From contig VBDY01000126.1 in assembly GCA_005882775.1 (NCBI GenBank), forward strand, positions 1-40,788: a stretch of DNA of 40,788 nucleotides, in the 5' to 3' direction. This DNA comes from Chloroflexota bacterium. GTDB taxonomy: Bacteria; Chloroflexota; Dormibacteria; CF-121. A model generated the notes under the pieces. It was not told the DNA's origin. It did no database searches and was given only the letters and a program-made list of their open reading frames with translations. A program made the translations under genes and the position numbers. Positions 1 to 40,788 of this stretch are shown here, piece by piece (positions within the stretch are counted from its first letter, which is position 1; each line of letters starts with the position of its first letter).

Positions 1-57
1 CATCCGGTAAGCATCGCATGTACCCAACTCTCGAGGATCGCCGAAAAAGCTCCTGCG

Positions 58-63
58 TAGACT
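58..63 (+). promoter_or_regulatory. Candidate -10 hexamer (TAGACT) for the metallo-hydrolase operon
   Basis: TAGACT lies 7 nt before the ATG at 71, so a transcript starting the usual distance downstream would begin at or next to the start codon (leaderless). No clear -35 is visible. The same hexamer and spacing recur before the ABC ATPase at 8263. Confidence 0.35.
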
Positions 64-70
64 TGAGCGC

Positions 71-652
71 ATGTATCGCCTGACCTCCTTCGCGGTCGGC
101 CCCTACGACAACAACGTCTACGTGCTTAGTGATCCGAAGACCAAGGAAGGCCTCCTGATCGACGCCGCCAACGATGCGCCGCGCATCCTCAAGGAGCTCG
201 AGGGTCTCGCTGTCAGCCATATCCTGACCACGCACGGCCATGGTGACCACGTCCAGGCGCTGCGGCCGGTGCGTGAGAAAACGCAGGCGCGATTCGCGTG
301 CCACGAGGACGACGAGCGCATGATGCCCATCCCAGCCGATCGGCGGATCAAGGACGGCGATGTATTCCGTTTTGGGGAGCACGAGCTGCGGGCGATCCAC
401 ACACCGGGCCATACGCCGGGGAGCGTCTGCTTTCTGGTCGGTGAGCACCTCTTCTCCGGAGACACGCTGTTCCCAGGCGGCCCGGGAAACACGGCAAATC
501 CCTACGCGAGCTTCCCCACCATCATCGAGAGCATCCGCGGCAAGCTCTTCACCCTGCCCGATGAGATCCAGGTCCTTCCCGGCCACGGCAAGCCGACCAC
601 CATCGGAAAGGAACGCTCGCACCTCGACGAGTGGATCGAGCGAGGCTGGTAG
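71..652 (+). CDS. MBL-fold metallo-hydrolase (glyoxalase II-like)
   Basis: A 193-residue metallo-beta-lactamase-fold hydrolase, probably cytosolic, using a dinuclear metal centre to hydrolyse a thioester or similar bond. The metal-binding signature THGHGDH (H55, H57, D59, H60) is intact, followed by H114 in HTPGHTPGS, D131 in SGDTLF and H172 in PGHG, which gives the full ligand set of the family. The length matches the short glyoxalase II-like/YcbL group, which lacks the C-terminal substrate-binding helices of true glyoxalase II, so the substrate cannot be named. The ATG at 71 is the first start and follows a TAGACT hexamer. Its last 22 nt overlap the glycosidase gene in another frame, so the two are probably co-transcribed and translationally coupled. 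Confidence 0.9.
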   Translation: MYRLTSFAVGPYDNNVYVLSDPKTKEGLLIDAANDAPRILKELEGLAVSHILTTHGHGDHVQALRPVREKTQARFACHEDDERMMPIPADRRIKDGDVFRFGEHELRAIHTPGHTPGSVCFLVGEHLFSGDTLFPGGPGNTANPYASFPTIIESIRGKLFTLPDEIQVLPGHGKPTTIGKERSHLDEWIERGW

Positions 653-2931
653 AGGCGCTCGCCGACTCGCCCCGACCGGCGTCAGACTTTCTGCCCCGCA
701 GTCCGCGCCACCTGAAGCGCCTCCGGCAGCTCGAGGCCACGGGCGCGTCGCTCCGGGGCGAACTCGAGGACGACCGCGGCGGGCGACTTGCCCTGGAGAT
801 TTGGCCGGTGGCGCCGAACATGATCCGCGTGCACCTCGGTCCCGGGGCCGAACGCCCGTCGCGACTGCTGACTCCGGATGCTCCAGCAAGCGCCGACTGG
901 AGCCTCGGGCAGCACTCCGCCGGATGGTCGATCTCGACCAGCGCCATGACCCTGGAGGTCGACCGTGACCCCTATCGCCTGCGGCTGACCGATCGGTCCG
1001 GCAGAGAGTTGTTCGCCGAGGAGCTGCTCGACCGCGATATCCGCATGCGCTACCATCACCGGCCCTCGGGGTACGCCCGAGGACTAGCCTGGCTAACAGC
1101 CCGGCTTCGTCCCGACGAGGCGCTGTTCGGGCTCGGCGAGCATTTTGGGGCTATGAACCGCCGGGGCCAGGCCTTCGCGGCCTGGACTTCCGATGCCTAT
1201 GGAATCCGGAGTGACCGGGCCTATAAGAACCTGCCGCTCCTGCTCAGCTCGCAGGGGTATGCGGTGTTCTTCGACATGACCTCGCCCTTCTACTACGACC
1301 TGGGTCAGGCCTCGACCGCTGCCTGGCAGGCCACCGCCCGGGCAAACCACTTGCGCTTCTATCTGATGATGGGCGACGGCATACCGTCATTGCTCCATGG
1401 CTACCAGGCGCTGACCGGCTTGCCCGCGATTCCGCCCGCCTGGTCGTTTGGCCTCTGGATGAGCCGGTGGGGCTACCGCGACCGCAAAGAGGTGATGGCG
1501 GTTGCCCGGCGCCTGCGGGCGGAGGCAATTCCCTGCGACGTGATTCACATCGATCCCTACTGGCTCCGCTACCACGAAGGTCACCACTGCGACCTGACCT
1601 GGGATGAAAAGGCGTTCCCCAGGCCGGCCGAGATGATCGGGCAGCTCAAATCCATGGGCTTTCGGGTCAGCCTCTGGGAGAGCCCGTATGTTCCGACCAC
1701 CTCCGAAATGTTTCGGGACGGACGCAGGAAAGGTTTTCTGTTCAAGGACCGCGCCGGCAAGCCGGCCCTGGTCAGGCGGTGGCGCAAGCCGAGTGGCGTG
1801 GTCGATTTCACGAATCCGGCGGCGGTCGCATGGTTCAAGGACCGCAACCGGCAGGTGCTGGAGACGGGTGCCGCGGTGATGAAGACCGACTTTGCCGAGG
1901 ACATGCCGGACGACGCCGTCCCCTACGACCGGATGCCGGCGGAACAGCTCCACAATCTGTACCCGCTTCTCTACCAGCGCGCCGTCTTCGAGGTCACCCA
2001 GCAGGTCCACGGCTATGGGCTGGTCTGGGGTCGCTCCGGCTATGCCGGGTCTCAACGCTACCCGGTGCAGTGGGGAGGCGACGCGGCCTGCACCTTCGAA
2101 GACATGGCCGCCAGCCTGCGCGGCGCGCTCAACTGGGTGATGTCAGGCATGTGCTTTAGCAGCTTCGATATGGGTGGCTTCTTCGGCCTGACTCGGGTGA
2201 CCGACCCGCCCGACCCGGAGCTCTACGTGCGCTGGTGCCAGATGGGGTTGCTGTTTTCCCATGCTCGGGTGCACGGGCACACGTCACCACGCGAGCCCTG
2301 GGCGTACGGCGCCCGAGCCCTCGAGATCTTCAAGCGCTACGCGAACCTGCGCTACCGGCTGCTGCCCTACCTGTACTCAGCAGCGCTCGACGCCGCGAGT
2401 GGCATCCCGCTCGCCAGGCCCCTGGTTTTTGACCATCCCCACGACCGGACCACTTACAACATCGACGACCAGTACCTGCTCGGGCCGGACCTGCTGGCCG
2501 CGCCCATGTTCAAGCCGGAGGGCACACGAGACATTTACCTGCCGGCGGGCGACTGGTACGACTACTGGACCGACCAGCGGTTCAAGGGCCCTGGCTGGAT
2601 CGCCTACGAGGCGTCGCTCGACATCATGCCGCTCTTCGTGCGCGCAGGGGCGATCCTGCCCCTGGGTCCGGAGCTGCGCTATAGCGACGAACGCGCCTGG
2701 GATCCGCTGAGCCTCGAGGTCTACCCGGGGGCCGATCGGGTGACGCAGCTTCGCGACGACCGCCGGCAGCTCCGCTTTGAGGTCCATCGCGACCGGGAGA
2801 CGCTTCGCGTCGATGGCGGTCCCCTTGACTACGACCCGGCTGTCCGCATCCACCGCCCGCAAGGCCGTCCGATCCCGGCCCGGCTCGGTCAGACCGTGTC
2901 GCTTGTCCGGACGAAAACCTCGGACGGCTGA
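631..2931 (+). CDS. Glycoside hydrolase family 31 (alpha-xylosidase/alpha-glucosidase type)
   Basis: A 766-residue GH31 enzyme that would release alpha-linked glucose or xylose from oligosaccharides by a retaining mechanism. Visible landmarks in order: an N-terminal beta-sandwich with the GLGEHFG motif, the (beta/alpha)8 barrel with HIDPYW, the nucleophile region KTDFAE (D420) and the acid/base region WGRSGYAGSQRYPVQWGGD (D484), then C-terminal beta domains. The wording around both catalytic residues resembles YicI-type alpha-xylosidases more than starch-type alpha-glucosidases, but substrate choice is inferred. No signal peptide is seen, so it should act in the cytosol on imported sugars. 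The start is GTG at 631 inside the preceding gene (22-nt overlap). The 3' end overlaps the convergent gene by 43 nt. Confidence 0.93.
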   Translation: MDRARLVEALADSPRPASDFLPRSPRHLKRLRQLEATGASLRGELEDDRGGRLALEIWPVAPNMIRVHLGPGAERPSRLLTPDAPASADWSLGQHSAGWSISTSAMTLEVDRDPYRLRLTDRSGRELFAEELLDRDIRMRYHHRPSGYARGLAWLTARLRPDEALFGLGEHFGAMNRRGQAFAAWTSDAYGIRSDRAYKNLPLLLSSQGYAVFFDMTSPFYYDLGQASTAAWQATARANHLRFYLMMGDGIPSLLHGYQALTGLPAIPPAWSFGLWMSRWGYRDRKEVMAVARRLRAEAIPCDVIHIDPYWLRYHEGHHCDLTWDEKAFPRPAEMIGQLKSMGFRVSLWESPYVPTTSEMFRDGRRKGFLFKDRAGKPALVRRWRKPSGVVDFTNPAAVAWFKDRNRQVLETGAAVMKTDFAEDMPDDAVPYDRMPAEQLHNLYPLLYQRAVFEVTQQVHGYGLVWGRSGYAGSQRYPVQWGGDAACTFEDMAASLRGALNWVMSGMCFSSFDMGGFFGLTRVTDPPDPELYVRWCQMGLLFSHARVHGHTSPREPWAYGARALEIFKRYANLRYRLLPYLYSAALDAASGIPLARPLVFDHPHDRTTYNIDDQYLLGPDLLAAPMFKPEGTRDIYLPAGDWYDYWTDQRFKGPGWIAYEASLDIMPLFVRAGAILPLGPELRYSDERAWDPLSLEVYPGADRVTQLRDDRRQLRFEVHRDRETLRVDGGPLDYDPAVRIHRPQGRPIPARLGQTVSLVRTKTSDG

Positions 2932-3422
2932 ACCACCTTTTCCGTCCGCGAGTTGGGGATATGGATCCGCACGCCCGGGTGGGCCGCCGTCCCGAAATCC
3001 CAGCCCTCTTCGAAGCGAGCCCGTATCTCGGCCACGGTTTTGAGCGCCAGCGTCGCGGATCCGTTGGTCATCCATACGGCCGGCTCCCTTGCGGTGGCGT
3101 AGCCGAGGCCGACCGGGGTGCCGCTGTCGCGGAAAAATCGCAGTGCCGTGAGCGGCAGCTCCTTGGGTACCAGGTCGTTGGCGCTCTGCGCCACCTGGAG
3201 CAGGGTGGGCATCTGGCCTTCGGCGACGGTCGTGCGCACCTGCAGCCGCGCCTTAAGGTGACGCGATCTCTCCCGCCTGCGCTGCTCGGTCGCGACCTGC
3301 TGGATCTGCACCCGGAGCCTGGCCAGTGACTCTTCGAGAGGACCCATTTCCGCCATCAGCTCCCGAACACGCTGGGCAAGCTCATCGTCGGAAGACTGCT
3401 CGAGGTTGATTGAATCCGTCAT
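2889..3422 (-). CDS. Hypothetical coiled-coil protein
   Basis: A 177-residue protein that I do not recognise. The first 60 or so residues are a charged heptad-like helix (many E, R, Q and L residues), predicting a coiled coil. The remaining 110 residues look globular and mixed alpha/beta, with no cysteine cluster, signal peptide or membrane segment. It is read away from the M20 amidohydrolase, with only 23 bp between the two start codons. A TATTCT hexamer sits 9 nt before its ATG and overlaps the hexamer of the opposite gene. Its 3' end overlaps the GH31 gene tail-to-tail by 43 nt. The upstream promoter-like element and the clean ATG make a real gene more likely than a shadow, but function is unknown. 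Confidence 0.7.
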   Translation of the reverse strand: MTDSINLEQSSDDELAQRVRELMAEMGPLEESLARLRVQIQQVATEQRRRERSRHLKARLQVRTTVAEGQMPTLLQVAQSANDLVPKELPLTALRFFRDSGTPVGLGYATAREPAVWMTNGSATLALKTVAEIRARFEEGWDFGTAAHPGVRIHIPNSRTEKVVQPSEVFVRTSDTV

Positions 3423-3430
3423 CTGCTGGC

Positions 3431-3437
3431 TAGAATA
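3431..3437. promoter_or_regulatory. Shared, overlapping -10 elements of a divergent promoter pair
   Basis: The 7 bp TAGAATA read as TAGAAT on the plus strand (9 nt before the ATG at 3446) and as TATTCT on the minus strand (9 nt before the ATG at 3422). Both genes would be leaderless from one nearly symmetrical element. A possible plus-strand -35, TTGATT, lies at 3406-3411 with a long 19-nt spacer. Confidence 0.45.
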
Positions 3438-3445
3438 GCTGCGGC

Positions 3446-4636
3446 ATGTCGGTCACACAGGTTTCGAGCAGCGGGTTGAAGGACAGTCTCGCCACGCGTA
3501 TCGATGCCCTGCGCCCGGAGCTGGAGCAGGTCAGTCGCGACATCTACGCCAACCCGGAGATCGCGTATGAGGAGCACAAGGCGGTCGGCTGGCTCACCGA
3601 GTTGCTCAAACGGCACGGCTTCTCGGTCGAGGTCGGGGTGGCCAGTACCCCCACCGCATTCGTGGCGACCCGCCGCCAGGGTGATGGCCCGGCGATCGCG
3701 TTTCTCTCCGAGTACGACGCCCTGCGTGGACTGGGACACGGCTGTGGCCACAACCTGATCGCAACCGCGTCGGTCGGCGCCGGGATCGCACTCGCCGATC
3801 TGCTCGACCGCCACCCCGGCAAGGTGCTGGTGATCGGCACCCCCGCCGAGGAGGGGGGTGGCGGCAAGATCCGGCTCATCCGCGGCGGGATCTTCCAGGA
3901 GGTGGACGCGGCCATGATGTTCCACCCCGATACCCGGACCCAGGTGCTCCACTGGGCCCTGGCCGTCACCCACATGCACTTCGAGTTCACCGGGCGCGCC
4001 GCCCACGCATCGGGTGACCCCGAGAAGGGCATCAACGCGCTCGACGCATTCGTGATGGCTTACAACGGCATCAGCGTGTTTCGCCAGCAGCTCCGCGAAG
4101 GGGCGCGCCTGCACGGATTCCTCAAAGAGGGCGGCACCGCACCCAACATCATTCCCGAGCGCACCAGCGGTGAGTTCCTTGTGCGGGCCCGCGATACCGC
4201 GTACATGGAAGAGCTGGTGCAGAAGGTGAAAAACATTTTCCAGGCAGCCGCGCTGGCGACCGGCTGCAGCGTCAAGCTGAGCTTCGAAGAGGAACCCTAT
4301 ACCGACCTGCGTAACAACATGGTGCTGGCGGGGCTATTCGAAGAGAACCTCCGTCGCGTTGGAGTGCATTCAGTCGAGGGCGCGCCCTGGGAGAATGCCG
4401 GCTCCACCGACATGGGTAATGTCAGTCATGTCGTGCCCGCGCTCCACCCGACCCTCGGGATCGCGCCCGCCGATGTTCCCGGACACTCTCAGCAATTTCT
4501 CGAGGCATCGGGTTCCCTGCGCGGCTACCAGGCCATGGTCGATGCGGCCAAGGCGCTGGCGATGACGGGCGCGGACCTGCTTGCCGACCCGGGCCTGGTG
4601 GAGAAAGCCAGGGCAGAGTTCCGCCGGGAGACCTAG
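3446..4636 (+). CDS. M20 family amidohydrolase/metallopeptidase (PM20D2/AbgB-like)
   Basis: A 396-residue M20 peptidase, expected to hydrolyse an amide bond of a small N-acyl amino acid or dipeptide using divalent metal. The metal-site signature SEYDALRGLGHGCGHN is present (C100 and H102), then the catalytic-glutamate region GTPAEEGGGGK (E135, E136), H160 in MMFHPDTRT, and a lid/dimerisation domain from about 175 to 290 starting with the RAAHASGDPEKG stretch. This arrangement matches the PM20D2/aminobenzoyl-glutamate utilisation subgroup rather than ArgE or DapE. No signal peptide. The ATG follows TAGAAT by 9 nt. The thymidine kinase gene begins 2 nt after its stop codon, suggesting one transcript, although no metabolic link between the two is obvious. 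Confidence 0.9.
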   Translation: MSVTQVSSSGLKDSLATRIDALRPELEQVSRDIYANPEIAYEEHKAVGWLTELLKRHGFSVEVGVASTPTAFVATRRQGDGPAIAFLSEYDALRGLGHGCGHNLIATASVGAGIALADLLDRHPGKVLVIGTPAEEGGGGKIRLIRGGIFQEVDAAMMFHPDTRTQVLHWALAVTHMHFEFTGRAAHASGDPEKGINALDAFVMAYNGISVFRQQLREGARLHGFLKEGGTAPNIIPERTSGEFLVRARDTAYMEELVQKVKNIFQAAALATGCSVKLSFEEEPYTDLRNNMVLAGLFEENLRRVGVHSVEGAPWENAGSTDMGNVSHVVPALHPTLGIAPADVPGHSQQFLEASGSLRGYQAMVDAAKALAMTGADLLADPGLVEKARAEFRRET

Positions 4637-4638
4637 TC

Positions 4639-5805
4639 GTGGACGCCGACCGCTACCGGGCCGACCGCGAGCGCAGGCGGCTGGGTAGCATCACGGCCTA
4701 CTGCGGACCCACTCACTCCGGAAAGACCAAGAAGCTGGAGGCCGACGTCGAGCGCGCGCAGCGGCAGGGTCGCGCGGTGGAGCGAGTGGCTGCGGAGACA
4801 CCGCTCGCCTCCCAATTCGATCGGCTCGACCCCCGGACGGAGCTGGTCGCCATCGATAACGGGCAGCGCATGGATCCGGGCCTGGTTCCTGCGGCGAACC
4901 GGCTGGCGACGACTCACCGCGTCGACGTAGTGGTCGCGGGCTGGGAGCTCGACTATACCGGTCAGCCGCAGGGGCCGATGCCCGACCTGATGTGCTCGGC
5001 GGACACCGCGCTAAAGCTCGACGATGGAGTCTGCGCCCAGCCGGGCTGCCGTAACCTGGCGAGCCGTACGCAGCGGTTCTCGGCCGGTAACGGCGAGCGG
5101 GAGCGCTTCCTACCCGTGTGCCGTCGACATCACAGCCCGACACCGCGCCCCTACACCTTCCAGGAGCACTGGTTCGACGAGCCCGCCGGCAGCCTGGAGG
5201 TGATCGCGGGCTGCATGTTCAGCGGGAAGACACAGGAGCTGATCCGCCGCCTCGACCAGGAGCGCTACGCGGGGGCTGCGATCCAGGCCTTCAAGCCGGC
5301 ACTCGACGACCGTTACGCGCTGGAGGCAGTGGCCTCGCACCGCGATATTCGATTCCCGGCCATAGCCGTCCCCAGCGTCCAGGACCTGCGTAACCAGTTG
5401 CGCGCGGACACGCGCGTGATCGGCATCGACGAAGCTCAATTCTTTGAAGAGGCCATCGTTGATCTGCTGGAGGAGCTCGCCAACGCCGGCAGGCACCTGG
5501 TGGTCGCGGGTCTCGAGCTGGACTTCCTGGCCCGACCGTTTGGTCCAATGCCGGAGCTGATGGCCAGGGCAGACCGGCTGACCAAGCTGCAGGCTTCCTG
5601 CCAGTATCCCGGCTGCGGCTCTCGCCAGGCGACCCGCACCCAGCGCTTGATCGATGGCCGGCCGGCTTCGCCCGACAGCCCGTTGGTGGTGATCGGGGGA
5701 GCCGCTACCTACGAGGCGCGCTGCCGGCACCATCATGAGGCGGGTCCGATCCCCGAGCGCGAGCCAGAGCCGGCCGCACTCCGCGAGGAGCTAAGCGACC
5801 TCTAA
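4639..5805 (+). CDS. Tandem-duplicated type II thymidine kinase with degenerate N-terminal half
   Basis: A 388-residue protein made of two thymidine-kinase-like units; ordinary bacterial Tdk is about 190-220 residues. The C-terminal unit looks active: P-loop GCMFSGKT (191-198), catalytic DEAQFF (D264, E265), cysteine pairs in ASCQYPGCG and EARCRHH, and the substrate loop VIGGAATYEARCR. The N-terminal unit keeps a P-loop GPTHSGKT (23-30), the WELDYTGQPQGPMPDL stretch (the second unit has LELDFLARPFGPMPEL) and cysteine pairs (VCAQPGC, PVCRRHH). In it DEAQ is replaced by DNGQ (73-76), losing the catalytic glutamate, and the GG-x3-Y-EAR loop is missing. It would phosphorylate thymidine in the salvage pathway through the second unit. 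The first may be structural or regulatory, mimicking the normal tetramer. Start is GTG at 4639, 2 nt after the M20 stop. Confidence 0.88.
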   Translation: MDADRYRADRERRRLGSITAYCGPTHSGKTKKLEADVERAQRQGRAVERVAAETPLASQFDRLDPRTELVAIDNGQRMDPGLVPAANRLATTHRVDVVVAGWELDYTGQPQGPMPDLMCSADTALKLDDGVCAQPGCRNLASRTQRFSAGNGERERFLPVCRRHHSPTPRPYTFQEHWFDEPAGSLEVIAGCMFSGKTQELIRRLDQERYAGAAIQAFKPALDDRYALEAVASHRDIRFPAIAVPSVQDLRNQLRADTRVIGIDEAQFFEEAIVDLLEELANAGRHLVVAGLELDFLARPFGPMPELMARADRLTKLQASCQYPGCGSRQATRTQRLIDGRPASPDSPLVVIGGAATYEARCRHHHEAGPIPEREPEPAALREELSDL

Positions 5806-7459
5806 CGAACGAAGCCGGTCCGCCGCCAGCACCAGCGCGCCGTAGGCCAGGACAGCGGCGCCGGCGGCCGCCAGCACCAGGGCCGCCAAAAAGGCCGTCG
5901 CCATCTCCAGGTGCAGCGCCCCGGCCAGCACCACGGAGCCTGCGGCCAGCAGCGCCGTCGCACCCATGATCGCCAGCTGCGCCAGGAATCCGAGGATCCC
6001 GGCAGCCGGGTGCATCATCCGGCGCGCGTCGGTCCAATCGAAGCGCGCCCAGACTCCGCCGATGGCCACCATCAGTGCCGTGAGTGTGACCGCCTGCACC
6101 GCCAGGATCGCGATCGCCGCCGTGCCCCAGAGCCACCCCGGGTGGACCAGCGCTTCCATCAAAACCGCCACCAGGAGGGTGGCGACGACGGTGGGCAGTG
6201 CGCTCGCCCAGCATTTGGCGTAGAGCAGCCGTCCGATCGGATTGGGCGATGCCGCGTAAATCCAGATGGCTTTTCCCTCGAGGCTGATGGCCGACAATCC
6301 GAGACCTCCACTCAGGGAGAGCAAGAGGACCGAAGCTGGCACCAGTCCCGCAAGTGCGGTGAGCGGTCCGGGCCCTCCTGCCTGCACCGCGCTGACCAGG
6401 CCGCTTCCCCGAATCCCGAGAAGCAGCAGCACGAAGATGACGGGCATGACGAACCGGACAAGCTGAGCCACGTCACGGGTGCGCATCCGCCAATCCTTCA
6501 GCACGATCCCTGCCAGCACCGGATTGATCGAGCCGGGCGTCTTCCACTCGCGCCGGCGGCCCGCCGCGGCGCGCCGGTGCCGGCCCGGTACGGTCTGGAT
6601 CCAGCCGGCTCGGTAGAGGCGGCCGCTGACCAGGACGCCCACCACGAGGATTCCGGCTGATGCCAGCAGCAGGGCGAGTCCCCATCCGAGCGCGGCAGGC
6701 AGGTCACCGCCGAGCAGGCCGGCTGCCGCTCTCCCCGCCCACGACCATGGCAACCACGAATTTGTCACGATCCCCGGCGTGGCATCGACCGTCGCCCGGC
6801 GAAAACCCGATCCTCGAAAAGCTGGATTGACCAGGAAGTTGACGACGTTGATGGTCAGCCCAACGGCCACGCCGAGAAGGGCCACGATCTCTTTGCCTCG
6901 GCCGGCGGGCACGAAGCGGACCAGCGCCAGGGTGAGCACCGAAATCAGCACGATTGGGGGAACCGGATAAAGGACCAGGAGCAGAACGAAGCCTGGGAGC
7001 ACTGCTGGGTTGCCGGTCACCGAAGGGATGGCGAGGGCCGGAAACGTCAACAGCAGGCTCAGCACCAGCATCCGCAGGACCTGCACCACCATTCGGGCGG
7101 CGAGCACGCTCTCGACCGACCGCGGCGCCGTCAGCAGAATTTCGAGGTCCGGATTGAGGAGCAGCGCATTCAGGCTGAACAGCAGGCTGGAGAAGAGCAG
7201 CACGCCGGTGTAGAAGAGAAAAGCGATGCTCAGGATGGTGACCAGGGCAACGGGCGGTGCAGACGCCCGGGCGGATACCGCCACCAGGGTGAGCGCCCCA
7301 ATGTTGACCCACCAGAAGAGGATGAGGACGACGCCCACCACGAAACCGGCGATCCGGCCGGGCTTGCGGCTGCGGACGGTCTGATTCAGAAAGATCTGAA
7401 ACTGGACAAGCCACAGCGTCAGACCCAGCCGCAACCCATCGAGGACGCGGTCGGCCAGC

Positions 7460-8263
<804 letters not shown>

Positions 8264-8270
8264 GGGCTCC

Positions 8271-8276
8271 AGTCTA
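8271..8276 (-). promoter_or_regulatory. Candidate -10 (TAGACT) for the ABC exporter operon
   Basis: On the minus strand TAGACT is followed by 7 nt and the GTG start of the ATPase gene, as before the metallo-hydrolase at 71. No convincing -35 is seen, which would suit an activated promoter. Confidence 0.4.
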
Positions 8277-8321
8277 GCGGCGATGGGAGCCTAGAATGAC
8301 GCCGGGAAGGGCTCAGGCGCC

Positions 8322-8354
8322 GAACTCAGGCTGAACTCAGGCTGAATTCAGCCG
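8322..8354. promoter_or_regulatory. Three tandem 11-bp direct repeats, candidate response-regulator operator
   Basis: Three adjoining 11-bp units read GAACTCAGGCT, GAACTCAGGCT and GAATTCAGCCG; a fourth weaker CTCAG lies at 8312-8316. An 11-bp period places each half-site on the same face of the helix, the usual pattern for OmpR/PhoB-family regulators. The array is about 60-90 bp upstream of the expected start of the ABC exporter transcript. A similar array with the same period and relative orientation precedes the response-regulator gene (35720-35752). Confidence 0.55.
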
Positions 8355-8403
8355 CCGCACGCTTCCGGCTCAACAGGTTTTGACCCGTTACAGCGTTGTT
8401 GCC

Positions 8404-8436
8404 TTGACAGGCCGGGGGCTGACGCCGGCCTATCAT
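8404..8436 (+). promoter_or_regulatory. Candidate promoter with inverted repeat in a long spacer
   Basis: A perfect -35 (TTGACA, 8404-8409) and a -10-like TATCAT (8431-8436) are 21 nt apart, longer than the normal 16-18. The spacer contains an exact 7-bp inverted repeat (AGGCCGG 8409-8415, CCGGCCT 8425-8431). Long spacers holding a dyad are typical of MerR-type control; no MerR gene is in the window. The start codon follows at 8448. Confidence 0.4.
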
Positions 8437-8447
8437 CGAGCGCCAAG

Positions 8448-9947
8448 ATGGAGGATGAACCGCAAGAGGGAGAACTCGCCCCCTTAGTCCAGAGTCCGGA
8501 ATTTTCCCGGATGGTGGACCGGTTTCAAGCGTCCACCGGCTTGCGCCTCCAGGTCTTCGACATCGAAGCGCGTCCGCTGACGCCGGTCGAGGAGTACCCG
8601 CGCTACTGCCGGATCCTTCAGGAGCGCAAAGTCTGCCCCCTTTACTTCGACAACAGCTTTCTGAAAAGGGAGCAGGAAACCATGGCGAACTGTCACGCCG
8701 GCGTCGGCCATTTCCTCGCGCCCATCCGCAACGAGAAGCAACAGCAGATCGGCGCGATGCTGAGTCCTGCCGTCAGGTACGCGCCAAACGACGTCGAGCC
8801 GCTGGCTGAGCTCGCTTTCCAGCTGAAGGTCTTCCCGGACGAGCTGATTCAGGCGGCCGAGGCTGTCCAGGAGCGGGAGGCCGAGAAGCTGCTGGGCGCC
8901 GGTGAGCTGGTGGCTGTCGGCCTGAACCTGCTGGCCGAGATGCAGGCCAAGGAGCGGGTCGCCCATGCGCTCCGCCGGCTGCAGGAGCAGGTGGCGGAAT
9001 CCAACTCCGAGATGCTCAGCCAGCACATGGTGGAGACAGTCATCTATCTGACCAGGGCCAACTACGCGCTGGTGCTGCTCATGGATGACAGCGGCTCGGA
9101 CCTGGCGTCCGCGTTTGACCAGCCGCACCCGGATCCTCTCGTCGAAGCCAAGCGCCGGCTTCTGGAGGGGATCGCGGAGTGGGTCAAGCACGCCGACCGC
9201 ACGGTGACGGTTCCGGACATCGGGAAGAGCGCCTGGTGCCGCTATCTGACGAACGAGGCCGTCAGCACCGGGAGTCTGGTCGGCCTGCCAATCTCCATGA
9301 AGGCCGCCACCGGCACCTTCGGCGCGATCGTGGTCGGCTATGACTTGCCGCGCGACGACCTCGAGGAACCTTTGAGCGCGCTCAATGAGTTCGTCACCGA
9401 GGGCCTTTACGCGATCGTGATGGGACGCAAGTTGATCCAGGCCGAACAATCCGCGGCCCGCGATAGTCAATCCGGGGCTTACAGCCGTCGCTACCTGGAA
9501 GACCTGCTTGACCGGGAGGTAAGTCGGGCCTCTCGATTCGGGAACAACCTGGCCATCGCCGTCTTCGAGATCGACGCCTATGAGGTGCTCCGCGGAAAGT
9601 ATGGGGAAGCTGGGCTGGGGCGGATTCTGCGCGAACTGGTTGCGGTGGTGAATTCGAAGACGCGCAAGGTGAACACCTTCTGCCGGATCCAGGATGGAAA
9701 GTTCTGTCTGCTGATCCCGCATGCCGACCGGGAGGTCGCCGTCAGGCTGGGTGAGCGGATCCGTCAATCCCTGGAGGAGCACCCGTTTGCCGCGAGCGCC
9801 GGAGGAGAGATCCTTCGGCTCTCACTCAACGTCGGTGTGGCGATGAGCGAGAACGGCAAGGAAGACCGGGCCGCGTTGTTCAGCGCAGCGGAGGAAAGCC
9901 TGGCCGAGGCGCGCACCGAGCGGCGGATCAGCTCCTTCAAGCCCTAG
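8448..9947 (+). CDS. PocR-domain/GAF/degenerate GGDEF signalling protein
   Basis: A 499-residue, apparently soluble sensor. Residues of about 10-170 match a PocR-type sensory domain: the cysteines in RYCRILQERKVCP (C54, C63) and the CHAG motif (C82, H83, followed by FLAPI) are the family's ligand- or metal-binding positions. A central region of about 180-330 looks like GAF. The C-terminal region of about 335-495 has the GGDEF-domain layout (SGAYSRRYLEDLL at its start), but the catalytic GG(D/E)EF is QDGKF (415-419). It should therefore not make cyclic-di-GMP; a binding or dimerisation role is more likely. It stands alone, divergent from the ABC exporter, and its 3' end overlaps the MFS gene by 11 nt. 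Confidence 0.82.
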   Translation: MEDEPQEGELAPLVQSPEFSRMVDRFQASTGLRLQVFDIEARPLTPVEEYPRYCRILQERKVCPLYFDNSFLKREQETMANCHAGVGHFLAPIRNEKQQQIGAMLSPAVRYAPNDVEPLAELAFQLKVFPDELIQAAEAVQEREAEKLLGAGELVAVGLNLLAEMQAKERVAHALRRLQEQVAESNSEMLSQHMVETVIYLTRANYALVLLMDDSGSDLASAFDQPHPDPLVEAKRRLLEGIAEWVKHADRTVTVPDIGKSAWCRYLTNEAVSTGSLVGLPISMKAATGTFGAIVVGYDLPRDDLEEPLSALNEFVTEGLYAIVMGRKLIQAEQSAARDSQSGAYSRRYLEDLLDREVSRASRFGNNLAIAVFEIDAYEVLRGKYGEAGLGRILRELVAVVNSKTRKVNTFCRIQDGKFCLLIPHADREVAVRLGERIRQSLEEHPFAASAGGEILRLSLNVGVAMSENGKEDRAALFSAAEESLAEARTERRISSFKP

Positions 9948-11112
9948 GCGGCCGGAGAAACCGGCGGCTGAGCAGGTGCGCGGCGGCGAACCCGCCGGCG
10001 GTTGCCGACAGCGCGGGTCCCAGCGTCAGCGGTCCGAGTGACTGCAGCAAGAGTCCGATCCCTGCCGGAACCAGCGCCCCTCCCGCGATCCCGACCGCGG
10101 TCTGGTATCCGATGGCCCGGGTGGTTGCGCCGGCGCCGATCAGCTCTTTCGTGACCACCGTGAACAAGGGAAAGATCGGCGCCAGAGCCAGGCCGATCAG
10201 CGGAAGCGCCACCAGGGTGGAGACCAGGGGTGGCGCTAGCCAGAAGCCAACGGCCCCGACCGCTGCCGTTCCGACGCTCAGGTCGAGCAGCCCGCGGACG
10301 CCGATCCGGTTGCCGAAAACGCCAAGCGCGATCCGGCCGCCCGCCAGCGCCGACCAGTAGAGCGAGACACCAAGGCCTGCCGCTGCTCCGCTCACCCCGC
10401 GGGCCGTGGTCAGCTCGGAGTAAGGCCACTGTCCGCTCGCGGTTTCGACTCCCACATAGAGAAAGAAAAGGGAGGCGAGCAAGGCCACCACGCCGGCGTG
10501 GTCACCGACTCGACGGTGGGTTGGCTCCTGCTCGCCCGCTGCCACGGCTGCCGGGAGCCCACCGGCTCGAAATTCTGCCCGCCGCCATATGGCCAGCGCG
10601 GCCGCCACAAAAAAGGCGGCAGCCATGACCAGGTAGGCCGGTCGCCAGGAGCCGAAGACGGCCTCAGCGCCGACGATCACCTGGGGCCCCAACGCCGCGC
10701 CCAACGCCCAGGATGCGTGCAGCCATCCGAGCAGGCGGACTCCGTGATGGATCGCGACAAACGCATTGAGAGCCGCGTCACTCGGGCCCGATCCCATGCC
10801 GATCATGAGCGCGGCTAGTAGCGCCATCCACCATTGAGTGGCCACCGCGAGCAGGAGCAACCCGAGCGCTGCGATCGCGGACATCACTGCGATCAGGGTG
10901 GGTAGGCCCAGCCGGTCGCTCAGCGCCCCGGTCCAGGCGGTCGATAGCAGGAAGCCAAGCGTGGCCAGCGTCAGGAGCAGCCCCAGCCCGGCGAGCGGCG
11001 CTCCGAACGAAGTGCGCATGTGAGGCCAGGCGACGCCGAGGCTGCCTGCCGGTAGCCCGAGCACGACGAAAATCCCAAGCGGTAACAGGACTGGTTGGGC
11101 CCGCGCTCTCAT
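9937..11112 (-). CDS. MFS transporter
   Basis: A 391-residue major facilitator with about 12 hydrophobic segments. The loop between segments 2 and 3 carries GALSDRLGLPTLI, a recognisable version of the family's G-x3-D-R-x-G motif. Homology to a specific subfamily is not clear to me. The open frame runs upstream to 11637, but that part is arginine- and serine-rich, non-hydrophobic and lies across the opposite-strand gene, so I start at the ATG at 11112, directly before the first membrane helix. TACAGT 9 nt upstream supports this start and suggests a leaderless transcript. It is divergent from the secretion-like module, with 124 bp between starts. Confidence 0.85.
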   Translation of the reverse strand: MRARAQPVLLPLGIFVVLGLPAGSLGVAWPHMRTSFGAPLAGLGLLLTLATLGFLLSTAWTGALSDRLGLPTLIAVMSAIAALGLLLLAVATQWWMALLAALMIGMGSGPSDAALNAFVAIHHGVRLLGWLHASWALGAALGPQVIVGAEAVFGSWRPAYLVMAAAFFVAAALAIWRRAEFRAGGLPAAVAAGEQEPTHRRVGDHAGVVALLASLFFLYVGVETASGQWPYSELTTARGVSGAAAGLGVSLYWSALAGGRIALGVFGNRIGVRGLLDLSVGTAAVGAVGFWLAPPLVSTLVALPLIGLALAPIFPLFTVVTKELIGAGATTRAIGYQTAVGIAGGALVPAGIGLLLQSLGPLTLGPALSATAGGFAAAHLLSRRFLRPPRA

Positions 11113-11121
11113 AGATCGACC

Positions 11122-11127
11122 ACTGTA
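11122..11127 (-). promoter_or_regulatory. Candidate -10 (TACAGT) for the MFS gene
   Basis: TACAGT on the minus strand lies 9 nt before the ATG at 11112, the same distance seen at other likely leaderless genes here. The -35 region is poor. Confidence 0.35.
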
Positions 11128-11164
11128 TCCGCCGGATGATCCGACTCTCCTGGATCTCATCGTC

Positions 11165-11185
11165 TTGACAAATACACAGATTTGT
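11165..11185 (+). promoter_or_regulatory. Promoter -35 with overlapping palindromic operator
   Basis: A perfect TTGACA (11165-11170) precedes the secretion-like module. It overlaps an exact 6-bp inverted repeat, ACAAAT and ATTTGT (11168-11173 and 11180-11185), separated by 6 bp. A dimeric repressor of TetR or MarR type bound here would cover the -35 and spacer. The -10 is weak (CACTCT at 11188-11193, spacer 17). The site also lies upstream of the divergent MFS gene, so one regulator could control both. Confidence 0.45.
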
Positions 11186-11236
11186 GGCACTCTATCCCGG
11201 CCAACAGCTCGGCTGCTCGATTGAAGGAAGGGGAAG

Positions 11237-11620
11237 ATGCCGCAAACCTGGAAGCTCGTCCTGATCGGCGGAGAGGTGACGGTGCTGGCAGCCTTCACCG
11301 GGCTGGGCCTGCACCTGGTCATGCAGCCGCACCGGTTTGTGATGGCGCCGCCTCCCCTGCTGATTCCGGCCGGCCGGGCGGCAGCCGCGCCGGGTTCGTC
11401 GGTGACCGCGCCGGGATCGCCGGTGGTAGCGCCTGGTCGCACGTCCCCGAGCCCCGCGGCGAGAGGCCGGATCGCCCTGACTCCAGACCTCTTTTCAAAG
11501 TTTGGTGAGCAGGACCGCGGACTGATGAATAGCCAGTGGGACATCCTGCGGCGGCTGATGGGCGCCATGGAGAAGTACCTGGCACACAAGGTGATCCCGG
11601 GCATGGAAGGCCGCCGCTGA
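11237..11620 (+). CDS. Small membrane-anchored protein, first gene of secretion-like module
   Basis: A 127-residue protein with one hydrophobic segment at about 7-29 (uncleaved signal anchor), a low-complexity linker rich in Ala, Pro, Gly and Ser from about 36 to 80, and a predicted helical C-terminal part ending in basic residues. I recognise no family. The topology (short cytosolic end, one helix, flexible external linker, small domain) would suit an accessory subunit of an envelope-spanning machine. Its stop codon shares one base with the next start (TGATG), so the two are translationally coupled. The start has a GGAAGGGGAAG purine tract just upstream, a plausible ribosome site. The gene sits directly after the TTGACA promoter. 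Confidence 0.7.
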   Translation: MPQTWKLVLIGGEVTVLAAFTGLGLHLVMQPHRFVMAPPPLLIPAGRAAAAPGSSVTAPGSPVVAPGRTSPSPAARGRIALTPDLFSKFGEQDRGLMNSQWDILRRLMGAMEKYLAHKVIPGMEGRR

Positions 11621-11850
11621 TGGATCAGCTCAAACACCTGATCGAGGTCTGGACCGGCTACGGCCAGGGTCTTGCCGGGAGCATCGGCGCGCTGGCGTTT
11701 GTCTTCGCCTTCATCTGGAAGATGATCGCGATCGAGCCGCGCAGCGTCATGGAGGCAAAGCGCTGGATCGGCCGGATCGTGTTCGGAACCATTGGGGTGG
11801 AAATGGCCGGCCTCCTGGTCCGGGTCCTGGTCGACTCGGTCAATCGCTGA
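11620..11850 (+). CDS. VirB2/TrbC-like small two-helix membrane protein
   Basis: A 76-residue protein with two hydrophobic segments (about 15-35 and 50-70) joined by a short charged loop (EPRSVMEAKRW). This hairpin topology and size are those of mature VirB2/TrbC-type conjugative pilins. Sequence identity with that family is too low to claim from inspection, so the call rests on topology and on the TrbL/VirB6-like neighbour. Unlike many pilins it lacks a long cleavable signal peptide. The ATG at 11620 overlaps the preceding stop codon by one base; an upstream in-frame ATG would add 28 unlikely residues. The next gene starts 22 nt downstream. Confidence 0.6.
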   Translation: MDQLKHLIEVWTGYGQGLAGSIGALAFVFAFIWKMIAIEPRSVMEAKRWIGRIVFGTIGVEMAGLLVRVLVDSVNR

Positions 11851-11872
11851 GCGCCGGTGAGCCTTTCAGGCC

Positions 11873-12751
11873 GTGCTAGAGATCTTCTCCAGCCTCCTCA
11901 GCGGCTTCCTCGATCACGTCATCAACGACGTTCGCGGCTCTGTGGCGGGATATGCGGAGACCTACCTGCTCAGCACGCACGACCTCTCTCGGGGCGGCGC
12001 CCAGGCACTCACCTCCGACCCGGCTCTCCAGGCCATGTATCACCTCACCCTGGGCATATCCGACGCCCTGCTGGTGCTGGTCTACGTCTGGGCATTTCTG
12101 CGGAGCATGTGGGAACGCGGCTTTCGGCCGCACTACACGCTCAAAGTCATGCTCCCCAGGACCATGGCTGCCATCGCCCTGGCGCATTTCGGCCTGCTAT
12201 TCGGTCAGATGGCGATCGACCTCAACAACGTGCTGGTGCACGCGGCCTGGACGACCCCCCTCCAAACCGGGCCCGGGCCGGCCGCCGCTTTCCCCTGGCA
12301 TTTCGCCCTGGACAATCCCTTCGGGTTTCCGCTGTTTCAGCTGGCGGTCCGGCTGGCGATCGTGGTGATGATCAGCATCCTCGCCCTGACCTACGTGATC
12401 CGGTTTGCCCTGCTCTCGGTACTCCTGGCCATCGCGCCTCTGGCGGCACTCTGTCTCATCCTCCCGGAGACCAAGAACTACGCCCGCAGCTGGACCCGTC
12501 TGTTCCTGATCACTGTGTTCATGCAGTTTGTCCAGGTCCTGATCCTGCGGTTCGCCAGCCTGTTTTCCAGCGACCTCAGCGGTAGCGTCATGCAGGCTCT
12601 CTATGGGCTGGCCGTCCTCTACCTGGTGCTAAAGGTGCCGGGCTTGATGAACGCCTCGGCCCACCTGGAATCGAAAGCCCAGCACCTGGCCGAGTCAACC
12701 GCCAAGCGAGCAATCAAGACTGCGGTCGGCACCCACCGGGCGGGATCGTGA
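11873..12751 (+). CDS. VirB6/TrbL-like polytopic membrane protein
   Basis: A 292-residue protein with about six hydrophobic segments. The central stretch YVIRFALLSVLLAIAPLA, followed by polar ETKNYARSWTR and the helix FLITVFMQFVQVLIL, is the pattern of TrbL/VirB6 inner-membrane channel proteins: a helix ending in AP-L-A, then a conserved tryptophan loop, then a glutamine-containing helix. In type IV secretion systems this subunit forms part of the inner-membrane translocation path. The C-terminus after about 255 is a cytosolic charged tail. The start is GTG at 11873. The following peptidase gene overlaps the stop by 4 nt (GTGA). No VirB4 or VirD4 ATPase is encoded nearby. Confidence 0.7.
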   Translation: MLEIFSSLLSGFLDHVINDVRGSVAGYAETYLLSTHDLSRGGAQALTSDPALQAMYHLTLGISDALLVLVYVWAFLRSMWERGFRPHYTLKVMLPRTMAAIALAHFGLLFGQMAIDLNNVLVHAAWTTPLQTGPGPAAAFPWHFALDNPFGFPLFQLAVRLAIVVMISILALTYVIRFALLSVLLAIAPLAALCLILPETKNYARSWTRLFLITVFMQFVQVLILRFASLFSSDLSGSVMQALYGLAVLYLVLKVPGLMNASAHLESKAQHLAESTAKRAIKTAVGTHRAGS

Positions 12752-13323
12752 GCCTGGTCACCTATCGCGGCTTCCTGCTCGCCTGGTCATTCAGAAAGCC
12801 GCTGGTGATTGCCTGCCTGGTGTTGCTTGGCCTTCCCCTCCTCTTCGCCGCCATGCTCACCGCTGGCGCCGGCACGGGTGCGCCGATCGGTTCCATCGCT
12901 CTCCCCGTCCACGGTGCCGTCCTGACGCAGCCCTTCGGGTGCACCAGCTACGAGCGAGAGCCGTGGTCCGAGCAGTGCCCTGAGCACCATTTCCACAGCG
13001 GCATCGACCTGGCGGCCGCGTTGAAGACGCCGGTCTACGCCGCCACCCCGGGCACCGCCTACGTCGCCCGCGAGCGTGGTGGCTATGGGCTCTACGTCGT
13101 GATCCTGCGTGATCCAGGCTTCAGCACCCTTTACGGCCACCTCTACTTTCCGCTCGTGGGCACCGGCGGCCAGGTAGTGACCGGACAGGTGATCGGATTG
13201 ATGGGCTCCTCCGGGAACAGCAGCGGCCCTCACCTCCACTTCGAAGTCCGCCTGGGCGGGCTTCCCGCCGATCCGATCCCGCTGCTGCCGGCGGGCGGCT
13301 GGGGAGGTGATGCCCGCGGCTGA
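12748..13323 (+). CDS. Membrane-anchored M23 (LytM) peptidase
   Basis: A 191-residue peptidoglycan endopeptidase of the M23 family. One hydrophobic segment at about 18-40 anchors or exports it. The catalytic domain runs from about 50 to 180. Zinc ligands are visible in HFHSGIDLAA (the H and D of HSGID) and in GPHLHFEVR (HxH), and YGHLY matches the conserved catalytic-histidine region. It would cut cell-wall cross-links, here plausibly to open a path for the secretion-like complex encoded just upstream, as VirB1-type hydrolases do in conjugation systems. It starts with GTG overlapping the previous stop codon by 4 nt. The SSB gene follows after 36 nt. Confidence 0.88.
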   Translation: MSLVTYRGFLLAWSFRKPLVIACLVLLGLPLLFAAMLTAGAGTGAPIGSIALPVHGAVLTQPFGCTSYEREPWSEQCPEHHFHSGIDLAAALKTPVYAATPGTAYVARERGGYGLYVVILRDPGFSTLYGHLYFPLVGTGGQVVTGQVIGLMGSSGNSSGPHLHFEVRLGGLPADPIPLLPAGGWGGDARG

Positions 13324-13347
13324 GCGACCTGTCCATTTCGTGAATTG

Positions 13348-13353
13348 AAGGAG
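13348..13353 (+). promoter_or_regulatory. Ribosome binding site that fixes the SSB start
   Basis: AAGGAG ends 6 nt before the ATG at 13360. This supports that ATG over an in-frame TTG 15 nt upstream. Confidence 0.75.
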
Positions 13354-13359
13354 TGTCTG

Positions 13360-13743
13360 ATGGTCAACCGCGTACATCTGATAGGAAGGCTGACTCGGGA
13401 TCCGGAGATCGTTACCAGCCCGAAGGGCTTGAGCATCGCCAAGCTTCGGCTGGCCACCAACAGCTACGGTCGGGACGAGGACGGCAATCGCACCGAGGAC
13501 GTCCAGTACCACTCTCTGGTCGCGTTTGGCCGGCTGGCCGGCGTCTGCCAGGAATACCTGAGCCGGGGAAAGCTCATCTATGTAGAGGGCAAGCTGCGGA
13601 GCAAGGAGTGGGACGGCAAGGACGGGTTTCGACGATACACCACCGAGGTGGTGATCGACTTCATGCAGATCCTGAGCCCGAAGAACGAGGGGAACACCGA
13701 AGAGATAGCGCCCGAGCCTGCCGCCGAACCCGTGAGCGCCTGA
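13360..13743 (+). CDS. ssb: Single-stranded DNA-binding protein lacking the acidic C-terminal tip
   Basis: A 127-residue SSB with the full OB fold: the start VNRVHLIGRLTRDPE, the LATNSYG strand and W/F-containing DNA-contact strands (EYLSRGKLIYVEGKLRSKEW). It binds single-stranded DNA as a tetramer. The C-terminal tail is short (about 20 residues) and ends PEPAAEPVSA, so it lacks the DD-x-P-F tip through which housekeeping SSBs recruit partners. It sits in the secretion-like module and not next to rpsF/rpsR. The ribosomal L9 and dnaB genes, often near ssb, are about 13 kb downstream without one. That context suggests an accessory SSB for transferred DNA, although it could be the only copy. 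Confidence 0.9.
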   Translation: MVNRVHLIGRLTRDPEIVTSPKGLSIAKLRLATNSYGRDEDGNRTEDVQYHSLVAFGRLAGVCQEYLSRGKLIYVEGKLRSKEWDGKDGFRRYTTEVVIDFMQILSPKNEGNTEEIAPEPAAEPVSA

Positions 13744-13751
13744 GGGGCGCC

Positions 13752-13901
13752 ATGATAAACACGAGCAACCTGCCCGAACCGCATCCGGACGACGACGACG
13801 ATGGACCGTACGACGAAACCGAGGCCGAGCTCGTTCGCTGGAACAACCCGCTTCGGCCGGAGGACTGGCTGGACAGCTACCAGGAGGCTTCGCTCTACTG
13901 A
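13752..13901 (+). CDS. Very acidic 49-residue protein
   Basis: An ATG at 13752, 8 nt after the SSB stop and preceded by GAGGGG, opens a 49-codon frame. The product has 14 acidic residues, including a run of five aspartates at 13-17, against two arginines, plus an aromatic C-terminal half (W30, W39, Y43, Y49). No family is recognised. Position, ribosome-site-like context and a strong terminator directly after its stop support a real last gene of the operon. A partner for the tipless SSB or a DNA-mimic role is speculation. Confidence 0.6.
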   Translation: MINTSNLPEPHPDDDDDGPYDETEAELVRWNNPLRPEDWLDSYQEASLY

Positions 13902-13905
13902 ACAC

Positions 13906-13956
13906 GGGGACCGCGCCAGAGAGACAGCCTCCGGCTGGGCGCGGCCCTCGTCTTTT
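13906..13956 (+). terminator. Rho-independent terminator of the secretion-like/ssb operon
   Basis: An 11-bp stem pairs GGGG(A)CCGCGCC (13906-13917) with GGCGCGGCCCT (13938-13948), with one bulged A. The loop contains a small AGCC/GGCT hairpin. The tail is TCTTTT at 13951-13956. It begins 5 nt after the stop of the 49-residue gene. Confidence 0.75.
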
Positions 13957-13972
13957 GGCCCGCTTCACTCGC

Positions 13973-13978
13973 TAGAAT
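13973..13978 (+). promoter_or_regulatory. Candidate -10 (TAGAAT) for ychF-lipM
   Basis: TAGAAT lies between the terminator and the ychF ATG at 14020, predicting a leader of about 35 nt. No strong -35 is seen. Confidence 0.35.
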
Positions 13979-14019
13979 CGTCGGGCGTTGCTCTGGCAGG
14001 ATACGCGCGTATTTAGTCG

Positions 14020-15117
14020 ATGACGCTCGGGGTGGGCATCGTGGGCCTGCCCAACGTGGGCAAGACCACGCTGTTCAACGCCCTCACCAGAGCGGGTGCC
14101 GGGGTGGCCAGCTACGCCTTCAGCACGGTCGAGCCGAACACGGCCATGGTCGAGGTTCCCGATCCACGACTGTCAGTGCTGGCCCGGATGTATCAACCGA
14201 AAAAGATCACGCCCACCGTCATGAAGTTCGTAGATGTGGCCGGTCTGGTCCAGGGCGCGAGCCGCGGCGAGGGCATGGGCAACCTGTTTCTGTCCCAGAT
14301 CCGGGAGCTCGATGCGCTGGCCATGGTGGTTAGATGTTTTCAGGACCCCAACGTCCAGCACGTATCCCAGGGGCTCGATCCACAGCGCGATATTGAGATG
14401 GTCAACCTAGAGCTGGCTCTCGCCGACCTGGATGTCGTCAACAAGCGCCGAGATAAGATCGCGGGCACCGCCCGTTTCAAGCCCGGGGCGAAGGAGCAGG
14501 ACGAGCTGGGTGTGCTCGACCGGCTTGCCGCCCACCTGGATGCCGGCCAACCGATCCGAAGCGTGAGCCTGCAGCCGGAAGAGAGCCGGATGATGAGGAG
14601 CTTTTCCTTTCTGACTGCGAAGCCGATCCTCTACGTGGCGAACATCGGGGAGGACCAGATCGGGAAGAACACGCCAGAGCTGGCGGCAGTGAACGCGGCC
14701 GCGAGTGCTGCGGGCACCCAGGTGATCGTGCTGTCCGCCCGTCTCGAGGCCGAGATTCGCGAACTGCCTGACGAGGAGGCGGCTGCATTCCTCGAGGATG
14801 CCGGCCTCAAGGAGCCGGCCCTCGATGCGTTCATCCATGAGGCCTATAGGTCGCTGAACCTGCTCACCTTCCTGACGGCGGGCGAGAGCGAGGTGCGTGC
14901 CTGGACGGTCCGTCAGGGTGCCCGCGCACCCGAGGCGGCGGGTGTCATCCACAGCGACTTCGAACGCGGTTTCATCAAGGCTGAGATCGTCGCCTTCGAT
15001 GAGCTGTCCGCCTCGGGTTCATACCCCGCCGCCAGGGATCGAGGCAAGGTCCGGCTCGAGGGCAAGGACTACTTGATGAAGGATGGGGACGTCGTGCTCT
15101 TCCGGTTCAATGTCTGA
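14020..15117 (+). CDS. ychF: Obg-family ATPase YchF
   Basis: A 365-residue YchF, the universally conserved P-loop NTPase that binds ATP in preference to GTP and associates with ribosomes, with a role in oxidative-stress response. G1 is GLPNVGKTT near residues 8-16. The G3 region is FVDVAGLVQGAS. The G4 region is YVANIGED: an N-x-x-E replaces the GTP-selective N-K-x-D, which is the hallmark of YchF. The C-terminal TGS-like domain ends with AYGS-type residues and the usual LMKDGDVVLFRFNV. Length and ends match the family. The start is ATG at 14020. The last 8 nt overlap the lipM start, so the two are probably coupled. Confidence 0.95.
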   Translation: MTLGVGIVGLPNVGKTTLFNALTRAGAGVASYAFSTVEPNTAMVEVPDPRLSVLARMYQPKKITPTVMKFVDVAGLVQGASRGEGMGNLFLSQIRELDALAMVVRCFQDPNVQHVSQGLDPQRDIEMVNLELALADLDVVNKRRDKIAGTARFKPGAKEQDELGVLDRLAAHLDAGQPIRSVSLQPEESRMMRSFSFLTAKPILYVANIGEDQIGKNTPELAAVNAAASAAGTQVIVLSARLEAEIRELPDEEAAAFLEDAGLKEPALDAFIHEAYRSLNLLTFLTAGESEVRAWTVRQGARAPEAAGVIHSDFERGFIKAEIVAFDELSASGSYPAARDRGKVRLEGKDYLMKDGDVVLFRFNV

Positions 15118-15922
15118 GGAGCGCGACTGGCGGTTGCTGATGGACCCGCCCGGGGAGGGGGTCTGGAATATGGCGGTTGATGAAGCCATCCTCGATGGCG
15201 TGGCGACCGGCGCGTCGCCGCCCACCCTACGGTTTTTTCAGTGGCGGCCGGCTTGCCTTTCCCTCGGCTACTTCCAACCTCGGGCGGTGGTGAACGAGGA
15301 GGCCTGTGCCGCGTCTGGCATCGGTGTGGTCCGCCGTCCCACCGGCGGCCGTGCCATCCTCCACGATCGAGAGCTGACCTACAGCGTCGCCATGCCGGTG
15401 GCGGTGCTGAGCGGCGACCAGGCCGTACCGTCGTCGTACTTCCGCCTCAGTCAGGCGCTGCTCGAGGGCCTTCGCGCGGCCGGTGCCTGGGTCACCCTGG
15501 CCCGAGCCGAGCCCGACGGTGGCGCCGGCCACGGCCCGGCCTGCTTCGACCGCGCCTCCGCGCACGAGATTCTGCTCGACGGCCGCAAGCTGGTGGGCAG
15601 TGCCCAGGTCCGCAGGGGTGGTGCCCTCCTCCAGCACGGCAGCATCCTGTTCGAGCCGCAGATCGAGGAGCTGCTCGGATGCTTGCGACTCGACCATGAC
15701 GAGCGCGATCGCTGGCGGCGTTCGATGGTCCGAGGGATCGCCGGACTCGAGGGACACAGTGATTGCAGGCCGGCGGCACTGGCGGATGCGATCGCGAGCG
15801 CCTTCGCCCGCGTGTTTGGTGTGCGGCTTCGGCCGGCGGAAATCACAGCCGGCGAGCGAGAGGCAGCCGGCGATCTCTGCAGGGAGAAGTACGGCAACCA
15901 GGCCTGGACCGCGCGCTACTGA
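15110..15922 (+). CDS. lipM: Octanoyltransferase LipM-type (lipoate assembly)
   Basis: A 270-residue member of the biotin/lipoate ligase fold. RRPTGGRA (75-82) is the acyl-binding motif. GPACFDRASAHEILLDGRKLVGSAQ contains C145 and K160, and the LLQHGSILF strand follows. The CFD...GRK-x-x-GSAQ wording with an active cysteine is that of LipM, which moves octanoate from acyl carrier protein onto a lipoyl domain (GcvH), rather than LplA; the protein also lacks the C-terminal accessory domain of LplA. LplA remains an alternative. The start used is ATG at 15110, overlapping ychF by 8 nt; an upstream frame would add nine unlikely residues. Confidence 0.87.
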   Translation: MSEERDWRLLMDPPGEGVWNMAVDEAILDGVATGASPPTLRFFQWRPACLSLGYFQPRAVVNEEACAASGIGVVRRPTGGRAILHDRELTYSVAMPVAVLSGDQAVPSSYFRLSQALLEGLRAAGAWVTLARAEPDGGAGHGPACFDRASAHEILLDGRKLVGSAQVRRGGALLQHGSILFEPQIEELLGCLRLDHDERDRWRRSMVRGIAGLEGHSDCRPAALADAIASAFARVFGVRLRPAEITAGEREAAGDLCREKYGNQAWTARY

Positions 15923-15938
15923 AAACCTGGGTAAAAAG

Positions 15939-16009
15939 CAACAAGGACCAGATGAGGAGGGGCATTGCAGCGGCGATGGCAGGACGGCTGCAGAATCTGG
16001 CCCTTGTTG
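15939..16009. ncRNA. Candidate structured RNA: long nested stem-loop
   Basis: Arms 15939-15953 (CAACAAGGACCAGAT) and 15995-16009 (ATCTGGCCCTTGTTG) pair at 14 of 15 positions, with one A-C mismatch. Inside, TGCAGC (15966-15971) pairs with GCTGCA (15987-15992). There is no T-run after it, so it is not an ordinary terminator, and I see no flanking target duplication. It begins 17 nt after the lipM stop. The strand of any transcript is unknown. Confidence 0.5.
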
Positions 16010-16019
16010 GCTCGCGGCT

Positions 16020-16045
16020 CGGGTACACCCTAAATGTAGTACCCG
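16020..16045. repeat. Second inverted repeat downstream of lipM
   Basis: CGGGTAC (16020-16026) and GTACCCG (16039-16045) form a perfect 7-bp stem with a 12-nt AT-rich loop. It lies 10 nt after the larger structure and could be an operator or part of the same RNA. Confidence 0.4.
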
Positions 16046-16101
16046 GCGCGATTTGTACCACAGCATCTAGCGACGTGTCAAGCGGTTATCCACTTTCCCG
16101 G

Positions 16102-16107
16102 TAAACT
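16102..16107 (+). promoter_or_regulatory. Candidate -10 (TAAACT) for the small tail-anchored protein
   Basis: TAAACT is 15 nt before the ATG at 16123, giving a very short leader. A convincing -35 is not seen. Confidence 0.3.
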
Positions 16108-16122
16108 CCTGTCCCGAGATCA

Positions 16123-16416
16123 ATGGCGCGTAAGAACAAGCGGCAGCCGCGTAAGCCACAGCGTGGTCCGTCCCAGCCCGGACCGATCACACGGCCCTCA
16201 TCCTCTCCCGCTCCGGCGAGCCGTCCCAGCCAGCCGGCGCCGATCGCTGCCCAGCGTCCCGTTCGCGGACGGTCGGTACCTCCACCGTTGCCACCGCAGG
16301 ATGCAGCTATTCCGCTCGATCGCGTCCCCTACTTTCGTTCTGACCTGCGCCGGATAGCCATCACTGCCGCCCTGATGTTTGTCATCCTGATCGCGGGGTC
16401 GTTTCTGATCCGTTAG
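16123..16416 (+). CDS. Small basic protein with C-terminal membrane anchor
   Basis: A 97-residue protein. The first 12 residues are strongly basic (RKNKRQPRKPQR), the next 55 are Pro/Ser/Ala-rich and probably disordered, and the final 25 include one hydrophobic helix (ITAALMFVILIAGSFLI) ending in arginine. This predicts a tail-anchored inner-membrane protein with a cytosolic disordered, basic head that could touch nucleic acid or acidic membrane. No family is recognised. It has its own promoter-like element and is followed after 68 nt by the bactofilin gene. A partner role for the cytoskeletal bactofilin is possible from position only. Confidence 0.7.
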   Translation: MARKNKRQPRKPQRGPSQPGPITRPSSSPAPASRPSQPAPIAAQRPVRGRSVPPPLPPQDAAIPLDRVPYFRSDLRRIAITAALMFVILIAGSFLIR

Positions 16417-16472
16417 GCGGAACGCAAGAAAGTTACGTGGGCCTCCGTTTCCTTGATGGTCTAACCACTTTC

Positions 16473-16479
16473 GAGGAGG
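16473..16479 (+). promoter_or_regulatory. Ribosome binding site that fixes the bactofilin start
   Basis: GAGGAGG lies 5 nt before the GTG at 16485 and argues against an in-frame GTG 48 nt upstream. Confidence 0.65.
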
Positions 16480-16484
16480 CGCTC

Positions 16485-16898
16485 GTGTTCGAACCCAGGC
16501 AAAACCGCAAGCCAACCGGTCCCATCGCCGCAGAAACCGTACTCAGCAATCAGATCAAGCTGGAGGGCCGGCTCCACTCGAGCTCCAATATCCGGTTCGA
16601 CGGCGAGATGCTCGGAGACCTCACCACAGAGGGCGACCTCTCCATCGGCGAACATGGCCGGGTCAAGGGGAACGTGACCGGGCGCAACGTCGTCGTCGGC
16701 GGCACCATCCAGGGCAACGTCAGCACCACCGGCCGGCTGGAGATCCTTGCCACCGGGAAGCTTTATGGCGATATCGTGGTGGGCTCCCTCATCATCGATG
16801 AGGGTGGCATCTTGCGAGGCAAGAGCGCGGTCCACGCGGATGAGTCAACCGTGAGCGTCCCGACTCCGTCCTTCGTCGCCGAACCCGCCGCAGCCTGA
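16485..16898 (+). CDS. Bactofilin
   Basis: A 137-residue bactofilin (DUF583), which polymerises without nucleotide into membrane-associated filaments used as a scaffold for cell-shape or envelope enzymes. The core from about residue 25 to 105 is a right-handed beta-helix of short repeats alternating hydrophobic residues with glycine (for example IRFDGEMLGDL, GRVKGNVTG, GTIQGNVSTTG, GKLYGDIVVG), flanked by disordered tails as is typical. The start is GTG with a strong GAGGAGG ribosome site. No M23 peptidase lies directly beside it, unlike in many bactofilin loci. A terminator follows. Confidence 0.9.
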   Translation: MFEPRQNRKPTGPIAAETVLSNQIKLEGRLHSSSNIRFDGEMLGDLTTEGDLSIGEHGRVKGNVTGRNVVVGGTIQGNVSTTGRLEILATGKLYGDIVVGSLIIDEGGILRGKSAVHADESTVSVPTPSFVAEPAAA

Positions 16899-16920
16899 GC
16901 GCGCTTTCATTCATTCGTAG

Positions 16921-16950
16921 AGGGCTTCGCCGAGCGGGGCCCTTTTCGTT
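16921..16950 (+). terminator. Rho-independent terminator after the bactofilin gene
   Basis: A 9-bp stem, AGGGCTTCG (16921-16929) with CGGGGCCCT (16935-16943, including two G-T pairs), has a 5-nt loop and is followed by TTT-CG-TTTCTT. Confidence 0.7.
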
Positions 16951-16957
16951 TCTTACC

Positions 16958-16963
16958 TACACT
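16958..16963 (+). promoter_or_regulatory. Candidate -10 (TACACT) for the M50-selAB gene string
   Basis: TACACT is followed by 9 nt and the GTG at 16973, supporting that GTG as a leaderless start. Confidence 0.4.
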
Positions 16964-16972
16964 TAGCTCCTG

Positions 16973-17686
16973 GTGCTGTTCAACGATCCGGGTCAATTCA
17001 TCATCAACTCGATGTTCCTGATCCCAGGGTTGTTGCTCGGCCTGGTGCTCCACGAGTGGGCTCATGCGCAGGTGGCAGTGGCTCGTGGGGATCAGACACC
17101 GCGGGTCGATGGGCGCCTGTCGCTCGACCCCAGCCACCATCTGGATCCGATTGGCACGATCGCCATCCTGCTGATCCACTTTGGCTGGGCCAAGCCGGTC
17201 CGTATCAACCCTGGCCAGATGCGTCACCGGCTCGACCCGGCGCTGGTCGCGGTGGCGGGGCCGCTGACAAACCTCCTGATCGCGATCGGCATCTCGATTC
17301 CGCTCAAGTTCCTGGTGACCGCCCCCGGCTCGGGCGTCATCTGCGCCGATTCAGCCTGCTTTGTTCAGCTGACCCTGGGTCAGGCGCCGCTCGCCATTCT
17401 GGCGGCGATCCTGGCGGTTGCGTTCTACCTGAATGTCGTGCTTGCCGTCTTCAACATCCTGCCGATTCCTCCTCTGGACGGCTACAACCTGGTCGCCACC
17501 CTGTTCCGACGCCAGTCTCCGCAGCTTTTCTACACCATCGATGCCAATCGCACCGTGATTGCTCTGGTCTTTGTCCTGATCCTCTTCCTGGCGCCCGGGG
17601 TTTTCGGCCATGTCATCCAACCCGTCTACACGACGGCCGCCAACCTGCTCGTAGGGACTCCCGTCTATCCGTTCCCCGGCTTCTGA
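16973..17686 (+). CDS. Site-2 protease family (M50) membrane protein
   Basis: A 237-residue intramembrane metalloprotease with five or six hydrophobic segments. The zinc motif HEWAH (H27, E28, H31) lies in the first helix. AVAGPLTNLLIA matches the conserved AGP-x-x-N helix, and PIPPLDGYN carries the third ligand, aspartate. It belongs to the compact group without a PDZ domain (FtsH/YwhC-like), common in thermophiles and Chloroflexi-like bacteria. The substrate is unknown; family members cut membrane-bound regulators. The start GTG at 16973 follows TACACT by 9 nt; ATG at 17012 is an alternative but would shorten the first helix. selA begins 1 nt after the stop. Confidence 0.88.
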   Translation: MLFNDPGQFIINSMFLIPGLLLGLVLHEWAHAQVAVARGDQTPRVDGRLSLDPSHHLDPIGTIAILLIHFGWAKPVRINPGQMRHRLDPALVAVAGPLTNLLIAIGISIPLKFLVTAPGSGVICADSACFVQLTLGQAPLAILAAILAVAFYLNVVLAVFNILPIPPLDGYNLVATLFRRQSPQLFYTIDANRTVIALVFVLILFLAPGVFGHVIQPVYTTAANLLVGTPVYPFPGF

Positions 17687-17687
17687 C

Positions 17688-19037
17688 GTGGACGCTCTAT
17701 CCGGCTTGCCGAGCGTTCACCAACTGCTGGAAGACGATCGCGGTAGGCGGCTAATCGCCGAACACGGACGCCCACTCGTCGTTTTCGCCGTGCAGCGGAC
17801 CCTGCAACAGGAGCGGGGCGGCCCGCTCCTCGACGAGTCGCGCCGTTGGTCCAGTATCGAGGCATTGGTCGCCGACATGCGTACCCCGCGGCTGCGCCCG
17901 GTGATCAATGCGACCGGCGTGATCCTGCATACAAATCTCGGCCGGGCTCCCCTGGCCAGGTCCGCGGCGGAGGCGGCCAGCCTGCTGGCTACCGGGTATT
18001 CGAACCTCGAGCTCGACCTGCGCTCAGGCAAGCGGGGCAGCCGGCACGATGCGGTCGCCCATGTTCTGTGTCAGCTCACCGGTGCGGCGGCGGCTGCCGT
18101 GGTCAACAACGGAGCGGCGGCCACTCTGCTGATGCTGGCGGCGCTCACCAAAGGCCGGGAGGTGATCGTTTCGCGTGGCGAGCTGATCGAGATTGGCGGA
18201 GCCTTTCGCATGCCCGACATCATGCGGTTGTCAGGGGCGAAGATGGTGGAGGTCGGGACCACCAACCGCACGCGCGCCCAGGATTTCGCGGAGGCGATCA
18301 CACCCCGCACCGCGGCCCTGCTCAGCGTCCACCCCAGCAATTTTCAAGTCGTCGGGTTCACCGAGAGGCCAGAGCTGTCGGCGCTGGCCGAATTGGCGCG
18401 CCAGCACAATGTTCTGCTCCTCTATGACCTGGGCAGCGGTGCCCTGCGCGAGAGCCGTGCGCCGGGCCTGGCTCACGAGCCGCTGATTGCGGAGAGCCTG
18501 GAAGCCGGGGCGGACGTGGTGGTATGCAGCGCCGACAAGCTGCTCGGCGGTCCACAGGCCGGCCTGCTGCTTGGCCGTGCCGAGCTGGTCGCGAAATGCC
18601 TGAAACATCCTCTGGCGCGCGCGGTTCGGGTGGACAAGCTGACGATTGCGGCCCTGGCTGCCACCCTCGACCTCTATATCACCGGCCGCGATGACCAGGT
18701 CCCCGTCTGGAAGATGATCCGGGCCGATCGGGAGAGCTTGAGCGCCCGTGCCGGCCGCTGGGCCGAGGGCCTCAACCTGGCAGGCGTCCCGGCCGAGGTG
18801 CGGTCGGGCTACTCGGCGGTCGGGGGCGGATCGCTCCCCGGCGAGACCCTTCCCACCACGCTGGTGATGATCGCGGCGGAGCGTCCTCGCCCGGCGCAGC
18901 TGCTCGACAGGCTTCGGCTTCAGTCGCCACCGGTGATTGCCCGAATCGAGGACGACCGCGTCGTGCTCGACCCGCGCACCGTGCTGCCGGATGAGGACGA
19001 GAGGCTGCTCCAGGCGGTGATCGCCGCCGTCCGGTGA
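17688..19037 (+). CDS. selA: L-seryl-tRNA(Sec) selenium transferase SelA
   Basis: A 449-residue PLP enzyme that converts seryl-tRNA(Sec) to selenocysteinyl-tRNA(Sec) with selenophosphate. The start PSVHQLL is the family N-terminus that recognises tRNA(Sec). NATGVILHTNLGRAPL (from about 74) and the PLP lysine K284 in SADKLLGGPQAG are intact. The length matches bacterial SelA, which forms a decamer. The start is GTG at 17688. It is followed by selB with a 4-nt overlap (GTGA), the standard selAB pair. Neither selC (tRNA-Sec) nor selD is in the window. Confidence 0.95.
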   Translation: MDALSGLPSVHQLLEDDRGRRLIAEHGRPLVVFAVQRTLQQERGGPLLDESRRWSSIEALVADMRTPRLRPVINATGVILHTNLGRAPLARSAAEAASLLATGYSNLELDLRSGKRGSRHDAVAHVLCQLTGAAAAAVVNNGAAATLLMLAALTKGREVIVSRGELIEIGGAFRMPDIMRLSGAKMVEVGTTNRTRAQDFAEAITPRTAALLSVHPSNFQVVGFTERPELSALAELARQHNVLLLYDLGSGALRESRAPGLAHEPLIAESLEAGADVVVCSADKLLGGPQAGLLLGRAELVAKCLKHPLARAVRVDKLTIAALAATLDLYITGRDDQVPVWKMIRADRESLSARAGRWAEGLNLAGVPAEVRSGYSAVGGGSLPGETLPTTLVMIAAERPRPAQLLDRLRLQSPPVIARIEDDRVVLDPRTVLPDEDERLLQAVIAAVR

Positions 19038-20929
19038 ACCCGTTGCAGGCGCCCGCTGCCTTCGTCATCGGCACCGCCGGCCACATCGATCATGGCAAGT
19101 CGAGCCTGGTCAAGGCCCTGACCGGCATCGACCCCGACCGCCTGGAAGAGGAGAAGCGCCGAGGGATGACCATCGATCTCGGCTTTGCTTACATGGACCT
19201 GCCCAGCGGACGCCACCTGGGCATCATCGACGTGCCCGGGCACCAGCGATTCCTCAAGAACATGCTGGCCGGAGTTCACGGCATCGACGCCGTGCTCTTC
19301 GTGGTGGCAGCCGATGAAGGTCCGATGCCGCAGACCCACGAACATCTGGCCATCCTCGACCTGCTCGGCGTGACTCACGGGGTGATCGCCCTGACCAAGG
19401 CAGACCTCGTGGATTCCGACTGGCTGCGCCTGGTGTCCGACGAAGTGCATAGGGTGGTGAGCAAGACCGCCCTCCGAGCCGCCCCCATCATCCCGGTGTC
19501 CGCTCTCAGCGGGACGGGCCTGGATCAGTTGAAGGATGCCCTCGATCAACAGCTGGCCGGCGCCTCGCCCCGGCCAGACACCGGCCGGCCACGCCTGGCG
19601 GTGGACAGGTCGTTTGCGATGTCGGGGTTTGGAACAGTGGTCACCGGAACCCTGGTCGGGGGTTCGTTGAGGGTTGGCGATGACCTGGCCCTCTACCCGA
19701 CCGGGCGGAGCCTGAGAGTCCGAGGCCTCCAGCAACACAATCGGACGGTCGATCTGGCCCGTCCGGGAAGCCGGACCGCGGTGAATGTGGTTGGCGCAGA
19801 CCGTAAGGACATCGCCCGCGGTCATGTGATCGCGCCTCCCCGGCAGCTCTCGCCGACCCGACGGCTGGACGTGCGTCTGAGCGTGCTGGCTAGCTCGGCC
19901 CACCCGATCCTGCACCGGTCTCGGCTCCTTCTGTACCTGGGGACCGCTGAAGTCCCGGTCGAGCTCTCCCTGCTCGAGGACGACATCGTCGGGCCGGGCT
20001 CGGGCGCGTGGGCGCAGATCTTCAGCGACACGCCTGTGGTGGCGGTCGTCGGCGACCGCTTCATCCTTCGCCGGCCGGCACCTATCGAGACAGTGGCCGG
20101 TGGTGTGATTCTCGATACCAATCCGCGGCGGCACCGGCGACATGACCCCCGGGTGATCGCGGACCTCGAGGGACGCGAGCGCGGGGATCCAGCTGCGACC
20201 CTGATGGTCGAGCTCGGCCGTCACCGAACGGGAGTGACGATCGCCGAGCTGGCTCGCCGAACCGGGATGGACGCCGGTCTGATCGATCGGCTTGGCGGGG
20301 AGCTGATCGCGGCCGGCTCAGCAGTCCGCCTCGACGGCACAATGCTCTCGCGCGACGCCTGGGAACAGCTGGAAGAGCGTGCTCGGATCGCCCTGGAGGG
20401 TTTTCACCGTGTGCACCCGCTGCGGGCCGGAATGCCTCGCGAGGAGCTGCGAAGCCGGGTTGGGCTGGCAGCATCCCTCTTTCCCCCCGCGGTTGCCCGG
20501 ATGGCGCTCGACGGCCTGATCATCGAGCGGGGCAGTGAGCTGGCGCTTCCAGGGCACCAGGCCAATCCTTCGCCCGACCAGCAGGTCGCAATCGCCGCTC
20601 TCATCTCCGAGCTAGAGGCGGCGCCGTTTGCGCCGCCCCCGCTGCCAGACCTGGCCGGCCGCTACCAGCTGACCCCGGCATTGCTCCAGTACCTCACCGC
20701 CACCGGTCGGATAATCCGGCTGAACGACGACACTATTTTTGCCGCTAAGGCCTACCAGGAGGCCGTGGATCGGCTGACCAGGCACCTCCAACGGGAGGGA
20801 AAGGTGACGGTCGCGCAGGCGAGGGATCTACTCGGCTCGAGCCGCCGATACGTGTTGCCCTTGCTGGAATGGCTGGACGCACAAAAAGTCACCCGGCGGG
20901 TCGGGGATGACCGTATCCTGAGGGTTTGA
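19034..20929 (+). CDS. selB: Selenocysteine-specific elongation factor SelB
   Basis: A 631-residue translation factor that delivers Sec-tRNA to UGA codons marked by a SECIS hairpin. GTPase motifs: G1 GTAGHIDHGKSS (13-24), G2 region GMTIDLGF, G3 DVPGH (66-70), G4 TKAD (121-124). EF-Tu-like beta-barrel domains follow. The last 270 residues are winged-helix modules that bind the SECIS RNA; the final helix region ends LEWLDAQKVTRRVGDDRILRV. Start GTG overlaps the selA stop by 4 nt, and the stop overlaps the next gene's ATG by 1 nt. Confidence 0.95.
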   Translation: MNPLQAPAAFVIGTAGHIDHGKSSLVKALTGIDPDRLEEEKRRGMTIDLGFAYMDLPSGRHLGIIDVPGHQRFLKNMLAGVHGIDAVLFVVAADEGPMPQTHEHLAILDLLGVTHGVIALTKADLVDSDWLRLVSDEVHRVVSKTALRAAPIIPVSALSGTGLDQLKDALDQQLAGASPRPDTGRPRLAVDRSFAMSGFGTVVTGTLVGGSLRVGDDLALYPTGRSLRVRGLQQHNRTVDLARPGSRTAVNVVGADRKDIARGHVIAPPRQLSPTRRLDVRLSVLASSAHPILHRSRLLLYLGTAEVPVELSLLEDDIVGPGSGAWAQIFSDTPVVAVVGDRFILRRPAPIETVAGGVILDTNPRRHRRHDPRVIADLEGRERGDPAATLMVELGRHRTGVTIAELARRTGMDAGLIDRLGGELIAAGSAVRLDGTMLSRDAWEQLEERARIALEGFHRVHPLRAGMPREELRSRVGLAASLFPPAVARMALDGLIIERGSELALPGHQANPSPDQQVAIAALISELEAAPFAPPPLPDLAGRYQLTPALLQYLTATGRIIRLNDDTIFAAKAYQEAVDRLTRHLQREGKVTVAQARDLLGSSRRYVLPLLEWLDAQKVTRRVGDDRILRV

Positions 20930-21636
20930 TGCGTTCGACCGCCCGGGCAGTACGGATGCGGGCCCAGGTGCTCTGTCTTGGCGCCGGCCTGCTTGGCCCG
21001 CTGGCAGCGTGTGGATCGCCACCGCCTGACCCCGGACCCCTGCTGGCAAAGACCAGCCAGCACATGGTCCTGCTCAAGGGTTTCCATTTCCAGATGCAGA
21101 TTCAGGGATTCACCGGCAGCACCATCCCCGTCGAGTCGGCCAACGGCGACGCCCATCCGCCGGACCTGCACTCCAGCGTCCAGCTTCGGCAGGGTGGCGT
21201 TCTCGTGCAGCTGGAGATCATCTTCAGCGCGGACCAGGTTTATCTCAAGTCCTTCACCGGCGGGTGGCAGCGGCTGACCGCCGCTGAGGTCGTCCAGTTC
21301 TTCGACCCGCATTCGTTATTCGACCAGCAGGACGGCCTGTTCGCCGCCTTGAAGGACACGCAATCCCCAAAACGTGGAAAGCAGGAGAACGTCGGCTCGC
21401 AATCAACCTGGGTCATCAGTGGAACGCTCCCGGCCGACCGCGTCCATCGTTTGCTCACCCTGATCAGCGATCAGGGGTCGTACACCGCGACCTACTGGAT
21501 TGACAGTGCCAGCGACAACCTCTGGCGGGCGCGGTTGCAGGGCCACCTCTTCGATCCAGCGAAGGAGTCCACCGTCACATTCGAGTTCTCGAATCATGAT
21601 CAGCCCGTCACCGTCACCCCGCCCCCGGTCAGCTAA
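20929..21636 (+). CDS. LppX/LprAFG-family lipoprotein (LprG-like)
   Basis: A 235-residue exported lipoprotein. The signal peptide ends in a lipobox LAAC with C28 as the lipidated cysteine, followed by a Ser/Pro linker. The mature part resembles the LppX/LprG fold: a half-barrel with a large hydrophobic cavity that in mycobacteria carries triacylated lipids across the envelope. Recognition rests on the pattern (LLAKTSQHMVLLKGFHFQMQIQG near the start, LTLISDQGSYTATYWID and F-x-F-S-N-H near the end) and strongly on the next gene, a P55-like MFS protein, as in the mycobacterial lprG-Rv1410c operon. The start is ATG at 20929 sharing one base with the selB stop. It overlaps the MFS gene by 41 nt. 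Confidence 0.78.
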   Translation: MRSTARAVRMRAQVLCLGAGLLGPLAACGSPPPDPGPLLAKTSQHMVLLKGFHFQMQIQGFTGSTIPVESANGDAHPPDLHSSVQLRQGGVLVQLEIIFSADQVYLKSFTGGWQRLTAAEVVQFFDPHSLFDQQDGLFAALKDTQSPKRGKQENVGSQSTWVISGTLPADRVHRLLTLISDQGSYTATYWIDSASDNLWRARLQGHLFDPAKESTVTFEFSNHDQPVTVTPPPVS

Positions 21637-23134
21637 CCGGCGGGCGGTCCTGGCGCTGACCAGCGCCGGGTTGTTCGTCGCGTCCCTGGACGCGTACGTG
21701 GTGGTGACGGCGCTGATTCCGATGCTGACCTCCGTCCACATCCCCGTGCTGCCTGTAACCAATCTCGCCAAGGCCACTCCGATCATCACCGGCTTCCTGC
21801 TGGGGTATCTCGCGGTCATGCCCCTGGCTGGTGGGCTGAGCGATCGGTTCGGACGGCTGCGCGTGTTCGTCGCCTGCCTGGTGCTGTTCGGGCTTGGCTC
21901 ACTGATCACGGCAACAGCCACAAGCCTTCCCAGCCTGGTAACCGGCCGGCTGCTGCAGGGGGCCGGCGGGGGGGCGCTGGTGCCGGTGGTGCTGGCTCTC
22001 GCCGCTGATCTGTATCCCGCCGGCGGCCGCAGCCCGGTGCTCGGAGGCGTGAGCGCCCTCCAGGAAGTGGGCAGCGTGCTCGGACCTCTCTGGGGTGGCG
22101 TGATTGCCTCTGCCTGGGGCTGGCAGTGGATTTTCTGGCTGAACCTTCCCTTCGTCGCCCTCCTCCTCTGGGCGCTGTGGCCCGAGGTGCGCTCCGGGGA
22201 CACGGTCCGAGCCAAAACTCCGCTCGACCTGCCGGGAGCCGCCCTCGCCGGCGCAGGCCTGGCTCTGTTGACGCTCGCGCTTTACGCGGGGGACCCGGAT
22301 AGGAGTCCGGTCGGAGCGGGATTCTTCTGGCAGGCGCCGGTGGCGCTTGTGCTTTTCGCTCTGTTCATCCGGCGCGAGCGGCGCGCCCCACGTCCGTTGA
22401 TCGACGTCCGCTACTTTCGCGATTCCTCATTCAGTGGCGCCGCGGTCGCCAACGCCATATCGGGGGCAGGCTTGATGGTGGCGCTGGTCTTCATCCCGGT
22501 GCTGGCCGAGTCAGACCTGGTCTTCAACATGAACTCGCAGCAGGCCGCCGTGCTTCTCTTCCGGCTGATGATCGGCATTCCGATTGGCGCTCTCCTGGGC
22601 GGATTCCTCGCCCAGCGTCTGCGCAGCTATCGCGCGGTGGCTGCGGCCGGCCTCGCCCTGGCTGGACTTGGGTTCTTCTCTCTTTCAGGCTGGGACCAGA
22701 ACACGCTCTCGCACAACCTGCTCGGCCTGCCTCTCAGGCTCGCGGACCTTCAGCTCTTCAGCGCCGGGCTCGGGCTCGGCCTTGAAATCGCGCCGGTCAG
22801 CGCAGCACTCCTCGACGTCGTGGGAGACGCGCACCGCGGAGCGGCGGCTTCCTTCCTGGTGCTGATGCGGCTGGTCGGGATGCTGATCGGGTTTTCCCTC
22901 CTGGCAGGGTTCGCTCTATTCCACTTTCAGCAGGCGACGGCCCACCTGATCCCCCCGGTTTTCTCCGCGCTTCCGGACTACCTGGCTCGCTTCGCGACCT
23001 ATGAGCTTCGAGTTCGCCAGGCGATCCTCGACGAGTACCACTTCATATTCGTGATCACGGCGGTGGTGCTGCTCCTGGGCGCCGTCATCGCCGCGGCTAC
23101 CTTGCGGCCCCTGCCTCGTCGCCCGGTTCCATGA
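21596..23134 (+). CDS. P55 (Rv1410c)-like MFS lipid/drug exporter
   Basis: A 512-residue major facilitator with about 14 hydrophobic segments, of the DHA2-type layout. The first helix contains SLDAYVVVTALIP, close to the LDTYVVVT motif I recall from mycobacterial P55. The 2-3 loop is GGLSDRFGRLRVF. GGVSALQEVGSVLGPLWGG also closely follows P55. In mycobacteria P55 works with LprG to move triacylglycerides and glycolipids outward and affects drug resistance; the same is inferred here. The start used is ATG at 21596, which places a short basic N-terminus before helix 1. The frame extends to 21500, but those residues lie inside the lipoprotein gene and look non-coding. Confidence 0.87.
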   Translation: MISPSPSPRPRSANRRAVLALTSAGLFVASLDAYVVVTALIPMLTSVHIPVLPVTNLAKATPIITGFLLGYLAVMPLAGGLSDRFGRLRVFVACLVLFGLGSLITATATSLPSLVTGRLLQGAGGGALVPVVLALAADLYPAGGRSPVLGGVSALQEVGSVLGPLWGGVIASAWGWQWIFWLNLPFVALLLWALWPEVRSGDTVRAKTPLDLPGAALAGAGLALLTLALYAGDPDRSPVGAGFFWQAPVALVLFALFIRRERRAPRPLIDVRYFRDSSFSGAAVANAISGAGLMVALVFIPVLAESDLVFNMNSQQAAVLLFRLMIGIPIGALLGGFLAQRLRSYRAVAAAGLALAGLGFFSLSGWDQNTLSHNLLGLPLRLADLQLFSAGLGLGLEIAPVSAALLDVVGDAHRGAAASFLVLMRLVGMLIGFSLLAGFALFHFQQATAHLIPPVFSALPDYLARFATYELRVRQAILDEYHFIFVITAVVLLLGAVIAAATLRPLPRRPVP

Positions 23135-24111
23135 ACTACGTCGGGATCGATCTCGGCGGGACGCGGTTGCGGGTGGCGATTGCCGGCGCCGGTGGGCCCA
23201 TCCAGCACGTCGTCCGCCATCCGACGGAAGCCGATAGGGGTCCGGAGCACGTGATCAACCGGATCGTGAAGACGATCGAGGAAGCCTTGCGACACGAGCG
23301 CATCAAGCCGGCGGAGGTTGCTTCCATGGCCATCGGCATGCCCGGGCCGGCGAACGGTAAGACGGGCGTCGTGCTTTCCCCTCCCAACCTCCCGGGCTGG
23401 CGAGACGTGCCCATCGCATCGATCCTGACCGAACGGACGGCCATCCCAACCAATCTCGAGAACGACGCCAACCTGGCCGCCTTCGGCGAAGCCCGCGCCG
23501 GGGCCGGGAAGGGGGCGCGCAACCTGGCCTACGTGACGGTCTCCACCGGGATCGGCGCCGGCCTGGTGCTCGACGGCCGGCTCTACAGCGGGGCGAGCGG
23601 TGTCGCGGGTGAGGTGGGGCACATCGTCATCGAGCCAGGTGGGCCACTGTGCAACTGCGGCAATCGCGGCTGCCTGGAGGCGATTGCCAGCGGCACCGCA
23701 ATCGCCCGGGCTGCCAGAGAAGCGCTCGAGACTCGTGCGCGCACGCAGCTGCGGCGACACCGTGAGAGCGATGGGCCGACCGCGGCCGAGGTGGTACGGG
23801 CGGCCCGCGGCGGCGACGCGCTGTCCCGCCGCCTGCTCGACCGTGCCGGGACCGCCCTGGGGATTGGCATGGGGACATTGGTGAACCTGCTCAATCCCGA
23901 GCTGCTCATCCTCGGAGGGAGCGTAATGAAGGCGGGTGGGCTGATCAACCGGCCCATGCAGACATCCCTAAAGGTCTCGTCCTGGGAGTCGGCTCGACGG
24001 GGGCTTCGGATCGTGGCGCCCAGGCTGGGCCAGAATGCCGGGTTGGTGGGCGCGGTCGAGTGGGCCCGCCTTCAGGCGACCTCAGCGGCTCGGGTCCAGG
24101 CGACCCGGTGA
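23131..24111 (+). CDS. ROK family sugar kinase (glucokinase-like)
   Basis: A 326-residue ROK protein that would phosphorylate a hexose such as glucose at the 6-position with ATP. The phosphate loop is DLGGTRLR (7-14). The catalytic aspartate is D112 in LENDAN. The sugar and zinc motif GEVGHIVIEPGGPLCNCGNRGCLE supplies H164 and C174, C176 and C181. It has no N-terminal helix-turn-helix, so it is a kinase and not a ROK repressor. Start ATG overlaps the MFS stop by 4 nt (ATGA). The 3' end overlaps the next gene by 4 nt. The exact sugar is not determined. Confidence 0.92.
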   Translation: MNYVGIDLGGTRLRVAIAGAGGPIQHVVRHPTEADRGPEHVINRIVKTIEEALRHERIKPAEVASMAIGMPGPANGKTGVVLSPPNLPGWRDVPIASILTERTAIPTNLENDANLAAFGEARAGAGKGARNLAYVTVSTGIGAGLVLDGRLYSGASGVAGEVGHIVIEPGGPLCNCGNRGCLEAIASGTAIARAAREALETRARTQLRRHRESDGPTAAEVVRAARGGDALSRRLLDRAGTALGIGMGTLVNLLNPELLILGGSVMKAGGLINRPMQTSLKVSSWESARRGLRIVAPRLGQNAGLVGAVEWARLQATSAARVQATR

Positions 24112-25502
24112 TCGCCCGGATCGATCCACCGGCGCTCCCCGGCATGGAGCGGTTGTTCACCGTCATCCAGGAGGAGGCTGCCCGGCTGGGGTGTCGTGCG
24201 CTCGTGGTTGGCGGGTACGTGCGGGACCGCCTGCTCGGCGGGGCACGCGCGGCGGCCATCCGCGAGGTCGACTTCCTGGTCGAGAAGGGAAATGGCATCG
24301 AGCTGGCCACCGCAGTGGCCAGCCGCCTGAGCGACCATCCACCGGTGGTCTTCGAGCGCTTCGGCACGGCCCACGTGGATGCCGGTTTGTACGCCCTCGA
24401 GTTCGTAACGGCTCGCACCGAGCGCTACGACCCGCAGAGCCGCAAGCCGCAGGTGCGCCCGGGGACGCTCGAGGAGGATGTCATCCGCCGCGACTTCACT
24501 GTCAACACCCTCCTCATGGACTGGGATGGCTCGGTGCTCGATCTCACCGGGCGTGGACTCGACGACCTGCGCGCTCGGCGGATCGTCACACCACTCGATC
24601 CCCGGGCCACTTTCGACGAGGATCCGTTGCGGATGGTGCGCGCCGTGCGGTTTGCCACGACTCTCGAGTTCGAGCTCGATCCGGCGACAGCCGTGGCCAT
24701 CCGCGAAAACGCCGGGCGGCTGCAACCTCCGGTGGTTTCCATGGAGCGGATCCGCGACGAGCTGGCCAAGCTACTGCTCGCAAACGACGTGGAACGCGGC
24801 CTGAACCTGCTGGACGAAACCGGGCTGCTGGTTCGCATACTTCCGCAGCTCGAGGCGGGAAAAGGAATGGAGCAGGGCGGGTGGCACAGCCACGACGTCT
24901 TCGGCCACGGTCTGAAGGCCGCGGCACTGACGCCTGCGGACCTGGTCACCCGGCTGGCAGGCCTTCTCCACGACGTGGGGAAGCCGGCCACCAAGGAAGT
25001 GAAGGATGGCAAGGTGACCTTCATCAATCATCAGCTGGTAGGGGCCGAGATGGCGGAGCAGGCTCTGCGAAGTCTTCGTTTCTCGGGCGAGGTGATCGAT
25101 GCGGTGACCGATCTCATCCGGCTCCACATGCGCCCGATCCAGTACGACCCGAGCGCCTGGGAGGACAGGGCGGTCCGCCGGCTGGTACGCGACGCCGGTC
25201 CCCAGCTGGAGCGGCTGCTTGCGCTGGCGCGCGCCGACATGAGGGCCAGCCACTACCCGGGCGTCCAGAAGATCGACGATCTGGAAGCGCGGATCCGCCG
25301 GCTCGACACGGCCGCGATCAACGCGATTCGTTCGCCGCTCACCGGCGACGAACTCATGGCCCGCACCGGCAGGCCGCCCGGTCCATGGATCAAGCGGGTG
25401 AAGGCGGCCCTTGAAGACGCCATGGTGGATGGCCTGCTGGCTCCCGATCCCGAGGCGGCCTGGCGATTTGTGGAGGACCACCCGGAGCTGCTGCGCGAGT
25501 GA
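24108..25502 (+). CDS. tRNA nucleotidyltransferase/poly(A) polymerase family protein with HD domain
   Basis: A 464-residue class II nucleotidyltransferase joined to an HD phosphohydrolase-like domain, the layout of many bacterial CCA-adding enzymes. The head has GGYVRDRLLGG (35-45). The metal-binding carboxylates appear as E53-V54-D55 instead of the usual DxD. RRDFTVN (127-133) and EDPLRMVRAVRFA are conserved. The HD domain has LLHDVGK (H288, D289) and a further histidine in INHQLVG (H308). Function in 3'-CCA addition or repair is the family expectation; the first-carboxylate change means the activity should be tested. Start GTG overlaps the kinase stop by 4 nt; ATG at 24144 is an alternative. 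Confidence 0.87.
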   Translation: MIARIDPPALPGMERLFTVIQEEAARLGCRALVVGGYVRDRLLGGARAAAIREVDFLVEKGNGIELATAVASRLSDHPPVVFERFGTAHVDAGLYALEFVTARTERYDPQSRKPQVRPGTLEEDVIRRDFTVNTLLMDWDGSVLDLTGRGLDDLRARRIVTPLDPRATFDEDPLRMVRAVRFATTLEFELDPATAVAIRENAGRLQPPVVSMERIRDELAKLLLANDVERGLNLLDETGLLVRILPQLEAGKGMEQGGWHSHDVFGHGLKAAALTPADLVTRLAGLLHDVGKPATKEVKDGKVTFINHQLVGAEMAEQALRSLRFSGEVIDAVTDLIRLHMRPIQYDPSAWEDRAVRRLVRDAGPQLERLLALARADMRASHYPGVQKIDDLEARIRRLDTAAINAIRSPLTGDELMARTGRPPGPWIKRVKAALEDAMVDGLLAPDPEAAWRFVEDHPELLRE

Positions 25503-26599
25503 CCGCGGTCCGGCGCTGGCCGTGGCCGTTCCTGCTGCTCCTTGTCGGGGCGCTGCTGGCCAGCAGCAACCGGTTTCCCCAATTCACCGTCAGCCCGAGC
25601 CTGATTCTGCTCGGATTTCTACCGGCCCTCCTCTTCGATGCCGGGTTCTCATTGCGGGCGGCGGCGATCCGGCGCGAGCTGCGCTGGATTCTCCTGCTGG
25701 GCGTCGCCGGGGCCTTGCTTGGCGCAGCCATCAGCTATGGCATCCTCCGCTGGCTCGGATTCTCCGCGAGCGAGGCGCTGCTGCTGTCCGCGGTCCTTGC
25801 CGCCACCGACCCGGTGTCGATCTTCGCGGCCATGCGCCGGCTTCGAGTCCCGGAACGCATGCGCGTCACCCTGGAGGGGGAGAGCCTGGCAAACGACGGC
25901 GTCGCGGCCGTCCTGTTTGCGGTTGCCCTGACCGCCATCGGCGGGCGCGGCTCGAGTCCGTCCGGCGCGGTCTGGCAGTTTCTGCTCCTGACCGTGGGCG
26001 GCCTGCTTGCCGGCGGCCTGGTTGGCCTGGTCCTCGCCCGGCTGTTACCGGACCGGGTCCCCGTCCTGGCTCCGGCTACGGTGGTGGCCGCGTATGGGAC
26101 CTACCTGCTGGCCGACCGTCTCGGAGTGAGCGGGTTGCTGGCCGTGGTCATGCTCGCGGTCGTCCTGGGCAACCGACCTCATTCCGCCTCACATCACCTG
26201 ACGCACCGCTTCTGGCGCGTCGTCGGCTTTTCCGTCTCGAGCCTCGTCTTTACCCTTGTCGGTCTCCAGGTGCACCTGGACCGGCTGACCGCTTCGGCGG
26301 TCGACGTCCTCGGTGTCGTGCTCACCTTCCTGGTCGCGCGGATCGCGATGGTCGCCATCATCACCTTCCGCAACTGGCCGCTCCGGATGCAGGCGGCCCT
26401 GGTGTGGGCCGGCCTCCGTGGGGCGCTATCGCTGGCGCTGGCCCTGAGCATCCCGGCCGGCATGGCTGATCGCGAGCGCATCCTTGTACTGGTCTCCGGG
26501 TTCGTGTTCGCGTCACTCGCCATCCAGGGCCTGCTGATAGGTCCGGTATTTCGTGGGCTTCACGTCGGCGAGGGCCCGGAAAATCCGGCGTCTTCTTAG
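25499..26599 (+). CDS. CPA1-type cation/proton antiporter
   Basis: A 366-residue membrane protein with about 11 hydrophobic segments. The ion-binding helix carries AATDPVSIFAA (the T-D-P motif), followed by the EGESLANDGVAAVLF helix, and LRGALSLALALSIP appears in a later helix; these are landmarks of the NhaP/CPA1 exchanger family. It would swap Na+ or K+ for H+ across the inner membrane. It is shorter than the 400-residue norm because it lacks a cytosolic C-terminal tail. Start GTG overlaps the preceding stop by 4 nt. It is the last gene of the overlapping string. Confidence 0.88.
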   Translation: MTAVRRWPWPFLLLLVGALLASSNRFPQFTVSPSLILLGFLPALLFDAGFSLRAAAIRRELRWILLLGVAGALLGAAISYGILRWLGFSASEALLLSAVLAATDPVSIFAAMRRLRVPERMRVTLEGESLANDGVAAVLFAVALTAIGGRGSSPSGAVWQFLLLTVGGLLAGGLVGLVLARLLPDRVPVLAPATVVAAYGTYLLADRLGVSGLLAVVMLAVVLGNRPHSASHHLTHRFWRVVGFSVSSLVFTLVGLQVHLDRLTASAVDVLGVVLTFLVARIAMVAIITFRNWPLRMQAALVWAGLRGALSLALALSIPAGMADRERILVLVSGFVFASLAIQGLLIGPVFRGLHVGEGPENPASS

Positions 26600-26612
26600 C
26601 GTCGGGCTCTGC

Positions 26613-26618
26613 TAAAAT
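26613..26618 (+). promoter_or_regulatory. Candidate -10 (TAAAAT) for the DUF1232-rplI-dnaB-purA string
   Basis: TAAAAT lies in the 71-bp gap before the ATG at 26671. The adjoining CTGCCA (26619-26624) and TGGCAG (26641-26646) are an inverted repeat that overlaps the expected transcript start, so it might be an operator. The -35 is weak. Confidence 0.35.
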
Positions 26619-26670
26619 CTGCCAGGCCCACGCGGCGGGATGGCAGTGGGGTCGCTCGCGGGGAAACAAG

Positions 26671-27051
26671 ATGCTCCTGAGACTTCGGCTGCTCCGACGG
26701 ATCGCTCGGGAAATTCCCCGTTACGGAAAGCTCACCTATTGCCTCTACCGGGACCCTCGGGTTCCCCAGAAGAACAAGGTTGCCCTGACCGCGGCCCTGA
26801 TCGCGATCTACAACCCGGTGGTCGACTTCCCACTGTGGTTTCCGGTGCTGGGCGAGATGGATGCGCTGGCATTGACTGTTCTGGCGGTCAAGATGTTCGT
26901 CGACCGAGCCCCCAAACAGGTGGTCGACGAGCACCAGCAGCGGATCGCCCTCGGGACCAGCACTTTCGACCAGGACATCCGGCATGGCAGGGAATCGGTG
27001 CGGGAGCGGGCCCGCACCTGGTGGCAGACTCGGCGCCGGCTTTCGGTATGA
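26671..27051 (+). CDS. DUF1232 (YkvA-like) protein
   Basis: A 126-residue protein of the DUF1232 family: YRDPRVP is followed by two hydrophobic helices with the characteristic NPVVDFPLWFPVLGEMDALAL segment, in which an aspartate lies between helices, and then a charged C-terminus. Members are small membrane-associated proteins of unknown role. It begins 71 nt after the antiporter gene, with its own promoter-like hexamer, and ends 4 nt before rplI. Confidence 0.83.
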   Translation: MLLRLRLLRRIAREIPRYGKLTYCLYRDPRVPQKNKVALTAALIAIYNPVVDFPLWFPVLGEMDALALTVLAVKMFVDRAPKQVVDEHQQRIALGTSTFDQDIRHGRESVRERARTWWQTRRRLSV

Positions 27052-27055
27052 GGCT

Positions 27056-27498
27056 GTGAAAATCGTTCTGCTGGAGGACGTCAAGGGCACCGGTAAGGCC
27101 GGTGAGAGCAAGGACGTGGCCGACGGCTACGCGCGAAACTATCTGCTGCCCAAGAAGCTGGCCGTGGCAGCCAGCCGGGGAGCCGTGCAAAGGGTCGAGC
27201 GTGAAAAAGCCACCACGGTCCAGCGTGAACAGAAGGAGCTGAAGGACGCGAGGGACCTGGCCTTAAGGCTGGAGGCAGCCCAGGTCTTGATCAAGATCCG
27301 GGTTGGAAAAGATGGCAAGCTCTTCGGCTCCGTCACGAACGCCGAGGTCGCCTCGGCACTGAAGCAGCAGCACGGGATCACGCTTGACCGTCGCAAGATC
27401 GAGTTCCCCGAGCCCATCCGGGCCATGGGTCCGGCCGCCAGCCAGGTCAGGCTGCACAAGGAGGTCACCGCCCGCATCCCGCTGATGGTCACCAGCGC

Positions 27499-27502
<4 letters not shown>
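27056..27502 (+). CDS. rplI: Large subunit ribosomal protein L9
   Basis: A 148-residue bL9. The N-terminal RNA-binding domain begins VKIVLLEDVKGTGKAGESKDVADGYARNYLLPKK-type sequence (diagnostic), followed by the long connecting helix rich in Lys, Glu and Gln and a C-terminal domain with GKLFGSVT and the HKEVTARIPLMV end. The start is GTG at 27056; the frame continues upstream to 26984, but those residues are not part of L9. Its stop overlaps the TTG of dnaB. The usual rpsF, ssb and rpsR neighbours are absent. Confidence 0.95.
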
Positions 27503-31505
<4,003 letters not shown>

Positions 31506-31584
31506 TGTAGTTGAGATCAAACCGGACTACCGCGCAAGCAGCACCATGAGTCCAAATCTGCGCGAGCTTCCGGGGAATGTCTGC

Positions 31585-31590
31585 TATCCT
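31585..31590 (+). promoter_or_regulatory. Candidate -10 (TATCCT) for the BNR-repeat gene
   Basis: TATCCT lies 15 nt before the GTG at 31606. It would exclude the upstream in-frame ATG at 31546 from the transcript. Confidence 0.3.
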
Positions 31591-31605
31591 GTCGCTGGCA
31601 ACCAC

Positions 31606-32880
31606 GTGAGACCGTTGCGATTCACCATTCTCGTCACGCCAATCATCGTGGCAGCCGGGTTGCTGGGTGCGGCGTCGGCCGACGCCGCGGATACTCGCTG
31701 GAGCATCACCGGCCCGCAACATCCGGGCGAGCCCGACAGGCCGGTCTGGTCCATGGCCGCATTTCCGGCGCACCCCAACGTCTTGATCGAGGCGACCCAG
31801 GAGCGAGGGGTGATGCGCAGTACGGACGGCGGATCATCCTGGACGACGGTTGCCGACGCCGGCGGCTCCGCCTGGGTGGTGCACGTGGACGCCGACCATC
31901 CGGGGGTCGTCTACGCCGGTACCCAGGCGGATGGCATTTTCAAGAGCCTCGATGAGGGTAAAACCTGGACCGCGCAGAACCAGGGACTCGATACCCTTGA
32001 CGTGCGCGCCATCGATACCTCCGGCTCCACCATCCTGCTCGGGACGTCGGCCGGTCTTTACTACTCGAATGATGCGGCGCACAGCTGGAAATCTCTGGGC
32101 GCGAGCGACCTGGACATCGCGGCGGTGGCGTTGCTGCCCAAAGCCAACGGCTTGACCATGTTCGCCGGGGCCGACAACGGCACGGCGCCCAGCTACCTGC
32201 TGCGCTCCGAAGACCTGACCGGCGCCTGGACTCCCGTGAGCGGAGGCTTTCCCGGAGGTGTCACCGTGGCCGCAATCGCAACCGGCCTGGCGCCCGCGGG
32301 TGGGCAGGCGCCGGTGCTGGCCGGAACGGCACAGGGCGCCTACCGAAGTGACGACCGTGGGGCGACCTGGATTCTCGTCAACGGCCTTCCCGCCACCGAC
32401 TACAACGTAGTGGAGTTCAACCCGGCCAACAGCGACCAGATCTACGTTGCCAGCGACGGCGATGCCGGCTCCGGGGGCGTCTTCCGCTCGCTGGACCGGG
32501 GAGCCACCTGGAGCCCGCTTGGCGCGGGCCTGCCGGACCACCCCCGGGTGACGGCCCTGGCCCTGCAACCGCTGAGCCCGGTTCAGGTGATGGCGGCGAA
32601 CTGGAATCCGACCAGCGCAACCGCTGGCGTCTACCGGATCACCGACCCGGGAGCCGCCGTGACCGGCGCCACCGCCGCGCCGAGCGCCTCCGCCACGGTC
32701 AGAGCCAGCCCGACGCCCCGACCGTCCACTGTCAGCGAACCCGGCGGCCGGCGGTCGACTGCCGGCCAGGACTGGGAGAAGCTCGGAATTGCGGTTATTG
32801 TCCTCTTGCTGATCGCCGGCGTTGTCTCTCTGCGCCGCTGGCGAATTCGCCGGGAGGACCAGCGGACCTACCTCCGTTAG
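31606..32880 (+). CDS. Exported BNR/beta-propeller repeat protein with C-terminal membrane anchor
   Basis: A 424-residue surface protein. A signal peptide of about 28 residues (basic RPLRF, then a hydrophobic core ending ASADA-A) is followed by a beta-propeller. Asp-box/BNR repeats are seen as STDGGSSWT, SLDEGKTWT, SNDAAHSWK, SDDRGATWI and SLDRGATWS, about 40-60 residues apart. A Pro/Ser/Thr-rich wall-spanning linker and one transmembrane helix (IAVIVLLLIAGVVSL) close the protein with a basic tail. The nearest known architecture is the YCF48/sialidase-like propeller; no sialidase catalytic residues are recognised, so a binding role is likelier. GTG at 31606 is preferred over ATG at 31546, because it puts the signal peptide at the start. 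Confidence 0.82.
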   Translation: MRPLRFTILVTPIIVAAGLLGAASADAADTRWSITGPQHPGEPDRPVWSMAAFPAHPNVLIEATQERGVMRSTDGGSSWTTVADAGGSAWVVHVDADHPGVVYAGTQADGIFKSLDEGKTWTAQNQGLDTLDVRAIDTSGSTILLGTSAGLYYSNDAAHSWKSLGASDLDIAAVALLPKANGLTMFAGADNGTAPSYLLRSEDLTGAWTPVSGGFPGGVTVAAIATGLAPAGGQAPVLAGTAQGAYRSDDRGATWILVNGLPATDYNVVEFNPANSDQIYVASDGDAGSGGVFRSLDRGATWSPLGAGLPDHPRVTALALQPLSPVQVMAANWNPTSATAGVYRITDPGAAVTGATAAPSASATVRASPTPRPSTVSEPGGRRSTAGQDWEKLGIAVIVLLLIAGVVSLRRWRIRREDQRTYLR

Positions 32881-33092
32881 CCGGGCAAACAGCACCGTCA
32901 CGCACCCGCGCCCCTGCTTAACAACCATTTCACGCTTTACGGCTGACGGTTAACGGCACCTCCCGTTACCCTCTTCCGGATGGCTCTCTGGACGAGGCAT
33001 GAGGAGGTCGATGATCCCTGCTCACGACACGACCCCGTCGGATCCTGAGCCTGGAATCGGCGGAGGCCAACCTCCAGGCACAGGGCATCGAT
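32881..33092. other. Intergenic region before the RidA gene, with a hairpin and an unresolved start
   Basis: A bulged hairpin, GGTTAACGG (32948-32956) with CCGTTACC (32963-32970), lies 68 nt after the BNR gene; there is no T-run, so it is not a clear terminator. GAGGAGGT at 33001-33008 is a strong ribosome-site sequence, but the ATG after it (33011) is in a different frame from RidA. The RidA frame itself is open from 33015 with RidA-like residues before its first ordinary start codon. Confidence 0.5.
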
Positions 33093-33536
33093 TTGCCCGA
33101 GCCCCCCAGGGCCCTCGCGTCATACGTCCCGCTGAAGCAGGTCGGGGAGTTGCTTTACACCTCGGGTGTGGTCCCCGTCTGGAACGGCGAGATCAAGTTT
33201 CGCGGTACCGTCGGCGCTGACCTCAGCCTGAAAGACGGCGCTGAGGCCGCCGAGATCTGCGCTCTCAACATCCTGAGCCTGATCCGGCAGCACGCCGGCT
33301 CCCTCGACCAGGTTGAGCAATTCGTGCAGCTGAGCGGGTTCGTCCGGTCCGCGCCGGGGTTCGAGGATCAGCCGAAGGTTCTGAACGGCGCCTCGGACCT
33401 GGTGTTCAGGATCTTCGGAGAGCGCGGCCGCCACACCCGCCAGGTGCTCGGAACAAGTGAGCTTCCGATGGGTGTCCCCGTGGAGATCTCGGCGATTATC
33501 CGGCTCAAGCGCGAGGCAGTGGCAGCCAGGCCGTAA
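33093..33536 (+). CDS. RidA (YjgF/YER057c/UK114) family protein
   Basis: A RidA-superfamily protein of about 147 residues; founding members hydrolyse reactive enamine/imine intermediates of amino-acid metabolism. The sequence LYTSGVVPVWNGEIKFRGTVG, the helix AAEICALNILSLI and the end TSELPMGVPVEISAIIRL fit the YjgF_endoribonc group with one domain. The catalytic arginine of the classic group (R-x-C/A-x-E at the end) is not obvious, so it may be one of the Rid2-7 subfamilies. The start is problematic: TTG at 33093 is the first common start, but conserved-looking residues (SAEANLQAQGIDL) precede it in frame. The 3' end overlaps the kinase gene tail-to-tail by 32 nt. Confidence 0.82.
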   Translation: MPEPPRALASYVPLKQVGELLYTSGVVPVWNGEIKFRGTVGADLSLKDGAEAAEICALNILSLIRQHAGSLDQVEQFVQLSGFVRSAPGFEDQPKVLNGASDLVFRIFGERGRHTRQVLGTSELPMGVPVEISAIIRLKREAVAARP

Positions 33537-34968
33537 AGGTCGCGCCTTTCCCCGGTTCGCTTTCGGCATCGATTGTCCCCTGGTGTGCTTCCACGATCGA
33601 CCTGGCGATCGCCAGTCCCAGCCCGGAGCCACCTGCCGAGCGGTCGCGCGCCTTCTCGCCGCGATAGAAGCGTTCGAATACGTGCGGCAGGTCCGATCTG
33701 GGAATGCCCGGACCCGTGTCCACCAGCCGGATGGCGGCGCGTCCGTCCTCTCTAAAGAGGCTCCACCGCAGCTCCGAGCCAGGGGCGTACTTCAGGGCGT
33801 TCTGGGCCAGGTTGGACACCACCTGCTTGAGAGCCTCGGGGTCGGCCTCGACCACGATCCCGGGCTCGATTGTCCGCGTCTCCGAGGCGCCCTGTTCTCG
33901 CAGGTGCAGCTCGTCGAGAGTCTCGTTGAGCCAGGCGTCGAGAGGCAGCGGCCGGCGGCTGGGTGCCTTTCCGGACTCGAAGCGAGTCAGGGTGAGCAGG
34001 TCGTTGACCAGCCGTGTCATGCGGGCGCTCTCGACCTGCATCGAGGCGAGCGAGCTTTGCAGGGTAACCGGGTCGACTTCCTGGCGTCGTCCCAGGACGT
34101 CGATATAGCCGGCGATCGATGTCAGCGGAGTGCGGAGCTCGTGGGAGGCATCCGCTACAAACTGGCGCATCCTGTCCTCCGACGCCCGGCGGACCTCGAA
34201 AGCGGCGTCCACCCCGGCGGCCATCTTGTTGAATGCCGTACCTAGCTCACCGATCTCGTCAGCGGTGTCGGCCACGCTCACTCGCTGGCTGTAGTCGCCG
34301 GCGGCAATGGCGCGGGCCGTCCTGGACATCTGGTCGAGCGGCCGGAGCGCCCGGCCGACTATCAGCGGGCTCAGCAGCAAAGCCAGGAGCAGGACCACCA
34401 GGGATAGGCCGATCGCGAGCTGTCGATCGACCCGGAGCGTCTGGTCGATCTCGTCGGTCGGGATGCTGAGCTGAGCCAGCCCGATTGCCCTGGCGCCTAT
34501 CCTGACCGGGTTGAGGACGACCAGGTGGGTGCTGGGCGGGTTCCCGGCCTGGGCCAGGTAGTAGGGCTGAGGTTTCTGATGAATGGCGTTGAGGTAGTCC
34601 GCGAGCGGCAGGTAGGGAATGTCTTCCCGGGCACCCAGGGTTGCCGGGGCGAGCACCAGGGGCACACCGTTCAGGTCGAAGATCGCCGCTGAGATCCGTC
34701 GTGATTTGAGTTCCTGGGCGAGCTGTTGCAGCTCGGCCCGCGGCGAGGCGGCCCGGCTGGCGACCTCGCGCCGGAAGGCGGTCAGCACGGCCTGGTATTC
34801 GTTGATCGTGACGTCCGCGCTGCTGCGATAGAGCACTTCCCTGGCGGCAAAGTACTGGCCCACCCCCAGCACCAGGAGCAACATGCTGAGTAGGCCGAGG
34901 TAGAGGAACGTCAGGCGCCAACGCAACGACCGGAATCGCCGGGTGAGGGTGAATCCGGGCATGCGCAT
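33505..34968 (-). CDS. Two-component sensor histidine kinase
   Basis: A 487-residue membrane histidine kinase. Two transmembrane helices (about 18-40 and 183-205) enclose an extracytoplasmic sensor domain of about 140 residues with no recognised fold. HAMP follows (about 206-258), then HisKA with the phospho-acceptor H276 in SHELRTPLTS, then HATPase_c with the N-box NLAQNALKYAPG, G1 DTGPGIP and G2 SGLGLAIA. It phosphorylates the response regulator encoded 2 nt upstream in the same operon. The long open frame extends further 5', but ATG at 34968 places a short basic end before helix 1 and sits just after the regulator stop. Confidence 0.94.
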   Translation of the reverse strand: MRMPGFTLTRRFRSLRWRLTFLYLGLLSMLLLVLGVGQYFAAREVLYRSSADVTINEYQAVLTAFRREVASRAASPRAELQQLAQELKSRRISAAIFDLNGVPLVLAPATLGAREDIPYLPLADYLNAIHQKPQPYYLAQAGNPPSTHLVVLNPVRIGARAIGLAQLSIPTDEIDQTLRVDRQLAIGLSLVVLLLALLLSPLIVGRALRPLDQMSRTARAIAAGDYSQRVSVADTADEIGELGTAFNKMAAGVDAAFEVRRASEDRMRQFVADASHELRTPLTSIAGYIDVLGRRQEVDPVTLQSSLASMQVESARMTRLVNDLLTLTRFESGKAPSRRPLPLDAWLNETLDELHLREQGASETRTIEPGIVVEADPEALKQVVSNLAQNALKYAPGSELRWSLFREDGRAAIRLVDTGPGIPRSDLPHVFERFYRGEKARDRSAGGSGLGLAIARSIVEAHQGTIDAESEPGKGATFTAWLPLPRA

Positions 34969-34970
34969 GG

Positions 34971-35675
34971 CTAGGGCTTGATCCGGTAGCCGACTCCTCG
35001 AACCGTCTGGATCAGCTTGTGCTCCTCGTCGCCAAGCTTCTGGCGCAGGTAGCGGATGTACACCTCGACATTGTTGGCGTCGCCAAAGAAGTTGTATCCC
35101 CAGACCTGGTCGAGGATCCGCTCCCGGGGCAGGACCTGGTTCGGGTGCATCATCAGCAGCCGGAGCAGGTCGAATTCGCGTGCGGACAGCTCGATCAGCC
35201 GCCCCTCTCGCCATACCTCCCGGGTTGACTCGTCCAGGGTCAGGTCCTGTACCTGGAGCTGCGGCCCGGCGCTGGGGTTGCGCCGGCGCATCACCGCCCG
35301 GATTCTTGCCAGGAGCTCACCGAAGTCGAAAGGCTTCACCAGGTAGTCGTCCGCTCCCACCTCGAGCCCGCGGATCCGGTCCTGGACCTCGTCTTTCGCC
35401 GACAGGATGATGATGCCCGTGTCCTTGTTGCCACGTACCGCCTCGGCCACCGCCAGTCCGTCCAGCTTGGGCATCATCACGTCGAGCACCACCACGTGCG
35501 GCTTGAACTCGCTGATCAGGCGGAGGGCTGCCTGGCCGTCCGGCGCGGTTTGCACCACAAAGCCCTCGTACTGCAGGCCCAGTCGAATGAAGTCCACGAT
35601 GCTCCGCTCGTCGTCCACGACGAGGACTCGCGGCGCTCGTGCAGGCGCTTTCCCGGGGATGCTGGTCTCTGGCAT
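34971..35675 (-). CDS. OmpR/PhoB-family response regulator
   Basis: A 234-residue transcription factor. The receiver domain (16-130) has acidic residues D21 and D22, the phosphorylated D65 in VVLDVMMP, and the conserved K in the LVKPFDFGELLARI stretch. The winged-helix DNA-binding domain (about 140-232) ends with the typical NVEVYIRYLRQKLG and TVRGVGYRIKP. Targets probably include its own promoter and the ABC exporter, since similar 11-bp direct repeats precede both. A 12-residue N-terminal extension rich in Pro/Ala precedes the receiver. The start is ATG at 35675, with an AGGAGA-like site and TATATT 8 nt upstream. Confidence 0.95.
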   Translation of the reverse strand: MPETSIPGKAPARAPRVLVVDDERSIVDFIRLGLQYEGFVVQTAPDGQAALRLISEFKPHVVVLDVMMPKLDGLAVAEAVRGNKDTGIIILSAKDEVQDRIRGLEVGADDYLVKPFDFGELLARIRAVMRRRNPSAGPQLQVQDLTLDESTREVWREGRLIELSAREFDLLRLLMMHPNQVLPRERILDQVWGYNFFGDANNVEVYIRYLRQKLGDEEHKLIQTVRGVGYRIKP

Positions 35676-35683
35676 TCTCCTGC

Positions 35684-35689
35684 AATATA
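35684..35689 (-). promoter_or_regulatory. Candidate -10 (TATATT) for the two-component operon
   Basis: TATATT on the minus strand is 8 nt before the ATG at 35675. The matching -35 is poor, and the 11-bp repeats lie directly upstream, as expected for an activator-dependent, self-regulated promoter. Confidence 0.45.
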
Positions 35690-35719
35690 ACGACGCCTTC
35701 GCTCGATTCCCACCGTTCC

Positions 35720-35752
35720 CAGCCGGTTCTCAGCCGGGTCTAAGCCGGGGTT
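35720..35752. promoter_or_regulatory. Three tandem 11-bp direct repeats, candidate response-regulator operator
   Basis: Units CAGCCGGTTCT, CAGCCGGGTCT and AAGCCGGGGTT follow each other without gaps. On the minus strand they read as GGCTTAGACCC, GGCTGAGAACC and GGCTGGGAACG, matching the GCCTGAGTTC-type units found before the ABC exporter. The array lies between the divergent response-regulator and PAP2 genes and could serve both. Confidence 0.55.
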
Positions 35753-35769
35753 CTGCGCGGCGGCTCGAC

Positions 35770-35775
35770 TAAGCT
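35770..35775 (+). promoter_or_regulatory. Candidate -10 (TAAGCT) for the PAP2 gene
   Basis: TAAGCT is 6 nt before the GTG at 35782, predicting a leaderless message. The 11-bp repeats end where its -35 would be. The same hexamer precedes the yvcK-like gene. Confidence 0.35.
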
Positions 35776-35781
35776 TGGGCC

Positions 35782-36702
35782 GTGCCGCCAGTCGTCGCGC
35801 CGGAGCGTCCGCCGGCTGGCCGCCGGCCGCTGCTGCTTCCGGGCCTGGTGGGGTTCTACCTGGCGGCCGTCACCCTCTTCATGGTCTTCGTCCTTCACCT
35901 CTCGGTATCGCCCGAGCGCCTGCTGCTGCTCATGCTCATCGCCGCCCTGGTGCTGGGGCGGGCCCGGCTCTTTCTGGCTGATTGGATCCCGTTCCTTGTC
36001 CTTTTTCTCTCGTACGAGTATTTGCGTGGGCTCAGCTCGAAGACGGGCTTTAGCGCGCACGATGTCACAGGGCTCGAGCGCACCGTGTCCTTCGGGCACG
36101 TGCCCACCCTCGACCTGCAGGGCACCTTCTATCACGCTGGCCAGGTCAGCTGGTACGACATCGCGGCGACCATGTTCTATTTCCTGCATTTCGCCTTTCC
36201 GCTGGTGCTCGGGTACCTGTTCTGGCTGCAGGCCCGCCCCCTGTTTCTGCGCTACTCACGGGCTCTGATAGGGATGTCATTTGCCGCTTTCATCTTTTAC
36301 CTCCTGATCCCGGTCGAGCCGCCCTGGCTGGCGCTGCCCTCGGTGGTCAAGATCATTGACCACACGCTCCCCAGCTACACGGACATCCCAGGCATTCCGG
36401 TGCCGGCCACGGTCTATCACTGGGTCAACCCCAACAAGGTGGCGGCGATGCCGTCGCTGCACGCGGCGTATCCGCTCCTGGGATTCCTTTTCGGACTGCG
36501 GCTCTGGGGCCGGCGGGTCTGGCCGATTCTCCTCTACACCGTGTGCGTGTGGGTCAGCATCGTCTACCTGGGCGAGCACTACGTCGTCGATGTGATCGGT
36601 GGGGCGATCTTTGCCCTGGGGGCCTTCTTCGGGGAGGACGCGCTCACCCGCTGGTGGCGCGCGCGGCGGTCGCCGGCTAGGCTCTCCAGATCCGCTTCAT
36701 GA
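35782..36702 (+). CDS. PAP2-superfamily membrane phosphatase/phosphotransferase
   Basis: A 306-residue membrane protein with about six hydrophobic segments. The PAP2 motifs are spread as in the AUR1/inositol-phosphorylceramide-synthase-like group: AAMPSLHAAYPLLG (P-S-x-H) and then GEHYVVDVIGG (H-x3-D) about 50 residues later. The first classical motif (K-x6-RP) is not obvious, as in that subgroup. It would remove or transfer a phosphate or phospho-headgroup of a lipid at the outer face of the membrane. The start is GTG at 35782. It lies divergent to the two-component operon, and its 3' end overlaps the yvcK-like gene by 26 nt. Confidence 0.85.
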   Translation: MPPVVAPERPPAGRRPLLLPGLVGFYLAAVTLFMVFVLHLSVSPERLLLLMLIAALVLGRARLFLADWIPFLVLFLSYEYLRGLSSKTGFSAHDVTGLERTVSFGHVPTLDLQGTFYHAGQVSWYDIAATMFYFLHFAFPLVLGYLFWLQARPLFLRYSRALIGMSFAAFIFYLLIPVEPPWLALPSVVKIIDHTLPSYTDIPGIPVPATVYHWVNPNKVAAMPSLHAAYPLLGFLFGLRLWGRRVWPILLYTVCVWVSIVYLGEHYVVDVIGGAIFALGAFFGEDALTRWWRARRSPARLSRSAS

Positions 36703-37975
36703 TTGCCTTGGCCAGCTTGTCGGGCTCGTGGTGGGTCGAGACCCGCGGGTTGACCACGTCGACCAGGATGGCGTGAATGCTCCGCCCGTTTACGGTTCCC
36801 TGGTCGTAGAGCACCCGGTTGATGCCGGCTTGCTGGGCGGAAGTTGGCAGGGCAAAGTTGTTGTTGCTATTGACAATGACGAAGTCAAAGATGTTCGTAC
36901 CCAGGTGGCTCTCGATTGCCTTGAGGTGATCGCTCACCCTGAACGCATCGGTCTCTCCTGGCTGGGTGGCCACGTTGCAGATGAACACCTTGATCGCGGG
37001 CGACGCCTTGAGAGCTTCCGCCATCCCTTCCACCACCAGGTTGGGCAGGATGCTGGTATACAGGCTCCCCGGCCCAACGACGATCATCTCGGCGTTGAGG
37101 ATGGCCTCTTCCGCCTCCGGGTTGATGGTCGCCTCGGGTTGGAGAAAGACCCGTTTGATGGCGGTGACCACCTCGCCATCGCCATTCGCGTGGGGGATGT
37201 TAGACTCGCCCACTCGCGTCTGGCCGTCCGCCATCTCGGCGATCAGCGTCACATCGCGCAGGGTTGAGGGAACGATCTGTCCGCGGACCGCGAGGACGCG
37301 GCCGGATTCCCGGATGGCGTGTTCGAAGTCGCCGGTGATCTCGGCCATGGCCATGATGAACAAGTTTCCGAAGGAGTGGCCGTTCAGGCTGCCCTCCTTG
37401 AAGCGATGCTGGAAGAGCGTGTTCATAAGCGGCTCGACGTCCGCCAGCGCGGTGATGCACTGCCGGAAATCGCCAGGCGGAAGGATCCGGTATTCCTTGC
37501 GGAGGCGGCCGGAGCTGCCCCCGTCGTCCGCAACAGTGACAATGGCGGTCAGGTTTCCCGTGTACTTCTTGAGCCCACGCAACAGAGTCGAGAGCCCCGT
37601 TCCGCCGCCCAGGGCCACCACCCGGGGACCCTTCTGCAGGAAGCGGAAGTTATAGATGATCTCCGACAGCGCCCGGTCCCGGCCCGGGAGAAACGGCCCG
37701 AGCACGGACTGGGTCAGCTTGTACAGGGAGAGTCCAATGATGCCGACGCCGACGGCGCCGAACAGCACGGCCCGGATTGGCCGGGGGAGGAACTGGAGGG
37801 TGAGCGGACCCACAAACTTGGGAAAACTGCCGTACTGGTAAAAGTCCCGCAGGAGGTACCCAATCCCAAGGCTGATCAGCACCAGCCCGACCATCAGGAG
37901 AAGCAGCCACCGTTTAACGTGGAGCCCGGGGGTCAACCAGCGAGCCACCCGGGGGTTCATGCGTAAAGGACCCAC
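36677..37975 (-). CDS. YvcK family (UDP-GlcNAc-binding, gluconeogenesis factor) with membrane anchor
   Basis: A 432-residue protein. The C-terminal 320 residues are YvcK/CofD-like: VVALGGGTGLSTLLRGLKKYT opens the nucleotide-sugar fold, followed by TVADDGGSSGRLR and GPGSLYTSILPNL, all hallmark motifs. In Bacillus and Mycobacterium YvcK binds UDP-GlcNAc and is needed for cell-wall control on gluconeogenic carbon sources. Here about 110 residues are added in front, with two hydrophobic helices (about 24-42 and 70-87), so the protein is probably anchored in the membrane. The start GTG at 37975 follows TAAGCT by 10 nt; ATG at 37960 is an alternative, only five codons later. Confidence 0.92.
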   Translation of the reverse strand: MGPLRMNPRVARWLTPGLHVKRWLLLLMVGLVLISLGIGYLLRDFYQYGSFPKFVGPLTLQFLPRPIRAVLFGAVGVGIIGLSLYKLTQSVLGPFLPGRDRALSEIIYNFRFLQKGPRVVALGGGTGLSTLLRGLKKYTGNLTAIVTVADDGGSSGRLRKEYRILPPGDFRQCITALADVEPLMNTLFQHRFKEGSLNGHSFGNLFIMAMAEITGDFEHAIRESGRVLAVRGQIVPSTLRDVTLIAEMADGQTRVGESNIPHANGDGEVVTAIKRVFLQPEATINPEAEEAILNAEMIVVGPGSLYTSILPNLVVEGMAEALKASPAIKVFICNVATQPGETDAFRVSDHLKAIESHLGTNIFDFVIVNSNNNFALPTSAQQAGINRVLYDQGTVNGRSIHAILVDVVNPRVSTHHEPDKLAKAIMKRIWRA

Positions 37976-37985
37976 CCGAGCCCAA

Positions 37986-37991
37986 AGCTTA
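37986..37991 (-). promoter_or_regulatory. Candidate -10 (TAAGCT) for the yvcK-like gene
   Basis: TAAGCT on the minus strand, 10 nt before the GTG at 37975. A TTAAGA lies 19 nt further upstream as a weak -35. Confidence 0.3.
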
Positions 37992-38047
37992 GCACAGGGT
38001 TTTTTGCGCCTCTTAACTGGGCGTTTCTTTTACAGAAAAGCTGTTGT

Positions 38048-38076
38048 TTGCTCGGTAACCAAACCGGGCATATAAT
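38048..38076 (+). promoter_or_regulatory. Promoter of the aminotransferase gene
   Basis: A perfect TATAAT (38071-38076) and TTGCTC (38048-38053) are separated by 17 nt. The transcript would carry a leader of about 70 nt. CGGT and ACCG within the spacer (38053-38066) form a small inverted repeat that could be an operator. Confidence 0.6.
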
Positions 38077-38140
38077 CGAGACCAGGGTCGAAACCGCGCT
38101 GGGTTGCGTACCCGATTCTGGCGCCTGTTAGAGGGCAAAA

Positions 38141-38147
38141 AGGAGGT
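38141..38147 (+). promoter_or_regulatory. Ribosome binding site that fixes the aminotransferase start
   Basis: AGGAGGT, a near-perfect match to the 16S rRNA tail, is 7 nt before the ATG at 38155 and rules out the in-frame upstream start at 38104. Confidence 0.85.
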
Positions 38148-38154
38148 CGTCTTC

Positions 38155-39126
38155 ATGGCGATCAAGGCGGAAGGTCTGGCAAAGGCCGCCGAAGCCCGCC
38201 GTAAGGAGCAGGCCCAGTACTGGGTCTACCTGGACGGGGAGGTAAAACATTACGAGGACGCTCGCCTCGGCCTGATGACCCATGCCCTGCACTACGGGAC
38301 CGGTGTCTTTGAAGGCATTCGCGGCTACTGGAATCCCGAGCACGAGCAGCTATTCGTGCTGAGGTTGCGGGAACATTACAAACGGCTTCAGCGCTCGGTG
38401 AGGGTGTTAAAGCTCAAGATCCCAATCAGCCTGGACGAGCTCTGCAAGCTGAGCGTGGAGCTCGTCCGCAAGAACGGTTTCCGTCAGGACATCTACATCC
38501 GCCCGATCGCCTTTAAGAGCTCCGAAGAGATCGGAGTCAGGCTACACAATCTCAAGGACTCCTTCGCCATCTACGTCACCCCCTTTGGCAACTACGTCGA
38601 TATTGAGCGCGGCATCCGCTGCATGGTTTCGAGCTGGCGGCGCATCGACGACAACGTGGCTCCGCCCCGCGCCAAGATCACCGGAATCTACGTCAACTCC
38701 GCCCTGGCCAAGACCGAGGCCATGGACAATGGTTTTGACGAGGCCATAATGCTCACCCAGGACGGGCACGTCTGTGAGGGCAGCGCCGAGAACATCTTCC
38801 TGGTTCGTGATGGAAAGGTACTGACGCCCCCACCACAGGACAACATCCTGGAGGGAATCACGCGGACCGGCTTGATCGATCTCTTGCGCCAGGAGATGGA
38901 CCTGGACGTGGTCGAGCGTTCCATCGACCGCTCGGAGCTGTACGTGGCGGACGAGATCTTTCTCTGCGGCACCGGCGCCCAGATCTCGCCCGTAATCGAT
39001 GTCGACCGGCGCCCCGTCGGCGATGGTAAGGTCGGCCCCGTCACGGCCCAGCTGCAGAAGCTCTATTTCGAGATCGTTCGCGGTCGCCATCCCAAGTACC
39101 GCGACTGGCTGACGCCCGTCTACTAG
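38155..39126 (+). CDS. ilvE: Branched-chain amino acid aminotransferase
   Basis: A 323-residue fold-type IV PLP aminotransferase for the last step of valine, leucine and isoleucine synthesis. The GTGVFEGIRGY motif (48-58) is typical of IlvE. The PLP lysine is K174 in PRAKITGIYVNSALAK. GHVCEGSAENIFLVRDG and the phosphate-binding NILEGITRTGLIDLL follow, and FLCGTGAQISPV lies near the end. Length and motifs support IlvE over D-amino-acid transaminase or aminodeoxychorismate lyase. It has a strong promoter, long leader and strong ribosome site, unlike its neighbours. Glycerate kinase follows after 32 nt. Confidence 0.94.
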   Translation: MAIKAEGLAKAAEARRKEQAQYWVYLDGEVKHYEDARLGLMTHALHYGTGVFEGIRGYWNPEHEQLFVLRLREHYKRLQRSVRVLKLKIPISLDELCKLSVELVRKNGFRQDIYIRPIAFKSSEEIGVRLHNLKDSFAIYVTPFGNYVDIERGIRCMVSSWRRIDDNVAPPRAKITGIYVNSALAKTEAMDNGFDEAIMLTQDGHVCEGSAENIFLVRDGKVLTPPPQDNILEGITRTGLIDLLRQEMDLDVVERSIDRSELYVADEIFLCGTGAQISPVIDVDRRPVGDGKVGPVTAQLQKLYFEIVRGRHPKYRDWLTPVY

Positions 39127-39158
39127 AGCCCGGCCGCCGACCGGATCATCATGATCAG

Positions 39159-40310
39159 GTGCGGATCATGCTCGCCCCCAACGCCTTCAAGGGAACCCTG
39201 AGCGCGATCGAGGCCGCCGAGGCTATGGCCGAGGGCGCAGGCCGAGCTATGCCAGGCGCCCGGCTTGACCGCCTGCCGATCGCTGACGGAGGGGACGGCA
39301 CCATGGAAGTGCTGGTAGCCGGGGCTGCCGGGTCTCGCCGCACCCGCCGGGTTCGCGGACCGCGTGGTGAACCGATCGATGCGGCGTACGGCGTTCTTGA
39401 GGACGGTAATCTGGCCGTGATCGAGATGGCACGGGCGGCCGGCCTCGCCCTGGTGCCGGGCCCGCAACGCGATCCACGAGTCACCACCACTTATGGCGTG
39501 GGAGAGCTGATGCAAGATGCCTATGGCGCCGGCGCCCGCCGGTTCATCATTGGCATTGGTGGTAGCGCCACGAATGACGGTGGCGCCGGGATGGCCCAGG
39601 CTCTCGGCTACCACCTGCTCGATGAGAACGGAGTCGAGCTGCCACCCGGAGGGGCTGCCCTCAAGCGCCTGGCCCGGATCGACGCCGGGGGCGTGCTCAG
39701 CGATTGGAAACAGGCCCAGGTCGAGGTGGCGTCCGATGTAAATAACCCTCTGACCGGCCCGCAGGGTGCAAGCGCCGTATACGGGCCGCAGAAGGGGGCG
39801 ACTCCGGAGATGGTTGCAGAGCTGGATGCCGCCCTGAAGCGGCTGGCGGAGATCATCCGGCGCGACCTCGGCATCGATGTCGAGCAGCTCCCTGGCGCTG
39901 GGGCTAGCGGCGGGCTTGGGGCTGGGCTGGTCGCTTTTGTTGGGGGGCGCCTGCGCCCGGGCGCCGAGATGGTGCTCGAGGCTCTGCACCTGGATGAGCG
40001 GCTAAACGGTGTCGACCTGGTGCTGACCGGCGAGGGGCGAATCGACGGCCAGACGGCGCGCTTCGGAAAGGGCCCGGCGGTTCTGGCAAAACACGCACAT
40101 GCCGCAGGCATCCCGGTGATCGGCATCGGTGGCGCGATCGACGACGAAGATGAGCTGCGCCCGATCTTCGACGGTCTCGAGTGCACAGTTACCGGCCCGA
40201 TGACGCTGGAGCAGGCGCTCGCCGAGGCACGGCCGCTACTCGTGCGAGCCACCGAACGCGCGCTTCGCCTGGCCGCTACGGGTGGGCGATTCAGAGGAGG
40301 CCTGGCTTAG
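39159..40310 (+). CDS. Glycerate kinase (GlxK/GarK family)
   Basis: A 383-residue glycerate kinase that would phosphorylate D-glycerate with ATP, feeding it into glycolysis. LAPNAFKGTLSAIEAAEAMAEG is the family start, followed by LPIADGGDGTMEVL, the glycine-rich IGIGGSATNDGGAGMAQALG and the VLTGEGRIDGQTARFGKGP block, all highly typical. The length equals that of E. coli GarK/GlxK. Product position (2- or 3-phosphoglycerate) is not certain from sequence; this family usually makes 2-phosphoglycerate. The start GTG at 39159 is followed closely by an ATG at 39168 that would also serve. No glyoxylate-pathway genes are seen nearby. Confidence 0.93.
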   Translation: MRIMLAPNAFKGTLSAIEAAEAMAEGAGRAMPGARLDRLPIADGGDGTMEVLVAGAAGSRRTRRVRGPRGEPIDAAYGVLEDGNLAVIEMARAAGLALVPGPQRDPRVTTTYGVGELMQDAYGAGARRFIIGIGGSATNDGGAGMAQALGYHLLDENGVELPPGGAALKRLARIDAGGVLSDWKQAQVEVASDVNNPLTGPQGASAVYGPQKGATPEMVAELDAALKRLAEIIRRDLGIDVEQLPGAGASGGLGAGLVAFVGGRLRPGAEMVLEALHLDERLNGVDLVLTGEGRIDGQTARFGKGPAVLAKHAHAAGIPVIGIGGAIDDEDELRPIFDGLECTVTGPMTLEQALAEARPLLVRATERALRLAATGGRFRGGLA

Positions 40311-40316
40311 CAAGCT

Positions 40317-40432
40317 GCGCGGCCTTTAGCGCGAGAGAAGGACGCGCGGAGCGCGCTGCCGCGCCGCAGGCGCGGCCTTTAGCTTGAAAGCAGAACGAGC
40401 GGAGCGAGCTTTAGCGTCCGGCGAGCGCCGGA
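40317..40432. repeat. Tandem structured repeat, two units with 53-nt period
   Basis: GCGCGGCCTTTAGC occurs at 40317-40330 and again at 40370-40383. Each is followed by a stem whose arms differ but stay paired: AGCGCG/CGCGCT (40328-40333, 40352-40357) and AGCTTG/CGAGCT (40381-40386, 40405-40410). A GC-rich hairpin follows each: GCCGCGCC/GGCGCGGC (40358-40365, 40369-40376) and TCCGGCG/CGCCGGA (40417-40423, 40426-40432). No T-run follows, so these are not typical terminators. They begin 6 nt after the glycerate kinase stop. Confidence 0.6.
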
Positions 40433-40436
40433 GTAG

Positions 40437-40487
40437 GCACGGAGCAAGGCATCCGGCCGCCATCCCCCTCTAGCGGCCGGGCCGTGC
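40437..40487. repeat. Two-part GC-rich stem-loop
   Basis: Outer arms GCACGG (40437-40442) and CCGTGC (40482-40487) enclose inner arms CCGGCCGC (40453-40460) and GCGGCCGG (40473-40480), with a 10-nt bulge on one side and a 12-nt loop. It directly follows the tandem repeats in the 226-bp gap between convergent genes. The rest of the gap, to 40536, shows nothing I can name. Confidence 0.5.
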
Positions 40488-40536
40488 GGAGGCCGAAACG
40501 GAGGCGCAATCGCCGGTTAAGTCTCTTTGCGAGTGC

Positions 40537-40788
40537 TTAGTGCTTTCTGTACCCGCTCTGGACCCGCCCCTCCATAAAGGAGATGCGGGGGTGGCGGACC
40601 TTGGAGGTCAGCCTGCGGGTGACGACGGCGGTGGTCAGCGGCACCACCACATCGGTGCGTTGCAGGTGCGGCGGGTTCGGATACCGCTGGGCGCAAGCGG
40701 GGCAGACATCGAGGTGCTGGGCGACCATTTTCCGCTGTTCACGTCGCAGCGTGCCGGGCGGGAAGTTGTCCAGCAGGTAGGAGATGGT
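40537..40788 (-). CDS. zf-HC2-type zinc-finger protein, 5' end outside the window
   Basis: The last 83 codons of a minus-strand gene whose start lies beyond the window. The frame is open to the edge and begins ISYLLDNFPPG, followed by REQRKMVAQHLDVCPACAQRY, with the H-x3-C-x2-C zinc motif of zf-HC2 anti-sigma-factor domains. Such proteins usually bind an ECF sigma factor and continue into a membrane helix. Here the 50 residues after the motif carry no hydrophobic helix and end in SGYRKH, so this looks like a short soluble anti-sigma-like protein. A sigma-factor gene would be expected just upstream, beyond position 40788. Confidence 0.65.
   Translation of the reverse strand, partial: TISYLLDNFPPGTLRREQRKMVAQHLDVCPACAQRYPNPPHLQRTDVVVPLTTAVVTRRLTSKVRHPRISFMEGRVQSGYRKH

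Follow-up and report, generated by a model that had tools for sequence, protein, structure and literature searches.

A core T4SS that is chromosomal and class-wide, consists of VirB2, VirB3 (PrgI), VirB4, and VirB6, mostly lacks a relaxase, and is related to monoderm conjugation systems has been described in Patescibacteria (PMC12102498). In the archaeal Ced and Ted systems, homologues of VirB2, VirB4, and VirB6 import DNA without a known relaxase, the Ted loci also carrying ParA-like genes (PMC9905601). Helicobacter pylori has, in ComB, a T4SS without VirD4 that operates in conjunction with ComEC (PMC12857230), and the tad genes of Micrococcus luteus are required for transformation (PMC4322843). 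For Dormibacterota, a little-known phylum of soil bacteria, neither a T4SS nor a competence machine is described in the literature searched.

Here, we analyzed a cluster of six genes in a 40,788-nucleotide stretch of DNA from this phylum (hereafter, the window) and followed it through 61 genomes, comprising the window's own (G000) and 60 relatives in four families (f1–f4). The cluster is almost certainly derived from a T4SS and, as judged by sequence comparison, is one half of a predicted chromosomal and vertically inherited T4SS core of Dormibacterota, in which the putative VirB2, VirB6, hydrolase, and SSB genes are located at this cluster and VirB3/PrgI–VirB4 elsewhere, without VirD4. The set resembles the Patescibacteria system in being chromosomal and class-wide and in having VirB2, VirB3 (PrgI), VirB4, and VirB6 parts, but differs in that these parts are split over two places, a dedicated SSB and an M23 hydrolase stand beside VirB6, VirB3–VirB4 belong to a Tad operon, and the core lacks VirD4. 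As in Ced/Ted, homologues of VirB2, VirB4, and VirB6 are found on the chromosome, and both are domesticated T4SSs built of such proteins; the Dormibacterota set is bacterial and has in addition an SSB, a wall hydrolase, and a VirB3-like domain, its genomes usually also encoding ComEC, whereas DNA import is putative here. With H. pylori, the set has in common that its T4SS parts lack VirD4 and occur alongside ComEC, although ComB is of the diderm type and no outer-membrane core gene was noticed in the set; with M. luteus, it has in common the co-occurrence of a Tad operon and ComEC, but the Tad operon of Dormibacterota contains a PrgI–ParA fusion and VirB4. PrgI, VirB4, VirB6, a VirB2-like protein, and a wall hydrolase are also shared with the MPF-FATA systems of monoderm conjugation, from which the core differs in lacking VirD4, in not being mobile, and in being vertically inherited. 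The set is a class-wide chromosomal variant of domesticated T4SSs, new for the phylum as far as the searched literature shows.

Organization of the gene cluster

The cluster consists of the following features:

Gene A, 11237–11620, + strand: 127-aa protein with an N-terminal hydrophobic segment and a Pro/Ala-rich linker
Gene B, 11620–11850, + strand: 76-aa, VirB2-like two-helix protein
Gene C, 11873–12751, + strand: 292-aa, VirB6/TrbL-like polytopic membrane protein
Gene D, 12748–13323, + strand: membrane-anchored M23 wall hydrolase
Module SSB, 13360–13743, + strand: second single-stranded-DNA-binding protein, without an acidic -DIPF tip
Gene E, 13752–13901, + strand: 49-aa acidic peptide, net charge −12
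Terminator-like hairpin with T-rich tail, 13933–13956 (stem, 13933–13946), + strand: found by pattern scan

All six genes are co-directional, with intergenic gaps of −1, 22, −4, 36, and 8 bases from A to E, in agreement with the tight spacing noted in an initial sequence-only reading. Since all six ORFs scored as coding in codon usage and the order B, C, D, SSB is repeated in most relatives, the six ORFs are more than a chance arrangement. Of the single promoter and single terminator proposed in that reading, the terminator was retained, as the hairpin lies 3' of gene E (the pattern scan of the region gave four terminator-like sites vs. 1.4 expected); the promoter was not, as a scan of 11050–14050 with a sigma-70-type pattern gave no match.

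The sole hydrophobic segment of A spans residues 7–28, and the C-terminus of A looks helical. The position of A is kept throughout family f1 and in one f2 genome (G020), and relatives of it are found at other places in G036, G040, and G048. Family searches with A, B, and E gave no significant match. The assignment of D as an M23 wall hydrolase was borne out by a match to PF01551 (93.7 bits) and by the presence of HSGID and HLH motifs; the one hydrophobic segment of D spans residues 8–29. The hydrolase slot is filled by a CHAP protein in genus g23, and in G021 by an SLT-like protein (20.8 bits, below the cut-off of 21.3); that different wall hydrolases occupy one slot suggests that wall cutting is part of the job of the module. 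The last gene, E, encodes an acidic peptide as expected, and similar acidic peptides are found at the matching position in f1 relatives, so that in f1 a very acidic peptide gene (13752–13901 in the window) directly follows the tip-less SSB gene. It might be guessed that the E peptide stands in for the missing acidic tail of the SSB.

VirB2- and VirB6-like membrane proteins

In an hhalign comparison, B aligned over its full length (76 columns) with VirB2-like proteins encoded in conjugative loci (probability, 86.2; E, 4.9e-6), and was modeled as a helical hairpin of two helices (pLDDT, 92.9), in keeping with its initial description as a VirB2-like two-helix protein; a fold search with the hairpin gave nothing informative. 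In the loci read, B is always located directly 5' of C.

C scored 19.7 bits against Pfam TrbL (PF04610), below the cut-off of 25.9, and one C homologue in the class passed Pfam TrbL_4 (27.2 vs. a curated cut-off of 27). Sequence searches with C recovered, within the same class, VirB6-type genes that belong to conjugation loci (E: G007, 2.7e-14; G018, 6.5e-12; G025, 4.7e-11), all of which contain VirB4, two a T4SS pilin, and the longest a VirD4-like protein. When the AlphaFold model of C (pLDDT, 86.9) was compared with solved structures, the top five PDB matches were all R388 VirB6/TrwI (E, 0.013 to 0.09), the best having a probability of 1.00 and a modest E of 0.013, with no competing fold. 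A PDB sequence search with the C profile and an IMG/VR scan with C gave nothing informative. On both sequence and fold matches, C is assigned to the VirB6-type channels of the T4SS superfamily, so that the VirB6/TrbL-like channel proposed in the initial reading, and with it detectable T4SS similarity, withstood the profile and structure comparisons. In G018, a TraG/VirB4-like ATPase fragment with a very long branch (L039:4382-5641) was seen close upstream of B.

VirB4-type ATPase and the Tad operon

The sequence-only reading had described the module as devoid of motor ATPases, which is true of the cluster and not of the genome: VirB4, the hallmark of T4SSs, has a homologue at G000:C223 (E, 2.4e-54 to an f4 query; P-loop_TraG, 43.1 bits with a cut-off of 25.8). 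VirB4-type ATPases were found with the single f4 query in 54 of the 61 genomes, a few of them being conjugative copies. In the VirB4 tree, 21 core VirB4s form one clade (support, 100/99) that is split by family and stands apart from the conjugative VirB4s. Contig ends account for the lack of VirB4 in G006 and G012; none was detectable in G003 (95% complete) or G051 (99%), both with the module, where either an assembly gap or a real uncoupling is the cause. The VirB3/PrgI partner of the T4SS superfamily is likewise present, a PrgI/VirB3-like domain being encoded just 5' of VirB4 class-wide; in f1 and f2, PrgI is fused to a ParA/TadZ-like ATPase (in G009, PrgI 32.4 bits with a cut-off of 27). 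The search for PrgI in G000 gave no match, the region falling at contig ends. In f4, B–C are tied to VirB4 by an uninterrupted row of PrgI, VirB4, two more genes, B, and C. The earlier suggestion that the cluster may work with ATPases encoded elsewhere is thus probable, given the VirB4 homologue in G000 and its class-wide VirB3/PrgI partner.

In f1, the family of the window, the PrgI–TadZ fusion opens a Tad operon and VirB4 closes it. The arrangement is best seen at L082, where PrgI–TadZ, TadA, TadB, TadC, a Flp-like pilin, TadE, TadG, a PKD protein, CpaB, and VirB4 follow one another (TadB and the pilin were assigned by position and look, with no match above the cut-off); a Tad/Flp pilus in one operon is thus encoded around VirB4, and not in the window cluster. 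G000:C34 has the same Tad order up to its end, and G000:C223 starts inside VirB4, so that the same operon of G000 has probably been cut by an assembly gap. The VirB4–Tad link was seen in f1 and two f2 genomes only. In the part of the genome search that concerned the coupling protein, a class query for VirD4 found matches in five of the 61 genomes, with none in G000 or f1; the VirD4-type protein of conjugative T4SSs (MPF-FATA) is therefore missing, and no relaxase was seen among the genes adjoining the module.

Several other genes were observed around these loci. In f4, a second VirB4-like ATPase, which branches apart from the core VirB4, and a longer TrbL-domain protein (L044:2302-4503, L046:1-4135) are located roughly 15–18 kb from B–C. 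A conserved protein of ~198 aa with no Pfam match is encoded downstream of VirB4 in f1, f3, and f4 (L082:13222-13818, L076:5655-6251). Large ribonucleotide-reductase-like genes with an intein-like look adjoin VirB4 (L083:10428-14360, L085:5584-9936), the relative at L086 being shorter.

Distribution and inheritance of the module

Matches to C were found in 57 of the 61 genomes; the core count is 56, because the match in G007 belongs to a conjugative locus. Of the five genomes without a core C, the module locus of G029 and G043 is either lacking or truncated where a contig ends, the genome of G007 is 82% complete, and the remaining two (G024 and G056) belong to genus g11, to which real absence seems to be limited. 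The module also seemed to be lost in G029, G043, and G348, but these cases came down to contig ends or to the lack of a flanking gene. The hydrolase and SSB genes follow B–C in most f1, f2, and f3 genomes, and f4 has B–C alone, except for G060 with its SSB retained. The neighborhood comparison thus extended B, C, D, and the SSB as a set far beyond the source genome. As the module trees follow the families and the place of the module is kept in f1, which is not the pattern of a mobile element, the B–C set, which almost every genome sampled from the class contains, is inherited vertically.

Relatives named Candidatus Dormibacterota, including those under older labels, were covered by a genome-contig scan with a narrower C alignment, the wide one being too diverse. 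C relatives in other parts of the phylum have a scattered distribution and are often present in several copies, and all four of the C loci read there have VirB4 and a PrgI-like gene, with VirB2-like and VirD4-like proteins among them. Three genomes of the class carry true conjugation-type T4SS loci (L058, L059, and L060), and the conjugation-type locus of G025 adjoins Tad genes.

A second SSB

The SSB predicted in the cluster was corroborated by a match to PF00436 (103.4 bits). G000 has its housekeeping SSB at G000:C118, in the rpsF-ssb-rpsR copy, and the possibility that this gene adjoins the module by accident was thereby ruled out, the SSB of the cluster being a second paralogue. An acidic -DIPF-type tip is found in none of 20 module SSBs and in all nine housekeeping SSBs of the tree (the latter were picked by their tip, yet unfiltered gene calls agree), and the two groups are split in the tree by a 100/99 branch. 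A second SSB beside the housekeeping one is the arrangement of competence-type second SSBs (SsbB).

Association with ComEC and possible function

In G000, ComEA (SLBB and HHH) adjoins ComEC. With the M23, SSB, and ComEC states coded by hand, 26 genomes have both the M23 gene and ComEC and five the M23 gene only, against one with ComEC and 13 with neither among those without M23 (p = 1.4e-6, uncorrected for phylogeny); by genus, the corresponding figures are 19/1 against 1/7 (p = 5e-5, likewise uncorrected). All five M23-positive genomes without ComEC are at most 89% complete. The co-variation of the SSB with ComEC is weaker (p = 0.006, uncorrected for phylogeny), and several f2 genomes have ComEC with the module SSB absent. 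No match to ComEC was found in any of the f4 genomes searched, and f4 retains VirB2/3/4/6 without detectable ComEC, mostly without the module hydrolase or SSB.

Because the hydrolase, the SSB, and ComEC co-vary, the predicted core is best supported as a DNA importer acting together with ComEA/ComEC and the Tad pilus, a function to which we give an even chance of being correct. In the proposed mechanism, the Tad pilus, or a pilus of B, would bind or pull DNA, and D would open the wall. VirB4 and VirB3 would power either assembly or transport at the VirB6 channel; single strands would cross the membrane by way of ComEA/ComEC or of the VirB6 channel itself, and the strand coming in would be coated by the tip-less SSB. 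The DNA-uptake device suggested in the sequence-only reading is thus the best fit to the co-variation, and is limited by the f4 core without ComEC and by the two genomes with the module in which VirB4 was undetectable (G003 and G051).

The main rival, which we consider possible but clearly less probable than import, is that the same core exports, either releasing single-stranded DNA or delivering protein to the medium or to neighboring cells. Every VirB-type part is also found in exporters, f4 keeps the core without ComEC, and the Patescibacteria T4SS, chromosomal and mostly without a relaxase, is essential in one species for living on a host (PMC12102498); on the other side, the core has no VirD4-type coupling protein, and the presence of the hydrolase and SSB tracks that of ComEC. 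The gonococcal-island T4SS, which secretes single-stranded DNA, also comes with an SSB gene, but deletion of ssbB there had no effect on secretion (PMC3334931). It is improbable that the T4SS parts serve only adhesion or movement, by building or anchoring a surface pilus (of B or Tad), with no transport of DNA or protein: the VirB2-like nature of B and the closing position of VirB4 in the Tad operon of f1 would agree with this, but it leaves no role for a second SSB in the same gene row. The remnant of a conjugative element, considered in the sequence-only reading, was rejected as highly improbable in view of nearly class-wide vertical conservation, since, although B, C, and VirB4 are homologous to conjugative parts and a few genomes of the class contain true conjugative relatives, the trees are congruent with the families, the clade stands apart from the conjugative copies, and C matched no phage and, weakly, one plasmid. 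A phage or defence cassette was dismissed, as C lacked a phage match and A to E a defence match; the VirB4-type ATPase as a defence gene was likewise set aside, its match to mad8 (67.1 bits) and weak HerA matches being read as P-loop kinship.

If the import reading holds, the Dormibacterota core would be a candidate bacterial counterpart of archaeal DNA import, in a phylum where a T4SS core normally found on mobile elements has become a conserved, non-conjugative one. A close relationship of Dormibacterota and Patescibacteria has been proposed, and with such a core in the former, a VirB4 tree would directly test where the T4SS of the latter came from. It is rather doubtful, though conceivable, that the Dormibacterota T4SS is the ancestral free-living form of the Patescibacteria one, working as a monoderm-type chimeric DNA importer composed of Tad, VirB2/3/4/6, the hydrolase, the SSB, and ComEC. 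The locus also provides a case of a VirB3–VirB4 pair having joined a Tad-pilus operon.
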